In this document: positions 1-64,000 of the stretch, in pieces | How the letters are laid out: each line of letters opens with the position of its first letter | How positions within the stretch are numbered: position 1 is the stretch's first letter | DNA from: Propioniciclava sp. MC1595 | GTDB taxonomy: Bacteria; Actinomycetota; Actinomycetes; Propionibacteriales; Propionibacteriaceae | Reading direction: 5' to 3' | Assembly: GCF_017569205.1 (NCBI RefSeq) | Contig: NZ_CP071870.1 | Location: forward strand, 1,612,001 to 1,676,000 | Length of the DNA: 64,000 nt | The notes under the pieces: model-generated | Seen by the model: the letters and a program-made list of their open reading frames with translations, nothing else | Database searches by the model: none | What the model was told of the DNA's origin: nothing | Translations under genes and position numbers: made by a program

Positions 1-1
1 C

Positions 2-775
2 TGGTTCCACTTCGCGCACAGCTTCGTGCGGGGCAACTGGCGCAACGAGGCGACGTCGTCGCCGTTCCTGCTGGCCAAGTGCACCCACGACCTCGACTGG
101 ATGGCCCACGTCATGGGCACCACGGTCGCCCGCGTGGCGAGCTTCGGCTCCCTGCGCCACTTCACCGCGGCGAACGCCCCCGAGGGCGCCACCGACCGCT
201 GCACCACGTGTCCGCACCAGCAGACCTGCCCCTACTCCGCGGTCGACATCTACCTCACCCGCCCCGTCGGGCGGCCGGGGGGCTGGCCGGGCGAGGTGCT
301 GGCGTCCACCCCCGAGGGCGTTCCGGACGCCGTGCGCACCGGTCCCTACGGGCGCTGCGTCTACGCCTGCGACAACGACGCCGTGGACCACCAGGTCGTC
401 GCGATCGAGTTCGCCGACGGCACCACCGGCACGCTCACCGTGACGGCGTTCACGCCGCTGGAGGACCGGCAGACCCGCATCTTCGGCACGAGGGGCCAGC
501 TCGAGGGCGACGGCGCGACGGTCCGCGTCTTCGACTTCGCGACGCGGGCCTGGACCGAGCACCCCGTCGACGGGCCCGAAGGGGGCACCGGCGACAGGCA
601 CGGGGGTGGCGACGGCGGGCTGATGGCCGACTGGACGGCCGCGGTCGCGGCCAACGACGCCACGGTCGTGGGCGCCGACGTCGAGGCGACCCTGGCGGCC
701 CACCTCGCGGTGTTCGCCGCGGAGGAGTCGCGGCACAGTGGCCGGGTGGTTGGTGTCAATGGGGTTACGTCTTGA
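2..775 (+). CDS. Gfo/Idh/MocA family oxidoreductase, C-terminal part (cut by window start)
   Basis: The frame is open from the first bases, so the N-terminal NAD(P)-binding Rossmann part lies outside the window. What remains is the C-terminal alpha/beta domain typical of glucose-fructose/inositol dehydrogenase-like enzymes: a lysine-containing CTHDLDW stretch, where the catalytic-site residues of this family sit, then a cysteine-rich segment CTTCPHQQTCPY and a beta-sheet region. The cysteine cluster is common in actinobacterial members of the family and may bind metal, but its role is not known to me. The substrate (probably a sugar or cyclitol) cannot be told. An amino-acid ABC importer follows 88 bases downstream and may be a separate unit. 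Confidence 0.8.
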   Translation, partial: WFHFAHSFVRGNWRNEATSSPFLLAKCTHDLDWMAHVMGTTVARVASFGSLRHFTAANAPEGATDRCTTCPHQQTCPYSAVDIYLTRPVGRPGGWPGEVLASTPEGVPDAVRTGPYGRCVYACDNDAVDHQVVAIEFADGTTGTLTVTAFTPLEDRQTRIFGTRGQLEGDGATVRVFDFATRAWTEHPVDGPEGGTGDRHGGGDGGLMADWTAAVAANDATVVGADVEATLAAHLAVFAAEESRHSGRVVGVNGVTS

Positions 776-863
776 CCACTGGGCGTGCCATAGCTGGGCA
801 CAGCCGCGAAGCGGTGCAAAGATGCCCCATCACGTCCGTGGACCATCGAGAGGACAAACTCGC

Positions 864-1697
864 GTGACCAAGCTCCGCTCCTTCGCCGTCGCCGCCGTGG
901 CCGGCCTCGCCGCCGTCAGCCTCGCCGCCTGTGCGAACAACTCCGCCACCCCCGCCGCCCAGAACACCGCCGCCGCCGGTGGCGACAGCGCGATCACGCT
1001 GGTCAACCCCGGCAAGCTGACCGCCTGCACCCACCTGGCCTTCAAGCCGTTCCAGTTCAAGGACGACTCCGGCAAGATCGTCGGCTACGAGGTGGACCTG
1101 ATGGACCTCGTCGCCAAGGACCTCGGCGTCGAGCAGGAGATCGTCGACATCGCGTTCGACCAGATCACCTCCGGCTCCGTCTTCGCCGCCAAGAAGTGCG
1201 ACGTCGGAGCAGCCGCCATCACCATCCGCGAGGAACGCGCCAAGGCCGCCACCTTCGCCGAGCCGCACTTCGACTCGACGCTCGCCCTGCTGGTCAAGAG
1301 CGACTCCGGCATCACCAAGGTCGAGGACCTGAAGGACAAGCAGGTCGCCGTCCAGACCGACACCACCGGCAAGGACTGGGCTGAAGAGAACGCCGCCAAG
1401 TACGGCTACACGACCCGCGTGTTCGACGACATGCCGACCGCCACCAACTCGGTGCTCGGTGGTGTCACCGTCGCGACGATCAACGACAACGGCGTGCTCT
1501 ACGACTTCGCCAACGACAACCCGACGACCAAGGTCATCCAGGAGTTCGAGACCGGCGAGCAGTACGGCTTCAACGTCAGCAACGACAACAAGGCGCTGGC
1601 CACCAAGATCAACGAGGTACTCGACAAGGCTCGGGCCGACGGCACCTTCAACGAGATCTACAAGAAGTGGTTCGGGGTCGACGCGCCCGCCAAGTGA
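864..1697 (+). CDS. Amino-acid ABC transporter substrate-binding lipoprotein
   Basis: Extracellular solute-binding protein of family 3 (periplasmic-type amino-acid receptor), 277 aa. The GTG start is chosen because GAGAGGA lies about 10 bases upstream and because it gives a proper lipoprotein signal peptide: a KLR positive start, a hydrophobic stretch and the lipobox LAAC with Cys23 as the lipidation site. A longer in-frame ATG at 738 would put the signal peptide internally and overlap the previous gene. The motif GYEVDLMDLVAKDLG and the ending IYKKWFG are typical of the family. The next two genes encode the matching permease and ATPase. Specificity is likely a polar amino acid (glutamate, glutamine or cystine type) but is not resolved. 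Confidence 0.92.
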   Translation: MTKLRSFAVAAVAGLAAVSLAACANNSATPAAQNTAAAGGDSAITLVNPGKLTACTHLAFKPFQFKDDSGKIVGYEVDLMDLVAKDLGVEQEIVDIAFDQITSGSVFAAKKCDVGAAAITIREERAKAATFAEPHFDSTLALLVKSDSGITKVEDLKDKQVAVQTDTTGKDWAEENAAKYGYTTRVFDDMPTATNSVLGGVTVATINDNGVLYDFANDNPTTKVIQEFETGEQYGFNVSNDNKALATKINEVLDKARADGTFNEIYKKWFGVDAPAK

Positions 1698-1776
1698 CCC
1701 TGCACCCGCGGCGTCCGGTCGCCCCCGCGGGCGGCCGGAAGCCGCGGCGTGACGTCCCAGACCCGACAGGAGCACG

Positions 1777-2604
1777 ATGACCACCACCACGCAGGCCGGA
1801 ACCGTGCCGCGCAAGAAGCTCTCGCCCCGCAAGCGGGCGCAACGCATCCGCTGGATCCAGTACGCGATCCTGGCCGCGGTCGTCGTCCTCCTCATCCTCA
1901 ACGTGGACGGCCGCCAGGTGCAGTCGGTGTTCTTCCGCACCGACCTCATCCAAGTCACCCTGACCTCGGGCCTCCCGCGCGCGCTGCTGAACACGGTGTT
2001 CTACACGTTCGGCGCGTTCGTCGTGGGCGTCACCCTGGGCACCCTGCTGGCGTTGATGCGCCTGTCGCAGGTCGCGCCCTACCGCTGGATCGCGTCCATC
2101 TACATCGAGTTCTTCCGCGGCGTGCCGGCCCTGATCGTCCTGCTGGCCTTCGGCCTGCTGTCGGTCGCGTTCCCCGGCCTGCGCTTCCCGCTCGACCCGT
2201 ACGGCACCGTCTGGACGGCGCTGGGCATGGTGAGCGCCGCCTATATGGCCGAGACCATCCGCGCCGGCATCCTCGCGGTGCCGAAGGGGCAGGTCGAGGC
2301 CGCCCGCGCGCTGGGCATGGCCTCGGGCATGGCGATGCGCCGCATCGTGCTGCCGCAGGCGTTCCGGATCATCACGCCGCCGCTGACCAACGAGCTCATC
2401 CTGCTCACGAAGGACTCCTCGCTGGTCTACGTGCTGGGCCTGACGGCGTCCGCGTTCGAACTGACGAAGTTCGGCCGCGACATCTCCAACAGCAACGGCA
2501 ACCTGACCCCGCTGGTGATCGCCGGCTTCTGCTACCTGCTCATCACCCTCCCGCTCACCTTCCTGGTGCGGCGCATGGAGGCCAAGGCCAAGAAGGCACG
2601 GTGA
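1777..2604 (+). CDS. Amino-acid ABC transporter permease (HisM/GlnP type)
   Basis: Membrane-spanning subunit of the importer, 275 aa. An AGGAG sequence lies 4 bases before the ATG. A basic N-terminus ([13 protein letters not shown]) precedes the first membrane helix. A family signature, [28 protein letters not shown], is followed by FFRGVPALI and the cytoplasmic EAA loop (about residues 174-195, [12 protein letters not shown] with [10 protein letters not shown]), which docks onto the ATPase. Four to five hydrophobic segments are visible. The last bases overlap the GTG start of the ATPase gene (GTGA), so the two are translationally coupled. Confidence 0.93.
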
Positions 2605-3512
2605 CGGACATGACGACGACCCCGGCCCACATCCCCACCGGCGACCGCCGCGACGAGATCCAGATCTATGACCTGCACAAGAGCTTCGGCGACGTCGAGG
2701 TGCTCAAGGGCATCTCGCTGACCGTCCACTCCGGCGAGGTGGTCTGCGTGATCGGCCCGTCCGGCTCGGGCAAGTCGACGCTGCTGCGCTGCGTGAACCT
2801 GCTCGAGGAGCCCACCTCGGGCCGGGTGTTCATCATCAACGAGGAGATCACCGACCCGGACGCCGACGTGGACGCCATCCGCACCAAGATGGGCATGGTC
2901 TTCCAGTCCTTCAACCTGTTCCCGCACCTCACCGTGCTGCAGAACTGCACGATCGGCCCGATCGCGGTCAAGAAGGTCCCCAAGGCCGAGGCCGAGAAGC
3001 AGGCGCTCAACTACCTCGACCAGGTCGGCCTGAAGCACCGCGCGGACGCCTTCCCGGCCCAGCTGTCGGGCGGCCAGCAGCAGCGCGTCGCGATCGCGCG
3101 CGCCCTGACCATGGACGTCGAGATGGTGCTCTTCGACGAGCCCACCTCAGCCCTGGACCCCGAGCTCGTCGGCGACGTGCTCGACGTCATGCGGCGCCTG
3201 GCCGAGACTGGCATGACGATGATGGTCGTCACCCACGAGATGGCGTTCGCGCGCGAGGTCGCCGACCGCGTCATCTTCATGGACGGCGGCGTCATCGTCG
3301 AGGAGGGCCACCCCGACCAGGTCATCGGCAACCCGCAGCACGAGCGCACGCGCACCTTCCTGGACCGGGTGCTCAACCCGACCCACGTGCACACCGGCGA
3401 CGAGGACGCCGCGCACGCGGCCCGGCACGCCCACGAGCTGGGGGTCGAGGCGGCCGGGGCACTGAACGACCCCGCGCTGCGCACCGACAACCCGGGGCGC
3501 TCGCGCCTGTAG
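2601..3512 (+). CDS. Amino-acid ABC transporter ATP-binding protein (GlnQ type)
   Basis: ATPase that drives the importer from the cytoplasmic face. Walker [10 protein letters not shown] starts at residue 52, the signature [15 protein letters not shown] at about 155, and Walker [13 protein letters not shown] ends near Asp179-Glu180, followed by the H-loop VVTHEM. The start is GTG in a GTGA overlap with the permease stop; an in-frame ATG nine bases later is the alternative. The protein (303 aa) is about 50 residues longer than usual, because of an extra His/Ala-rich C-terminal tail after FLDRVL that has no function I can assign. A DedA-like gene converges 7 bases after the stop. Confidence 0.93.
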
Positions 3513-3519
3513 GGACCGA

Positions 3520-4038
3520 TCAGGCGGGCTCGACGGCGGAGGCCTCGAGCCCGTCGGGCCGACGCCGCTTGGCCTGGCGCACGCGCCAGACGATGAACAC
3601 GACCAGCGCCGACACCGCGGTCACCCCGACAACGATGGCCGCGGCGGGGTTGCGCGCCCACAGCAGCGCCAGTGACTCGAAGCCGGCATAGCCGACCGTG
3701 CCGTACAGGAACGCCCACATCACGCAGCCGACGATCATGGCCGGCAGGTAGCGGACCAGGGGCATCCGGGACGCCCCCGCGGCCATGTTGACCAGCGTCT
3801 GGAAGCCGATGGTGAGGAACGACACCGAGACCACGGGCGGGCCCCACTGGTTCAGGTGCTCGACGGCGCGCTGGTAGCCGGGGGAGTCCATGATCCTCCG
3901 GGCGCGCGTCCTCGAGGCGCCGGCCGAGATGGCCCGGCCCAGCCAGTAGGTGCCGTTGGCGCGCAGGAACACGATGACGAACAGGCCGGCCACGACCACC
4001 AGGTAGGGGGCGTCCCACGTCAGCGGGTTGAAGTTCAC
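3520..4038 (-). CDS. DedA/VTT-family integral membrane protein
   Basis: 172-aa membrane protein with the VTT (SNARE-associated) domain: a charged GRAISAGASRTRARRIMDSPGYQ loop, then WGPPVVSVSFLTIGFQTLVNMAAGASRM, the re-entrant-loop region typical of DedA proteins, and a C-terminal hydrophobic helix ending in a basic tail (RQAKRRRPDG). Family members act in lipid scrambling or envelope proton homeostasis; the exact role here is unknown. The GTG start is preceded by GAGGAA. It lies 20 bases downstream of the acyltransferase gene on the same strand, so the two are probably cotranscribed. Confidence 0.82.
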   Translation of the reverse strand: MNFNPLTWDAPYLVVVAGLFVIVFLRANGTYWLGRAISAGASRTRARRIMDSPGYQRAVEHLNQWGPPVVSVSFLTIGFQTLVNMAAGASRMPLVRYLPAMIVGCVMWAFLYGTVGYAGFESLALLWARNPAAAIVVGVTAVSALVVFIVWRVRQAKRRRPDGLEASAVEPA

Positions 4039-4058
4039 CGGCGTTCCTCGTTCTCTCG

Positions 4059-5333
4059 TCAGTCCCGGGCCATCGCCTGGCTGCGGTCGGCGGCGCGGCC
4101 CATCGTCCACGCGCCCACCCAGATGGCCAGCACGCCCAGGGTCGAGCCGGGGCGTCCGGGATGCACCACGGTACCCGTCAACCAGACCAGCAGCGTGCCG
4201 AGGGCCAGCATTCCGAACGCCAGCACGGCCAGCGTGGTGTCCTGCCGGGGGCCCAGCGGGGGGATCATCCGCAGCTCGAGGCGTCCGAGGAGGGGGACCG
4301 CGGCGGCGACGACGAGGATCGATGCGACGGCCAGCGTGGCGGGGGAGAGCAGCGCGGGTGCCGCTACCGGGGCCGCCAGCGCGAGCAGGGCCAGCGCCCC
4401 GCCGGTGAGCCCGATGATCGGGATGTGCCACAGGTACACGCTCACCATGACCGCGTTGAGCAGCCCCAGCCCCTTCTCGAGGGCGGGCGGCAGGGACGCC
4501 AGCACCCCCGACCGCTCGACCAGGCCGAGGACGCCGCACTGGGCCAGCGCCAGGGACGCCATCGCCAGCGTGGGGGGCTGGATGTTCGCGATCGGCAGGT
4601 CGGCGAACCCGACCGAGGTGGGCGGGTAGCCGAAGCCGAACACCAGCAGCGCCACGCCCGCCGCGCCGGCCGCGATGGACGCCCAGGCCACCCACACGGG
4701 ACCACGCCGCCACCAGCCCCGCTGGTAGGCGATGCCGAACTGGTGCACCAGCGGCCACACGAACATCAGGTTGAGGTAGCGCAGCTCGTCGTTGTCGACC
4801 GCGAACGACCAGGCGTCCACGGCCGCGGCCAGCACGGCCAGCACCAGCATCGGCGCGACCCCGGACCGGTCGTGCAGCCGCACCGCCCCCGGGGCGACGA
4901 CCACGATGCCCAGGTAGGTGGTGATGAACCACAGCAGCTGCATGAGCAGGCGGCTGAGCTCGGACGCCGCGTCGAGGAACCCCGCCCACGCGGCCAGCGA
5001 GAACCCGATCGCGCAGAAGGTGACGAACACCACCAGCGGCCCGATCAGGCGTCGCCCCCGGCTGGCGAGGTAGTGGCCGGCGGAGGTCCCCTCGCGGTGC
5101 ATGCGGTCGACGGTCAGGGTGTGCGCGAAGCCGCCCGCCACGAAGAACAGCGGCATGATCATGAGCACCCACGTGAGCGGGTAGAGCCAGGTGGGCGCCG
5201 CCCACGGCTCGAGCGTCAGCCCGGCGTCGGTGAGGCGGATGCGGTACAGCAGCGTGTGGAACACCACCACGACCAGCACCGAGAGCGCACGGGCCACGTC
5301 GATCACGTGGTTGCGAGCTCCCCCTGACATCAC
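4059..5333 (-). CDS. Acyltransferase family 3 membrane protein
   Basis: 424-aa integral membrane protein with the acyltransferase-3 layout: HVIDVARALSVLVVVVFHTLLY at the N-terminus, with the His of the first helix matching the family's conserved active-site region, then about ten hydrophobic helices. Relatives O-acylate cell-surface glycans or lipids; the acceptor is unknown. The start is GTG directly followed by ATG. No Shine-Dalgarno sequence is visible, but TAGCAT lies six bases before the GTG, so a leaderless transcript is likely. It is divergent from the AEC transporter gene, with only 36 bases between the two start codons. Confidence 0.82.
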   Translation of the reverse strand: MMSGGARNHVIDVARALSVLVVVVFHTLLYRIRLTDAGLTLEPWAAPTWLYPLTWVLMIMPLFFVAGGFAHTLTVDRMHREGTSAGHYLASRGRRLIGPLVVFVTFCAIGFSLAAWAGFLDAASELSRLLMQLLWFITTYLGIVVVAPGAVRLHDRSGVAPMLVLAVLAAAVDAWSFAVDNDELRYLNLMFVWPLVHQFGIAYQRGWWRRGPVWVAWASIAAGAAGVALLVFGFGYPPTSVGFADLPIANIQPPTLAMASLALAQCGVLGLVERSGVLASLPPALEKGLGLLNAVMVSVYLWHIPIIGLTGGALALLALAAPVAAPALLSPATLAVASILVVAAAVPLLGRLELRMIPPLGPRQDTTLAVLAFGMLALGTLLVWLTGTVVHPGRPGSTLGVLAIWVGAWTMGRAADRSQAMARD

Positions 5334-5369
5334 CGGGTCATGCTAGTGGGAGCGCAGTAGGGTGGCCGC

Positions 5370-6299
5370 GTGCAAGGGGCGATCGGTGGGATCTCGACGA
5401 TCTGGGTGGTCATCGGAGTCGGCTGGCTGATCGCGCACCTCGGCCTGGTCAACCAGGGCGGACGCCGCCTGATGTCGGTGCTGGCCTTCACGGTCGGGTC
5501 GCCGGCGCTGCTGTTCTCGCTGATGTCCACCGCCGACCTGCAGCACGTGTTCTCGCACACGGTGCTGGTGTCGATCCTCGCCGTGGTCATCGCCGGCTCG
5601 CTCTACCTGGCCCTCGCGATCCCGCTGTTCAGGCCCTCGCTCGGCGACGGCGTGATCGGGTTCATGTCCTCGATGTACACCAACGCCGCCAACTTCGGCC
5701 TGCCGGTCGCGGTTGCCCTCCTGCACGACGCCACGTGGATCGCGCCCATCCTGCTGATGCAGCTCGCGTTCATCATGCCGATCTGCCTGGCGCTGCTCGA
5801 CGTCGCCGCGAAGCGCTCCGAACCGGGGTCCACCCGGTGGGTCAGCTACCTGTCCCTGCCCTTACGCAACCCGATCACGATCGGCATCCTCGCCGGGCTG
5901 GCCGTCAACCTGGCCGGCGTGCAGGTGCCCGAGGTGGTCATGCGGCCCATCGACATGGTCGGCGGCATCGCCCTGCCCCTGATGCTGATGGCCTTCGGCG
6001 TGTCCCTGCGCCTGGACCCGCTGCCCGGCAAGGGGCCGCACCGCGCCCCGATGTGGATCGCCACGGCCATCAAGGTCGTCGTCCACCCGTTCGCCGCCTG
6101 GGCCGGGGGCACACTGATGGGGCTCAGCGGCACCGACCTGTACGCCGTCGTAGTGCTGGGCGCTCTGCCCGCGGCCCAGAACGTGTACGTCACCGCCACG
6201 AAGTACGGGCAGGGCGAGCTGCTCGCCCGCGACGCCGTGTTCTGGTCGACGATCCTCTCGGTCGCCTCGCTGCTGGTCATCGCCGCCCTCCTCGGGTGA
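5370..6299 (+). CDS. AEC-family (auxin efflux carrier-like) transporter
   Basis: 309-aa membrane protein with the two hydrophobic bundles of the AEC family. Visible landmarks are IWVVIGVGWLIAHLGLV at the N-terminus, SSMYTNAANFGLPVA (the conserved N-x-x-N-x-G-x-P segment), the middle loop and a second inverted half with GIALPLMLMAFGVSLRL and LPAAQNVYVTATKYG. Bacterial members export or import small organic anions such as malate; the substrate is unknown here. The GTG start has no clear Shine-Dalgarno sequence; TAGGGT six bases upstream suggests leaderless translation. Confidence 0.85.
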   Translation: MQGAIGGISTIWVVIGVGWLIAHLGLVNQGGRRLMSVLAFTVGSPALLFSLMSTADLQHVFSHTVLVSILAVVIAGSLYLALAIPLFRPSLGDGVIGFMSSMYTNAANFGLPVAVALLHDATWIAPILLMQLAFIMPICLALLDVAAKRSEPGSTRWVSYLSLPLRNPITIGILAGLAVNLAGVQVPEVVMRPIDMVGGIALPLMLMAFGVSLRLDPLPGKGPHRAPMWIATAIKVVVHPFAAWAGGTLMGLSGTDLYAVVVLGALPAAQNVYVTATKYGQGELLARDAVFWSTILSVASLLVIAALLG

Positions 6300-6315
6300 G
6301 GCTAGGTTGGAGGGC

Positions 6316-7227
6316 GTGGACGACCTCAACCTGACCTCCGACGTCTCCGACTTCGACTTCGACCGCTCCGCGCTCGCGTCGTGGCGGCAGTTCGCCGAGC
6401 GGCTCGCCGAGGTGCTGTCCGTGATGGACGCCGGGGCCACCCTGGCGATCGGCTCGCTCGCGCTCGAGGGCGAGACCACGCCCCACGTGCTGTTCACCTG
6501 CCGCGAGGGCGGCGAGCTGGTGGCCGAGGCCACCACGGACGGGCTGCCGGAGGGCTCCGGGGCCGAGCTCGAGGCGTCCGGGTGGGAGCCGGTGGCCGCG
6601 AAGCCGGGCACGTATGCCCGGCGGGGCACCCAGGAGGCCCCCGACGACCTGGCCGTGGCGGCGTCCGACGCGCTGCGGGAGGTGCACGGCGTGCAGCACC
6701 CCGCGCTGCTGGCCCCCGACCAGCTGGCCGACATTCTTACCCCGACGCCGCTCGAGGGCGGGCAGCTGGCCCGCTACGAGCCGGCGCGGATCGAGCCGAT
6801 CCTCGCGCGCACCGCGCCCGAGCTCGACGCCGCGCTCGCCGGCGAGCTCACCCTGTACCTGGGGCACGCGCCCCTGCGCGACGACAGCGGCGACCTCGCC
6901 CTGCGGGTCGGGTCGACGATGGTCTTCGTCCGGCCGGCGCTGGACGCCCAGGAGGTGCTGCTGTTCGCCCCGCTGGTGCACGACGTCGAGGGCCGCTCGC
7001 GCGCCATGGAGGTGCTCAGCGACCTCAACACCGAGGCGCGCTGGGTGCGGTTCCTGCTCATCCGCGACCGGGTGTACGTGAGCATGTCGGTGCCCGCCGA
7101 CCCGCTCATCCCGGCGCACCTGGAACGGGCACTGCGTATCGTGTCCCTGATCAGCGACAGCATGGACGAGGCGCTGGCCGAGAAGCTGCGGGGGCGCACG
7201 ACCTTCCCCGGCCCCGAGGCCGACTGA
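6316..7227 (+). CDS. YbjN/CesT-like peptide-binding-chaperone-fold protein
   Basis: 303-aa soluble, acidic protein. The C-terminal half (LALRVGSTMVFVRPALDAQEVLLFAPLVHDVEGRSRAMEVLSDLN, then VRFLLIRDRVYVSMSVPADPLIPAHL) matches the T3SS-chaperone/YbjN fold of actinobacterial proteins of unknown function; the N-terminal half looks like a second, degenerate copy. The GTG is chosen over an earlier TTG. TAGGTT lies seven bases before it, and GGAGG two to three bases before it is too close to act as a normal ribosome site. No partner is suggested by the neighbours. Confidence 0.68.
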   Translation: MDDLNLTSDVSDFDFDRSALASWRQFAERLAEVLSVMDAGATLAIGSLALEGETTPHVLFTCREGGELVAEATTDGLPEGSGAELEASGWEPVAAKPGTYARRGTQEAPDDLAVAASDALREVHGVQHPALLAPDQLADILTPTPLEGGQLARYEPARIEPILARTAPELDAALAGELTLYLGHAPLRDDSGDLALRVGSTMVFVRPALDAQEVLLFAPLVHDVEGRSRAMEVLSDLNTEARWVRFLLIRDRVYVSMSVPADPLIPAHLERALRIVSLISDSMDEALAEKLRGRTTFPGPEAD

Positions 7228-7291
7228 CCGACACGACGGGGGCGCGGAGGGTGCGTCACGGGACTTCGGTGCGGACTGTAAGCTCCCCCCT

Positions 7292-7690
7292 GTGGATTCG
7301 CTTGGCTACTTCGTGACGATCGACCCCGATGAGTGTCGTCGTCTCATGGGTGATGCGGTTGTGGGGCGTGTGTCCTGGGTGTCCGAGGACGGCCGCCTGC
7401 AGGTGCTGCCGGTGAACTACGGCCTCGTCGACGACCGGATCGTCTTCCGCGTCGCGCAGGGCACCATCCTGGAGGAGCTCGCCACGCCGCGCGCGGTGGC
7501 CTTCCAGGTCGACGACCTCGACGGGCAGACCGCCACCGGCTGGTCGGTCCTGGTCCAGGGGAGGACTGGGCCCTGGTCGGGCGAGGTCCCCGTCATCTCG
7601 CCGTGGGCCCCGGGCCGCCGCGAGGTCGCCGTCGCCATCGAGCCGACCAGCTGGTCGGGTCGCTCGGTGTCGGCCGACGAGGGTGTCTGA
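7292..7690 (+). CDS. Pyridoxamine 5'-phosphate oxidase-like flavin-binding protein
   Basis: 132-aa single-domain split-barrel protein. The sequence LMGDAVVGRVSWVSEDGRLQVLPVNYGLVDDRIVFRVAQGTILEEL is typical of the PNPOx-like/Rv1155-type flavin- or F420-binding family that reduces small molecules or stores cofactor. It is too short to be a true PdxH and lacks that enzyme's C-terminal signature. No Shine-Dalgarno sequence is seen; TAAGCT lies seven bases before the GTG. The substrate is unknown. Confidence 0.8.
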   Translation: MDSLGYFVTIDPDECRRLMGDAVVGRVSWVSEDGRLQVLPVNYGLVDDRIVFRVAQGTILEELATPRAVAFQVDDLDGQTATGWSVLVQGRTGPWSGEVPVISPWAPGRREVAVAIEPTSWSGRSVSADEGV

Positions 7691-7712
7691 CCGACCTCCT
7701 AGACTCGCGGGC

Positions 7713-9803
7713 ATGTCCTACCCGCACACCCGACGAGACGACCTCGTCGAGAACCTCCACGGCACCGACGTCGCCGACCCCTACCGCTGGCTCGAGGATG
7801 CCGACGACCCCGAGGTGACCGCTTGGGTCGCCGCCCAGCGGGACTTCGCCGAGGCCGCCCTCGGGCAGCTGCCGGCCCGCGCCTGGTTCGCCGAACTCAT
7901 GGGCCGGATCGTGGCGAGGCCGCGCGCCGGAGTCCCGGTGAAGCGGTGCGGGCGGTGGTTCGTGAGCCGCAACGACGGCACCACGCCCCAGGACGTCTGG
8001 TACACCGCCGAGACCCTCGACGACCTCGTGGCTGGCGGCGAGGTCGTGCTCGACCCTAACTCCTGGAGCGAGGACGGCACGTCGTCGCTGTCGACGTTCT
8101 CCGTGGCCCGCGACGGCTCGCTGATGGCGTACGCGCGCAGCGACGGCGGGTCGGACTGGCAGAGGATCCGCGTGCGCGACCTCGCGACGGGGGAGGACCT
8201 CGACGACGAGGTCACCGCCAAGTTCTCCTCGCCGGGCTGGCTGCCCGACCACCGCAGCTTCCTGTACACGACCTACGACCAGGCCGCGGACGCCCGGGGG
8301 ACCGCCACCGAGGGCCTCGGCGTCGCGCGCCTGATGGTGCACCGCCTCGACGGCGACGACGAGCACCTGCTCAGCTTCCCCGACGAGCCGCACACCATGG
8401 GGTACGGGCAGGTCAGCCACGACGACGCGTGGCTCGTCGTGAGCATCGTGCGGGGCACCGAGAACACCAACCGGGTGTGGGCCTACCCGATCACCACGGC
8501 CGACGGCCGCTCCACCCTGGGCGAGCCGGTCAAGGTGGTCGACGTCGCCGACGCCGAGTACGGCTTCGTCCGCGTCGACGGTTCCCAGCTGTACCTCCAG
8601 ACCGACCTGGACGCCCCGCTGGGCCGCGTGGTGCGCGTGGACCTCGACTGGGCGGCCCGCGGCGACGTGGAGTTCGCCGAGGTCGTGCCCGAGCGCCGCG
8701 CCACCCTCGCCGCGGTCGAGGCCGCGGGCCCCGGGCTCCTGCTGGCCCACCTCGACGACGCCCAGCCGGTCGTGGAGTACTGCGAGCTCGACGGCACCAA
8801 CCCCCAGCCCGTCGACCTGCCCGCCGGCGCGCTCGTGGCGCTGGACTCCTCACCCCTGCGCGACGAGGCCTTCGTCGGCATCAGCACGCTCGACGCGCCG
8901 ACCGCGGCGTTCCACGTCACGCTGCCGACCGGCGAGGCGGGGCCGGTGGTCGAGCGGGTCGAGCTCGCGGCGTCCGGGGTGGAGAGCTTCGCGCCCGCCC
9001 ACACCACGACGCGCGAGCGCGCCACGAGCGCCGACGGCACCGAGGTGCCCTACTTCCTGGTCACCCCCGACGACGGCCGCACCGGCCCGCGCCCGACCCT
9101 GCTGTGGGGCTACGGCGGGTTCAAGATCCCGATCTTCGCCGACTACCGGCCCGGCTGGTCCGCGTGGCTGGCGGCGGGCGGGGCGATCGCGATCGCCAAC
9201 CTGCGCGGCGGCGGCGAGTTCGGCACCGCCTGGTACGACGCCGGGCGCCTGGCCCACAAGCAGAACGTCTTCGACGACGTCATCGGCGTCGCCGAGCACC
9301 TGGTCGCGATCGGCGCCACGACGCCCGGGCAGCTCGGGCTGTACGGCCGCTCCAACGGCGGACTGCTCGTGGGCGTAGCGATGACCCAGCGACCCGACCT
9401 CTTCGGCGCGGTGGTGCCCGGCGTGGGCGTGCTCGACCTGCTGCGGTTCCACCAGTTCACGATCGGCGCAGCCTGGATGAGCGACTACGGCGACCCCGAC
9501 ACCCCCGAGGGCTTCGCTGCGGCGCACGCCTACTCGCCGCTGCACAACGTCCGCGAGGGCACGGCATACCCGCCGACCCTCGTGCTGACCGCCGACCACG
9601 ACGACCGGGTCGTCCCGCTGCACAGCTTCAAGTTCGCCGCGGCGCTGCAGCACGCGCAGGGCTCGGACGCCCCGGTGCTGCTGCGCGTCGAGGGCTCGGC
9701 CGGGCACGGGGCGGGGAAGTCACTGCAGATGGTGGCCAGCGAGTGGGCCGACCTGCTCGCGTTCGTCGCGCACCACACGGGGCTCGACGCGCCCGGGGCC
9801 TGA
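7713..9803 (+). CDS. Prolyl oligopeptidase (S9 family serine peptidase)
   Basis: 696-aa cytosolic peptidase that cleaves short peptides, usually after proline. The N-terminal part is a beta-propeller starting DPYRWLEDADDPEVTAWV; the C-terminal part is an alpha/beta hydrolase with nucleophile Ser547 in GRSNGG, Asp near residue 631 in ADHDDRVVPLHSFKF and His665 in AGHGAG. All three catalytic residues are present and the context matches prolyl endopeptidase rather than oligopeptidase B. The ATG at 7713 is preferred over an upstream in-frame start because TAGACT sits seven bases before it; the longer version would overlap the previous gene. Confidence 0.92.
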   Translation: MSYPHTRRDDLVENLHGTDVADPYRWLEDADDPEVTAWVAAQRDFAEAALGQLPARAWFAELMGRIVARPRAGVPVKRCGRWFVSRNDGTTPQDVWYTAETLDDLVAGGEVVLDPNSWSEDGTSSLSTFSVARDGSLMAYARSDGGSDWQRIRVRDLATGEDLDDEVTAKFSSPGWLPDHRSFLYTTYDQAADARGTATEGLGVARLMVHRLDGDDEHLLSFPDEPHTMGYGQVSHDDAWLVVSIVRGTENTNRVWAYPITTADGRSTLGEPVKVVDVADAEYGFVRVDGSQLYLQTDLDAPLGRVVRVDLDWAARGDVEFAEVVPERRATLAAVEAAGPGLLLAHLDDAQPVVEYCELDGTNPQPVDLPAGALVALDSSPLRDEAFVGISTLDAPTAAFHVTLPTGEAGPVVERVELAASGVESFAPAHTTTRERATSADGTEVPYFLVTPDDGRTGPRPTLLWGYGGFKIPIFADYRPGWSAWLAAGGAIAIANLRGGGEFGTAWYDAGRLAHKQNVFDDVIGVAEHLVAIGATTPGQLGLYGRSNGGLLVGVAMTQRPDLFGAVVPGVGVLDLLRFHQFTIGAAWMSDYGDPDTPEGFAAAHAYSPLHNVREGTAYPPTLVLTADHDDRVVPLHSFKFAAALQHAQGSDAPVLLRVEGSAGHGAGKSLQMVASEWADLLAFVAHHTGLDAPGA

Positions 9804-9847
9804 CCGCAACGCCGGACACGGCGTTATCGAGTTGTTAAGGTCGAGGC

Positions 9848-10573
9848 ATGACCGTGGTCCGGGCCGAGGAGGTGCGGCTGGCGCAGGCGCGCCGGCCGTC
9901 CACCTTCGCCCTCAAGGTCATCATGGCCGTCACGGGCGTGGTGTTCGTCGCCTTCGTCTTCGTGCACATGGTCGGCAACCTCAAGGTGTACGGCGGCGCC
10001 GAGTCGCTCGACGGCTACGCGCGCTGGCTGCGTGAGGTCGGCTACCCGCTGATCCCGCACCGGGGCGTGCTCTGGGCGCTGCGGGTCGTCCTGCTGGCCA
10101 GCCTGGTCGCGCACGTGGGCGCGTCCCTCGTGCTGTGGCGCCGGGGCCGGCAGGCGCGAGGCCGGTTCCGCCGGCGTCGCTCGACCACGGCGACGGCGTG
10201 GGTGGCCCGCACGATGCTGCTCGGCGGGCTGTTCATCCTGGCGTTCGTGGTGGTGCACCTGCTCGACCTCACGATCGGTCAGGTCCTCGCCCCCGGTTCC
10301 CACCGGCACGCGGAGGCCGACGGCACGATCCACGCCTACCACAACCTCGTCGAGAGCTTCTCCCGGCCGTGGATGGCCGCCTTCTACGTCGTGTCCATGC
10401 TCGTGATCGCCCTGCACATCTGGCATGGCTGGCGCACCGTGCTGCAGGACGTCGGCGCCACCGGCCGCCGGCTGCGCGCCGTCTGGGCCACCCTCGGGGC
10501 GCTGATCGCGTGGGCAATCGTGCTGGGCAACGCGCTGATCCCCGTGCTGGTGCAGCTGGGGGCCATCGCATGA
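9848..10573 (+). CDS. sdhC: Succinate dehydrogenase cytochrome b subunit
   Basis: 241-aa membrane anchor of succinate:quinone oxidoreductase. Five hydrophobic helices carry haem-ligand histidines: FVHMVGNLKVYGG, HRGVLWALR, LVAHVGASLVLW, VVHLLDLTIG and LHIWHGWRTVL. Its length and single-subunit form match the Bacillus/actinobacterial two-haem (class B) type, which needs no SdhD, and none is present. TAAGGT six bases before the ATG suggests a leaderless operon start. The gene overlaps sdhA by four bases (ATGA). Confidence 0.9.
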   Translation: MTVVRAEEVRLAQARRPSTFALKVIMAVTGVVFVAFVFVHMVGNLKVYGGAESLDGYARWLREVGYPLIPHRGVLWALRVVLLASLVAHVGASLVLWRRGRQARGRFRRRRSTTATAWVARTMLLGGLFILAFVVVHLLDLTIGQVLAPGSHRHAEADGTIHAYHNLVESFSRPWMAAFYVVSMLVIALHIWHGWRTVLQDVGATGRRLRAVWATLGALIAWAIVLGNALIPVLVQLGAIA

Positions 10574-12504
10574 CCTGGACGATCGCCGACGCCCCGCTGG
10601 ACGCACACGTCCCCGCCGGCGACCCGCTCACCGCCTGGGAGCGCCGCCGCGCCGAGTACCGGCTCGTCAGCCCCGCCAACCGCCGCAACCTGACCGTCAT
10701 CGTCGTGGGCACCGGCCTCGCCGGGGCCGGCGCGGCCGCCGCGCTGGGAGAGCTGGGCTACCGGGTCGAGTGCTTCACCTTCCACGACGCGCCCCGGCGG
10801 GCGCACAGCGTCGCCGCGCAGGGCGGCATCAACGCCCCGAGGGCGCGCAAGGTCGACGGCGACTCCGTGCGCCGGTTCGTCGCCGACGCCGTCAAGGGTG
10901 GCGACTTCCGCGGCCGCGAGGCCGACGTCGTGCGGCTGGCCACCGAGTCGGTCCGCGTCATCGACCACCTGCAGGCCATCGGCGCGCCGTTCGCGCGCGA
11001 GTACGGCGGCCAGCTCGCCACCCGCAGCTTCGGCGGCGTCCAGGTCTCGCGCACGTACTACACGCGCGGCCAGACCGGCCAGCAACTGCAGGTCGCGGCG
11101 TCCCAGGCCCTGCTGCGGCAGGTCTCCCGCGGGACCGTCCGGCTGCACACGCGCACCGAGATGCTCGACCTCGTCGTCGCCGACGGGCGCGCCCAGGGCA
11201 TCGTGACCCGGGACCTGGTCACCGGGGCCATCGGCGTCCACACCGGCCACGCCGTGGTGCTGGCGACCGGCGGGTACGGCTCGGTCTACTTCCACTCGAC
11301 CCTCGCGGTGAACTCCAACGCCACCGCGACCTGGCGGGCGCACCGGCGGGGCGCGCTGTTCGCGAGCCCGAGCTTCGTGCAGTTCCACCCCACCGCGCTG
11401 CCGGTGAGTTCGCCTTGGCAGTCCAAGACCACGCTGATGAGCGAGTCGCTGCGCAACGACGGCCGGATCTGGGTGCCGGTCGCCGCGGGCGACGAGCGGC
11501 CGCCGGGCGAGATCCCCGAGGCCGAGCGCGACTACTACCTCGAGCGCCGCTACCCGGCCTACGGCAACCTGACCCCGCGCGACATCGCCTCCCGGGCGGC
11601 GCGCGACGAGATCGTGGCCGGCCGCGGCGTGGGGCCGCTGCGCAACTCGGTCTACCTCGACTTCCGCGACGCCATCGCGCGGCTGGGGCGCGCGGTGATC
11701 GCCGAGCGCTACGGCAACCTGTTCGCGATGTACACCGACGTCACCGGCGAGGACCCGTACGTCGAGCCCATGCGCATCGCACCCGGCGCCCACTTCACGA
11801 TGGGCGGCCTGTGGTCGGACTACGACCAGATGACCACCGTGCCCGGCCTGTTCGTCGGTGGGGAAGCCGGCTCGAACTACCACGGCGCCAACCGCCTGGG
11901 CGCGAACTCCCTGCTCAGCGCGTGCGTCGACGGCTGGTTCACGCTGCCGTTCTCGGTCCCGAACTGGCTGGCCCCGCTCAACGGGACGCCGACCCTCGCC
12001 CCCGACGCCCCGGAGGCCGTGGCCGCCGTCGACGCCGTCCGGCAGCGCACCGCGCAGCTGCTCGAGAACGCCGGGACGCGGCGGCCCACGTGGTTCCACC
12101 GGCGGCTGGGGGAGATCCTCTACGCCGGGTGCGGCGTCTCCCGAACCGAGGCAGGCCTCCGCCGTGCGCTGGACGAGGTGCGCGAGCTGGGCGCCGAGTT
12201 CTGGGCCGACGTCCGGGTCGGCGGGCCGGGGGACCGGCTCAACCAGGAGCTCGAGCGCGCGGGCCGGGTGGCCGATTTCCTGGAGCTGGCCGAGCTGATG
12301 GTGCTGGACGCGCTCGACCGGACCGAGTCGTGCGGGGCGCACTTCCGCGAGGAGTACGCCACCGACATGGGCGAGGCCCGCCGCGACGACGCGCGCTGGG
12401 CGAACGTGTCGGCGTGGGAGACCACCGCGTCGGGGGCGCACGTGCGGCACACCGAGCCACTCGCCTTCGACCTCGTGCCGCTGCAGGTGAGGGACTACCG
12501 ATGA
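10570..12504 (+). CDS. sdhA: Succinate dehydrogenase/fumarate reductase flavoprotein subunit
   Basis: 644-aa FAD subunit that oxidises succinate to fumarate. The FAD-binding motif GTGLAGAGAAAALGELG begins near residue 48; HSVAAQGGINA marks the covalent-FAD region, in which the His attaches the flavin. The substrate-site pieces QFHPTAL, SESLRNDGR, HFTMGGLW and GEAGSNYHGANRLGANSLLS are all present. The start is fixed by the ATGA overlap with sdhC, and the stop overlaps sdhB in the same way. Cytoplasmic, membrane-attached complex of the TCA cycle and respiratory chain. Confidence 0.96.
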   Translation: MTWTIADAPLDAHVPAGDPLTAWERRRAEYRLVSPANRRNLTVIVVGTGLAGAGAAAALGELGYRVECFTFHDAPRRAHSVAAQGGINAPRARKVDGDSVRRFVADAVKGGDFRGREADVVRLATESVRVIDHLQAIGAPFAREYGGQLATRSFGGVQVSRTYYTRGQTGQQLQVAASQALLRQVSRGTVRLHTRTEMLDLVVADGRAQGIVTRDLVTGAIGVHTGHAVVLATGGYGSVYFHSTLAVNSNATATWRAHRRGALFASPSFVQFHPTALPVSSPWQSKTTLMSESLRNDGRIWVPVAAGDERPPGEIPEAERDYYLERRYPAYGNLTPRDIASRAARDEIVAGRGVGPLRNSVYLDFRDAIARLGRAVIAERYGNLFAMYTDVTGEDPYVEPMRIAPGAHFTMGGLWSDYDQMTTVPGLFVGGEAGSNYHGANRLGANSLLSACVDGWFTLPFSVPNWLAPLNGTPTLAPDAPEAVAAVDAVRQRTAQLLENAGTRRPTWFHRRLGEILYAGCGVSRTEAGLRRALDEVRELGAEFWADVRVGGPGDRLNQELERAGRVADFLELAELMVLDALDRTESCGAHFREEYATDMGEARRDDARWANVSAWETTASGAHVRHTEPLAFDLVPLQVRDYR

Positions 12505-13250
12505 GGATCGAGGTCGAGGTCTGGCGCCAGAACGGCCCCCGCGAGCGGGGTCGGTTCGAGACGCACGTCGTCGAGGACGCCACCCCCGAGATGAGCCTGC
12601 TCGAGCTGCTCGACCGGCTCAACGACACCCTCGCCGAGGCGGGGCAGGAACCCATCCAGTTCGAGTCCGACTGCCGCGAGGGCGCCTGCGGCGCGTGCGG
12701 CGTCACCGTGAACGACGTGCCCCACGGCCCGGTGCCCAGGACGCCGTCGTGCCGCCAGCACCTGCGCGCCTTCGGGGGCATCACCCGGCTCCGGATCGAG
12801 CCGCTGCGCTCGGCCGCCTACCCCGTGGTCCGCGACCTGGTGGTCGACCGGTCCGCCCTCGATCGCCTCATCCAGGCCGGCGGGCACGTCGACGTCGCCA
12901 CCGGGACCGCCCCCGACGCCGACGCGGTGCTGGTCACCCACGACGACGCCGAGCTCGCCCTCGACTTCGCCGCGTGCATCGGCTGCGGCGCCTGCGTGGC
13001 CGCCTGTCCCAACGGCGCCGCGCACCTGTTCGCCGGCGCCAAGTTGGCCCACCTCGCGCTGCTGCCGCACGGACGCCTCGAGCGCGGTCGCCGCGCCGTC
13101 GCGATCGTCGACCAGCTGGACGCCGAGTTCGGTCCCTGCTCGACCTACGGGGAGTGCGTCGAGGTCTGCCCGGCCGGGATCCCGCTGACCGCGGTGGCCG
13201 CCGTCCACCGCGAGCGCCTGCGCAGCGTGTTCCGCGGGCGCGCCGACTGA
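12501..13250 (+). CDS. sdhB: Succinate dehydrogenase iron-sulfur subunit
   Basis: 249-aa electron-transfer subunit. The N-terminal ferredoxin domain carries the [2Fe-2S] ligands in CREGACGACG and a later TPSCRQH; the C-terminal domain carries CIGCGACVAACPNG and CSTYGECVEVCPAGI for the [4Fe-4S] and [3Fe-4S] centres. The cysteine pattern agrees with the class B type complex indicated by SdhC. The start overlaps the sdhA stop (ATGA), giving the order sdhC-sdhA-sdhB, usual for this class in actinobacteria. Confidence 0.96.
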   Translation: MRIEVEVWRQNGPRERGRFETHVVEDATPEMSLLELLDRLNDTLAEAGQEPIQFESDCREGACGACGVTVNDVPHGPVPRTPSCRQHLRAFGGITRLRIEPLRSAAYPVVRDLVVDRSALDRLIQAGGHVDVATGTAPDADAVLVTHDDAELALDFAACIGCGACVAACPNGAAHLFAGAKLAHLALLPHGRLERGRRAVAIVDQLDAEFGPCSTYGECVEVCPAGIPLTAVAAVHRERLRSVFRGRAD

Positions 13251-13290
13251 GTCGGTGCAACGGATCGCGGCCCCGATGCGTGGAACAGCC

Positions 13291-14199
13291 ATGAAGCGTT
13301 CGCTGCCCGCGTCCCTGCTCGCCCTGGCCGCCGCCCTCGCGCTGGCCGGCTGCACCACGTACACCGGCACCCCGGCCGCCCCGCCGGCGTCCGAGACCGT
13401 GCCGACCGAGCCGGGCTGGGAACCCACGCCGTTCGACTGCGCGACCCTGGCCACCGAGGGCGACAAGCCGGAGCAGCTGCCCGAGGGGGCCGCCCGCATC
13501 ACGTTGTGCGACGAGCCGGGGCACGAGATCCGGCAGACCACCCCGCCCGACGCGCTGGTCTCCGACACGGCCGCGGTCGTGTCGGCCTACAACACCCAGG
13601 AGCACGCGAACCTCGCGGTGATGGCGTGCACCGCCGACCTCGGCCCGGCCTACCGGATGGTGTTCGAGTACCCCGGCGGCGAGACCGTCTCGGTGCGGGG
13701 CGAGATGTACGGCTGCCGCGTCGTCGGCGACAAGACCGGCGCGCAGGCGGTGCTCGGCGCCTTCACCACGGCCCTCACGGCCCAGCGCGAGCACGTCCCG
13801 GTCACCGTGTCCGACCCGCTGGCCAACGCGACCTGCGCGACCGACGCCTCGTGGGCGTCGTGGCTGACCCCCGCCATGGCCGACACCGTCGCCGGCTACC
13901 GCTGCGCCCAGGCAGGGGCCCAGGCCGCGACCGAGCCCACACGCTTCGATGAGGCGGCGTGGGCGACGATCCGCGACGACTGGACCGCCAACGCGGCGAA
14001 GGGTTCCCGCACCGACGACGAGATCAACTCCTGCCAGCAGGTCCACCTCGACCAGCTGGTCGGGCTGAACGCCGCCGGTGAGAAGGTCTCCCTGAACGGC
14101 ATGTGCGGCGTCTTCGAGGTCTGGTCCGCCGGCGACCTGGAGTCGTGGGTCTGGCGACCCGGGCCCGCGGCGTCCGAGCTGTTGGGCCTGGGCGGCTGA
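13291..14199 (+). CDS. Predicted lipoprotein of unknown function
   Basis: 302-aa secreted lipoprotein. The ATG at 13291 gives MKRSLPASLLALAAALALAGC, a textbook lipoprotein signal peptide with Cys21 as the lipid anchor; two in-frame starts further up (13255 GTG, 13276 ATG) would bury it. A threonine/proline-rich linker follows, then about 270 residues with regularly spaced cysteines (FDCATLA, TLCDEP, MACTADL, GCRVV, NATCATD, YRCAQ, NSCQQV, GMCGVF) that probably form disulfides. I do not recognise the fold with certainty; it resembles cysteine-paired septum-formation-type extracellular domains. It sits 40 bases after sdhB and may be cotranscribed. Confidence 0.75.
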   Translation: MKRSLPASLLALAAALALAGCTTYTGTPAAPPASETVPTEPGWEPTPFDCATLATEGDKPEQLPEGAARITLCDEPGHEIRQTTPPDALVSDTAAVVSAYNTQEHANLAVMACTADLGPAYRMVFEYPGGETVSVRGEMYGCRVVGDKTGAQAVLGAFTTALTAQREHVPVTVSDPLANATCATDASWASWLTPAMADTVAGYRCAQAGAQAATEPTRFDEAAWATIRDDWTANAAKGSRTDDEINSCQQVHLDQLVGLNAAGEKVSLNGMCGVFEVWSAGDLESWVWRPGPAASELLGLGG

Positions 14200-14225
14200 A
14201 CCCGCCCTAGTAGCATGGGCGGGCC

Positions 14226-17200
14226 ATGCCCACAGCCCAGCCCACGATCACGTTCGACGCCAACCTGCCCATCAGCGCAGCGGTCGACGAGATCCGCGAC
14301 CTCATCGAGCGCAACCAGGTCGTGGTGGTCGCGGGCGAGACCGGGTCGGGCAAGACGACGCAGCTGCCGAAGATCGCGCTGCTGGCCGGCCGCAAGCGCA
14401 TCGGGCACACCCAGCCCCGGCGCCTGGCCGCGCGCACGGTCGCCGCCCGCATCGCGCAGGAGATGGGCGTCGAGCTCGGCGACACCGTCGGGTACCAGGT
14501 CCGGTTCACGCGGCAGGCGACCAGGCAGACCAAGGTCAAGCTGATGACCGACGGCATCCTCCTCGCCGAGATCGGCCACGACCGCGACCTGCGGCACTAC
14601 GACACGATCATCATCGACGAGGCCCACGAGCGCAGCCTCAACATCGACTTCCTGCTCGGCTACCTCAAGCAGCTGCTGCCGCGCCGCCCCGACCTGAAGG
14701 TGATCATCACCTCGGCGACCATCGACACCGCGCGGTTCTCCGAGCACTTCGGCGACGCGCCGATCGTCGAGGTGTCGGGCCGCACGTACCCGGTCGAGCT
14801 GGTCTACGAGCCCCTGGAGAACGAGAACGACCTGGTCGAGGGCATCACCAGGGCGGTCACCCAGCTGCACGCGCTGGCCGAGGGCGACATCCTCGTCTTC
14901 TGCTCCGGCGAGCGCGAGATCCGCGACGCCGCGGAGGCGGTCAACGGGCTGAAGCTCTCCAACACCGAGGTGCTGCCGCTGTACGCGCGCCTGAGCGCCG
15001 CCGAGCAGGACCGCGTGTTCAGGCCCCACTCCGGCATGCGCGTCGTGCTGGCCACCAACGTCGCCGAGACGTCGCTGACCGTGCCCGGCATCCGCTACGT
15101 CGTCGACCCCGGCTACGCCCGGATCAGCCGCTACTCGTCGCGCACCAAGGTGCAGCGCCTGCCGATCGAGGAGATCAGCCAGGCCAGCGCCAACCAGCGC
15201 GCCGGCCGGTGTGGACGCCTCGGGCCCGGCATCGCGATCCGCCTCTACTCGGAGGAGAACTTCGAGGCCCGGCCGGAGTTCACCGAGCCCGAGATCCTGC
15301 GCACCAACCTGGCCAGCGTCATCCTGCAGATGGCCGACGCGCGGCTGGGCGCGATCGAGGACTTCCCGTTCGTCGAGCCTCCCGACCGCTCCCAGGTCCG
15401 CGACGGCCTGCGCCTGCTCAAGGAGCTCGGCGCGCTGGCCGACCCCCGCCAGGGCGAGGCCGAGGGGCAGCGGCTGACGAAGACGGGCCGGCTGCTGGCC
15501 AAGCTGCCCGTCGACCCCCGGCTGGGCCGCATGCTCGTCGAGGCCGGACGCCGCGGGTGCGCGTGGGACGTCCTCCCGGTCGTTGCCGCCCTGGCCATCC
15601 CCGACGTCCGCGAACGTCCCACCGAGAAGCAGGCCGAGGCGGACGCCCTGCACCGGCGCTTCTGGAGCGAGACCGGCGCGGCCAACGCCGCACGGGGCGA
15701 GGCGCACGGCGACCGCGACGCCTCCGACATCGCCGCGATCTGGCGGCTGTGGGACTACCTGCGCACCCAGCGCAACGAACTCTCCGGGAACGCATTCCGG
15801 CGGATGTGCCGCGACGAGTACCTGAACTTCCTGCGCATCCGCGAGTGGCAGGACCTCGTCTCCCAGCTGCGCGAGATCATCGGCGAGCTGGACCTCGACA
15901 CCCAGGCGTCCAACGCCGACGCCGACACCCGCCGGGCCCGCGCCCGCCAGCCCCGGCAGGCGAGCGCCCACACCCCCGACTGGGACGCCGTGCACACCGC
16001 GATCCTGGCCGGCCTGCTGTCCCACGTGGGCCTGCGCGACGAGCGCTCGACGGTGCCGAAGACGCAGCAGCGGCGGGGGCGGCGTCCGATGGCCGAATAC
16101 CTCGGCGCGCGCGGGGCGCGGTTCGCGATCCAGCCCGGCAGCGCGGCGGCCAAGGCCGAGCCCCCGCTGGCCATGGCGGTCGAGCTCGTCGAGACCACCC
16201 GGCTGTGGGCGCGCACCGTCGCGCCGATCACCGCCGAGCAGGTCGAGGCCGTCGGCGGCCACCTGATCACCCGGCAGTACTCCGAGCCGCGCTGGTCGGT
16301 GCGGGGTGGGCAGTGCGTTGCCGACGAGCGGGTGCTGCTGCTCGGCGTGCCGATCGTGGCGGGCCGCACGGTCAGCTACGGGCGCATCGACCCCGTCGTG
16401 GCGCGCGAGGTTTTCATCCAGTCGGCCCTGGTCGAGGGCCAGTGGCAGACCCGCCACCACTTCTTCAAGCGCAACGAGCGCACTCGCGCCGAGGCCGAGG
16501 ACCTCTCCGAGCGCACCCGGCGCCGCGACATCCTCGTCGACGACCGCGCGATCTTCGCGTTCTACGACGACAAGGTGCCGGCCGACATCGTCTCGGTGGC
16601 GCACTTCGACCGCTGGTGGCGCACCAAGCGGCAGCAGGACGAGACCTACCTCGACCTCGTGCTCGACGACCTGGTCGACGCCGACCAGGTCGACGCCGAG
16701 GCGTTCCCCGAGACGTGGACCGTCGGCCCCGCCGACCTGCCCGTCAGCTACCTGTTCGAGCCCGGCGCGCACCGCGACGGCGTCAGCGTCGACATCGACG
16801 TGACCGTGCTGAACCAGGTCGACCCGGCCCCGTTCACGTGGCAGGTGCCCGGCCTGCGCGACGAGCTCGCCACCGAGCTGATCCGGTCGCTGCCCAAGGC
16901 CGTCCGTACCCGGTTCGTGCCGGCCCCCGACTGGGGACGCCGCGCGCTCACCTGGCTCGACGACCACCCCGAGCGGGCTTCGCTGGCCTTCCCGGACGCC
17001 CTCGCCGCGGCCCTCGGCGCCCTCTCGGGCGACCCGCTGGACGCCACCCTCTTCAACGAGTCGGTCCTGCCCGACCACCTCACCGTGCGCTACGTCATCA
17101 CCGACGGACGCCGCGAGCTGGGCGCCGGCAAGGACTTCGAGTCGCTCCGCAAGCAGTTCGCGCCCCGGCTGAACAAGCGGCTGAACGCCGCGGCGTCCGG

Positions 17201-18062
17201 GATCGCGCACGCGGGCGCGAAGACCTGGGCGTTCGGGACCATTCCGGCCACGACCGAGGTCGACCGCGACCCGACGCCGCTGGTGGGCTACCCGGCGCTG
17301 GTCGACCAGGGCGACACCGTGGGCGTCCGGGTGGCGAACACCGCGGCGAAGGCGACGCGGTCGCAGGCACTCGGCCTGCGCCGGCTCGTCACCCTCGTGG
17401 CGCCCGACCCGACCCGCAGCGTGTTCGCGCGCCTGTCCAACACCGAGAAGATCGCGCTGTCGGCCGGGCCGTACGCCAACCTGAACGCCCTGCTGGCCGA
17501 CGTGCGGCTCAAGGCCACGGGCGACCTGATGGCCACGCATCGCATCGACCCCGACGCCGTGCGCGACGAGGCCGCCTTCCGCACGGTCGTCGACACGATC
17601 CGCCCCGACGCCGCCGAGCGGATGCAGGCGATCACGCGGTCGGCCGCCAAGACCCTGGGCCGCTGGGCCGAGGTGCGCGCCGAGCTGGGCCGGCGTCCCG
17701 ACGGCGACACCAAAGCCGACATCACCGCCCAGCTCGACAACCTCGTGTTCGCGGGCTTCATCGCCGCCACGCCCGAGCCGCACTTCACCCGCCTGGAGCG
17801 CTACCTGCACGCCGTCGACGTGCGGCTGAAGGGCTGGGCGTCCAACCCGGCTCGCGAGGCACAGAACCTCGACGTGATCGCCGAGCTGGAGGACGCTTAC
17901 GAGGCGGCCATCGCCCGCTACGAGGTGGGGGAGCTGCCCCCGGCCGCCGCCGAGGTGGGCTGGCTCCTCGAGGAGCTGCGCGTCAGCCTGTTCGCCCAGT
18001 CGCTGGGCACCGCCCAGCCGGTGTCGGCCAAGCGGGTGCGCACGGCGATCAACTCTCTGTAA
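14226..18062 (+). CDS. hrpA: ATP-dependent RNA helicase HrpA
   Basis: 1278-aa DEAH-box helicase, full length for the large HrpA type. Motif I GETGSGKTTQ starts near residue 39, motif II is DEAHERS, motif III SATI, and the C-terminal RecA motifs LATNVAETSLTVPGI and QRAGRCGR are present. They are followed by winged-helix, ratchet and OB-fold regions and the long C-terminal extension (DUF3418 region) that distinguishes HrpA from shorter DEAH proteins. HrpA acts on mRNA and stalled ribosomes in E. coli. No Shine-Dalgarno sequence is obvious; TAGCAT lies nine bases upstream. The very long antisense frame opposite it is a GC-content artefact. Confidence 0.95.
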   Translation: MPTAQPTITFDANLPISAAVDEIRDLIERNQVVVVAGETGSGKTTQLPKIALLAGRKRIGHTQPRRLAARTVAARIAQEMGVELGDTVGYQVRFTRQATRQTKVKLMTDGILLAEIGHDRDLRHYDTIIIDEAHERSLNIDFLLGYLKQLLPRRPDLKVIITSATIDTARFSEHFGDAPIVEVSGRTYPVELVYEPLENENDLVEGITRAVTQLHALAEGDILVFCSGEREIRDAAEAVNGLKLSNTEVLPLYARLSAAEQDRVFRPHSGMRVVLATNVAETSLTVPGIRYVVDPGYARISRYSSRTKVQRLPIEEISQASANQRAGRCGRLGPGIAIRLYSEENFEARPEFTEPEILRTNLASVILQMADARLGAIEDFPFVEPPDRSQVRDGLRLLKELGALADPRQGEAEGQRLTKTGRLLAKLPVDPRLGRMLVEAGRRGCAWDVLPVVAALAIPDVRERPTEKQAEADALHRRFWSETGAANAARGEAHGDRDASDIAAIWRLWDYLRTQRNELSGNAFRRMCRDEYLNFLRIREWQDLVSQLREIIGELDLDTQASNADADTRRARARQPRQASAHTPDWDAVHTAILAGLLSHVGLRDERSTVPKTQQRRGRRPMAEYLGARGARFAIQPGSAAAKAEPPLAMAVELVETTRLWARTVAPITAEQVEAVGGHLITRQYSEPRWSVRGGQCVADERVLLLGVPIVAGRTVSYGRIDPVVAREVFIQSALVEGQWQTRHHFFKRNERTRAEAEDLSERTRRRDILVDDRAIFAFYDDKVPADIVSVAHFDRWWRTKRQQDETYLDLVLDDLVDADQVDAEAFPETWTVGPADLPVSYLFEPGAHRDGVSVDIDVTVLNQVDPAPFTWQVPGLRDELATELIRSLPKAVRTRFVPAPDWGRRALTWLDDHPERASLAFPDALAAALGALSGDPLDATLFNESVLPDHLTVRYVITDGRRELGAGKDFESLRKQFAPRLNKRLNAAASGIAHAGAKTWAFGTIPATTEVDRDPTPLVGYPALVDQGDTVGVRVANTAAKATRSQALGLRRLVTLVAPDPTRSVFARLSNTEKIALSAGPYANLNALLADVRLKATGDLMATHRIDPDAVRDEAAFRTVVDTIRPDAAERMQAITRSAAKTLGRWAEVRAELGRRPDGDTKADITAQLDNLVFAGFIAATPEPHFTRLERYLHAVDVRLKGWASNPAREAQNLDVIAELEDAYEAAIARYEVGELPPAAAEVGWLLEELRVSLFAQSLGTAQPVSAKRVRTAINSL

Positions 18063-18095
18063 CCGCTCCTGCACATTCGTCTATGGAATCGAACG

Positions 18096-18126
18096 GTGAC
18101 ATTTGGTAAAGTCACTGATCGGTGAC
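18096..18126. promoter_or_regulatory. Putative HipB operator with three alternating half-sites, overlapping the hip promoter
   Basis: GTGAC (18096-18100), GTCAC (18111-18115) and GTGAC (18122-18126) form two inverted pairs with spacers of 10 and 6 bases. A -10-like TAAAGT (18107-18112) overlaps the middle half-site. Antitoxins of this family are known to repress their own operon, so this is the natural binding region, but binding is inferred. Confidence 0.55.
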
Positions 18127-18140
18127 AGGAGGTGGTCGCG

Positions 18141-18407
18141 ATGGCCGATGCCGGGACCCCGATCGAGTTGGGCCGGGCAGTGCAACGCGCGCGCACGCGC
18201 CTCGGCCTCACCCAGGCCGAGGCGGCAAAGAAGGCCGGCGTCTCCCGACGCTGGCTGATCGAGCTCGAGCGTGGCCACGGCAACGCCCAGATCGGCAAGG
18301 TGCTCGCCGCGCTGCAGGCGCTGGGCCTGACCCTCGAGGTCGTGCCGCACGAACTGCCCACGGGGCGTAGCGAGCTCGACGACATCATCGAGGGAACGCT
18401 CCGATGA
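18141..18407 (+). CDS. hipB: HipB-like XRE-family antitoxin
   Basis: 88-aa helix-turn-helix protein. The motif LGLTQAEAAKKAGVSRRWLIELERGHGNAQIGKVLAALQALGL spans the DNA-binding domain, followed by a short tail. It should neutralise the HipA kinase downstream and repress the operon. The ATG at 18141 is chosen because AGGAGGT ends seven bases before it; an in-frame GTG inside that Shine-Dalgarno is unlikely. The stop overlaps the hipA start (ATGA), giving coupled synthesis of antitoxin then toxin. Confidence 0.9.
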   Translation: MADAGTPIELGRAVQRARTRLGLTQAEAAKKAGVSRRWLIELERGHGNAQIGKVLAALQALGLTLEVVPHELPTGRSELDDIIEGTLR

Positions 18408-19666
18408 AGGACCTCGCGGTCTTCCTCTCCGGGCGTCGCGTCGGCACGATCACGCAGGCAGCGGGGCTCCGCTTCCGTTACGACGAGGAGTACCGGGCCG
18501 CCGACGACCCGACCCCGCTGTCGCTCTCCATGCCGCTCTCCGAGGCCCAGCACGGCAACCGGGTGACGCTGGCCTGGGTGAACGGCCTGCTGCCTGCGGA
18601 CCGCGAGGTCCGGGCCCGGATCGCCGAGCGGGGCGGGGTCCGGGCGGCCGACCCCGCCGCGCTGCTCACCGTCATCGGGCTCGACTGCCCGGGCGCCGTA
18701 CAGGTCGTCCCCGTCGACCGTGTCGAGGAGATCCACCGACCGGCGGCGCTGGCGCCCGTCGACGACGAGTGGATCGGCGCACGAATCGCCCTGTTGCGCC
18801 GCGACGAGGCCGCTTGGCAGATCGCCGACGAGCGGTGGAGCATCGGCGGCGGGCAGTCGAAGTTCACCCTGGCTCGGGGCTTCGCGGGGGAGTGGTACGA
18901 CCCGCAGGGGGCCGCGGCGTCCACCCACATCGTGAAGCCCGGCGTGCCCACGGCACGCCTGCAGGCGCTGAACGAGCACGCGTCGCTCACCGTCCTGCGG
19001 GCACTCGGGATCCCGGCCGCCCGCAGCGAGTACCTGGAGTTCGCGGGGCAGTCCGCCCTCGTCGTCGAGCGGTTCGACCGGGTGCGCCGCGAGGGCGAGG
19101 TGCTCCGGGTCCACGCCGAGGACCTGTGCCAGTCCCTGGGCAACCAGACGACCTACGAGCGCTACGGCGGCCCGACCGCCCGGGAGGTGGTCGATCTGCT
19201 GCGCCGGCACGCCCCGGGGGCCCCTGAACGCTTCGCCGAGGCGCTGGCCGTCGGCTACCTGCTGGGGTCACCCGACGGGCACGCGCGCAACTACTCGGCC
19301 CTCCTGGCCGGGGGTCGCGTGGCCCTGGCCCCGCTCTACGACGTGGCCTCCTCGCTGCCCTACGAGATCGCGGGGGTGGGCGTCATGCACCAGCGGAAGG
19401 TCGCCCTGGCGATCGGGGGCGAGCGCACGTTCGGCCTGGTCGGGGTCGACCAATGGCAGCGGTTCCTCACCGCCAACTCCCTCGACGTCGAGTGGGGCCT
19501 GGGCCGTGTCCGGGAGCTTGCCGAGCAGCTGCCGGACGCGCTGGCGTCCACCTTCGACGCCCTGGCCCACCTGCCCGGCGCCGATGAGTTGCGGCCGCGG
19601 TACGTCGACGGCGTGGCGTGGTCGTGCGGGCGCACGCTCGACCTGTTGGAGCAGGCTGGCCGCTAG
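18404..19666 (+). CDS. hipA: HipA-type serine/threonine kinase toxin
   Basis: 420-aa kinase, full length. The N-terminal subdomain (VFLSGRRVGTITQ, FRYDEEY, PLSLSMPLSE, WVNGLLPADREV) matches the HipA N-terminal family. The kinase core has SIGGGQSKFTLA (about residue 146, P-loop-like region), HIVKPG, ERFDRVRR, catalytic Asp291 and Asn296 in DGHARN, and metal-binding Asp313 in LYDVAS. All expected catalytic residues are present, so it is probably active. E. coli HipA phosphorylates glutamyl-tRNA synthetase and causes growth arrest; the target here is not shown. The PAC2 gene starts 11 bases after its stop. Confidence 0.92.
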   Translation: MKDLAVFLSGRRVGTITQAAGLRFRYDEEYRAADDPTPLSLSMPLSEAQHGNRVTLAWVNGLLPADREVRARIAERGGVRAADPAALLTVIGLDCPGAVQVVPVDRVEEIHRPAALAPVDDEWIGARIALLRRDEAAWQIADERWSIGGGQSKFTLARGFAGEWYDPQGAAASTHIVKPGVPTARLQALNEHASLTVLRALGIPAARSEYLEFAGQSALVVERFDRVRREGEVLRVHAEDLCQSLGNQTTYERYGGPTAREVVDLLRRHAPGAPERFAEALAVGYLLGSPDGHARNYSALLAGGRVALAPLYDVASSLPYEIAGVGVMHQRKVALAIGGERTFGLVGVDQWQRFLTANSLDVEWGLGRVRELAEQLPDALASTFDALAHLPGADELRPRYVDGVAWSCGRTLDLLEQAGR

Positions 19667-19676
19667 GGTGGAACGC

Positions 19677-20567
19677 ATGCTGGATCCACGCGCGTTGTAC
19701 ACGATCGAGGACGACGTCTGGGCCAGCGTGGAGGGCACCCGGCCCACGCTGGTGCACCTGCTCGACGGCTACGTCGACGCCGGCCAGGTGGCCAAGCAGC
19801 TGAGCGAGCACCTGTTAGGCTCGATGCACCCCGAGCTGATGGTGACCTTCGACCACGACCAGCTGCACGACTACCGCTCCCGCCGCCCCGCGATGGTGTT
19901 CGACACCAACACCTGGACGGGCTTCACCGACTACCAGCTGGCGATCCACAAGGTCACCGACGCCTCCGGCCGCACGTTCCTGCTGCTCAGCGGCCCCGAG
20001 CCCGACACCCAGTGGAACCGCGCCTGCGCGGCCGTCCTCGGCATCGCCGAGCAGCTGGACGTGCCGCTGCTGGTGTCGGCCCAGGGCGTCCCGATGGGGG
20101 TGCCGCACACCCGGCCCGTGCTCGTGACCGGCCACGCCACCGACCCCGACCTCGTGCAGGACAACCCGGTCTGGATCGACCGGGTCACCGTGCCCGGCAG
20201 CTTCTCGGCCATGCTCGAGTGGCACGCCGGCCAGGCCGGACGCCTCGGGCGCGGCTTCGTCGCCCACGTGCCCCACTACCTGGCCCCCGGCCACTACGCG
20301 CCGGGCGCCCTGGCGGTCCTGGAGCGCCTCCGCGAGGCGACCGGCCTGGACCTGCCGCCCGGCGAACTGGCCACGCGCGCGCTGCAGACGCTGGCGCAGC
20401 TGGAGGGCGAGGTCGAGTCCGACGGCGAGCTCGGCCCCCTGGTCGAGGCGCTCGAGCAGCAGTACGACGAGTTGCAGGCGACCGGACGCCCCGACGTCCC
20501 GTCGGCGGACGAGATCGGGGAGGCCGTGGAACAGTTCCTGGCCGAGCAGGACGAGAAGGGGGAGTGA
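19677..20567 (+). CDS. PAC2-family (proteasome assembly chaperone-like) protein
   Basis: 296-aa protein of the PAC2 family, recognised by LDGYVDAGQVAKQLSEHLL near the N-terminus, then MVTFDHDQLHDYRSRRPAMVF, FLLLSGPEPDTQWNRACAAV, and LLVSAQGVPMGVPHTRPVLVTGHAT. Actinobacterial members are soluble proteins of unknown function; a link to proteasome assembly has been suggested from eukaryotic relatives only. The ATG at 19677 has TAGGGT seven bases upstream, and that TAG is also the hipA stop codon. AGGGTGG could alternatively serve as a weak ribosome site. The stop is one base from the thioesterase ATG. Confidence 0.82.
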   Translation: MLDPRALYTIEDDVWASVEGTRPTLVHLLDGYVDAGQVAKQLSEHLLGSMHPELMVTFDHDQLHDYRSRRPAMVFDTNTWTGFTDYQLAIHKVTDASGRTFLLLSGPEPDTQWNRACAAVLGIAEQLDVPLLVSAQGVPMGVPHTRPVLVTGHATDPDLVQDNPVWIDRVTVPGSFSAMLEWHAGQAGRLGRGFVAHVPHYLAPGHYAPGALAVLERLREATGLDLPPGELATRALQTLAQLEGEVESDGELGPLVEALEQQYDELQATGRPDVPSADEIGEAVEQFLAEQDEKGE

Positions 20568-20568
20568 C

Positions 20569-21441
20569 ATGCCACGCACCGTGGCGGAGTTGGTGGACCT
20601 GTTGGCCCTGGAGCAGCTGGAGGTGGACCTGTTCCGCGGCAGCCAGCCACGCACCTCGGCGCAGCGGGCCTTCGGCGGCCAGGTCATGGCCCAGGCGCTC
20701 GAGGCGGCCTACCACACGGTGCCCGAGGGCCGGATGTGCCACTCGCTGCACGGCTACTTCCTGCGCCCCGGCTCGACGGCGGCGCCGATCATCTACACGG
20801 TGACCTCCCCGCGCGACGGCAGTTCGTTCTCCTCCCGGCAGGTCGAGGCGCGCCAGCACGGCAAGAGCCTGTTCGTGATGAACGCCTCGTTCAAGGTGCC
20901 CGAGCAGGGGCTGGAGCACCAGTGGCCGGCCACCCCCGGCGTCCCCGACGTCGACAACTGCCCGCCGCTGTCGGAGGTGCTGGGCCGCCGCTCCGCGATC
21001 CACGCCGCCGCGTGGGAGGAAGAGTGGGGCGCCCTCGACGTCCGCTACGCCGGCGACGCGCGCAAGGGTGACTACACCTCACACGCGGCGATGCAGGTGT
21101 GGCTGCGCACGCACGAACAGTTGCCCGACGACCCGCGGCTGCACCAGGCGATGCTCGCCTACGCCAGCGACCTGACGCTGCTGGGCGTCTCCACGGTGGG
21201 CCACCCGGTGGAGTTCATGAGCGCCGACATGCAGGTCGCCACGATCGACCACGCGATGTGGTTCCACCGGCCGATCCGCGTCGACGACTGGATCCTCTAC
21301 GACCAGTTCTCGCCCTCGGCGTCCAACGGCATGGGCTACTCCCGAGGCCGGCTGTACTCCGACGGGGTGCTGGGCGTCTCGACGGCCCAAGAGGGCTTGA
21401 TCCGCGTCCTCGACCACGACGGACGCCCCGCCCGCGGCTGA
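20569..21441 (+). CDS. tesB: Acyl-CoA thioesterase II
   Basis: 290-aa double-hotdog thioesterase that hydrolyses acyl-CoA to free fatty acid and CoA in the cytosol. Visible signatures are LFRGSQPRTSAQRAFGGQVMAQAL at the N-terminus, MCHSLHGYFLRPG, SFSSRQVEARQHGKSLF with the following MNASF, and in the second hotdog SADMQVATIDHAMWFHRP with LYDQFSPSASNGMGYSRGRLYSDGVL. The length agrees with E. coli TesB (286 aa). A purine-rich GGGGGAG run lies five bases before the ATG. A strong hairpin terminator follows. Confidence 0.93.
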   Translation: MPRTVAELVDLLALEQLEVDLFRGSQPRTSAQRAFGGQVMAQALEAAYHTVPEGRMCHSLHGYFLRPGSTAAPIIYTVTSPRDGSSFSSRQVEARQHGKSLFVMNASFKVPEQGLEHQWPATPGVPDVDNCPPLSEVLGRRSAIHAAAWEEEWGALDVRYAGDARKGDYTSHAAMQVWLRTHEQLPDDPRLHQAMLAYASDLTLLGVSTVGHPVEFMSADMQVATIDHAMWFHRPIRVDDWILYDQFSPSASNGMGYSRGRLYSDGVLGVSTAQEGLIRVLDHDGRPARG

Positions 21442-21463
21442 GCACGCACCCACCCGGACATGA

Positions 21464-21500
21464 CGACGGGGCCGGACCTGTGGCGGGTCCGGCCCCGTCG
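21464..21500. terminator. Bidirectional hairpin terminator between tesB and the sigma factor gene
   Basis: A perfect 15-bp stem (CGACGGGGCCGGACC pairing with 21486-21500) encloses a 7-base loop. There is no long T tract on either side, as is usual for high-GC terminators. It lies between two convergent genes. Confidence 0.85.
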
Positions 21501-21529
21501 TGGTGGGGTGCCGTTCGGTGGACTGTGGG

Positions 21530-22483
21530 TCAGGCGGCCAGCGTCGTGTCGCGCAGCTTGGCGATCGCCTGGCGCTCGATCTGGCGCACGCGCTCGGCGG
21601 TGATGCCCCAGACGCTGGCGATGTCGGCCAGCTTGGCCTGGCGGCCGTCCAGCAGGCCGTAGCGGCGGCGCACGACGTCGGCGGAGCGCTCGTCGAGGCT
21701 GTCGAGCATGTGGTCGAGGCGGGCGCGGTCCTCGGCGTCGAGCACGACCTCGTCGGGGCCGGGCGTCGTGTCGCGGGCCAGCAGGTCGCCGAGGGCGGTG
21801 TCGCCGTCCTCCTCGACCGGGGCGTCGAGCGAGACGTGGTCGCGGGCCAGGCGGAGCAGTTCGACGATGCGCTCCTCCTCGAGGCCGAGCTCGTCGGCGA
21901 TCTCGATGACCTCGGGCTCGCGGCCGAGCTTCCGCTCGAGGTTGCGGCGCGTGGCGGAGACCTGGTTGATCTGCTCGGCGACGTGCACGGGGAGGCGGAC
22001 GATGCGGCTCTGCTGGGCGATGCCCCGGCTGATCGACTGGCGCACCCACCAGGTGGCGTACGTCGAGAACTTGAAGCCCTTGGTGTAGTCGAACTTCTCG
22101 ACGGCGCGGATGAGGCCGGTGTTGCCCTCCTGCACCAGGTCGAGCAGCGGCATCTGCGAGCGGCCGTACTTGCGGGCGACGGAGACGACGAGGCGCAGGT
22201 TCGCGGTGACGAAGCGCTTCATGGCGGCGCGGCCCTGCTCGACGATCTCCTCGAGTTCCTCCTGGGTCGCCTTCACGGCCTTGCGGCCGCCGCGCTCCTT
22301 GGTGGTGAGGGTGCCGTCCAGGATCGCCTCGGCGTAGAGGCCCGCCTCGATCTCCCGGGCGAGCATGACTTCCTCCTCCGCCGTGAGCAGCGGGGTCTTC
22401 GCGATGCCGTCCAGGTACAGGCCAACCGAGTCCTTGCCGTCGATGCCCTCGGTCGAGCGTGAACGGTGCGAGGTCGAGATCAT
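21530..22483 (-). CDS. sigB: RNA polymerase sigma factor, group 2 (SigB-like)
   Basis: 317-aa sigma-70 factor with regions 1.2 (DSVGLYLDGIAKTPLLTAEEE), 2 ([56 protein letters not shown]), 3 and 4 (RYGLLDGRQAKLADIASVWGITAERVRQIERQAIAKL). It lacks the long region 1.1 of the principal factor encoded 2.5 kb away, so it is a non-essential group 2 type, in mycobacteria the stress and stationary-phase SigB. The ATG at 22483 is chosen because AAAGG lies eight bases upstream; the ATG at 22492 would sit directly against that Shine-Dalgarno. Confidence 0.9.
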   Translation of the reverse strand: MISTSHRSRSTEGIDGKDSVGLYLDGIAKTPLLTAEEEVMLAREIEAGLYAEAILDGTLTTKERGGRKAVKATQEELEEIVEQGRAAMKRFVTANLRLVVSVARKYGRSQMPLLDLVQEGNTGLIRAVEKFDYTKGFKFSTYATWWVRQSISRGIAQQSRIVRLPVHVAEQINQVSATRRNLERKLGREPEVIEIADELGLEEERIVELLRLARDHVSLDAPVEEDGDTALGDLLARDTTPGPDEVVLDAEDRARLDHMLDSLDERSADVVRRRYGLLDGRQAKLADIASVWGITAERVRQIERQAIAKLRDTTLAA

Positions 22484-22667
22484 GCGGTTCATCCTTTCGT
22501 CGTCACCCAGTACAACGCCAAACGCGCCGGAATTGTTCGGTCACGACCCCGATCGGGCCCTGAGGGGGGCCCTGAGCCGCCAAATCAAGACCAGAGTCGT
22601 ACAGCGATCCCCTGCCCGCGGTGGACGCGGCGGCCGCGGACCCGCTGGTGGGGCCCGCGGCGTCCGA

Positions 22668-24797
22668 TCAGTTCGCCCCGGCCTGGTCGACCAGCCACGC
22701 CAGCTGGAACGCGCGCTCGCGCCAGCCCTTGTACCGGCCGGAGACGCCGCCGTGGCCGGCGACCATCTCGGTCTTGAGCAGGATCGGCCGGTCCTCGCCG
22801 TTGGTGGCGACGTCGCGGAGGCGGGCCACCCACTTGGCTGGCTCGGTTACCTCGACGCGGGTGTCGTTGAGGCTCGTCGTGGCCAGGATCGCCGGGTACT
22901 GCACGGCGGCGATGTTCTCGTAGGGGGAGTAGGCCTTCATGCAGGCGTAGACCTCAGGATCCTCGACGGGGTTGCCCCACTCCTCCCACTCCATGACGGT
23001 CAGCGGCAGGTCGGGGTTGAGGATCGTGGTCAGTGGGTCGACGAACGGCACCGCGGCGTGCACGGCCCGGAACAGCTCGGGGGCCAGGTTCACGGCCGCG
23101 CCGATGAGCAGGCCGCCGGCCGACCCACCCTCGGCGAGCAGCCGGTCGGGCGCGACGTGGCCCTCGTCGACCAGCACGTGGCCGCAGGCCACGAAGTCGG
23201 AGAAGGTGTTGGGCTTGGCGAGCTCCTTGCCGCCGTCGTACCACGGACGCCCCAGCTCGCCCCCGCCGCGCACGTGGGCGATGGCGAACACGAACCCCTT
23301 GTCGAGCAGGGAGACCCGGCTCATGGCGAAGTACGGCATGGTCGGGGCCTCGTAGGCGCCGTAGCCGTAGAGCAGGCCGGGTGCGGTGCCGTCGACGGGG
23401 GTGTCGCGGTGGCGCACCAGCGAGATCGGGACGCGCGTGCCGTCGGCGGCGGTGGCCCACAGGCGCTCGCTGACGTAGGCGGTCGGGTCGTAGGCGCCGT
23501 GGACGGGGTGGTCGAGCACCGGGGTCTGCTTGAGCAGGCGGCGGGTGCCGGTGGCGAGCTGGTACTCCCACACGCTGGGCGGGCTGACCATCGACTCGTA
23601 GCCGAGCCGGATCCGGTCGGTGTCGAAGTCGGGGGAGTCCTCCGAGCCGACGTCGTAGAGGGCCTCGTCGAAGGTGAGCTCGGTGAGCGTGCCCAGGGTG
23701 CCGTCGGCCTCACGCGGGATGACCGTGACGCCGGCCAGCGCGTTGGTGCGGTGGTCGACGACCACGGCGGTGGCGTAGACGCTGACGCCGGTGAGGCGGG
23801 TCTCGGGGCGCTCCTCGATGACGGTCTCCCAGTGCTCGATGCCCGGGGTCGCCAGTGGGGCGCGGCTGAGCTTGAACTGCGGGGCGCCGTCGTTGTGCAG
23901 GATCCACAGCGCGTCGGGTGCCATCTCCACCGAGTACTCCAGGCCCGGACGCCGCGGCTGCACCACGGTCAGGGGCCCGGTCGGGTCGTCGGCGCGGAGC
24001 AGGTGGGTCTCGGTGGTGGTCTTGGACGCGAGGTCGACGAACACCCACTGGTAGTCGCGGGAGGTGTCGACGCCGACCCAGAACCGCTCGTCGGGCTCGG
24101 TGAAGACCAGGGCGTCGGCGTCCGCGGGGGAGCCGATGCGGTGGCGCCAGACCTCGTGGGGGCGCCAGGCGGCGTCGACGCGGGTGTAGAGGAGCCAGTC
24201 GGGTCCGGCCCACACGCCCCCGGCGCCGATGCCCGTGATGGGGCCGTCGATCACCTCGCCGGTGGCGAGCTCGACCACGTACAGGTCGTAGCGCTCGTCG
24301 CCGCGGGTGTCGATCGAGTACGCCAGCCGGCGTCCGTCGGGGGAGACCAGAGCCAGCCCGATCGAGAAGAAGTCGTGGCCCTGTGCGAGCGCCTGCGCGT
24401 CGATGAGCACCTCCTCCTCGGGCGAGGGCTCGGTGACATCGGGGATGTCGTCGCGGTTGGTGGCCGGGATGCGGCAGGTGCGGCCGTAGTCGTCGCCCTC
24501 GCGGGTTCGGCCGTAGTACCAGTAGGCCGAGCCGTCGGTGTGGGTGACGTGCAGCGGCACCGACATGTCGGTCTGTTTGGTCCGCGCCCGGATGTCCTCG
24601 TACAGCTCGTCGGCCAGCGGGGCCAGGTGCTCGGTGTGGGTCGCCGTCCACGCGTTCTCGGCCTCGAGGTACGCCAGGAGCTCGGGGTCGGTCTTGTCCG
24701 CCATCCAGCGGTACGGGTCGGCGACCTCGTCGCCGTGGACGGTGCGGGTGAACGGGCGCTGGGGCGCGTCGGGCGCGCTGGTCATGGCATCGGGCAC
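22668..24797 (-). CDS. ptrB: Oligopeptidase B (S9 family serine peptidase)
   Basis: 709-aa cytosolic peptidase that cuts short peptides after Lys or Arg. Propeller signature DPYRWMADKTDPELLAYLEAEN at the start; hydrolase part with GGGELGRPWYDGGK, nucleophile Ser in GGSAGGLLIGA, Asp in TTSLNDTRVEVTEPAKW and His in AGHGG. The overall pattern matches oligopeptidase B, in contrast to the prolyl oligopeptidase at 7.7 kb. The GTG start is picked because TACGCT lies exactly seven bases before it; the ATG 12 bases downstream has no ribosome site and is the alternative. It is divergent from the sigA gene. Confidence 0.9.
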   Translation of the reverse strand: MPDAMTSAPDAPQRPFTRTVHGDEVADPYRWMADKTDPELLAYLEAENAWTATHTEHLAPLADELYEDIRARTKQTDMSVPLHVTHTDGSAYWYYGRTREGDDYGRTCRIPATNRDDIPDVTEPSPEEEVLIDAQALAQGHDFFSIGLALVSPDGRRLAYSIDTRGDERYDLYVVELATGEVIDGPITGIGAGGVWAGPDWLLYTRVDAAWRPHEVWRHRIGSPADADALVFTEPDERFWVGVDTSRDYQWVFVDLASKTTTETHLLRADDPTGPLTVVQPRRPGLEYSVEMAPDALWILHNDGAPQFKLSRAPLATPGIEHWETVIEERPETRLTGVSVYATAVVVDHRTNALAGVTVIPREADGTLGTLTELTFDEALYDVGSEDSPDFDTDRIRLGYESMVSPPSVWEYQLATGTRRLLKQTPVLDHPVHGAYDPTAYVSERLWATAADGTRVPISLVRHRDTPVDGTAPGLLYGYGAYEAPTMPYFAMSRVSLLDKGFVFAIAHVRGGGELGRPWYDGGKELAKPNTFSDFVACGHVLVDEGHVAPDRLLAEGGSAGGLLIGAAVNLAPELFRAVHAAVPFVDPLTTILNPDLPLTVMEWEEWGNPVEDPEVYACMKAYSPYENIAAVQYPAILATTSLNDTRVEVTEPAKWVARLRDVATNGEDRPILLKTEMVAGHGGVSGRYKGWRERAFQLAWLVDQAGAN

Positions 24798-24934
24798 GCG
24801 GGCCAGCGTAGCCCGCGGTTGCCGAGCAGCCATTTGGGTGGGGGAGCATCGCGTGCAACAATGGCGGTTGCGCCAGCCGTTGACAGGTCCCGGCCGACGC
24901 ATGCCCGCAACCCGGACGAGACGAGAGGGCTCAC

Positions 24935-26446
24935 GTGACTCCACGCTCCAGCGCAGCAGGCGCGTCCGACTCCCCGAAGGCACCCGCGCGCACCCGTACG
25001 CGCAAGGCTGCCGCGGCCACCGAGGCCCCGGAGGCGGCCGAGGAGACCAAGCCCACCCGCACCACGCGGCGCACGACCACGGCCAAGGCCGCGACGACGA
25101 AGACGGCCGCCGCCAAGCCGGCGACGAAGGCCGCCGCCGCGAAGGCGCCTGCGAAGCCGCGCGGCCGGGCGGCCAAGGCCGCCGAGCCCGAGGTGGAGGA
25201 GACCGAGGTCGTCGACGAGACCGCAGAGGTCGACGAGGACGCCCCCGAGGTGCTCGAGGACGAGGACATCGAGCTCGAGGAGGACGAGGTCGTCGAGGAG
25301 CCGACCGTCGCCGAGGTGCTCAGCCCCGCGGCCCTCAAGGAGGTCAAGTTCGAGCGTGACGGCGACGACGTCGTGCTCACCGTGGGCGGCAAGAAGCGTT
25401 CCCTGGACGAGGTCGACGAGGGCCAGTTCAACGAGGGCGAGGCGGCCAAGGAGGAGAAGAAGCTCGTCGAGGACGAGGGCTTCACCGTCTCCGACGCCGA
25501 CGACACCGACGAGCCCGAGCAGCAGGTCATGGCCGCCGGCGCCACCGCCGACCCGGTGAAGGACTACCTGAAGCAGATCGGCAAGGTGGCCCTGCTGAAC
25601 GCCGAGCAGGAGGTCACGCTGGCCAAGCGCATCGAGGCCGGCCTGTTCGCCGACGAGTCGATCACCGAAGGCAGCGTGAAGGCGGCCGACCTCGACGACT
25701 TCGAGTGGATCGCCGAGGACGGCAAGCGCGCCAAGAACCACCTCCTCGAGGCGAACCTCCGCCTCGTGGTGAGTCTGGCCAAGCGCTACACCGGCCGCGG
25801 CATGCTGTTCCTGGACCTGATCCAAGAGGGCAACCTGGGCCTCATCCGTGCGGTCGAGAAGTTCGACTACACCAAGGGCTACAAGTTCTCGACCTACGCG
25901 ACGTGGTGGATCAAGCAGGCCATCACCCGCGCCATGGCCGACCAGGCCCGCACGATCCGCATCCCGGTGCACATGGTCGAGGTCATCAACAAGCTCGCCC
26001 GCGTCCAGCGCCAGATGCTGCAGGACCTGGGTCGCGAACCCACCCCGGAGGAGCTCGCCAAGGAGCTCGACATGACGCCCGAGAAGGTCGTCGAGGTACA
26101 GAAGTACGGCCGCGAGCCGATCTCCCTGCACACCCCGCTGGGCGAGGACGGCGACTCCGAGTTCGGTGACCTGATCGAGGACTCCGAGGCGGTCGTCCCG
26201 GCCGAGGCCGTGAACTTCACGCTCCTGCAGGAGCAGCTGCACGACGTCCTCGACACCCTCAGCGAGCGCGAGGCCGGCGTGGTCTCGATGCGCTTCGGCC
26301 TGACCGACGGCCAGCCCAAGACGCTGGACGAGATCGGCAAGGTCTACGGCGTCACCCGCGAGCGGATCCGCCAGATCGAGTCCAAGACCATGAGCAAGCT
26401 GCGGCACCCGTCGCGCTCGCAGGTCCTCCGCGACTACCTGGACTGA
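24935..26446 (+). CDS. sigA: Principal RNA polymerase sigma factor (RpoD/HrdB)
   Basis: 503-aa housekeeping sigma factor. The first 200 residues are low-complexity, Ala/Lys-rich ([21 protein letters not shown]) then strongly acidic (EEDEVVEEP), as in actinobacterial HrdB/SigA. Then come region 1.2 ([22 protein letters not shown]), region 2 ([61 protein letters not shown]), region 3 and region 4 ([29 protein letters not shown]) ending in the invariant-type LRDYLD. GAGAGG lies six bases before the GTG. Its last 13 bases overlap the convergent macro-domain gene. Confidence 0.96.
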
Positions 26447-26946
26447 GCCGCCTCGAAGGCCGCCAGCAGGCGGTCTGAGAACAACACGAAGCGCACCCCG
26501 TCGACCCGGTCGGCGGGGTGTCGCCGTACCGCGGCCAGGGCGATGCGGGCGACCTCGTCGCCGTCCCAGCCGTAGACGCCCGCGCTGACCGCCGGGAAGC
26601 TCACCGTGCGGGCACCCAGCTCCTCGGCCACCTCCAGCGAGCGGGTGAAGCAGGACGCCAGCTGCTGCGGGTCGGTCTGCCCCGCGCGCCGGTTCGGGCC
26701 GACCGTGTGGATCACCCAGCGGGCAGGCAGGTCGAAGCCGGGGGTGGCCACGGCGTCCCCGACGGGCAGGCCGTCGGGCAGGGAGGTGGCCCGCAGCTCG
26801 CGGCAGGCGGACAGGAGGCCTGGGCCCGCGGCGCGGTGGATCGCACCGTCCACTCCGCCGCCGCCCAGCAGCGAGGAATTGGCCGCGTTGACGATCGCGT
26901 CGGTGGTCTCGGTGGTGATGTCGCCCTGCACGCACGTGATCCGCAT
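26434..26946 (-). CDS. Macro-domain protein (O-acetyl-ADP-ribose deacetylase-like)
   Basis: 170-aa single macro domain that binds ADP-ribose. Hallmarks are [36 protein letters not shown], including the catalytic-type Asn-Ala-Ala-Asn and GGGVDGAIH loop, then VIHTVGP and [14 protein letters not shown]. The pattern matches YmdB-type deacetylases of O-acetyl-ADP-ribose. The ATG has CAGAAT six bases upstream and no Shine-Dalgarno. The 3' end overlaps sigA tail to tail by 13 bases. Confidence 0.9.
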
Positions 26947-26997
26947 GCCCCCATTCTGGGCCCCGGTGCGGCGGGCGCGGGTAGGGTCGGGCACATC

Positions 26998-27978
26998 ATG
27001 AGCAGCGTTGATGTCTCCGTCCTCGACCTCGCGACCGTGCGGACCGGCTGGTCCACGTCGGACGCCCTGGCCGCCACCGTCGAATTCGCCCGGGCCGCCG
27101 ACGAGCTGGGTGCCCGCCGGTTCTGGATCGCCGAGCACCACAACATGCCCTCGGTGGCGGCGACCACGCCGCCGGTGCTGATCGCCGCCGTGGCGGCCCG
27201 CACCGAGCGCATCCGGGTGGGTTCGGGCGGCGTCATGCTGCCCAACCACTCGCCCTACGTCGTCGCCGAGCAGTTCGCCGCGCTCGAGGCCCTGTACCCC
27301 GGGCGCATCGACCTCGGCATCGGCCGGGCGCCGGGCGCCGACCAGGTCACCGCGTGGGCGCTGCGTCGCTCCCAGGAGGGCCTGGGGCACGAGGACTTCG
27401 TCGAGCACCTCCAGCTGCTGCAGGCCTGGCTCAGCCCGCGGGGCGTCCGGGTCGGGATGGGGATGACGCTGACGGCCACGCCCGCGGCGTCCGGCTACCC
27501 CGAGGTGTGGCTGCTGGGCTCGTCGGACTACTCGGCGCGGCTCGCCGGCAAGCTGGGCATCCGGTACGCCTACGCCGGCCACTTCGGCCAGTTCGACCCC
27601 GCGGCGGTGTTCGCGCTGTACCGGGACTCCTTCTCGCCGAGCGAGGGTCTGGAGGCCCCGCACGCCATGCTGTGCACCTCGGCGCTGGTGGGGGCGACGG
27701 AGGAGGAGGCCGCCTACCTGGCCGGCCCGTCCACGATCAGCTGGATCAACATCCGTCGCGACACCCGCGAGGCGCTGCCCTCGCCAGAGGAGTCGGCGCG
27801 CCGCATCGACGCCATGGGCGGGGTGGACTTCTCGGGCACCAAGGTCGTCGGCACCGCCGACCAGGTCCGCTCGCGGCTGGAGGAGATGGTCGCCGACTGC
27901 GAGGTCCAGGAACTCATGGTGCTCACGACGGCCTACGACGTGCAGACCCGCATCGACACGCTGGCCGCGCTCGTGTGA
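26998..27978 (+). CDS. Luciferase-like (LLM) flavin-dependent oxidoreductase
   Basis: 326-aa TIM-barrel monooxygenase of the bacterial luciferase-like family. Landmarks are [82 protein letters not shown] and the C-terminal [16 protein letters not shown]. It probably uses FMNH2 supplied by a reductase; the substrate is unknown. The ATG has no good ribosome site; TAGGGT ends ten bases upstream. Starts upstream of 26998 would run through the divergent macro-domain gene and lack similarity. Confidence 0.88.
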
Positions 27979-27995
27979 CACGACCCGGACACGCA

Positions 27996-28028
27996 CACGG
28001 GGCCCCAGCGATCTGCCGGGGCCCCGTG
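27996..28028. terminator. Hairpin terminator between convergent genes
   Basis: Perfect 11-bp stem CACGGGGCCCC / GGGGCCCCGTG with an 11-base loop, located between the luciferase-like oxidoreductase and the convergent DUF7455 gene. It probably works for both strands. Confidence 0.8.
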
Positions 28029-28046
28029 GTGGTCTGGGGGAGCGGG

Positions 28047-28238
28047 TCAGCCGAGGCGGCTGGTCTCGTCCTGGATCTTCAGGGCGACCTGCTTCAGCTT
28101 GTCGGAGTGTGCGCGGCCGTGGTGGGCGCAGAACAGGAGCTCGCCACCGGACGTGAGGGTCACGCGGACGTACGCCTGCGCTCCGCAGCGGTCGCAGCGG
28201 TCCGCAGCGTTGAGGGATTCCATCACCGTTGTGCTCAT
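28047..28238 (-). CDS. DUF7455-type small zinc-ribbon-like protein
   Basis: 63-aa protein with two cysteine pairs, CDRCGAQAY and FCAHHGRAH, spaced as a small zinc ribbon. The sequence [18 protein letters not shown]...[13 protein letters not shown] is typical of a family found next to sigma factor and topoisomerase genes in many actinobacteria, with no known function. AGGAAGGA lies a few bases before the ATG. It is transcribed divergently from parE. Confidence 0.8.
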
Positions 28239-28359
28239 GGGCCGTTCCTTCCTGGCTGTTCGGCTCGGGGCACCTGTTCCAACGCGTGCGCTGGGTGGTT
28301 TGTTCCCGTGCCCCGACGGTACCCGAGGAACCCAAGGGGGACCGGCGACGCGCGGAGTT

Positions 28360-28375
28360 GTGACGCGTTCGTCAC
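28360..28375. promoter_or_regulatory. 16-bp palindrome between DUF7455 and parE
   Basis: GTGACG, four bases, CGTCAC: a perfect inverted repeat in the 189-base divergent region, about 40 bases upstream of the predicted parE -10 (TAGTCT, 28416-28421). The spacing does not fit the CRP/GlxR consensus. A regulator is inferred but not identified. Confidence 0.4.
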
Positions 28376-28427
28376 GCGGGCCGGGTCGGTCCGAGGAACT
28401 GTCGGTGGCCGCAGGTAGTCTGCGACG

Positions 28428-30533
28428 GTGACCTCCAGCAGCACCAAGACGCCCCCCAAGCCGAAGACCGACAGCCGCGACTACGAGGCGCGGCACCTGC
28501 TCGTGCTCGAGGGGCTCGAGGCCGTCCGCAAGCGCCCCGCGATGTACATCGGCTCGACCGACACGCGTGGCCTGATGCACTGCATGTGGGAGATCATCGA
28601 CAACTCCGTCGACGAGGCGCTGGCCGGGCACGGCAAGCACATCACGGTCATCCTCCACGCCGACGGCTCGGTCGAGGTCGGCGACGAGGCGCGCGGCATG
28701 CCCGTCGACATCGAGCCCCGCACCGGCCTGACCGGCGTCGAGGTCATCCATACCAAGCTGCACGCCGGCGGCAAGTTCGGCGGCGGCTCCTACAACGCCA
28801 CGGGCGGCCTCCACGGGGTGGGTGCCTCCGTCGTCAACGCGCTGAGCTCGCGGCTCGACGTCGAGGTCGACCGCAACGGCGCCACGTGGGCCATGTCGTT
28901 CCGCCGGGGGGTGCCGGGCGTCTTCGACGGCCCGGGTCCCGACGCCGGCTTCACCCCCGACAACACCCTGCGCAAGATCGGCCGCGTCGCCAAGGCGAAG
29001 ACCGGCTCCCGCACCCGGTACTGGCCCGACCGGCAGATCTTCCTCAAGGACGCGAAGCTGTCCGGCACCCAGCTCGCCCAGCGGGCCCGCCAGACGTCCT
29101 TCCTCGTCCCCGGGCTGAAGATCACCGTCGACGACCGCCGCGTCGCCGGCGACGAGCACGTCGACGTGCACCTGCACGAGGGCGGCATCTCCGAGTTCGC
29201 CGAGTTCCTGTCCGAGGGCGCGCCGGTCACCGAGGTGCTGCGCCTGCAGGGCTCCGACCGGTTCACCGAGACGGTGCCGGTGCTGGACGCCGCGGGCTCG
29301 ATGACGCCCACCGACGTCGAGCGCGACCTCGACGTCGACATCGCGCTGCGCTGGTCGAACAGCTACGACAGCAAGCTCGCCTCCTTCGTCAACATCATCG
29401 CCACGCCCAAGGGCGGCACCCACGTCCAGGGCTTCGAGCGCGGGCTGGTGCGCGCGTTCGGCAAGGCCCTGGAGGGCACCAAGCTGATGAAGGCGGGGGA
29501 GGAGGTCACCAAGGACGACATCCTCGAGGGCCTCACCGCGGTCGTGACCGTGCGCCTGGCCGAGCCGCAGTTCGAGGGCCAGACCAAGGAGGTGCTGGGC
29601 ACCCCGCCGGTGACGCGTCTGGTCGCGCGCATCGTGGAGCAGGAGCTCGGGGAGTTCCTCACCACGACCAAGGCCGCCCTGCGCCCGATGGCCCGGGCCG
29701 TGCTCGAGAAGGCGGTCGCCGCGTCCCGCACCCGCGTGGCCGCCCGCGTGCACAAGGAGAACCAGCGCCGCAAGAACGCGCTCGAGTCCAGCTCGCTGCC
29801 GCCGAAGCTGGCCGACTGCCGCAGCTCCGACAACGAGCGCACCGAGCTGTTCATCGTCGAGGGTGACTCGGCCATGGGCACGGCGAAGCTGGCGCGCAGC
29901 TCCGAGTTCCAGGCGCTGCTGCCGATCCGCGGCAAGATCCTCAACGTGCAGAAGGCCTCGACCGCCGACATGCTCAAGAACGCCGAGTGCGCCGCGATCC
30001 TGCAGGTGGTCGGCGCCGGGTCGGGCCGCACCTGCGACCCCGAGCAGAGCCGGTACGGGAAGATCATCTTCATGGCCGACGCCGACTCCGACGGCGCCCA
30101 CATCCGCACGCTGCTGGCGACGCTGTTCTTCACCTACATGCGCCCGATGATCGAGGCCGGCAAGGTCTACACCGCCGTCCCGCCGCTGCACCGCTTCGAG
30201 CTGACCAACCCCAAGCGCGGCCAGGAGAAGTACATCTACACCTACTCCGAGGCCGAGTACCAGCGGAAGCTGGCCGAGCTGACCAAGCGCGGGGTCGGGT
30301 TCAAGGAGCCGCAGCGCTACAAGGGTCTCGGCGAGATGGACGCCGACCAGCTCAAGGAGACCACGATGGACCCGCGGCACCGCCAGCTGCGGCGTATCAC
30401 GGTCGAGGAGGGGGAGAGCCTCGAGCAGGCCATCGCCACCTTCGAGAAGCTGATGGGCAACGAGGTCGCCCCGCGCAAGGAGTTCATCGTCGAGGGCGCC
30501 TACGCCCTCAGCGCCGAGCGCATCGACGCCTGA
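28428..30533 (+). CDS. parE: DNA topoisomerase IV subunit B (ParE-type)
   Basis: 701-aa type IIA topoisomerase ATPase subunit. GHKL ATPase motifs are EIIDNSVDEALAGHG, then the acidic GDEARGMPV and HAGGKFGGGSYNATGGLHGVGASVVNALS; the TOPRIM domain has VEGDSAMG, PIRGKILNVQK and MADADSDGAHIRTLL; it ends with YKGLGEMDADQLKETTMDP. GyrB and ParE are hard to separate by eye; linkage to a second-type subunit A gene 1 kb away and distance from any dnaA/recF genes favour topoisomerase IV, a decatenase. The GTG start has TAGTCT six bases upstream and no Shine-Dalgarno. Confidence 0.88.
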   Translation: MTSSSTKTPPKPKTDSRDYEARHLLVLEGLEAVRKRPAMYIGSTDTRGLMHCMWEIIDNSVDEALAGHGKHITVILHADGSVEVGDEARGMPVDIEPRTGLTGVEVIHTKLHAGGKFGGGSYNATGGLHGVGASVVNALSSRLDVEVDRNGATWAMSFRRGVPGVFDGPGPDAGFTPDNTLRKIGRVAKAKTGSRTRYWPDRQIFLKDAKLSGTQLAQRARQTSFLVPGLKITVDDRRVAGDEHVDVHLHEGGISEFAEFLSEGAPVTEVLRLQGSDRFTETVPVLDAAGSMTPTDVERDLDVDIALRWSNSYDSKLASFVNIIATPKGGTHVQGFERGLVRAFGKALEGTKLMKAGEEVTKDDILEGLTAVVTVRLAEPQFEGQTKEVLGTPPVTRLVARIVEQELGEFLTTTKAALRPMARAVLEKAVAASRTRVAARVHKENQRRKNALESSSLPPKLADCRSSDNERTELFIVEGDSAMGTAKLARSSEFQALLPIRGKILNVQKASTADMLKNAECAAILQVVGAGSGRTCDPEQSRYGKIIFMADADSDGAHIRTLLATLFFTYMRPMIEAGKVYTAVPPLHRFELTNPKRGQEKYIYTYSEAEYQRKLAELTKRGVGFKEPQRYKGLGEMDADQLKETTMDPRHRQLRRITVEEGESLEQAIATFEKLMGNEVAPRKEFIVEGAYALSAERIDA

Positions 30534-30615
30534 TAACGGGCGCGCGGTGTCCGCTCCGTGGGCGCCGCGCACCCCGAAGTGCCCATGTCAGGGGGGCAGG
30601 GCTAGGCTCGCGAGC

Positions 30616-31116
30616 ATGACCGATGACGGCATCTTCGACGACCTCCTGGCAGCCAACAAGCGGTACGCGCGGTCGGCCCCCCGCGAGTTCGACGGCATCG
30701 CCCACCAGGGCGTCATGATCCTGACCTGCATGGACAGTCGCATCGAGCCGCTGGAGATGGTCGGCCTCATGATCGGCGAGGCGAAGATCCTCCGTACGGC
30801 CGGCGCCCGCCTGACCGACCGGGGCCTGGCCGCCTTCATCATGGGCGTGCACAAGCTGAACGTGAACCGCATCCTGCTCGTGCCGCACACCAAGTGCGCC
30901 GCCTCGTCGCTGGACGAGGCGGGCATGCGCGCAGCGATCATGGGCGCCTCGGGCATCGACCCGGGCGACTTCGAGTTCGGCGTCTCGCCCGACCAGCTCG
31001 GCAACCTGCGCGCCGACTGCGAGCGGCTGCGCACCCACCCGCTGATCGCCGGGTTCGCCGAGGTCGGTGGCTTCCTCTACGACGTCGAGACGGGGCTGCT
31101 CTCCCGCGAGTGCTGA
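30616..31116 (+). CDS. Beta-class carbonic anhydrase
   Basis: 166-aa zinc enzyme interconverting CO2 and bicarbonate. Zinc ligands are visible in MILTCMDSRIEP (Cys and Asp-Arg dyad) and in LLVPHTKCAASS (His and Cys). The short length, the absence of the N-terminal extension and the sequence ANKRYARSAP match the small actinobacterial and mycobacterial beta type. TAGGCT seven bases before the ATG suggests leaderless expression. A longer in-frame start at 30547 has no support. Confidence 0.9.
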   Translation: MTDDGIFDDLLAANKRYARSAPREFDGIAHQGVMILTCMDSRIEPLEMVGLMIGEAKILRTAGARLTDRGLAAFIMGVHKLNVNRILLVPHTKCAASSLDEAGMRAAIMGASGIDPGDFEFGVSPDQLGNLRADCERLRTHPLIAGFAEVGGFLYDVETGLLSREC

Positions 31117-31125
31117 GGCCCGGCC

Positions 31126-31599
31126 TCAGGGGGACGTGAACTGGGTCATCGTCCACGACTGGCCCGGCAGCTCCAGCGCCGTGCACAGCCAGCGCCGCGC
31201 GTCCAGGTGCAGGGTGCCGACGGCCTCGTCGTCCCCGACCCGCCCGAGCACGACCTGCGCCGGGCCGAACAGGCCCTCGACGACGCGGATCGGCTCGTAG
31301 TCGTCCTCGCCGCGCCCCCAGACCGGCAACAGGTCGGGGCGCAGCATCCCGACGACGGGGTGCACCCAGCCGTCGGGGCGTCCGCTGGGCACCTCGGCGG
31401 CGCCCCCGGCCGGGATCAGGTGCCAGCACCGGACGCCGTCCGGCCCGCCCGTCCACTCCCGGTTCCAGGACCGGACGACCCAGCGCCCCGCACCCGCCAC
31501 CGACACCTCGAGCGTGTGCTCGTCGTCGGCCACGAGGGCGCTCGCGACGCGCCCCGCGGCGGCCTCGGCGAGGCTCGTCAGGAGCGCGTCGACGTCCAT
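31126..31599 (-). CDS. Uncharacterised protein cotranscribed with parC
   Basis: 157-aa soluble protein that I do not recognise. It is Trp-rich (RWVVRSWNREWTGG, RCWHLIP, WVHPVVG, RWLCTALELPGQSWTM) with no signal peptide or membrane segment. The ATG begins one base after the parC stop, so translation is probably coupled, which may point to a partner role with the topoisomerase, though that is inference. It converges on the carbonic anhydrase gene with nine bases between stops. Confidence 0.7.
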   Translation of the reverse strand: MDVDALLTSLAEAAAGRVASALVADDEHTLEVSVAGAGRWVVRSWNREWTGGPDGVRCWHLIPAGGAAEVPSGRPDGWVHPVVGMLRPDLLPVWGRGEDDYEPIRVVEGLFGPAQVVLGRVGDDEAVGTLHLDARRWLCTALELPGQSWTMTQFTSP

Positions 31600-31600
31600 G

Positions 31601-34144
31601 TCAGAACAGCGCGCCGTCGTCGGGCGCGTCGGTGGCGTCCTCGCCCGGGGTGTCGTCCACGCCGGCCCCGGCCAGCGAGGCGGGCGACGGGGCCGTCCGG
31701 ACGCCGTGGGTCCGGGTCCCGATCCCACCCAGCGGCTGGGTGAGGGGGGTGCCGGAGCCGTCGCGGCGTCCGTCGTGCACGGTGGTGAAGTCGATCGGGG
31801 CGCCCGAGGGGGCCGCGGCCACGACCGGCGTCGGGCCGGCCCACGCCGCGAGCAGCGTGGTCTCGCCCTTGAGGAACCGGTGGCAGCGGACGCCGCCCGT
31901 CGCGCGGCCCTTGCCCGGGTACTCGGTGAACGGGGTCACCTTCGCCAGGCCGGCCTCGGTGCCGGGCAGGCCCGAGCCGGTGCCGGAGACCGTCACCACC
32001 GTGGCCTCGCCGTCGGGCACGAGCCCGAAGAACACCACCGAGGCGCCCTTGGCCAGCTTCACGCCCGCCATGCCGCCGCCGCCGCGACCCTGCGGGCGCA
32101 CGCCGGCCGCCGGGAAGTGCAGCAGCTGGGCGTCGGAGGTGATGAAGCACAGTTCGCCGGAGTCGTCGGCCAGTTCGACCGCACCGACGACCTCGTCGCC
32201 GTCGTCGAGCCGGATGACCTCCCATGCATCCTTGGCCAACAGCTCGGGGTTGGTGCGCTTCACGACCCCGTTGCGGGTGCCGAGCGCCCAGCCGTACGTG
32301 GCGTCGCCCAGCGTGGTCAGCGCCAGCACCCGCTCGCCCTTGGCGAGGTCGAGCAGTTCGGTGGCCAGCGAGCCGCCCTGCAGGTTGGGCGCATCGGCGG
32401 TGATCGCGATGGAGGGCAGCTCGATCGCCTGCGCGCGCACGACGCGTCCGTGCGAGGTGAGCACGCCGTACTCGCCGCGGGCCGTGGTGCGGATCGCGGA
32501 GGTGATCACGTCGTGCTGGGCGCGGCGTCCCTGGGCGGGCATCTCCTCGGCGGTGTCGGCGCGGGCCAGCAGCCCGGCGGAGGAGAGCATCACCCAGCAC
32601 GGGTCGTCGGCGATCTCCAGCGGGGTCGCCTTCGCCGCGGTGACGGTGGCGCCACCACCGGCGAGCAGGACGGTGCGCCGCGGCGTCCCGTGCACGCGGG
32701 CGACCTCGTCGAGCTCGCGCGCGACCAGCGCCCGCAGCTCGTCGTCGTTCTCGATGATGTGGGACAGGTCGGCCAGCCGCTGCTCGAGCTCGCCGCGCTC
32801 CTTCTCCAGCTCGAGGCGGGAGAACTTGGTCAGCCGGCGCAGCTGCAGGTCGAGGATGTAGTTGGCCTGGACCTCGTCGAGGTCGAAGACCTCCATCAGC
32901 TTGGCGCGGGCCTGGGCGACGTCGTCGGAGCCGCGGATGATCGCGATCACGTCGTCGATGTCGACGATGGCCAGCAGCAGGCCGCGCACCAGGTGCAGGC
33001 GGTCGGCGGCCTTGCGGTACTGGAACCGGGTGCGCCGCAGGGTGACGTCGAGGCGGTGGTCGGCGTACACGACGAGCGCGTCGCGCAGCGTCAGCGTCTG
33101 GGGCTGGCCCTCGACGAGGGCGACCATGTTGATGCCGAAGCTGTCCTCGAGCTTGGTCATCCGGTACAGCTGCTCGAGCATCGCGTCGGGGTTGATGCCG
33201 TTCTTGACCTCGATGACCAGGCGCAGGCCGTGGGTCAGGTCGGTGAGGTCCTTCATGTCGGCGATGCCGGTGATCTTCTTGTTGCGCACCAGCGTCGAGA
33301 CCTGCTCCATGATCCGCTCGGGGCCGATCATGTAGGGCAGCTCGGTGATCACGATGCCCTTGCGGCGCGGCGAGGTCTGCTCGATGCGCGCCGTCGCGCG
33401 GATCTTGAAGGTGCCGCGCCCGCTCGCGTAGGCGTCCGCGATGCCCTCAAGGCCGACGATCTTGCCGCCGGTGGGCAGGTCGGGGCCGGGTACGTAGCGC
33501 ATCAGGTCCTCGACGGTGGCGTCGGGGTGCTTGAGCAGGTGCTTGAGGGCCTGCACGCACTCGACGAGGTTGTGTGGCGGGATGTTGGTGGCCATGCCGA
33601 CCGCGATGCCGGTCGACCCGTTGACCAGCAGGTTCGGGAACGAGGCGGGCAGCACGACCGGCTCGGTCATCTTGCCGTCGTAGTTGGGCTTGAAGTCGAC
33701 CGTGTCCTGGTCGATCTCGCCGGTCATCGCCAGCGCGGCGGGTGCCATCCGGCACTCGGTGTAGCGCATGGCCGCGGGGCCGGCGTCCAGCGAGCCGAAG
33801 TTGCCGTGGCCGTCGACGACCGGCAGGCGCATGGCCCAGCCCTGGCCCAGGCGCACGAGCGCGTCGTAGATGGCGGTGTCGCCGTGGGGGTGCAGCTTGC
33901 CCATCACGTCGCCGACGACGCGGGCGCACTTGACGTGGCTGCGGTCGGGGCGCAGGCCCATGTCGTCCATCGAGTAGAGGATGCGGCGCTGCACGGGTTT
34001 GAGGCCGTCGCGGGCGTCGGGGATGGCGCGCGCGTAGATCACCGAGTAGGCGTACTCGAGGAAGCTGGTCTCCATCTCCTCGGTGACGTCGATGTCGGTG
34101 ATTCTCTCCGTCGCCTCGTCGTCGACCGGCGGCTTCGCTACCAC
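31601..34144 (-). CDS. parC: DNA topoisomerase IV subunit A (ParC-type)
   Basis: 847-aa breakage-reunion subunit. The N-terminal domain has [30 protein letters not shown], the quinolone-region [30 protein letters not shown] and the catalytic Tyr in [11 protein letters not shown]. The C-terminal beta-pinwheel follows, with repeats such as [15 protein letters not shown] and [14 protein letters not shown]. The GyrA-box (QRRGGKG) that lets gyrase wrap DNA is not found; QGRRAQHD stands near the usual place, which supports topoisomerase IV. The GTG at 34144 is preferred because GGAGGAGTGGGGGAAG precedes it; an ATG 78 bases upstream is possible. Confidence 0.9.
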
Positions 34145-34240
34145 GTGCTTCCCCCACTCCTCCCGAGCTACCCGCTCGTCGTGCCATTGTGCCCAACCGC
34201 GACCGGACGCCGCGGGTGCCACTCCGCCGCCTGCCGCGGT

Positions 34241-35275
34241 TCAGGACAGGCCGAGGAACTCCCGCATCTGGCGCTTCAGGCCGCGGCCGTCGGGCGCCTT
34301 GAACACCGGGATGTCCCGGGGGAGCGGCTCGTCGCCGGCCAGCGGCTCGGTCGTGCCGTGGGCCAGGATCTGCTCGGCCGGGGTCAGCTGCCGGATCGCG
34401 ATGGCCAGCACCCGGTCGGGGTTCGCGGTGGCGAACTCGCTGTAGATGTCGAGGTCGTGCTGGCCGTCGTCGCCCACGAGCAGCCACTGGATGCGCGGGA
34501 AGTCCACGGTGAGCTGGAGCAGCGCGTTGCGCTTGTGCTCCTGGCCCGAGCGGAACCACCCGGTGTTGGTCGGCCCCCAGTCGGTGAGCAGCATCGCGCC
34601 CTCGGGGTAGCGGTGCCGGCGCATGAACCGCTTCAGGAAGCCGTGGGTGTTCCACGCGCCGGTCGAGAGGTACATCACGGCCGCGCCGGGGTGGCTCCGG
34701 AGCACCTCGTCGTAGAACACGGCCATGCCGGGGATCGCCTGCCGGGCGGCCTCGGTGCGCATGAAGGAGTGCCACGCGGCGATGAAGGGGCGCGGGAGCA
34801 TCGTGGACAGGATCGTGTCGTCGATGTCGGAGACCATCCCGAACCGGACGTCCGAGCCCACGACCTGCGCCTGCACGACCGACTCCTGCGAGGTCGCGGT
34901 GCGGATCGTGCCGGCCTGCCAGCCCGGCCCGAGGCCGTGGCCGCGCAGCCGGTGGTCGACGTAGCCGCCCCGGTCGGTGGTGCCGGTGACCTCCGCGTCG
35001 CCGAGGGTGATGGTGTAGCGGGCGTGCACGCACGCGGCGGTGAAGAAGTTGCGCCAGCCGCGGCGGCGCAGGAACTGCTCGGCGGCCTGGCCGAGGACCG
35101 TCTGGGCGAACGGCGGGGACAGCACGACCCGGCCCAGCACCCGGGCGAAGCCCTCGTCGCCGTAGGCCGTGTACGCGATCACCCGTTCCTGCCACCCGAA
35201 CGCACGGAACAGCTGTTCGAGCCGCCGGTCGAGGAAGAGCTCGAGGCGGGCGGCGAAGAACGGCCGGTTGCTCAT
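34241..35275 (-). CDS. APP1/DUF2183-family phosphatidate phosphatase-like protein
   Basis: 344-aa protein with the DxDxT phosphatase signature DIDDTILST in [28 protein letters not shown], followed by [32 protein letters not shown] and [17 protein letters not shown], which are the other HAD-type motifs of the APP1 family. Yeast APP1 dephosphorylates phosphatidic acid; the bacterial substrate is not established. The start has TACGGT seven bases upstream and no Shine-Dalgarno. It is divergent from DUF5998. Confidence 0.87.
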
Positions 35276-35344
35276 GGGGTTCACCGTAACCGGTCCGGGG
35301 GACCGGTTTCCCGCCCGCCCCACCGGCGTGGGACAATGCCGCCC

Positions 35345-35905
35345 ATGACCACGCTCCCTGCCGACCTGCGCGCTGCCATCGTGGCCTCGGGGTACTTCCC
35401 CGAGTTCGTGTCCGCGACCGTGGCCCAGGCGATCGCCGACGAGGAGGTCGTGGACAGCCTCGTCCACCACGAGGCGACGTTCAGCTCGACCGAGCTGCAC
35501 CGGCACGTCACCGTCCTGGTGCTGACGCCCACGCGGTTCATCGTGGCGCACACCGACGACGGCGAGCACCCGAACGTCCACCAGGCCCTGACCACCGTCG
35601 AGACGGTGTCCCTGAGGCACATCCGTTCCGTGGCGCTCACCCAGGTCGCCGCGAACCCCGAGCGGTTCGGCCGCGGCAAGCACGGCACCACCGAGACGTG
35701 GCTGGTCGTGAACTGGGGGGCGGTCCGCCGCCAGGAGGCCGAGCCCGCCACGTGCGGCGACCCGAACTGCGACGCCGACCACGGGTACACGATCCAGGAC
35801 CTGGCCGACGACCTCACCGTGCGGATCAGCGCCGCCGCCGACGGCGAGGACGCCGTGTCCGGCCTCGTGCGGTTCGCCGCCCGCCTGCAGCGGGTGGCGG
35901 TCTAG
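35345..35905 (+). CDS. DUF5998-family protein
   Basis: 186-aa conserved actinobacterial protein, recognised by [60 protein letters not shown], and [14 protein letters not shown] with a possible metal-binding Cys/His cluster. Function unknown. ATG 35345 is preferred over ATG 35336 because a -10-like GACAAT lies seven bases before it. It overlaps the next gene by one base and stays close to tdk, forming a three-gene unit. Confidence 0.82.
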
Positions 35906-37032
35906 TGGAGGCGCCCCTCGTCCCCGCCTACGGGGAGTCCACGCTGGCCGACGTCGTCCCGGCCCTCGCCGCGTCCCTCGGCATCGACGGGTGGTCCGAC
36001 GCGCTGGGCCTGCCGGCGTCCGACCGCTGGGTGCTGCTGCTGGTCGACGGGCTCGGCGCGCACAACCTGGCCGCCGCCCTGGAGGAGGCACCCTTCCTGG
36101 CCTCGCTGCTGGCGCAGGACGCCTCGACCACGGTCACCTCGGGCGCACCCAGCACCACCGCGACCTCGATCACGAGCCTCGGCACCGCACTGCCCCCGGG
36201 GCAGCACGGCATCGCCGGCTACGCGTTCCGCAACCCGGTCGACGGCGGCTACCTCAACGCGCTGACCTGGGCCGACGGGCTATCGGCCCTCGACGTCCAG
36301 CCCCGGCTGACCTCGTTCGAGCGCCTGTCCCGGCAGGGCGTCACCCTCACCTCGGTGAGCCCCGCCCGCTTCGCCGGCACCGGCCTCACCGAGTGCGCGC
36401 TGCGCGGCGCCCGATTCCACCCGGTCCCCGACGAGGACGACCACCCGGCCCGCATCCAGTGGACCGTCGACGGCGCGGCGTCCGGGGACAGCTCGCTGGT
36501 CTACCTGTACGAGCGCTCGCTCGACCACACCGGCCACGGCATGGGCTGGCAGACCGAGCACTGGCGGGCAGCCCTGCGCCGCATCGACGCGCTCGCCCGC
36601 GACCTGCGCGAGGCGCTGCCCGACGACGTCCGCCTGCTCGTGACCGGCGACCACGGCATGATCGACTCCCCGCCCGAGCGCTGGGTCGTCGTCGAGGACG
36701 TGCCCCACCTCGCCGACGACCTCACCCTCCTGGCCGGGGAGGGCCGGTTCCGACAGCTCTACTGCGAGCCCCGCGACGTGGACGCCGTGGCCGCCCGGTG
36801 GCGCGCCGTCATGGGCGACCGCGCCTGGGTCGTCACCCGGGAGGAGGCCGTGGAGTCCGGCTGGTTCGGGCCCGTCGACCGCCGCCTGGCCCACCGCTGG
36901 GGCGACGTCATGGTCGTCTGCCGCGACGACTGGGCGGTCATGACCCGCCGCCAGCCCAAGGAGTTCGGCCTGGTCGGCATGCACGGCTCGCTGACCGAGT
37001 TCGAGATGCGCGTCCCGGTGCTGGTCGGCTGA
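35905..37032 (+). CDS. Alkaline phosphatase superfamily phosphodiesterase/nucleotide pyrophosphatase
   Basis: 375-aa metalloenzyme. DRWVLLLVDGLGAHNL carries the first metal-binding Asp; TSGAPSTTATSITSLGTALPPGQHGIAGYAF holds the Thr/Ser nucleophile region and the second Asp-like pocket; LDHTGHGMGWQTEHW and LVTGDHGM supply the remaining Asp/His ligands. This is the type I phosphodiesterase/nucleotide pyrophosphatase fold; substrate unknown, probably a nucleotide or phosphonate ester. The GTG start shares its G with the DUF5998 TAG stop, and the stop shares a base with the tdk ATG. Confidence 0.88.
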   Translation: MEAPLVPAYGESTLADVVPALAASLGIDGWSDALGLPASDRWVLLLVDGLGAHNLAAALEEAPFLASLLAQDASTTVTSGAPSTTATSITSLGTALPPGQHGIAGYAFRNPVDGGYLNALTWADGLSALDVQPRLTSFERLSRQGVTLTSVSPARFAGTGLTECALRGARFHPVPDEDDHPARIQWTVDGAASGDSSLVYLYERSLDHTGHGMGWQTEHWRAALRRIDALARDLREALPDDVRLLVTGDHGMIDSPPERWVVVEDVPHLADDLTLLAGEGRFRQLYCEPRDVDAVAARWRAVMGDRAWVVTREEAVESGWFGPVDRRLAHRWGDVMVVCRDDWAVMTRRQPKEFGLVGMHGSLTEFEMRVPVLVG

Positions 37033-37682
37033 TGGCGCACCTGACGTACTTCACCGGGCCGATGAACTGCGGCAAGTCCACCCTCGCGCTGCAGGTCGAC
37101 TACACCGAGTCCACGGCCGGACGCCGCGGGCTGCGGTTCACCTGCTTCGACCGCGGCGGGGAGGCCACGATCAGCTCGCGGATCGGGCTGGTGCGCGCCG
37201 CCATCGAGGTGACGCCCTCCTTCGACTTCTGGGCCCACGTCACCGGCGAGCTGACCGGTGGCCGCCGGGTCGACCACCTCGTCTGCGACGAGGCGCAGTT
37301 CTACACCGAGGCGCAGGTGGACGACCTGGCCAGGATCGTGGACGAGCTCGGCATCGACGTGTCCTGCTTCGGGATCCTCACCGACTTCCGCACCGAGCTG
37401 TTCCCGGGCTCGCGCCGGCTGGTCGAGCTGGCCGACCGGATCGAGATGCTGCAGGCACGCCCGCGCTGCTGGTGCGGGGCCCCGGCCACCCACAACGCGC
37501 GGGTCGTGGACGGGGTCATGGTCGTCGAGGGCGACCAGATCGCGGTCGGCGACACCGAGGGCGGGGGAGCGGGCGTCGTCTCCTACGAGACGCTGTGCCG
37601 CGCCCACCACCGCGTGCGCCAGCCGGCCGTGGGCCGCGGCGTCGACGCGACGCCCGACCCGCTGCCGTTCGGCGAGGCCTGA
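37032..37682 (+). CDS. tdk: Thymidine kinase
   Basis: 216-aa type II thymidine kinase that phosphorylates thymidine with ATP for salvage. The P-loop GPMNCGKST is near residue 9, Walker B is VCDEAQFYT, and the lid/zinc region shows RPRCWCGAPATHNARVV with two cysteines; the remaining zinc ligands would be Cys and His in LCRAHH. ATG overlaps the previous stop (TGATG). Its stop abuts the convergent sepH stop with no gap. Confidence 0.93.
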   Translation: MAHLTYFTGPMNCGKSTLALQVDYTESTAGRRGLRFTCFDRGGEATISSRIGLVRAAIEVTPSFDFWAHVTGELTGGRRVDHLVCDEAQFYTEAQVDDLARIVDELGIDVSCFGILTDFRTELFPGSRRLVELADRIEMLQARPRCWCGAPATHNARVVDGVMVVEGDQIAVGDTEGGGAGVVSYETLCRAHHRVRQPAVGRGVDATPDPLPFGEA

Positions 37683-38726
37683 CTACTCCTCGGCGTCGCC
37701 GCGCGGCGAGCCGAACATGATCTCGTCCCAGCTGGGCACCGACGCGCGCTTGCGGCGGGTCCGGGGCTTCGGCTTGGGAGTCGGCTCCTCGACGTCCTCG
37801 ATCAGCGCGAGCTGCTCGGGTTCCTCGGCGGACGCCGCGGGCTCGGCCTCGGCGGCGGGGACCGGCTCCGGCTCGGGTGCCGGGGTGGGCTGGACGGGCT
37901 CCATGCGTGGGACCAGGCCCGTCATCTCCTCGTCGGCCGACTCGTCCTCCTCCTCGACCTCGGGCTCGGGGTCCGGCTCGGCGACCGGGGCCGCCTCGAG
38001 GGGCGTGGACTCCTTCGGGTGCACCAGGCCGGCGTAGATCTTCACCGAGTCCTCGTCGAAGCTCGAGAGCATGTCGTAGAGGATGTCGAGGTCGCCGCGG
38101 GCGGGCGGGACGATGTCGAAGACCCCGTCCACCTCCTGCAGGTCCCCGTCGTGGAACGCGTCCTCGGCGTCGTCGTCGGAGGAGTCGGTGTGGGCCTCGG
38201 GGGAGGACACCTCGACGGCGTCCTCGGCGTACGGCTCGTCGGCCCGGGCGTCGTCCTCCGCCTCGGGCTCGTCCTGGGTGGCCTTCACGAGCGCCAGCTG
38301 GTCGGTGCTGCCGTCGCCGATGAGGGCACGGCCCTGGTCGTTGGCGGCCACGGAGAAGCGGCCCATGGCGTCGAAGACGAAGAGGCCCTCGCGGGGGGCG
38401 CCGTCCTGCTCGAAGGCGACCTTGACCTGCCAGCGGCGGTCCTCCAGCTTCCACGCGTCCCACTCCGCCTCGTCGGCGTCCACGCCCTTCGCGGCCAGGG
38501 CGTCGGCCACGGCGTTGCGCAGGGTGCGGTGGGAGGTGGTCTCGCCGCGGCGGCGCACCGGGTTGGTGCGGGCCAGGCCGGCGATGTAGTCACGCTCGGC
38601 GATCACCGGGTCGGCGAAGGCCGCGATCTTCTCGACCGGCACGCCGGCCGCCTCGGCCACCTCGTCGGGCGATGCCCCAGCGCGGATGCGCGCCTGGATG
38701 TCGCGCGGTCTGAGGGCACTCTCCAT
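37683..38726 (-). CDS. sepH: Septation protein SepH, N-terminally short
   Basis: 347-aa actinobacterial cell-division protein. LRPRDIQARIRAGASPDEVAEAAGVPVEKI is the SepH helix-turn-helix region, followed by the conserved RDYIAGLARTNPVRRRGE and WDAWKLEDRRWQVKVAFEQ, then a long acidic disordered stretch and a basic C-terminal motif ending RKRASVPSWDEIMFGSP. In Streptomyces, SepH binds FtsZ and promotes filament assembly. The usual first 55-65 residues (a small beta-rich segment before the LRPRDIQ motif) are missing and no frame upstream encodes them. GGAGAG sits five bases before the ATG, so this start looks genuine. Confidence 0.88.
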   Translation of the reverse strand: MESALRPRDIQARIRAGASPDEVAEAAGVPVEKIAAFADPVIAERDYIAGLARTNPVRRRGETTSHRTLRNAVADALAAKGVDADEAEWDAWKLEDRRWQVKVAFEQDGAPREGLFVFDAMGRFSVAANDQGRALIGDGSTDQLALVKATQDEPEAEDDARADEPYAEDAVEVSSPEAHTDSSDDDAEDAFHDGDLQEVDGVFDIVPPARGDLDILYDMLSSFDEDSVKIYAGLVHPKESTPLEAAPVAEPDPEPEVEEEDESADEEMTGLVPRMEPVQPTPAPEPEPVPAAEAEPAASAEEPEQLALIEDVEEPTPKPKPRTRRKRASVPSWDEIMFGSPRGDAEE

Positions 38727-38864
38727 GGTCACTCTCCGGGGTAGGTCTCGCCGCTGGTCGTCACCGCAGCGTATCGTGCCCCCACGCCGTGACGGGGGAG
38801 CCGCTCCGGTGGCACGGGGCTCTGCCGCCACCGCTCCCGATGTGTCCGCCCTTGACGGGTGTGG

Positions 38865-38872
38865 TATATACG
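38865..38872 (+). promoter_or_regulatory. AT-rich -10-like element for the DUF4193 gene
   Basis: TATATACG stands out in a GC-rich region 55 bases upstream of the DUF4193 ATG and is the best -10 candidate. TTGACG at 38852 is only seven bases away, so it cannot pair with it as a -35 element; no good -35 is seen at the proper distance. Confidence 0.4.
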
Positions 38873-38926
38873 TCCGTGCGTGGTCCCCCGGGGCCAGTGA
38901 GGTCCATCCGCGTTTCGAAAGGCATC

Positions 38927-39220
38927 ATGGCGACTGATTACGACGCTCCTCGCAAGACGGACGAGGAGAACGAGGACAGCATCGAGGAGCTCAAGAGCCG
39001 GCGCAACGACAAGAACTCGGGGAAGGTCGACGAGGACGAGGTCGAGGCCGCTGAGTCGTTCGAGCTGCCCGGCGCCGACCTCTCCCACGAGGAGCTGACG
39101 GTGCGTGTCCTGCCGCGTCAGGCCGACGAGTTCACCTGCGCGAGCTGCTTCCTGGTGAAGGGCCGCACCCAGCGCGCCCTCGAGAAGAACGGCCTGGTCT
39201 ACTGCGTGGACTGCGCCTGA
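38927..39220 (+). CDS. DUF4193-family protein
   Basis: 97-aa conserved actinobacterial protein: ATDYDAPRKTDEE at the start, a charged middle, and a C-terminal zinc-ribbon-like CASCFLVKGRTQRA...YCVDCA. Function unknown; in mycobacteria and streptomycetes it lies near dut and DUF3093, as here. GAAAGG four bases before the ATG fixes the start. The IS element begins five bases after its stop codon. Confidence 0.88.
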   Translation: MATDYDAPRKTDEENEDSIEELKSRRNDKNSGKVDEDEVEAAESFELPGADLSHEELTVRVLPRQADEFTCASCFLVKGRTQRALEKNGLVYCVDCA

Positions 39221-39221
39221 G

Positions 39222-39225
39222 CTAG
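39222..39225. repeat. Left CTAG target-site duplication of the IS element
   Basis: CTAG directly abuts the left terminal inverted repeat; the same four bases abut the right repeat at 41061-41064. Because CTAG is palindromic, the duplication and the insertion preference look alike. Confidence 0.8.
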
Positions 39226-41060
39226 GAGCCTGCTGAACAATCTGTCCGCGTGCCCACGGGACTGACCGGCAGCTGGCTGGAATTGTTGGGTTGTGCAGGG
39301 TGAGTCGAGTCCGCAGCGGGATGTGTTGGACGTGGAGTCGCTGGCGGGGCATTTGTTGCCGGCTGGCAGCGTGTTCCGGTTCTTGGCCGAGCACCGGCAC
39401 CGCCTGTTCCCGGACGCGTTGTTCGCCGACCTGTTCCCGTCGGGGCGGGGCCGGCCATCGATCCCGGGCGAGGTGATCGCCTCGGTGATCGTGCTGCAGG
39501 CGTTGAACGGTTTGTCCGATCGGGAAGCCGTCGAAGCGCTCACGTTCGACCTGCGGTGGAAAGCGGCGTGTGGCTACCCGGTCGACAAGAAGGCGTTTGA
39601 TGCGTCGTCGTTGACGGTGTGGCGGGCTCGGCTGGCAGCGTCGGAGCGGCCGCAGCGGATCTTCGAGGTGGTCCGGGACGTGATTGACGCCACGGGTGCG
39701 GTGAAGGGCCGGACGCGGCGTGCCCTGGACTCGACGATCCTGGATGACGCGGTGGCAAGGCAGGACACGGTCACCCAGCTGATCGCGCAGGTGCGCCGGG
39801 TGGGCCGGGAGGTGCCCGGCGCCCAGCAGGTAATCGAGCAGCGCTGCACCCGGCTGGCCGCGCTGACCGGCCAGGGGTACGACAGCACCGGCAAGCCGCG
39901 GATCGCGTGGGACGACCGCCAGGCCCGCGACGAACTGGTCACGGCGCTGGTCAACGACGCGCTCGCCCTGCTCGCCGGCCTGGACGCCGAAGCGATCACG
40001 GCTGCTGGCGGCAAGCCGGCCGAGGCGGTCGCGTTGCTCGCCTTGGTGGCCGGTCAGGATGTTGAACCAGCCGAGGGTTCCGTCGGCACGGATGGCCGGT
40101 GGCGGATCGCCCGCCGGGTCGCCCCGGACCGGGTCATCTCAACGGTCGACCCTGATGCGCGGCATGCGCACAAGACCGTGGAGCGCCGCCAGGACGGGTT
40201 CAAGGCCCACGTGGTGATCGAGCCCGACACCGGCCTCGCGACCATGGTCGAGTTGACCAAGGCCGCCGGGCCGGACAACAGCGACGCCACCGTCGGTGCC
40301 AGGCTGGTGGTGGCTGATCCGACCATCGACAGCCCGGTCGAGGTGCTGGGCGATTCGGCCTACGCCACCGGCGACATGCTCGCCGTCCTTGAGGCCAAGA
40401 GGTGGGTGCCGCTGGTCAAACCCTGGCCGATCCGGCCGGCCGTCGAGGACGGGTTCACCATCGACGACTTCACCCACGACCCTGCCGCCGGCACCCTGAC
40501 CTGCCCAGCAGGAGTAACGAAGACCATCACCAAGACCCGCAAGGCGGTGTTCGGCATCGCCTGCCGGGCCTGCCCGTTCAGGCAGCGATGCACGACCGCC
40601 GCGAAAGGCCGCACCATCCAGCTGCACCCCCACGACCTGCTGCAACGCGCACACCGCCAACGGGCCGCCGGCGAGGGCTTCCAAGCCACCTACCGCCGGT
40701 ACCGGCCCATGGTCGAACGCACGATCGCGTGGCTGGCCCGAGGCAACCGCAAAGTGCCCTACCGAGGCGTCACGAAGAACGACAACTGGCTCCACCAACG
40801 AGTCGCGGCGATCAACCTCCGCCGCCTCCTGAACCTCGGCCTCAGCTTCGGCAACACCGGCTGGGCGATCGCCTGACCAGCCCCGGAACGAGCTTGAACA
40901 CCAACCACACGGGTCCACCACGACCCTCAGACAAGCGCGACGACCCCGCTGTCGCACTCAACTGCGCTGACTCACACTCGCGGCTCGACAGCCGCGGCGG
41001 CGTCCCACCCGCCACCCACGTCCAACCCGCCGTCAGATAGACGCCTTGTTCAGCAGGCTC
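39226..41060. mobile_element. Complete IS1182-type insertion sequence
   Basis: 1835-bp element bounded by perfect 15-bp terminal inverted repeats, GAGCCTGCTGAACAA at 39226-39240 and its complement at 41046-41060, flanked by CTAG on both sides. It carries one intact transposase gene and 169 bases of non-coding sequence after it, in which I see nothing. It sits between two convergent genes, so it breaks neither. Base composition is slightly less GC-rich than the neighbours. The intact repeats and frame suggest a recent, possibly active copy. Confidence 0.93.
39293..40876 (+). CDS. IS1182-family DDE transposase
   Basis: 527-aa transposase. The N-terminal DUF772-like region has FRFLAEHRHRLFPDALFADLFPS...GRPSIPGEVIASVIVLQALNGLSDREAVEAL and KAFDASSLTVWRARL. 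Catalytic residues fit ALDSTILDD (first Asp), VLGDSAYATGD (second Asp) and YRPMVERTIAWLARG (Glu). CRACPFRQRC is the zinc-like cysteine insert common in this family. The frame has no stops or shifts. The GTG start lies 53 bases inside the left repeat with only a weak GGG before it. Confidence 0.93.
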   Translation: MQGESSPQRDVLDVESLAGHLLPAGSVFRFLAEHRHRLFPDALFADLFPSGRGRPSIPGEVIASVIVLQALNGLSDREAVEALTFDLRWKAACGYPVDKKAFDASSLTVWRARLAASERPQRIFEVVRDVIDATGAVKGRTRRALDSTILDDAVARQDTVTQLIAQVRRVGREVPGAQQVIEQRCTRLAALTGQGYDSTGKPRIAWDDRQARDELVTALVNDALALLAGLDAEAITAAGGKPAEAVALLALVAGQDVEPAEGSVGTDGRWRIARRVAPDRVISTVDPDARHAHKTVERRQDGFKAHVVIEPDTGLATMVELTKAAGPDNSDATVGARLVVADPTIDSPVEVLGDSAYATGDMLAVLEAKRWVPLVKPWPIRPAVEDGFTIDDFTHDPAAGTLTCPAGVTKTITKTRKAVFGIACRACPFRQRCTTAAKGRTIQLHPHDLLQRAHRQRAAGEGFQATYRRYRPMVERTIAWLARGNRKVPYRGVTKNDNWLHQRVAAINLRRLLNLGLSFGNTGWAIA

Positions 41061-41360
41061 CTAGAACTTCAGGTTGACGTGGCGCAGCGGGCTCGCCGAG
41101 CCCGTGAACGCCTCCCAGCGCCTCGCCGCGAAGCGGTTGATCAGCACCTGGGACAGCCCAACCCCCATCGCCATCGCCAGGACCCAGATCGCGGCGTGCG
41201 TGGTGGGGGTGTTCGGGTCATTGGGCTCGGGGGGCTCCTCACCCGTCACGAACTGCCAGGCGCCGTCGACGGCCTTCTTCGTGGCGACCGCCGCGACCAG
41301 GCCGACCACGGTCGAGTAGGCGTTCCACACGATCTTCTGCGAGAAGTCCATGGGACTCAT
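41061..41360 (-). CDS. DUF4235-family small membrane protein
   Basis: 99-aa protein: amphipathic N-terminus KIVWNAYSTVVGLVAAVATKKAVDGAWQFVTGEEPPEPNDP, then a hydrophobic helix HAAIWVLAMAMGVGLSQVLI and a basic end. This is the DUF4235 pattern, function unknown. GGAGG lies about nine bases before the ATG. The stop codon TAG is formed by the right CTAG target duplication of the IS element, so the gene end was kept exactly by the insertion. It diverges from DUF3093 with 36 bases between starts. Confidence 0.82.
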   Translation of the reverse strand: MSPMDFSQKIVWNAYSTVVGLVAAVATKKAVDGAWQFVTGEEPPEPNDPNTPTTHAAIWVLAMAMGVGLSQVLINRFAARRWEAFTGSASPLRHVNLKF

Positions 41361-41396
41361 CCTAGGGGCACCTCCCGCGCCCGCTAGGTTGGACGG

Positions 41397-41852
41397 GTGC
41401 ACTATCGCGAACGTCTGAACGCCCCGGCGTGGTACTGGCTGGTGGGCGTCCTCTTCGGCGCCTCCACCATCATCGCGGTCGGGTTCTGGTACGGCCCGTG
41501 GGTCGCCTTCGGCGGCGGGCTCGTGGTGGCCGCCGTCATCACCGTCGCGCTGGCCTGGTTCGGCCGCACCGAGCTGGCCGTGGACGCCGACGGCCTGCGC
41601 GTGGGTCCGTCGCTGCTGGAGTGGCCCTGGCTCGGCGAGGTCGAGGTGCTGGACGCCGCGGCCACCCGCGAGTGCCTCGGGGTCGGGGCGGACGCCCGCG
41701 CGTTCGTCACCCAGCGCCCCTGGCTGAGCGAGTCGGTGCAGGTCACCGTCGACGACGCCGCCGACCCGCACCCCTACTGGCTGGTCTCGAGCCGCCGTCC
41801 CGCCCAGCTGGCGGCCGCCATCGAGACAGCCCGCGCGCAGGCGGCCTCGTGA
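41397..41852 (+). CDS. DUF3093-family membrane protein
   Basis: 151-aa protein with two N-terminal membrane helices ([20 protein letters not shown] and [17 protein letters not shown]) and a cytoplasmic beta-rich part [29 protein letters not shown]. Conserved next to dut in actinobacteria, function unknown. The GTG start follows TAGGTT by six bases and has no Shine-Dalgarno. The stop overlaps dut (GTGA). Confidence 0.87.
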
Positions 41853-42346
41853 GCGACCTCGAGGTCCTCGTCCGCCGGCTGGACGACGGCGTGCCGCTGC
41901 CGCGGTACGCCCACCCCGGCGACGCGGGGGCCGACCTGGCCACCGCCGAGGAGGTCGAGCTGGCCCCCGGCGACCGCCGCCTGGTCCGCACGGGCATCGC
42001 GCTCGCGGTCCCGGAGGGCTGGGCCTGCTTCGTGCACCCGCGCTCGGGACTGGCGGCCCGCCACGGCCTGACGATCGTGAACGCGCCGGGCACCGTGGAC
42101 GCCGGCTATCGCGGGGAGATCATGGTCTGCCTGCTCAACACCGACGCCAGCCGATCCGTGATACTCCACCGGGGCGACTTGATCGCGCAGCTAGTCTTCC
42201 AACGCGTCGGACGGGCGGGATTCGCCGAGGCCGACGCACTGCCCGAGAGCGTGCGTGGCAGCGGCGGGCACGGGTCCACCGGTGGGGTCACCGCGTGGGC
42301 CGACGATTCGATCCCCACGGGGGAAGGCGGAGGTAGGAACCAGTGA
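41849..42346 (+). CDS. dut: dUTP diphosphatase
   Basis: 165-aa trimeric dUTPase hydrolysing dUTP to dUMP and pyrophosphate. Family motifs in order: [42 protein letters not shown], and [12 protein letters not shown]; the C-terminal Gly-rich loop is [11 protein letters not shown]. The GTG start is in a GTGA overlap with DUF3093, and its stop overlaps DUF3710, so three genes are coupled. Confidence 0.95.
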
Positions 42347-42978
42347 GCGACGAGGCGATCGAGGACTTCGAGGACGAGCTCGACGAGCCCGGGACCGACG
42401 ACGACTTCGACCCGCGCGCGGACGGCCCGTTCGACTTCGACGAGGTCGACCTGGACGCCGACGACGTCGAGCGCGTCACCTTCGGCCCGCTGATCATCAC
42501 GCCCTTCGACGGGCTGGGCCTGCAGCTGCACGGCGACCCCGCGACCGGCACCGTGCGGGCCCTGCTGGCCGCCTACGGCGAGTCCGGCCTGGAGCTGGCG
42601 CTGTTCGCCGCCCCGCGCACCGACGGCCTGGCCGAGGAGCTACGCGAGGAGACGATCGAGGAGGCCACCGGCGCCGGCGGCCACGCCGAGATCGCCGACG
42701 GGCCGTTCGGCCCTGAGGTGCGCCGCGTCCTGCCGATGGAGGGCCCCGAGGGCGAGCAGCTGTTCCACGTCTCGCGCATCTGGCTCGTCGAGGGCCCGCG
42801 CTGGCTGCTGCGCGGCACCCTCATGGGTCGTGCGGGCATGGTCGAGGGCGAGGCCGAGCCGGCCGACGTCTTCGTCGAGTTCTTCCGCAACGTCGTGGTC
42901 AAGCGCGACGACGCCCCGCGCGTGCCCGGCGAGCTGATCCACCTCGCCCTGCCGCAGGGGGCCGACGCGCAGGGTTAG
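42343..42978 (+). CDS. DUF3710-family protein
   Basis: 211-aa acidic soluble protein. [14 protein letters not shown] precedes the conserved DUF3710 body: [46 protein letters not shown], and [10 protein letters not shown]-like [17 protein letters not shown]. Function unknown; always near dut in actinobacteria. GTGA overlap with dut sets the start. Confidence 0.87.
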
Positions 42979-42988
42979 GCTGGCCGTC

Positions 42989-43339
42989 GTGGCCCTCTGG
43001 GAGCGCGTGCGCGGCCTGCTGCGCAGCAACGACGAACTGGCCTCGGCCGACCGGCACCGCCTCGCCGAGGACATCGGCGCGGACGCGATCGGGTCCTGTG
43101 TCGACCGCAGCCGCGTGACCGTGCGCGGCACGATCGACGTGCTCACGGTCAGCCCCCGCCAGGACACCCCGTGGCTGGAGGCGGAGCTCTCCGACGGTAC
43201 CGGCCGGGTCACGCTGATCTGGATGGGGCGCCACGAAATCGCGGGCATCGAGGCGGGCCGCGAACTGGTGGCCCGGGGCCGGATCTCGATCGACGGCGGC
43301 GTCCGGCGCCTCTACAACCCCGACTACGAGCTGCTCTGA
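42989..43339 (+). CDS. OB-fold nucleic-acid-binding domain protein
   Basis: 116-aa protein whose body VTVRGTIDVLTVSPRQDTPWLEAELSDGTGRVTLIWMGRHEIAGIEAGRELVARGRISI is an OB fold of the RecG/RecJ-wedge type. It may bind nucleic acid. In streptomycetes a DUF3159 membrane protein gene usually follows; here trkA converges 10 bases on and no DUF3159 gene is present. TAGGCT lies seven bases before the GTG. Confidence 0.82.
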   Translation: MALWERVRGLLRSNDELASADRHRLAEDIGADAIGSCVDRSRVTVRGTIDVLTVSPRQDTPWLEAELSDGTGRVTLIWMGRHEIAGIEAGRELVARGRISIDGGVRRLYNPDYELL

Positions 43340-43349
43340 GCCCGGACGG

Positions 43350-44057
43350 TCAGTCGACCGGGTCCTCGTCGTCCTCCTGGACGACCCGCTCCCGCTGCAC
43401 GCCCGGGGCCAGGAAGTGCGCGAGCTCCAGCTCGGCCTCGGGCTGGACGACGAACAGCAGCTCGTCCTCGCCCTCGAGGGCGGCGTCGGCCCGCGGCGGC
43501 TGCGCGGTGCCGTCGCGGATGATCGCGACGAGGACGGCGTCCCCGGGGAACTCGAGGTCGGCCAGCCGGCGCCCGACGGTGGGGCTGTCGGTCGGGAGGG
43601 TCATCTCGACCAGGTTGGTGCGCCCGCCGCGGAAGGCGAAGAGGCGGACCAGGTCGCCGACCGTCACGGCCTCCTCGACCAGCGCGCACATCAGGCGCGG
43701 GGTCGAGACGGCCACGTCGACGCCCCAGACGTCGTCGAACATCCACTCGTTGCTGGGGTGGTTCACCCGCGCCACGGTGCGGGGGACCGCGAACTCGGTC
43801 TTGGCCAGCAGGCTGTGCACCAGATTGGCCTTGTCGTCGCCGGTGGCCGCGATCGCCACGTCGTAGCGGTCGATGCGGGCCTCCTCCAGGGAGTCGACCT
43901 CGCAGGCGTCGGCCAGCAGCCAGGCGGCGCCGGGCACCGAGTCGGGCTTGATCGCGTTCGGGTCACGGTCGATGAGGAGGACCTGGTGGTCGTTGGCGAG
44001 CAACTCGCGGGCGATGGAGCGGCCGACGTTCCCCGCCCCGGCGATGGTCACGCGCAT
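43350..44057 (-). CDS. TrkA-family potassium uptake regulator (second of pair)
   Basis: 235-aa RCK protein. The Rossmann motif MRVTIAGAGNVGRSIARELLANDHQVLLIDRD, DACEVDSLEEARI and VAIAATGDDKANLV form TrkA-N; the C-terminal part (FPGDAVLVAIIRDG, GEDELLFVVQPEAE) is TrkA-C. It resembles mycobacterial CeoC/TrkA and gates a K+ channel or transporter in response to NAD(H) or ATP. AGGAG lies seven bases before the ATG. It begins eight bases after the other TrkA gene, in one operon. Confidence 0.88.
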   Translation of the reverse strand: MRVTIAGAGNVGRSIARELLANDHQVLLIDRDPNAIKPDSVPGAAWLLADACEVDSLEEARIDRYDVAIAATGDDKANLVHSLLAKTEFAVPRTVARVNHPSNEWMFDDVWGVDVAVSTPRLMCALVEEAVTVGDLVRLFAFRGGRTNLVEMTLPTDSPTVGRRLADLEFPGDAVLVAIIRDGTAQPPRADAALEGEDELLFVVQPEAELELAHFLAPGVQRERVVQEDDEDPVD

Positions 44058-44065
44058 GGGGTCTC

Positions 44066-44728
44066 CTAGATCCTGACGGGGGGCTCGGCGAGCAGGCCCT
44101 CGATGCGGGGCACGTCCTCGTTGGTGGCGGCGATGTAGAGCATGTCGCCGTCCTGGAGGATGGTCGTCTCGGAGGGGATCATGCCCTGCCCGAAGCGGCT
44201 CAGGAACGGGATGCGGGCCCCGAGGGCCGCCTCGATCGCCGTGACGCGCTGCCCGACCCACTCGTCGTGGGCGCCCAGCTGGATGAGCCGGACCTGGCCG
44301 GACGGGTCGCGCCACTGCGGCTCCGACCCCTCGGGCAGCAGCCGGCGCAGCACCTGGTCGGCCGCCCAGCGCACGGTCGCGACCGACGGGACGCCCAGGC
44401 GTTCGTAGACCTCGGCCCGGCCCTGGTCGTAGATGCGGGCGACCACGTTGTTGAGGCCGTAGGTCTCGCGCACGACGCGCGCGGCGAGGATGTTGGAGTT
44501 GTCACCGGAGGACACCGCGGCGAACCCGTCCGCCTCGCGGATGCCGGCCGCGACGAGCACCTTGCGGTCGAAGCCGATGCCCTTCACCGTGCGCCCGTGG
44601 AAGTCGGGCCCCAGCCGCCGGAACGCGTCGGCGTCCTGGTCGATCACGGCCACGGAATGGCCGCGTCGCTCGAGGGCCCGGGCCAGGGACGAACCCACGC
44701 GACCACAACCCATGATGACGATGTGCAC
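44066..44728 (-). CDS. TrkA-family potassium uptake regulator (first of pair)
   Basis: 220-aa RCK protein: HIVIMGCGRVGSSLARALERRGHSVAVIDQD, then GIGFDRKVLVAAGIREADGFAAVSSGDNSNILAARV (TrkA-N) and VGQRVTAIEAALGARIPFLSRFGQGMIPSETTILQDGDMLYIAA (TrkA-C). It pairs with the downstream paralogue as CeoB/CeoC do in mycobacteria. The GTG start has TACACT eight bases upstream. The divergent permease starts only 18 bases away, so the two promoters overlap. The large upstream extension of this frame runs antisense to the permease and is not real. Confidence 0.87.
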   Translation of the reverse strand: MHIVIMGCGRVGSSLARALERRGHSVAVIDQDADAFRRLGPDFHGRTVKGIGFDRKVLVAAGIREADGFAAVSSGDNSNILAARVVRETYGLNNVVARIYDQGRAEVYERLGVPSVATVRWAADQVLRRLLPEGSEPQWRDPSGQVRLIQLGAHDEWVGQRVTAIEAALGARIPFLSRFGQGMIPSETTILQDGDMLYIAATNEDVPRIEGLLAEPPVRI

Positions 44729-44733
44729 AGGCG

Positions 44734-44742
44734 TAGAGTGTA
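44734..44742. promoter_or_regulatory. Overlapping divergent -10 elements between trkA and the APC permease
   Basis: TAGAGT (44734-44739, plus strand) lies seven bases before the permease GTG. TACACT (44742-44737, minus strand) lies eight bases before the trkA GTG. The two hexamers share three base pairs, so RNA polymerase should be able to open only one at a time. The -35 regions would have to lie inside the opposite coding sequence. Confidence 0.55.
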
Positions 44743-44746
44743 CCCC

Positions 44747-46777
44747 GTGAACCTCACGGACGCCGTGAAGCGTCTGCTCGTCGGGCGCAAGCTGGCGAGC
44801 AACCAGTTGGGCGAGACCCTCCTCCCCAAGCGCATCGCCCTGCCGGTGTTCGCGTCCGACGCGTTGTCGTCGGTCGCCTACGCCCCCGACGAGATCCTGC
44901 TCACCCTGAGCCTGGCCGGCGTCGCCGGATTCGTCTTCTCCTGGCCGATCGCCCTGGGCGTCGCGCTGGTCATGTTCGTCGTCGTGCTGTCCTACCGGCA
45001 GACGGTGCACGCCTACCCGTCCGGCGGCGGCGACTACGAGGTGGCCACGGTCAACCTCGGCCCGAACGCTGGGCTGACCGTGGCGTCCGCCCTGCTGGTC
45101 GACTACGTGCTGACCGTCGCGGTGTCGGTGAGCTCGGGGGTGCAGAACGCCAAGGCACTGGTCCCGTTCATCGTCGGCCACGAGGGCCTGGTCGCCGCCG
45201 TGCTGATCCTGGTGCTGATGGCGATCAACCTCCGCGGCGTGCGCGAGTCCGGGACGCTGTTCGCGATCCCCACCTACGGCTTCATGGTCGCCGTGCTCGG
45301 CATGATCGTGGTCGGGCTCGTCCGCATCCTCGTGGTGGGGGAGCCGCTGGCCGCGCCCACCGCCGGCTACGACGTCGTCGGTGACCCCTTCTACTCCCAG
45401 CTCGAGGGCTTCGCGCTCGTCGCGCTGCTGGCCCGCTCGTTCTCGTCGGGCTCGGCGGCCCTGACCGGCGTCGAGGCGATCAGCAACGGCGTGCCCGCCT
45501 TCCGCGAGCCCAAGAGCCGCAACGCCGCCACCACCCTCGGCCTCCTCGGCCTGGTCGCGATCACGATGCTGGGCGGCATCATCGCCCTGGCCAACCTGAC
45601 CGGCGCCAAGATGGTCGACGAGCACGCCGGCGTGGTGTTCACCCAGGGCGGCGTGGTGGTCGAGGGGCACCAGGAGACGGTGATGGCCCAGCTGGCGATG
45701 ACGGTCTTCGACGGGTTCGAGCCCGGCTTCGTGTTCGTCATCGTGATGACGATGATCATCCTGTTCCTGGCGGCCAACACCGCCTTCAACGGGTTCCCGG
45801 TGCTGGGCTCGATCCTCGCCCGCGACGGCTTCCTGCCCCGGGCGCTGCACACCCGCGGCGACCGCCTGGCCTACAGCAACGGCATCATCCTGCTGGCGCT
45901 GGCCGCCGTCGGCCTGGTGCTCGCGTTCAACGCCAGCGTGACCGCGCTGATCCAGCTCTACGTGGTGGGCGTGTTCGTCTCCTTCACCGTCAGCCAGCTC
46001 GGCATGATCCGGCACTGGACCCGCCACCTCTCCGTCGAGACCGACCCCGCCGAGCGGCGCCGCAAGCAGCGCTCGCGCGCGATCAACGCCGTCGGCCTCA
46101 CCTTCACCGGCACGGTGCTCGTCATCGTGCTCGCCAGCAAGTTCATCTACGGCGCCTACCTCGCCGTGCTCGCCATGGCGCTGCTGTTCGTGACGATGAA
46201 GGCCATCAGCCGGCACTACGACAAGGTCGCCCGCGAGACGGCGCTCGACCAGTCCGAGGCCCACACGCTGCCGAGCCGGGTCCGCGCGGTCGTCCTCGTC
46301 ATGGAGCTCAACAAGCCCGCCCTGCGCGCGATCAACTTCGCCCGCGGCAGCCGGCCCAGCAGCGTCGAGGCCGTCACGATCGCCGTCGACGACGACCAGG
46401 TCCGCGCGATCCGGCACGCCTGGGACGAGCTGGACCCGGGCGTCCCGCTCAAGGTCGTGGCCTCGCCGTTCCGCGAGGTGGTCGGGCCGTTCCTCACCTA
46501 CGTGAAGGGGCTACGCTCGGGCAACCCGCGCGACATCGTGATGGTCTACATCCCCGAGCTGGTCGTCGGCCACTGGTGGGAGCGCCTGCTGCACAACCAG
46601 ACCTCCCTGCTGGTCAAGACCCGCCTGGCGTTCATGCCCGGCGTGGTCACCACGGCGGTGCCGTACCAGCTCGCCTCGTCGCGCTACGCGATCGAGCGGG
46701 CCGAGCGCGACGACGCCGCCGAGTGGCGCCGCCCCGGTACCGGCACCGTGCACTCGGGGGCATCTCTCGATGACTGA
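44747..46777 (+). CDS. APC-family amino-acid/polyamine-type permease
   Basis: 676-aa membrane protein. LPVFASDALSSVAYAPDEILLTL, YRQTVHAYPSGGGDYEVATVNLG, and SSGSAALTGVEAISNGVPAFREPKSRNAATTL are typical of the large APC permeases found beside TrkA genes. About twelve hydrophobic segments are followed by a cytoplasmic C-terminal domain of some 170 residues (LPSRVRAVVLVMELNKPALRAINFARGSRPSSVEAVTIAVDDDQ) resembling a universal-stress-like fold. Its neighbourhood hints at K+ or amino-acid uptake regulated with TrkA. GTG 44747 is chosen over GTG 44738 on -10 spacing. The stop overlaps the methyltransferase gene by eight bases. Confidence 0.85.
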   Translation: MNLTDAVKRLLVGRKLASNQLGETLLPKRIALPVFASDALSSVAYAPDEILLTLSLAGVAGFVFSWPIALGVALVMFVVVLSYRQTVHAYPSGGGDYEVATVNLGPNAGLTVASALLVDYVLTVAVSVSSGVQNAKALVPFIVGHEGLVAAVLILVLMAINLRGVRESGTLFAIPTYGFMVAVLGMIVVGLVRILVVGEPLAAPTAGYDVVGDPFYSQLEGFALVALLARSFSSGSAALTGVEAISNGVPAFREPKSRNAATTLGLLGLVAITMLGGIIALANLTGAKMVDEHAGVVFTQGGVVVEGHQETVMAQLAMTVFDGFEPGFVFVIVMTMIILFLAANTAFNGFPVLGSILARDGFLPRALHTRGDRLAYSNGIILLALAAVGLVLAFNASVTALIQLYVVGVFVSFTVSQLGMIRHWTRHLSVETDPAERRRKQRSRAINAVGLTFTGTVLVIVLASKFIYGAYLAVLAMALLFVTMKAISRHYDKVARETALDQSEAHTLPSRVRAVVLVMELNKPALRAINFARGSRPSSVEAVTIAVDDDQVRAIRHAWDELDPGVPLKVVASPFREVVGPFLTYVKGLRSGNPRDIVMVYIPELVVGHWWERLLHNQTSLLVKTRLAFMPGVVTTAVPYQLASSRYAIERAERDDAAEWRRPGTGTVHSGASLDD

Positions 46778-47912
46778 ACCGGGGCAGTGGGCGGTCGGCG
46801 ACCGCCTCGAGCGTGTGCGGGTGAACCGCATCGCCCACGGCGGCCACTGGGTGGCCCGCGTGGACGGGCGGGTCGTGTTCGTCCGGCACGCCCTCGAGGG
46901 CGAACTCGTCGACGTCGTCGTCACCGGCCTGGCCAAGCGGCACGCGCTGGCCGATGCGGTCGCCGTGCACGAGTCCAGTGCGCACCGGGTGACCCCGCCC
47001 TGCGCCATCGCGGCCGTCTGCGGCGGGTGCGACCTCCAGCACGTCGCGGTCGCCCACCAGCGCGAGCTCAAGCGGCAGGTCGTGGCGGAGCAGCTGGCCC
47101 GGCTGGCCGGCCTCGACTGGGACGGCACCGTCGAGGCCCTCGATCCCGACGACCTCGGCTGGCGCACGCGGATGCGCTACCACCGGGGGCCGGAGGGCTG
47201 GGGACTGCGGGCCAGGGCGTCCCACGAGGTGGTGCCCCTGCCGGCGTCGGGGTGCCTCATCGCGGCCCCCGACCTCCGGACGCCGCGGGCTGCGGTCGGT
47301 GCCGCCACCGCCGACGGCCCGGTCTGGGTGACCCCGGGCGAGGAGCTGGTCGTGCGGGAGCGCGCGGCGGGGCACGACTGGGCAGTCCGCGCCGACGGGT
47401 TCTGGCAGGTTCACCCGCGAGCCGCCGACACCCTCGTGGACGCCGTGCTGGCCGGGCTGGCGCCGCGGGCGGGGGAGCGCGCGCTGGACCTGTACTGCGG
47501 CGTGGGCCTGTTCTCCGGGGCGCTGGCGGACGCCGGCGTCCGGGTCACCGGGGTGGAGGGCGGCCGCGACGCCGTGGACCTGGCCCGCCGCAACGTGCCC
47601 GGGGCCCGCTTCCACGCCGGCTCGGTGGACCGGGTCCTGCGCCGCCTGACGGGCCGGACCGACCTGGTCGTCCTCGACCCGCCGCGGGTCGGGGCGGGCA
47701 GGGCGGTGGTCGAGGACGTGTGCGCGCGGCGTCCGCGGGCCGTCGCCTACGTGGCGTGCGACCCCGCGGCGCTGGCGCGCGACCTGGCCACGGCCCGGGC
47801 GTGCGGGTACGAGCCCGACTCGATCCGGGCGTTCGACCTGTTCCCGATGACGCACCACGTCGAATGCGTCGCGATCCTGCGCCCCGTGCAACAGGCGGCC
47901 ACCGCTGGGTGA
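46770..47912 (+). CDS. TRAM-domain class I SAM-dependent RNA methyltransferase (TrmA/RlmD-like)
   Basis: 380-aa 5-methyluridine-type methyltransferase. The N-terminal TRAM domain (VGDRLERVRVNRIAHGGHWVARVDGRVVFVRHALEGE) binds RNA; CAIAAVCGGCDLQHV provides part of an iron-sulfur-like cysteine set; the SAM domain has LDLYCGVGLFSGALADAG, VVLDPPRVGAG, and the catalytic Cys in AYVACDPAALARDL, ending DLFPMTHHVECVA. The target uridine (tRNA or 23S rRNA) is not determined by sequence alone. It follows the APC permease gene, overlapping it by eight bases, as in other actinobacteria. Confidence 0.9.
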   Translation: MTEPGQWAVGDRLERVRVNRIAHGGHWVARVDGRVVFVRHALEGELVDVVVTGLAKRHALADAVAVHESSAHRVTPPCAIAAVCGGCDLQHVAVAHQRELKRQVVAEQLARLAGLDWDGTVEALDPDDLGWRTRMRYHRGPEGWGLRARASHEVVPLPASGCLIAAPDLRTPRAAVGAATADGPVWVTPGEELVVRERAAGHDWAVRADGFWQVHPRAADTLVDAVLAGLAPRAGERALDLYCGVGLFSGALADAGVRVTGVEGGRDAVDLARRNVPGARFHAGSVDRVLRRLTGRTDLVVLDPPRVGAGRAVVEDVCARRPRAVAYVACDPAALARDLATARACGYEPDSIRAFDLFPMTHHVECVAILRPVQQAATAG

Positions 47913-47952
47913 GCGACGGGCCGCTGGCTAGGGTGGTCGCGGAGGTTGAAGC

Positions 47953-48132
47953 ATGTCCCACGTCGAGGCCCGCTGCCCGTTGAGGCCGGCGGACAAGTGC
48001 TCCCTGTGCCACCCCGGCGCCGACGGCCCGCACAACTGCGGTCTGGTCTACCTGATGATGAACGACGACGAACTGCGTGCCGTCTACGCCGAGGAGCGTC
48101 GCCGCGCGCGCGAGAGGCGGTCGGGGGCGTAG
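47953..48132 (+). CDS. Small cysteine-containing protein (DUF6767-like)
   Basis: 59-aa protein. RCPLRPADKCSLCHPGADGPHNCGLVYLMMNDDELRAVY has four cysteines, with a CSLC pair that could bind metal, followed by a charged helix EERRRARERRSG. It resembles a short actinobacterial family of unknown function that I believe is DUF6767. GGAGG lies seven bases before the ATG, which fixes the start, and another frame over the same region lacks such support. Confidence 0.72.
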   Translation: MSHVEARCPLRPADKCSLCHPGADGPHNCGLVYLMMNDDELRAVYAEERRRARERRSGA

Positions 48133-48173
48133 GCTCGGGTCCGAAACAGCAGACACCGCGAGGACGGGGGTGC

Positions 48174-48194
48174 TAGTATCTCGATGTCGAGATA
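48174..48194. promoter_or_regulatory. 18-bp palindrome overlapping the aconitase promoter
   Basis: TATCTCGATGTCGAGATA (48177-48194) is a perfect inverted repeat of 8-2-8 bases. A -10-like TAGTAT (48174-48179) overlaps its left arm. A dimeric repressor bound here would block transcription. The geometry fits MarR/TetR-type operators; the protein is not identified in this window. Confidence 0.6.
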
Positions 48195-48227
48195 TCTGCT
48201 GGACAACGTCGAACAGGAGAGGTACGC

Positions 48228-50903
<2,676 letters not shown>

Positions 50904-50918
50904 TCCCGCCGAGCCCAC

Positions 50919-50949
50919 GAGGCCCGTCCCCGACCGGGGGGCGGGCCTC
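50919..50949 (+). terminator. Hairpin terminator after aconitase
   Basis: GAGGCCCGTCCCC pairs with GGGGGCGGGCCTC (50937-50949) over 13 positions with one G-U pair and a 5-base loop, 15 bases after the stop codon. No T tract follows. Confidence 0.78.
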
Positions 50950-50972
50950 CTGCCGTCTAGACTTCGGTGACG

Positions 50973-51437
50973 ATGAGCGAGATCAGAATGCGCGTGGCCG
51001 AGGCGCCCGTCGGCGGGGCCAGGATCGCCTGGTCGTACCTCGCCACCCTCGTCGCCGTCCTGGTCGCCGGCCTGTTCTGGGCGATGTGGTCGCCGTTCGG
51101 GGCGACGGTGTGCGGCGACGGCGAGGACGTGCTGTGCATCCTGGGCTGGGGGAGCGCTGGGGCGATCCTCGGCGCGGTCGCCGGGCTGGGCCTGGCCGCG
51201 TTCGTGTTCCGGCTGGGCTGGGAGTGGTGGGCCGTCCTGGCCGCCCTCCTCCTGGGCTCCCCGTTGTGGTTCGACACCGTCCCGGACTGGCTCCGCGTCG
51301 TCGTGGCGGTCCTGGCCCCGGCGCTGGCGGCAGCGGCGACCTGGTCGGGCCCGCGGCGTCCGGCCTGGCGGCCGTGGGTGGTCGCCGCCCTGGCCGTGGC
51401 GGTCGTGGTGCTCGGCCTGCTCAGCATCCTGCTCTGA
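50973..51437 (+). CDS. Uncharacterised integral membrane protein
   Basis: 154-aa protein with four to five hydrophobic segments (WSYLATLVAVLVAGLFWAMW, GWGSAGAILGAVAGLGLAAFVF, WWAVLAALLLGSPLWF, VVVAVLAPALAAAATW, WVVAALAVAVVVLGLLSILL). A single extracytoplasmic-type CGDGEDVLC pair may form a disulfide. I do not recognise the family. TAGACT ends nine bases before ATG 50973; GTG 50967 is an alternative start. Confidence 0.72.
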   Translation: MSEIRMRVAEAPVGGARIAWSYLATLVAVLVAGLFWAMWSPFGATVCGDGEDVLCILGWGSAGAILGAVAGLGLAAFVFRLGWEWWAVLAALLLGSPLWFDTVPDWLRVVVAVLAPALAAAATWSGPRRPAWRPWVVAALAVAVVVLGLLSILL

Positions 51438-51450
51438 ACCGACCCCGCTG

Positions 51451-51494
51451 TTGACCGGCGCCCACTGCGATCCTAGAATCGAACCCCCGTTCGA
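51451..51494 (+). promoter_or_regulatory. Sigma-70 promoter with perfect LexA (SOS) box
   Basis: TTGACC (51451-51456), an 18-base spacer and TAGAAT (51475-51480) form a good housekeeping promoter. TCGAACCCCCGTTCGA (51479-51494) overlaps the -10 and matches the actinobacterial/mycobacterial SOS box TCGAAC-N4-GTTCGA at all 12 defined positions. It is followed directly by the Shine-Dalgarno AAGGAGG (51494-51500). The geometry predicts LexA repression until DNA damage. Confidence 0.85.
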
Positions 51495-51505
51495 AGGAGG
51501 CTGCG

Positions 51506-51610
51506 GTGGCGGTGGGGTGGAGCTCTTCCCACGCGCACGGCTTCGGCCGGTACACGCGGGGGAGCCGGGGCGCCGTCCGCAGGGGCGGACGCGGTTCCCG
51601 GGCGAGGTGA
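51506..51610 (+). CDS. N-terminal frame of an SOS-box-controlled gene (34 aa, probable frameshifted 5' part)
   Basis: GTG lies five bases after the strong Shine-Dalgarno AAGGAGG, so ribosomes should begin here. The frame gives AVGWSSSHAHGFGRYTRGSRG...[10 protein letters not shown] and ends at a TGA that overlaps the GTG of the next frame (GTGA). The aromatic/basic composition looks like a true protein N-terminus. If one more G were present in the AGGGGC run at 51581-51586, the frame would continue as [19 protein letters not shown] and join the following gene. This is therefore either one gene broken by a single-base deletion or assembly error, or two coupled small genes. Confidence 0.6.
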   Translation: MAVGWSSSHAHGFGRYTRGSRGAVRRGGRGSRAR

Positions 51611-51975
51611 CCGGGTACGTCCCGCCGGGCTGGCCCGAGGGCGTCCGGCCGCCGCACACCGATGGGTGGGAGGACACGGCGGCCGCCTTCCTGCTCGACT
51701 GCTGCCCGGCCGAGTACCGCGGGTACGCGGTGCTGCGCCGCCACCCCGTGATCCTGGCCCGGTTCGCCGTCGCGCACGTCGAGTCGCAGGTGCAGGCCTG
51801 CCGCGACGGGATCGGCGGGGTGCGCGCCAGCCTCGGCCCGTTCGTGGGGCCGGAGGCGCTGGAGGCCGCGCTGGCGGCGTGGCACGAGCAGGCCGAGCTG
51901 CTGCGCCGGCGTCGACGCGAGGTCGGCCTCGTCGAGGAGGCGCTGCGCGGCCAGGTGTTCGTGCGCAAGCTGTGA
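51607..51975 (+). CDS. Uncharacterised SOS-regulated protein, main part
   Basis: 122-aa frame from the overlapping [67 protein letters not shown], then a helical, Arg-rich coiled region [18 protein letters not shown]. The first part is Pro/Trp-rich, and the rest looks all-alpha. No enzyme motif, signal peptide or membrane helix is seen. I do not know its function; control by a consensus LexA box predicts a DNA-damage role (repair, division arrest or cell fate). The frame is also open upstream to 51451 but lacks a ribosome site there. dxs follows after 58 bases. Confidence 0.7.
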
Positions 51976-52033
51976 CCCGGCCGCGCCCAGGTGCAGGAGG
52001 GCGGTGGAGGCCCGGGAGGCTAGAATCGACCCC

Positions 52034-53959
52034 ATGTCGTTCCTGGAGGCGGTGCACGGCCCGCGCGACCTGCGGGCGCTGAGCGCACCGCAGTTGGCCG
52101 AGCTGGCCGACGAGATCCGCACCTTCCTCGTGCGCAGCGTCAGCCGTACCGGGGGGCACCTCGGCCCCAACCTGGGCGTGGTCGAGCTGACCATCGCGCT
52201 GCACCGGGTGTTCGACTCGCCCCACGACCCGATCGTGTTCGACACCGGCCACCAGAGCTACGTCCACAAGGTCCTCACCGGCCGGCAGGACGGCTTCGCC
52301 TCGCTGCGCCAAAAGGGCGGCCTGTCGGGCTACCCCAGCCGCGCCGAGAGCCAGCACGACTGGGTGGAGAACTCCCACGCCACCACGAGCCTGTCCTGGG
52401 CCGAGGGCATGGCCAAGGCGTTCCGCCTGCGCGGGGAGGACCGGACGGTCGTCGCCCTCATCGGTGACGGGGCGCTGACCGGCGGCATGGCCTGGGAGGC
52501 CCTGAACAACATCGCGGTCGAGAACGACCTCAAGCTCGTGGTCGTGGTCAACGACAACGGCCGCTCCTACACCCCGACCGTCGGCGGCATCGCCACCCAC
52601 CTGTCGACTCTGCGCACCGACCGCCGCTACGAGCCGACGCTGAAGCAGATCAAGCAGCGCGTGCGCTCGGCGCCCGTCATCGGCGGCCCGCTGTACGACC
52701 TGCTGCACGGCTTCAAGACCGGCGTGAAGGACATCCTCGCCCCGCAGGGCATGTTCTCCGACCTCGGCATCAAGTACGTCGGCCCGATCGACGGCCACGA
52801 CATCGGCATGATGGAGCGCGCCTTCGAGGCCGCCAAGAACTTCGACGGGCCGGTGCTCGTGCACTGCATGACCGTCAAGGGCAAGGGCTTCCGCGCGGCG
52901 GAGGAGCACGAGGCCGACCGGTTCCACGCCGTGGGCCTGATCGACTCCGAGACCGGGGAGCCGCTGACCGCCAACCCGAAGCGGACGTGGACCGACGCGT
53001 TCCGCGACGAGATCGTCACCCTGGCCCGCGAGAACGCCGACATCGTCGGCATCACCGCGGCCATGCTGCACCCCGTGGGCCTCGACGCGCTGGCGCGCGA
53101 GTTCCCCGACCGGGTCTTCGACGTCGGCATCGCCGAGCAGCACGCGGTCGGCTCGGCCGCGGGCCTGTCCAAGGGCGGACTGCACCCGGTGGTCGCGATC
53201 TACGCCACCTTCCTCAACCGCGCCTTCGACCAGCTGCTGATGGACGTCGCGCTGCACAAGCAGGGCGTCACGTTCGTGCTCGACCGCGCCGGCATCACCG
53301 GCCCCGACGGCGCCAGCCACCACGGCATGTGGGACACCTCGCTGCTGACGATGGTGCCCGGGCTGCACCTGGCCGCGCCGCGCGACGAGCAGCGCCTCGT
53401 CGAGGCGTTGCGCACGGCCGTGGGCATCCACGACGCCCCGAGCGTGGTGCGCTACTCCAAGGACCCGCTGCCCCCCGAGCTCCCCGCGCTGCGCTCCCAC
53501 GGCGGGGTCGACGTGCTCGCCAGCCCGCCGGACTCCCGCGTCCTGCTCGTCGCCCACGGCGTCTTCGCGCACCTCGCGGTCGACGCCGCCACGCGGATGT
53601 CGGCCCAGGGCGTCCCGTGCGCGGTCGTGGACCCGGTGTGGGCCCTGCCGGTCAACCCCGCGCTCGTCGAGCTGTGCGGCGCGGCCGACCTGGTCGTCAC
53701 GCTCGAGGACGGCGGAGTCAGCGGCGGCCTGGGTGCCGCGCTCGCGCTGGCCTGTGGCCGGGCCGGGGTCTGGACGCCCCTGCGCCACCTCGGGGTGCCG
53801 CAGCAGTTCCTCGACCACGCCAGCCGCGGTGAGGTCCTCGAGGAACTCGGCCTGACGGCACAGGACGTCGCCCGCACCGTCGTGGAGTGGGCGCTGGAGT
53901 GCTCGGTCAGAGCAGCGGGGTCACCACCGGGACGACCAGCTCCCGCTGCCACGGCCTGA
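52034..53959 (+). CDS. dxs: 1-deoxy-D-xylulose-5-phosphate synthase
   Basis: 641-aa thiamine-diphosphate enzyme, first step of the MEP isoprenoid pathway. Seen are [38 protein letters not shown], the TPP/Mg motif [18 protein letters not shown] with following [10 protein letters not shown], and the C-terminal transketolase part [20 protein letters not shown]. The ATG at 52034 has TAGAAT seven bases before it, ten codons inside the longest frame. The C-terminus carries about 20 extra residues past the usual VVEWA end and overlaps the convergent RNase D gene by 53 bases. Confidence 0.95.
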
Positions 53960-55181
53960 CGCCCTCGACGGCCCAGAACGCGTCCACCGACGCCTCGGTC
54001 ACCGGGGCGGGCGGCTCCCACGCCAGCCGGCGCAGCGCGTCGGGGGCGATGAGGTTTTCCACCGGCAGCTGCAAGCGCTCGGCCAGCTCGACGGTCGCGG
54101 GGCGCAGGCGTGCCCACCGGTCGGCGGCGTCGGGGAAGCGCGTCGGCCAGCCCTTCGGGTGGGGGATCCCCTCCGCCGGCGGCCGCCGTGGCGGCAGCTC
54201 GGCCTTGGGCACGGCGAGGCCGCGTTCGAGCGCGGCCAGCCAGTTGGTCTCGTAGCGCTGGGCCTGGCGCCAGCGGAAGCCGTCCACGGCGCGCAGCGCC
54301 TCCCGGGACGCCTCGAAGCCCGCCGCCTCGGCGCGCACGGCGATCCCGGAGATCGCCCGGTCGTTGAGGATCCGGCCCGGCGACTTGTCGAGCTTCTGGG
54401 CCAGGGCGTCCCGCTCCTGCCAGAGTTCGCGGACGACGGCCAGGCCGCGGGGCGTCCGGACGTCGTGGGTGCCGGAGGTGCGGCGCCACGGGTCGGTGCG
54501 CTGGGTCGGGGCATCGCCGGCGTGGAGGACGAGGTGCTCGAACTCCTGGGCGGCCCACTCGGTCTTGCCGGCGGCCTCGAGCTCGGCGGCCACCCAGTCA
54601 CGCAGCGGGACCAGCAGTTCGACGTCGAGGGCGGCGTAGACCAGCCAGTCCTCGGGCAGGGGGCGGCGCGACCAGTCGGAGGCGGAGTGCTCCTTGGCCA
54701 GGGTCTTGCCCAGGGCGCGCTCGAGCAGGGACCCAAGCGCCACGCGCGGAAGGCCCAAAAGGCGGCCGGCCAGCTCGGTGTCGAACAGCCGGCGGGGGAG
54801 CATGTTCACCTCGGCGAGGCTGGGCAGGTCCTGGCTGGCGGCGTGCAGGATCCACTCGGCGTCGCCGACGGCGTCGGCGATCGCGGAGAGGTCGGCGCGC
54901 TCGCCGTCCTCGGCGAACGCGATCGGGTCGACGAGGTGGGTGCCCGCGCCCTCGCGGCGCAGCTGGATCAGGTAGGCCCGGCCGGTGTAGCGGAACCCGT
55001 GCGCGCGCTCGGTGTCGACGGCCAGCGGGCCGGAACCGGCCGCGAGCGCGTCGATCGTGGCCTGCAGCGCCTCGGGCGTGCGCACGACCGGGGGGACGCC
55101 GTCGGCGGGCCGGGACACCAGCTCGGGGGGCGGGCCCTCGACCTCGACGGGGTCGGTCTCGCGCGGGGTCTGCTCGCTCAC
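53907..55181 (-). CDS. rnd: Ribonuclease D-like 3'-5' exonuclease with HRDC domain
   Basis: 424-aa DEDD exonuclease. Exo [23 protein letters not shown], Exo [15 protein letters not shown] with the expected Asp, and Exo [28 protein letters not shown]. The HRDC domain follows ([32 protein letters not shown]). RNase D trims tRNA precursors. Its GTG start overlaps the DUF3000 stop (GTGA), a pairing common in actinobacteria. The 3' end overlaps dxs tail to tail. Confidence 0.92.
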
Positions 55182-55768
55182 CGGCGTCGCCGCCCCGTGC
55201 GGTGCAGGGGGATCGGGACGACGCCGTCGGGCAGCAGCGGCAGGCCCGACACCATGCACAGCAGGTCCTGCCAGGCCTCGACGTGGGTCAGGATCTCGTC
55301 GCCGCGGGTGAGCACAGGCGTCCACGACGCGCGGATCTCGACCTCGGCCTTGTCGGGGTCGCCCTCCATCGAGCCGAACGACTTGCTCGAGACGGCCGTC
55401 ACGGTGCCGCTGGGTGCGGCGTAGTCGGCGCCGCGGCGCTCCAGCGCGTCCTGCAGCCACGACCAGCCGACCTCGGCCAGCAGCGGGTCGGCGGCCATCT
55501 CGGGGTCGACGCTGGCGCGCGCGAACGTCACGCAGCGGAAGGTGCCCTCCCACGCCGGGTTGCCGTCGGGGTCGTGCAGCAGCACGAGGCGTCCGTTGCC
55601 GACCTCCTCCTCGTCGGAGTCGACGTCGGCGGCGATGGCGGCGGCGAACGGGGCGATGCGCTGGGGGGCCGGGATCTCCTCGACGGTCAGCTCGGGGCGC
55701 CAGACCATGCCGAGGAGCGAGGCTGCTGCCTCGTCGAACAGGTCTGACTGCGGTTTCCCCAGGGCCAC
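55178..55768 (-). CDS. DUF3000-family protein
   Basis: 196-aa conserved actinobacterial protein: LTVEEIPAPQRIAPFAAAIAADVDSDEEEVGNGRLVLLHDPDGNPAWEGTFRCVTFARASVDPEMAADPLLAEVGWSWL, later ASWTPVLTRGDEILTHVEAWQDLLCMVSGLPLLPDGVVP. Function unknown, typically coupled to an RNase D gene as here. GTG has TAGCCT seven bases upstream and no Shine-Dalgarno. Confidence 0.9.
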   Translation of the reverse strand: MALGKPQSDLFDEAAASLLGMVWRPELTVEEIPAPQRIAPFAAAIAADVDSDEEEVGNGRLVLLHDPDGNPAWEGTFRCVTFARASVDPEMAADPLLAEVGWSWLQDALERRGADYAAPSGTVTAVSSKSFGSMEGDPDKAEVEIRASWTPVLTRGDEILTHVEAWQDLLCMVSGLPLLPDGVVPIPLHRTGRRRR

Positions 55769-55817
55769 GCCCCTCAGGCTAGGTGTCGGACGCCCCCGGC
55801 TGCGGGTGGCGCGCCGG

Positions 55818-56231
55818 TCAGGCCGGCGGCTGGTGGACCAGGCAGATGGAGTTGATGCAGTAGCGCAGGTCGGTGGGCGTCTCGTAGCCCTCGCCCTCGA
55901 ACACGTGGCCGAGGTGGCTGTCGCACGCGGCGCAGCGCACCTCGATGCGGGGGCGTCCGGGCAGGGAGTCGTCGCGCAGGTACCGGATGCGGTCGTCGCC
56001 GGCCGGCGCGTAGAAGCTGGGCCACCCGCAGTGGGAGGCGAACTTCTCCTCGCTGGTGAACAGCTCGGCGCCGCAGCCCTTGCACGCGTAGGTGCCGGGC
56101 TCGCTGAAGTGCTCGTACTCGCCCGTGCCCGGGCGCTCGGTGCCGCCCTCGCGCAGGACCTGGAACTCGAACGGGGTCAGCACCTCGCGCCACTGCTGCG
56201 GCGTGCGGTCGACCTTCGGCGTCTGGGTCAT
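55818..56231 (-). CDS. msrB: Peptide-methionine (R)-S-oxide reductase
   Basis: 137-aa enzyme repairing methionine-R-sulfoxide with thioredoxin. Zinc cysteines are in ACKGCGAELF and RCAACDSHLGHVF; the resolving/catalytic region reads LRYCINSICL with the catalytic Cys. WPSFYAP and the HCGWPSF motif are typical. AGGAGG lies five bases before the ATG, but it is inside a perfect hairpin, suggesting translational control. Confidence 0.94.
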   Translation of the reverse strand: MTQTPKVDRTPQQWREVLTPFEFQVLREGGTERPGTGEYEHFSEPGTYACKGCGAELFTSEEKFASHCGWPSFYAPAGDDRIRYLRDDSLPGRPRIEVRCAACDSHLGHVFEGEGYETPTDLRYCINSICLVHQPPA

Positions 56232-56236
56232 GGGTT

Positions 56237-56255
56237 CCTCCTGTGGGACAGGAGG
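56237..56255 (-). promoter_or_regulatory. Hairpin sequestering the msrB Shine-Dalgarno
   Basis: On the coding strand CCTCCTGT, loop CCC, ACAGGAGG forms a perfect 8-bp stem. The right arm contains the AGGAGG ribosome site, so the left arm acts as an anti-Shine-Dalgarno. It could alternatively be a transcription terminator of the upstream gene, since that stop codon is only seven bases before the stem. Confidence 0.6.
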
Positions 56256-56261
56256 CCCAGA

Positions 56262-57080
56262 CTACGCGGAGAACGCGATGGCGCAGTCGGACTGGGTCGC
56301 AGCCGGAACCTCCGGGGCCTGGAAGTTGCCCTCCTCGTCGAAGGGGAGCAGGTCCATCGCGGCGAAGGCGTAGCGGGCCAGCACCAGCTCGGCGACCTCG
56401 GGCGCCGAACCCAGCGGGTCGGACACCGCGACGGCGCCGATGCGGCGCGCCTGCTCGGCCTGCACGGCCCAGCGCTCGTCGCCGGCCATGAAGAACGACC
56501 CGACGGCGATGTGGCGGCGGCCCTGGCTGCGGAGGCCCTGCATCGCCTGGGCGACCGAGGGACCGGAGCCGTCGGCGACGGCCGTGAGGCAGGGGAGCCG
56601 GTGGTGGGTGGACCACTGGCGGGCGCGGCGGGCCAGCAGGGCGGTGCCGCGGACGTCGCCGGTGGTGGAGGACGACAGGATCAGGCCGTCGAGCTCGAGG
56701 ACGCGGGCGGCTGCCAGGGCGGCGCGCAGGCGGGTGTCGAGCAGGGCCAGCAGGGACGCCTCGGGGCCGATCGGGCGGGCGACGCTGATGCGGAGGCCGG
56801 GGTGCTGCTGGGCGGCCCGGGCCACGATGCCGCTGAAGCGGGGGTCGACCTCGATCGCGTGGGTGAGGTCGAGCGGGACGATCACCGTCTCGCGGACGCC
56901 GCGGGCGGCGAGCTTGTCGAGGGTCTGGGTGACCGAGGGGAGGCACGAGTCCAGGAAGGCGACGCTGCTGTCGACCTCGGGCCGCATGCGGCTCAGCTCG
57001 GTCTGGAGCGCCTGCGCGACGCGCACGACGCGCTGGTCTCGGCTGCCTTGGGCAGCCATCACGAGGGTGGGTGCGGTCAT
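56262..57080 (-). CDS. Sirohydrochlorin chelatase-like (CbiX/SirB) protein
   Basis: 272-aa protein with two CbiX repeats: TLVMAAQGSRDQRVVRVAQALQTEL...VDSSVAFLDSCLPSVTQTLDKLAARGVRETVIVPLDLTHAIEVDPRF, and a second half VARPIGPEASLLALLDTRL. The fold matches chelatases that insert Fe or Co into sirohydrochlorin. The first active-site His of the usual HGSR motif is Gln (AAQGSRD); a His remains in LTHAIEVD. Activity is therefore doubtful. GGAGGA lies six bases before the ATG. No other sirohaem gene is nearby. Confidence 0.8.
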   Translation of the reverse strand: MTAPTLVMAAQGSRDQRVVRVAQALQTELSRMRPEVDSSVAFLDSCLPSVTQTLDKLAARGVRETVIVPLDLTHAIEVDPRFSGIVARAAQQHPGLRISVARPIGPEASLLALLDTRLRAALAAARVLELDGLILSSSTTGDVRGTALLARRARQWSTHHRLPCLTAVADGSGPSVAQAMQGLRSQGRRHIAVGSFFMAGDERWAVQAEQARRIGAVAVSDPLGSAPEVAELVLARYAFAAMDLLPFDEEGNFQAPEVPAATQSDCAIAFSA

Positions 57081-57174
57081 CGCCGTTCCTCCGTCGTTGC
57101 TAGCTGGTGGGACGGCGTCCTTGCCGCTTTCGACGTGGTCATCCTGACTGAAAAGTTGAGGGAGTGCCAATTCG

Positions 57175-57196
57175 AGTGTCCCATACAGCGGACACT
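57175..57196. promoter_or_regulatory. Inverted repeat upstream of the chelatase-like gene
   Basis: AGTGTCC (57175-57181) and GGACACT (57190-57196) are a perfect inverted pair with an 8-base spacer, about 95 bases before the chelatase-like start in an otherwise empty 241-base gap. This could be an operator; the protein is unknown. Confidence 0.4.
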
Positions 57197-57279
57197 GCGG
57201 CCGCATGCTGAGATTTCAAGCGGTGGCAAGGGGTGATGTGTTTGCCCGGAGTTGCACGGCGGGTGGTCCCGGGAACGAG

Positions 57280-57313
57280 AAAACCCGCCCCGGGTGGACC
57301 CTGGGCGGGTTTT
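57280..57313. terminator. Bidirectional terminator after tRNA-Val (CAC)
   Basis: AAAACCCGCCC pairs with GGGCGGGTTTT (57303-57313) as an 11-bp perfect stem with a 12-base loop. The minus-strand version ends in a T run, so it terminates the tRNA transcript nine bases after its 3' end. Confidence 0.9.
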
Positions 57314-57321
57314 CGTCGCGG

Positions 57322-57394
57322 TGGGCGATACCAGACTTGAACTGATGACCTCTTCGGTGTGAACGAAGCGCGCTACCAACTGCGCCAATCGCCC
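57322..57394 (-). tRNA. tRNA-Val (anticodon CAC)
   Basis: 73-nt cloverleaf with acceptor stem GGGCGAT/ATCGCCC, D arm GGCGCAGTTGGTAGCGC-type, anticodon loop TTCACAC, T arm with GTTCAAG, and discriminator A. The anticodon CAC reads GUG. CCA is not encoded. It is divergent from the tRNA cluster on the other strand. Confidence 0.95.
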
Positions 57395-57404
57395 GCGGAG
57401 GAAC

Positions 57405-57434
57405 ACGATAGCCGAAGCCCCGCCGGTGTGCGAA
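57405..57434 (-). promoter_or_regulatory. Promoter of tRNA-Val (CAC)
   Basis: On the minus strand TTCGCA (57434-57429), 18 bases, TATCGT (57410-57405), ten bases before the tRNA 5' end. Reasonable sigma-70 spacing; strength is inferred. Confidence 0.5.
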
Positions 57435-57469
57435 ATCGTGGGCCGACCCCACCGGGGCGCGCGTCCGTT

Positions 57470-57499
57470 TTGCAAAGCGCCGAACGATCCGTATATGGT
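57470..57499 (+). promoter_or_regulatory. Promoter of the tRNA Gly-Cys-Val cluster
   Basis: TTGCAA (57470-57475), an 18-base spacer and TATGGT (57494-57499), followed by a leader of about 33 bases to the tRNA-Gly 5' end. The sequence GTATATGG is unusually AT-rich for the region. Confidence 0.6.
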
Positions 57500-57538
57500 G
57501 TTCCACGCCCCGAACGGCCCCGGTCGCTCGGCAAGCAC

Positions 57539-57611
57539 GCGGACGTGGCTCAGCTGGTAGAGCATCACCTTGCCAAGGTGAGGGTCGCGGGTTCGAATCC
57601 CGTCGTCCGCT
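57539..57611 (+). tRNA. tRNA-Gly (anticodon GCC)
   Basis: 73-nt cloverleaf: acceptor GCGGACG/CGTCCGC, D loop GGCTCAGCTGGTAGAGC, anticodon stem CACCT around TGCCA with anticodon GCC, T arm GCGGGTTCGAATCCCGT, discriminator T. Reads GGC and GGU. CCA not encoded. Confidence 0.97.
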
Positions 57612-57654
57612 CGGAGAGGGCCTGAAGCCTCCAGCAGGCCGGGTACTTTTCCCC

Positions 57655-57725
57655 GGTGGAGTGGCCGAGAGGCGAGGCAACGGACTGCAAATCCGTGTAC
57701 ACGGGTTCAAATCCCGTCTCCACCT
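57655..57725 (+). tRNA. tRNA-Cys (anticodon GCA)
   Basis: 71-nt cloverleaf: acceptor GGTGGAG/CTCCACC, anticodon arm CGGACTGCAAATCCG with anticodon GCA, T arm ACGGGTTCAAATCCCGT and the U73 discriminator expected for cysteine tRNA. CCA not encoded. Confidence 0.97.
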
Positions 57726-57726
57726 C

Positions 57727-57799
57727 GGGCGGTTGGCGCAGTTGGTAGCGCGCTTCCCTGACACGGAAGAGGTCATCAGTTCAAGTCTGGTACCGCCCA
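57727..57799 (+). tRNA. tRNA-Val (anticodon GAC)
   Basis: 73-nt cloverleaf one base after tRNA-Cys: acceptor GGGCGGT/ACCGCCC, anticodon arm TTCCCTGACACGGAA with anticodon GAC, discriminator A followed by an encoded CCA (57800-57802). Apart from the anticodon arm and one acceptor pair it is nearly identical to tRNA-Val (CAC), which lies inverted about 330 bases away. Confidence 0.97.
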
Positions 57800-57807
57800 C
57801 CAAGCAG

Positions 57808-57833
57808 AAGGCCCCGGCAGCAGCCGGGGCCTT
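57808..57833 (+). terminator. Terminator of the tRNA cluster, abutting the next promoter
   Basis: AAGGCCCCGGC / GCCGGGGCCTT: perfect 11-bp stem with an AGCA tetraloop and a short T run. The -10 of the next gene (TACGCT, 57834-57839) begins at the T run. Confidence 0.88.
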
Positions 57834-57846
57834 TACGCTGTCCGCC

Positions 57847-59328
57847 ATGGGCACCGAGGTCGGCCAGCAGCACTTCAGCCGTGAGCAGCGCCAGCAGTAC
57901 CGGCACAAGGTGCTGGCGTGCCTGGACGTGCTGGAGGAGATGCTCCACGCCGGGGCGTTCACCGAGGAGGCCCACCGCACCGGGCTGGAGATCGAGCTGA
58001 ACCTCGTCGACGCCGACCACCAGCCGAGCTTCGCCAACGCCGAGGTGCTGGAGGCGATCGCCAACCCGGAGTTCCAGACCGAGCTCGCGCGGTTCAACAT
58101 CGAGTTCAACGTCCCGCCCGGCGACATCGCCGGCACCCACCTGCTCGACCTCGAGGCGTCCCTGCGGGCCTCGCTCAACGAGGCCGAGCGCCGCAGCACG
58201 GAGTCGGGCAACCACATCGTGATGACCGGCATCCTGCCCACGGTCATGCCCGAGCACTTCCAGGGCGACTGGATGAGCGGGAACACCCGCTTCGCGGCCC
58301 TCAACGACGCGATGCTGGCGGCCCGGGGGGAGGACATCCACCTCGACATCGAGGGGCCGACGGGGGAGCGGCTCGACGCCTTCGCCGACTCGCTGGCCCC
58401 CGAGAGCGCCTGCACGTCGGTGCAGTTCCACCTCCTGGTGGCCCCGCGCGAGTTCGCCCGCGCGTGGAACGCCGCGCAGGTGCTGGCTGGCCCCCAGCTG
58501 GCCCTGGGCGCGAACTCGCCGTTCGTGTTCGGCCACCGCCTCGACGCCGAGAGCCGCATCGCGGTGTTCACCCAGGCCGCCGACACCCGCCCGGTCGAGT
58601 ACGCCAACCAGGGCGTCCGGCCGCGGGTGTTCTTCGGCGAGCGCTGGATCACCTCGATCTTCGACCTGTTCGAGGAGAACTCCCGCTGGTTCCCGGCGCT
58701 GCTGCCCGAGATCTCCGACGAGGACCCGCGCGCGGTCTTCGCCGCCGGCGGCACCCCCGAGCTGGCCGAGCTCAAGCTGCACAACGGCACGATCTACCGC
58801 TGGAACCGGCCCGTCTACGACGTCGTCGGCAACAAGGCGCACGTGCGGCTGGAGAACCGGGTGCTGCCCGCGGGTCCGACCATCGCCGACACCCTGGCCA
58901 ACGCCGCGTTCTACTACGGGGCGCTCAACCGGATGGCCCGCGACGACCGCCCGGTCTGGACCCGCATGGCGTTCCGCAGCGCCCACGACAACTTCGACGC
59001 CGCCGCCCACCAGGGCATCGACGCCGACCTGTTCTGGCCCGGGCTGGGGGAGACCCCGGCCAGCGAGCTGGTCCTGCGCCACATCCTCCCGGTCGCCCAG
59101 GCGGGGCTGGAGGAGTGGGGCGTCGACGGCGCGGCCATCGACCGCTACCTCGGCATCATCGAGGGCCGGTGCCTGTCGGGCGTGAACGGGGCCGACTGGC
59201 AGGTGCGCTGCGTCGAGGCCCTCGAGGCGCGCGGGATGTCGCGGCGCGACGCGCTCACCGCCATGACGGTGGCCTACGCCGAACGCATGCACACCAACGA
59301 CCCGGTGCACACGTGGGACCTGCCCTGA
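57847..59328 (+). CDS. Glutamate-cysteine ligase family (GCS2) protein
   Basis: 493-aa ATP-dependent carboxylate-amine ligase. HRTGLEIELNLVDADHQPSFANAEVL carries the family's glutamate-binding GxExE-type core; FNIEFNVPPGDI, TSVQFHLLV, LALGANSPFVFGHRL and LKLHNGTIYRWNRPVYD with HVRLENRVLPAGPT are further GCS2 signatures. The protein could make gamma-glutamylcysteine or another gamma-glutamyl product; actinobacteria usually lack glutathione, so the true product is open. ATG 57847 has TACGCT seven bases upstream and lies at the end of the tRNA terminator. The apparent extension of the frame upstream runs through tRNA genes and is excluded. Confidence 0.87.
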   Translation: MGTEVGQQHFSREQRQQYRHKVLACLDVLEEMLHAGAFTEEAHRTGLEIELNLVDADHQPSFANAEVLEAIANPEFQTELARFNIEFNVPPGDIAGTHLLDLEASLRASLNEAERRSTESGNHIVMTGILPTVMPEHFQGDWMSGNTRFAALNDAMLAARGEDIHLDIEGPTGERLDAFADSLAPESACTSVQFHLLVAPREFARAWNAAQVLAGPQLALGANSPFVFGHRLDAESRIAVFTQAADTRPVEYANQGVRPRVFFGERWITSIFDLFEENSRWFPALLPEISDEDPRAVFAAGGTPELAELKLHNGTIYRWNRPVYDVVGNKAHVRLENRVLPAGPTIADTLANAAFYYGALNRMARDDRPVWTRMAFRSAHDNFDAAAHQGIDADLFWPGLGETPASELVLRHILPVAQAGLEEWGVDGAAIDRYLGIIEGRCLSGVNGADWQVRCVEALEARGMSRRDALTAMTVAYAERMHTNDPVHTWDLP

Positions 59329-59335
59329 CGGTCCC

Positions 59336-61207
59336 TCAGGCTGTGAACCACAGCGCCTGGTAGGGGCGCACGGGCAGCACGTCGGTGGCCAGGTTCCAGC
59401 GGTGGCCGCCCAGCAGTTCGGACGCCTCGCGGCCCAGCACGTCGCCCACCACGGCGGCGGGGAGCGCGACCTCGCCCTCGGAGACGTTGTACACCTGCAC
59501 CATCGGCCCCAGAGGGTGGTCGCGGCGCAGCACCAGCAGGCGCGGGTCGGGGCTGGGCACGACCCGGCTCTCCACCGAGGCGTGCAGGTGCGGCGTCGAC
59601 CTCCGGACGGCCAGGACGTGGCGCAACCCGGCCAGGATGCGTCCCGACGGGGACGCCGGGTCGGCCTCGGCCGCGGCCACGGCGGCCCAGTCCATGCGGG
59701 GGCGGTGCACCCAGCGGTTGTCGTCGTCGTGGCCCGGCTCGTCGGCCCAGCCGGCGTCGTTGAGCATCCCGACCTCGTCACCCATGTAGAGCAGCGGGAC
59801 GCCGCCGAACCCCGCGATGACTGCGTGCAGCAGCAGGATGCGGGCCACGGCGTCGTCGATCCGGCCCGGGTCGCCGGCCGCCAGGGCAGTCTCCAGCCCC
59901 GCGAGGCTGGCCAGGGTGCCGCTGATCCGGCGGTCGCCGGTGGCGGGGTTGTGCTGGAACACCAGCCCGCGCGCGAAGGAGCCCGGCGCGAGGCCGGCGT
60001 AGAAGTCGGACAGGAACGCCCGGTGGGCGAAGCCGTCGAGGCCCACGGCCGCGGCGTCCGCGTCGGTGACCGCCCAGCCGATGTCGTCGTGGCAGCGCAC
60101 GTAGGTGCCCCACGTGGTCGTCGTCGGCTTGGGGGCGAACCGGCCGAGGGCCACCTCGGTGAGGCGGGTGTCGCGGGAGGCCAGGGCGCTCCACAGCTGC
60201 ACCATCAGGGAGTTGTGGTAGGCCATGTCGGAGACCCGGCCGTGGTGCTCGCCCACGCCGAGGTAGGGCAGCAGGTCGTCGGGGCCGACGATCGCCTCGG
60301 CCTTGAACGCGACCCCGGGCGCGGCGACGCGCACGGCCTGGCGCAGCGCGCGGGTCAGGTGGTGCACCTCGGGCTGGTTCTGGCACGAGGTGCCCATCCG
60401 CTTCCAGATGAACGCGATGGCGTCCAGGCGCAGCACCTCGACGCCGGCGTTGGCGAGGTGGCAGATGATGTCGAGGTACTCGCAGAACACGTCGGGGTTG
60501 GCCCAGTTCACGTCCCACTGCCAGGCGTTGAAGGTGGTCCACACCCAGGCGCCGAGCTCGTCGTCGAAGGTGAAGTTGCCGGGCGCGAAGTCGGGGAACA
60601 CCTCGGGCAGGCTCGCCTCGTACGCGTCGGGCAGCCCCCGGTCGTCGAAGGCGAGGAAGTAGTCGCGGTAGCGCTGCTCGCCCGCCCGGGCGCGGCGGGC
60701 CCAGTCGTGCTCGGCCGCGACGTGGTTGAGCACGAGGTCGACCTCGAGGCAGATGCCCCGCTCCCGCAGCCGGGCGGTGAGGGCCCGCAGGTCGTCCATG
60801 GTGCCGAGGTCCTCGCGCACGGCGCGGTAGTCCATCACGGCGTAGCCGCCGTCGTTGGGGCCCGGGCGCGGGCGCAGCAGCGGCATCAGGTGCAGGTAGG
60901 TGACGCCGAGCCCGGCGAGGTGGTCGAGGTGCTCGCCCACCCCTGCGAGGGTGCCGGCGAACCGGTCGGCGTAGGCGACGTAGCCGACCTGGCGGGGGTC
61001 CTGCAGCCAGTCCGGCGCCAGCAGGCGGCGCTCGTCGAGCTCGCGCAGGTCGGCGGGGCGGGCGTCGAGGGCGGCCCGCACGAGGCCGCGCACCCGCTCG
61101 GTCACCTCGGGTCCGCGCTCGCCGTAGACGGCCGTCAGGGACGCTTCGACCTCGGGCCCGAAGCGCTCCCAGCGGAGGCGGAACGTGGTGTCGACGGAGC
61201 AGGACAT
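59336..61207 (-). CDS. Amylosucrase (GH13)
   Basis: 623-aa glycosyltransferase/hydrolase that builds alpha-1,4-glucan from sucrose, releasing fructose. Following [38 protein letters not shown] are the GH13 regions [27 protein letters not shown] with nucleophile Asp, [10 protein letters not shown] with acid Glu, and VRCHDDIGW with the third Asp. The length and the [10 protein letters not shown] segment fit amylosucrase rather than alpha-amylase. AAAGGG lies seven bases before the ATG. The same frame is open upstream into a methyltransferase fragment, so a fusion product is possible. No sucrose-uptake gene is adjacent. Confidence 0.87.
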
Positions 61208-61480
61208 CGGCGGGCCCTTTCTGCGCGCAGGATCGGGTCCCAGCTTGGCAGATCCACCCGGCGCGGGCGAGTCAGCGACGGACGCCGAGGCGTCCACGCC
61301 GATCGCCGTCGCCCCGGGGTGCCGCTCCAGCAGCCGGGCCAGGTCGCGGCCGGTGCCGCAGCCGGCGTCCAACACCTGCTCGTCGCCGGAAAGGCCGAGC
61401 CGGTCCACCACCCCCTCGCCCCACGCGACGTGGGGCAGGGGCAGGCGGTCGTAGGTGGCGGCGTCCCAGCTGCGTGTCAC
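61208..61480 (-). pseudogene. Truncated SAM-methyltransferase N-terminus, in frame with amylosucrase
   Basis: From a GTG with TACCGT six bases upstream, 65 codons read as the start of a class I methyltransferase: [29 protein letters not shown], then motif [31 protein letters not shown]. The remaining two-thirds of such a protein (about 190 residues) is missing; the frame continues through about 26 unrelated residues straight into the amylosucrase ATG without a stop. This is best read as a deletion remnant, but the promoter and start seem intact, so a 714-aa chimera may be made. Confidence 0.72.
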
Positions 61481-61544
61481 CGCTCCACGGTACCGCCGGC
61501 GGATGCGGCAGAATGTGGGGGTCCGACCACGAAAGGAACCACCC

Positions 61545-63593
61545 GTGAGTGCCTCGATCACCGTCATCCGCCCCGACGCGCGCGAGACGAGGACGTTCGA
61601 GACCACCGCGACCGGCCTCGACGTGTTCGGGAACGACCGCAGCGTGGTGGCCATGCGTGTCGCCGGCGAGGTCCTCGACCTGCACCGCGAGCTGCCCGAC
61701 GGCGCCGAGGTCGAGCCGGTCCTGGTCACCGAGCCCGACGGCCTGTACATCCTGCGCCACTCGGCCGCGCACGTCGCCGCCCAGGCGGTGCAGAACCTGC
61801 GCGCCGACGCCAAGCTGGGCATCGGCCCGCCCATCACCGACGGCTTCTACTACGACTTCCTCACCGAGCCGCTCACGCCCGAGGACCTTGCCGCCCTCAC
61901 CAAGGACATGGGCCGCATCGTGAAGGAGCGCCAGCGGTTCGTCCGGCGCGCCGTGGGCGACGACGAGGCCCGCGTGGAGCTGGCCGCAGAGCCCTTCAAG
62001 GTCGAGCTGATCGGCCTGAAGGGCAACAGCGGCGACGCCGAGGGGGCCTCCGTCGAGGTCGGGGCCGGCGAGCTCACGATCTACGACAACGTACGTCGCG
62101 ACGGCTCGGTCGCCTGGAAGGACCTGTGCCGCGGCCCGCACGTGCCGCACACCGGCTACCTCGGCAACGGCTGGGCCCTGACCCGCACGTCCGCGGCCTA
62201 CTGGCGCGGTGACCAGGCCAACGCCCAGCTGCAGCGCCTGTACGGGACCGCGTGGGCGTCCAAGGAGGACCTGCAGGCCTACCAGCACCGCCTCGAGGAG
62301 GCCGCCAAGCGCGACCACCGCAAGCTCGGCACCGAGCTGGACCTGTTCAGCTTCCACGAGCTGGTCGGCTCGGGCCTGCCGCTGTTCCACCCGCGCGGCG
62401 GCATCATCAAGCGCGCGATGGAGGACTACGTCCGCCAGGCCCACATCGACCACGGGTTCGACTACGTCGGCACCCCGCACATCGCCAAGGAGGACCTGTT
62501 CTACACCTCCGGCCACCTCCCGTACTACGCCGACGGCATGTTCCCGGCGCTGCTGGAGGACGCCGAGCGCGACGAGCAGGGCAACCTGGTCAAGGGCGGG
62601 CAGGCCTACCGCCTCAAGGCGATGAACTGCCCGATGCACAACCTGATCTTCAGCGCCCGGGGCCGCTCCTACCGCGAGCTGCCGCTGCGCTTCTTCGAGT
62701 TCGGGACGGTGTACCGCGACGAGAAGTCCGGCGTGGTGCAGGGCCTCACCCGCGTGCGCTCGATCACGCAGGACGACTCGCACAGCTACTGCGCCAAGGA
62801 GCAGGCCCCCGACGAGGTGCGGCACCTGCTGGGCTTCGTGCTGAAGCTGCTGCGCGACTTCGGCATGGACGACATCGTGCTGGAGCTGTCGACGCGCGAC
62901 GAGGACGGCAAGAAGAAGGACAAGTTCATCGGGTCCGACGAGCAGTGGGCCGAGGCGACCGCGATCCTGGAGCAGATCGCCGCCGAGTCCGGGCTCGAGG
63001 TCGTCCCCGACCCGGGTGGCGCGGCCTACTACGGGCCGAAGATCTCGGTGCAGGCCAAGGACGCCATCGGCCGGACCTGGCAGATGTCCACGATCCAGTA
63101 CGACTTCAACCAGCCGGAGCGCTTCGGCCTGGAGTACACGGCGTCCGACGGCTCGCGCCAGCAGCCGGTGATGATCCACTCGGCCAAGTTCGGCTCGATC
63201 GAGCGGTTCATGGGCGTGCTGATCGAGCACTACGCGGGCGCGTTCCCGGCGTGGCTCTCGCCGGTGCAGGTCGTGGCCGTGCCGGTCGCCGAGGCGTTCA
63301 ACGAGTACCTCGGCGGCGTGGTCGAGCAGCTGCGCGCGGCGGGCGTCCGGGTCGATCTGGACGACTCTGACGACCGCTTCGGCAAGAAGATCCGCAACGC
63401 GGCCAAGGAGAAGGCGCCGTTCATCATCATCGCCGGCGGCGAGGACGTCGAGGCGGGTGCGGTCTCCTTCCGCTTCCGCGACGGCACGCAGCGCAACCAG
63501 GTGCCGGTCGCCGACGCGGTGGCCGAGATCACGGCCTGGATCGCGTCGCGCCGCAACGACAGCCCGACCGCCGCCGAGGGGGATCGGGGATGA
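61545..63593 (+). CDS. thrS: Threonyl-tRNA synthetase
   Basis: 682-aa class II synthetase. Domain order: N-terminal TGS-like region ([15 protein letters not shown]...[13 protein letters not shown]), editing domain with [14 protein letters not shown] and the [13 protein letters not shown] zinc/editing motif, catalytic domain with [68 protein letters not shown] and [35 protein letters not shown], then the anticodon-binding domain. AAAGGA lies seven bases before the GTG. The leader is too short for a T-box. The stop overlaps the HIT gene (ATGA). Confidence 0.96.
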
Positions 63594-64000
63594 CCACCGA
63601 GCGTCCCCAGGGGCTGGCGGGCGTCCCCGACGCCTTCCAGCGCCTCTGGACGCCCCACCGGATGGTGTACATCGACGGTGAGAACAAGCCGTCGGACGCC
63701 GGCGAGGCCTCGTGCCCCTTCTGTCGCGCCCCCGGGCGCGAGGACGCCGACGGCCTGGTCGTGCACCGCGGCACCACCTGCTACGTGGTGATGAACCTGT
63801 ACCCCTACAACCCGGGCCACCTGCTCGTCTGCCCCTACCGGCACGTGTCGGCGTACTCCGACCTCGACGAGGCGGAGACGGCCGAGTTCTCGGCGCTGAC
63901 CCAGGAGGCCATGCGGGTGCTGGGGGACGTGTCGCACCCGCAGGGGTTCAACATCGGCATGAACCAGGGCACGGTCGCCGGCGCCGGGATCGCGGCGCAC
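63590..64000 (+). CDS. HIT-family protein, AP4A phosphorylase-like (cut by window end)
   Basis: The first 137 residues are present. [72 protein letters not shown] is the HIT nucleotide-binding fold; the sequence stops just at GAGIAAH, the first His of the HxHxH catalytic triad. The mycobacterial gene in the same place (after thrS, before pgsA) encodes an Ap4A phosphorylase. The ATG overlaps the thrS stop, so the two are coupled. Confidence 0.88.

Follow-up and report, generated by a model that had tools for sequence, protein, structure and literature searches.

We analysed a window of 64,000 nt, the whole stretch of DNA considered here, from Propioniciclava sp. MC1595 (G000), whose genome is a single contig of 3.43 Mb with a completeness of 100. 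Within it, a pair of trkA genes is read leftward from a very short gap, and a potassium transporter gene and a methyltransferase gene are read rightward (Table 1). The two GTG start codons facing each other across the gap, at 44728-44726 on the minus strand for trkA and at 44747-44749 on the plus strand for the permease, are both consistent with those of homologues. A preliminary description of this DNA had placed 18 bp between the GTGs, with TAGAGT and TACACT lying 7 and 8 nt from them and overlapping by 3 bp, and these coordinates are exact; the common base pairs are 44737-44739, read on opposite strands. The two further tight divergent pairs that it named in the window are also as described. 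In one (5333/5370), a 36-bp gap holds TAGCAT and TAGGGT, each 6 nt from its own GTG and non-overlapping. In the other (35275/35345), with a 69-bp gap, TACGGT stands 7 nt upstream of the minus-strand ATG, and no TANNNT is found at 6-8 nt on the plus side.

Table 1. Features of the divergent trkA-transporter locus (positions within the window)
Feature	Coordinates	Strand	Basis or remark
trkA1 (TrkA_N + TrkA_C; CeoB-like), 220 aa, predicted leaderless	44066..44728	-	Pfam domains; PDB TrkA matches
trkA2 (TrkA_N + TrkA_C; CeoC-like)	43350..44057	-	next gene, same direction as trkA1; start at the ATG of MRVTIAGAG (by eye)
KimA-like potassium transporter (APC/KUP), 676 aa, predicted leaderless	44747..46777	+	Pfam AA_permease_2; phmmer to KimA 6s3k
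TRAM-domain methyltransferase	46770..47912	+	8-nt overlap with the 3' end of the kimA-like gene
Intergenic gap	44729..44746	.	18 bp, separates two GTG start codons
-10 element TAGAGT, putative promoter of the kimA-like (permease) gene	44734..44739	+	7 nt spacer to GTG
-10 element TACACT, putative trkA promoter	44737..44742 (read 44742-44737)	-	8 nt spacer to GTG
Composite bidirectional -10 element TAGAGTGTA (TANANTNTA), predicted	44734..44742	.	

The rightward gene had been labelled an APC permease, and its Pfam domain is AA_permease_2, but it can be placed more specifically. In a phmmer search its residues 6-642 of 676 aligned with residues 4-605 of KimA (PDB 6S3K) at an E-value of 8.1e-105, nearly the whole length, and KimA was its sole PDB relative at E 0.001; an NCBIfam search returned no family. 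Four residues of KimA that serve the K+ site and proton coupling (D36, Y43, D117 and E233; PMC6994465, in excerpt) correspond, in the alignment read by hand, to D38, Y45, D119 and E243 of the permease, and these are invariant across 11 aligned proteins. Judged from this similarity, the protein is homologous to KimA, a K+/H+ symporter of the KUP family, so that by homology the products on both sides of the gap belong to K+ uptake.

Next, we looked at what the gap contains. The element TAGAGTGTA is a 9-bp palindrome, and the pattern TANANTNTA is symmetric at all bases fixed by the actinobacterial -10 consensus TANNNT, with the two hexamers offset by 3 (here offset +3). By eye, no -35-like hexamer stands on either side of the composite element. 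A sigma-70-type promoter and terminator scan of 44000-45500 gave no promoter, although such a scan requires a -35 match and is ill-suited to this promoter type, and an Rfam scan of the window found nothing besides four tRNAs.

For comparison with relatives we gathered 228 loci at four taxonomic ranks (genus, family, order and class), 100 regions among them chosen for spread from match lists. The permease gene is the divergent neighbour of trkA at 216 of the 228, a setting that sets it apart from KimA itself; the 12 loci for which our script found no divergent pair were left out, and the remainder gave 203 distinct contexts. Start codons were set by homology, blind to promoters. Of the 203 contexts, 200 have a TANNNT hexamer 6, 7 or 8 nt upstream of the permease start, compared with 1.5% of shuffled upstream 60-mers, and none has one at 0-5 or 9-14 nt. 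The three misses (L121, L125 and L147) have a TANNNT preceding a nearby alternative GTG (by eye) and are still scored as misses. On the trkA side, 75/203 contexts carry TANNNT at 6-8 nt, among them the window and all four remaining compact members of the genus, and 67 additional matches fall within 60 nt upstream, 45 of them 33-44 nt up.

A TANNNT about 12 bp upstream is the mark of leaderless genes in Actinobacteria (PMC3160421, in excerpt), and leaderless mRNAs, 29% of them starting with GUG, were mapped by dRNA-seq in P. acnes (PMC3848588, in excerpt), which belongs to the same NCBI family as the window organism (Propionibacteriaceae). Because the distances from -10 to start are 7 and 8 nt, both mRNAs of the window locus are probably leaderless, a state that the preliminary description had overlooked. 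Judging from these spacings, the transporter gene probably lacks a leader throughout the class as sampled, and trkA does so in some of its members. The window genes resemble the leaderless genes described in those two papers in carrying TANNNT some 12 bp ahead of their GTG starts; they differ in that two predicted leaderless genes share one composite element. Our literature search, made at the level of paper listings, found none on leaderless bidirectional promoters in actinobacteria.

We then asked how far the gap and the overlap are conserved, the former having been suggested as a check in the preliminary description. The 18-bp gap is not widely conserved: of the ten genus members that have the pair, only five show a gap of 18-19 bp, the rest having 66-89 bp, and outside the genus only two contexts are below 30 bp (L107, 23; L087, 24), the quartiles being 77, 108 and 147 bp. 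The overlapping reverse -10, by contrast, is present in all ten genus contexts with kimA (nine at offset +3, one at +1), as against 15 of 190 outside (seven at -4, one at -1, seven at +1 and none at +3; Fisher 1.5e-10, uncorrected for relatedness). The two short-gap contexts outside the genus, L107 from G051, a genome of the window's own family, and L087 from G288, which belongs to a different one, came to an overlap separately, in the -4 register. At optimal spacing this register would put 23 bp between the starts (by arithmetic), one of the distances named for E. coli bidirectional promoters in the excerpts of PMC12825309.

In the five compact kimA genomes all 9 bp of the core are invariant while four of five left-flank columns vary (Fisher 0.005, with columns counted by eye and the C-rich right flank, which differs by one substitution and by one base in length, left out). 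Among the nine offset +3 taxa, fourfold-degenerate sites of the two genes are invariant at 12/299 positions, and at 0/9 of those where the window genome has A or T. In G004, with a 77-bp gap, the core is TAGGGTA at offset +1 and still contains two TANNNT. On a kimA-trkA tree of 10 genus and 4 outgroup rows, which leaves out the three genus members lacking kimA, wide and compact gaps need two changes, with G004 nested among compact members. A single origin of the compact gap was considered and dropped, as one clade of the five compact rows is rejected (AU p 2.5e-5).

The three genus members with no KimA match (G006, G009 and G012) extend the series. In these genomes the methyltransferase gene directly faces trkA, and all three retain an overlapping element: TAGAGTCTA at offset +3 in G006 and G012, and TAGAGTA at offset +1, in an 18-bp gap, in G009. 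If the G009 methyltransferase starts at the first GTG of GTGATG, the two start codons flanking that gap are preceded by TANNNT at distances of 7 and 6 nt. The double -10 is thus kept in 13/13 Propioniciclava genomes, 10 with the pair and 3 without the permease gene, despite changes in the gap, in the trkA leader and in the gene that is driven; as this comparison covers one clade, the count does not represent 13 independent events.

A palindrome between divergent genes might also be an operator, with TAGAGTGTA binding a dimeric regulator and no double -10 being present. The imperfect symmetry that, by eye, runs outward beyond the 9 bp in the window genome would suit this, but the other compact genomes keep the core only and not the flanking symmetry (by eye). 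Moreover, the hexamers stand at the distance from the start codons that is typical of leaderless -10s, and the cores of G009 and G004 are different sequences in which two TANNNT nevertheless persist. We consider an operator of this kind highly improbable.

A second alternative is a promoter working one way only, in which TAGAGT alone serves the transporter, TACACT is incidental, and trkA is transcribed from elsewhere. The class-wide conservation of the forward -10 and the rarity of the reverse overlap outside the genus both agree with it, and outside the genus trkA appears mostly to use other promoters. Part of the constraint on AGTGTA could, in addition, come from the transporter's own start region. 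Against it stand the presence of the reverse hexamer in all 13 genus genomes, with the register shifted to +1 in G004 and G009, and the occurrence at trkA of its own TANNNT at leaderless spacing in over a third of all contexts. In the five wide-gap members, furthermore, the overlapping hexamer is the only minus-strand TANNNT of the intergenic region (the scan covered that region and left out the kimA coding region). There it lies 55-78 nt from trkA, so that trkA would have a leader. Taken together, these points make a one-way promoter unlikely. Since the reverse -10 persists while the gap ranges from 18 to 89 bp and trkA is leaderless in some members and leadered in others, we consider it most likely that the element is a genuine bidirectional -10 promoter. 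As a separate observation, purine runs, possible ribosome sites, are visible by eye upstream of trkA in the wide-gap members.

The arrangement is rare in the window genome. A start codon, TANANTNTA and a second start codon at offset +3 occur together at one site in its 3.43 Mb, with none in the control; like the spacing of TANNNT before the permease starts, this exceeds chance. The offset +1 pattern has one site versus two control sites; this site (G000:C1:2765786-2765808) lies between divergent genes of 5-formyltetrahydrofolate cyclo-ligase and MoeA type, which are 17 bp apart. Hits to the +3 pattern came from 46 of 391 genomes in the order, at 50 sites versus 63 for the control (hand count). 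Since this is no enrichment, we do not claim a common design. Twenty of the 50 sites were inspected, among which L240, L244 and L245 look like real divergent pairs (open frame and GC3, by eye) and L242 is doubtful.

We therefore come to the reading that we think probable: a bidirectional promoter of minimal size fills the 18-bp gap, and both transcripts emerge from it leaderless. The housekeeping sigma factor would recognise the composite -10 TAGAGTGTA in both orientations. Rightward RNA would start at the G of the kimA-like GTG or an adjoining base, and leftward RNA at the G of the trkA GTG or an adjoining base, about 19 bp away, leaving both mRNAs without leaders. Polymerase would occupy one orientation at a time, with no mutual hindrance at ordinary occupancy, and only strong activation of one side would lower the other. 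Since both products are assigned to K+ uptake, joint expression of the transporter and its presumed KTN/RCK regulators is the likely outcome, and it may be the functional reason for sharing the element; cross-talk would arise only under strong one-way activation.

Bidirectional promoters with a pseudo-symmetrical -10 have been described by Warman, Grainger and colleagues, with start sites commonly 18 bp apart and also 10 and 23 (PMC12825309, in excerpt). The window element is similar in having such a -10 common to divergent genes, and the predicted starts, about 19 bp apart, come near 18 bp. It differs in that its start codons are the predicted transcription starts and in lying in a high-G+C actinobacterium. 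It differs also in its offset of 3 (TANANTNTA): at optimal spacing, arithmetic gives 16 bp between starts, outside the common 10, 18 and 23 bp of E. coli, and this counts against our reading. So do the restriction of the retained overlap to one clade, the compact gap in just half of the genus members with the pair, the missing enrichment of the pattern in the order and the lack of a -35-like hexamer on both sides.

The preliminary description had gone further, arguing that polymerase cannot open both promoters at once and that transcription of the two genes should be mutually exclusive and bistable-like. The first part holds as far as the overlap is concerned, and for promoters of this class the excerpts of PMC12825309 state that two polymerases cannot bind simultaneously, such binding being considered sterically impossible; at any moment one polymerase would exclude the other. 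The second part is unsupported. In a switch of this kind, occupancy in one direction would silence the other gene for long periods and give two cell states. Overlap and steric exclusion agree with that picture, but bistability needs more than the exclusion of one polymerase by another, which is without feedback here, and neither the scan nor inspection by eye revealed -35 boxes suggesting strong occupancy. Both genes, in addition, are assigned to K+ uptake by homology. According to the same excerpts, basal competition was slight at the five bidirectional promoters tested in E. coli, strong activation one way tended to reduce the other, and at acrA/acrR, the one locus studied for this, interference cut noise, lowering the Fano factor from 0.16 to 0.07. 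These results come from another phylum and bear on the window locus by analogy. We regard a switch as very unlikely. Our estimate for it overlaps that for the minimal bidirectional promoter, as a switch presupposes the double -10, and the estimates given here in words need not sum to one.

Finally, we considered how the transporter fits into K+ uptake. The window genome has no match to TrkH (PF02386, 0 matches), KdpA or Kup, so that the KimA type is the sole find among these four uptake families. TrkH, the classical Trk membrane partner, is missing from G000 and present in 5/13 genus genomes. Where KimA is missing, Kup (G006 and G012) or TrkH (G009) is carried, as expected if KimA imports K+. 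Replacement is not neat, however: TrkH is present as well in four of the ten KimA bearers (G004, G008, G010 and G011), one of which, G008, carries Kup too, and KdpA occurs in G001 and G002, while weak Kup matches in G010 fall within its KimA-like genes. In a family sample, TrkA occurs in 138/143 KimA-bearing and 31/54 KimA-less genomes (Fisher 7e-11; sets read by hand at E limits of 1e-3 and 1e-30, counting KimA paralogues and incomplete genomes too). Strict co-inheritance was rejected, as the association is one-sided and those 31 KimA-less genomes still have TrkA.

A tentative proposal, which we hold to be possible but would not bet on, is that in many Actinomycetes the KimA type is the missing membrane partner of the two TrkA (CeoB/CeoC-like) proteins, and that the divergent leaderless promoter, reduced in Propioniciclava to one composite -10, would hold the ratio of transporter to regulator. 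The family sample lends the partner idea one-sided support. Rv2690c is presumably the orthologue of the window's permease. In a transposon screen of M. tuberculosis, the neighbour Rv2690 was counted with ceoB as a Trk K+ gene, and mutants in both gained fitness under rifampicin (PMC12216072, in excerpt); these like phenotypes make the partner reading more likely. Rv2690c and a ceo gene are also both among the mutated genes in the portions consulted of PMC11878324 and PMC13308281. The window locus shares two TrkA proteins with the mycobacterial CeoB/CeoC 'Trk' system (PMC13163235, in excerpt), and differs from it in how the neighbour is named: as far as their texts were searched, PMC13163235, PMC12136442 and PMC12216072 never call it KimA-like, and 'KimA' and 'Rv2690' have no occurrence in PMC12136442 and PMC13163235. 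The pairing of ceoB with its neighbour is thus partly in print already; the neighbour's KimA-like nature was not found in those portions, nor did the parts of reviews consulted link KimA with TrkA in actinobacteria.

If the reading of the gap is right, Propioniciclava would hold a doubly leaderless bidirectional promoter that has outlived indels and even the loss of the gene it drives. The genus would offer a natural series in which a composite -10 is retained while gap length, leader and downstream gene change, and in which the working of a bidirectional promoter with two leaderless transcripts could be studied. The KimA type, next to a trkA pair and in a genome where TrkH, KdpA and Kup gave no match, may likewise provide a testable partner for the TrkA pairs of TrkH-less Actinobacteria.

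Compaction of the kimA-trkA pair is not confined to the window's lineage. The gap measures 23 bp in a genome of the same family (L107 in G051) and 24 bp in one of another family (L087 in G288), with the -10 hexamers overlapping in the -4 register in both, and the gene pair was compacted separately in these two lineages. The locus of a third genome, Propioniciclava G004 (L002), has a 77-bp gap with the SD-like sequence GGGGAGGA ahead of trkA, and G004 is nested among relatives with the compact gap. This appears to be a switch between leaderless and leadered expression within the genus, at a single locus. In G001 (L006, L256), both trkA genes apparently belong to a single open frame, 458 codons long counted from the trkA1 GTG, which is close to the length of the one-chain TrkA proteins in PDB entries 4g65 (461 aa) and 4j9u (458 aa).

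The window genome carries a second overlapping element, TACAGTA, between 5-FTHF cyclo-ligase and MoeA-type genes (L230), which looks doubly leaderless. Assuming optimal spacing, its register places the predicted starts 18 bp apart, the commonest distance in E. coli bidirectional promoters. At 5333/5370 the two hexamers do not overlap, and both genes would be leaderless judging by the TANNNT signal. At 35275/35345 TANNNT is lacking 6-8 nt before the plus-strand ATG.

Other tight divergent pairs in the window genome
Feature	Position	Gap	-10-like sequence
Pair 5333/5370	5334-5369 (gap)	36 bp	TAGCAT (minus), TAGGGT (plus), each 6 nt from start
Pair 35275/35345		69 bp	TACGGT, 7 nt before minus-strand ATG
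L230 element, outside window	L230 1501-1523 = G000:C1:2765786-2765808	17 bp	TACAGTA

The kimA-like gene is absent at L253 (G012), L254 (G006) and L255 (G009), where trkA lies directly opposite the methyltransferase gene; G006 and G012 have a Kup-type transporter and G009 has TrkH. The KdpA match in G002 is split into three adjoining pieces (G002:C22:93187-94814), possibly reflecting a broken gene or sequencing frameshifts. Since TrkH, KdpA and Kup gave no match in the single-contig window genome, the organism may depend on the KimA-like protein to take up K+.
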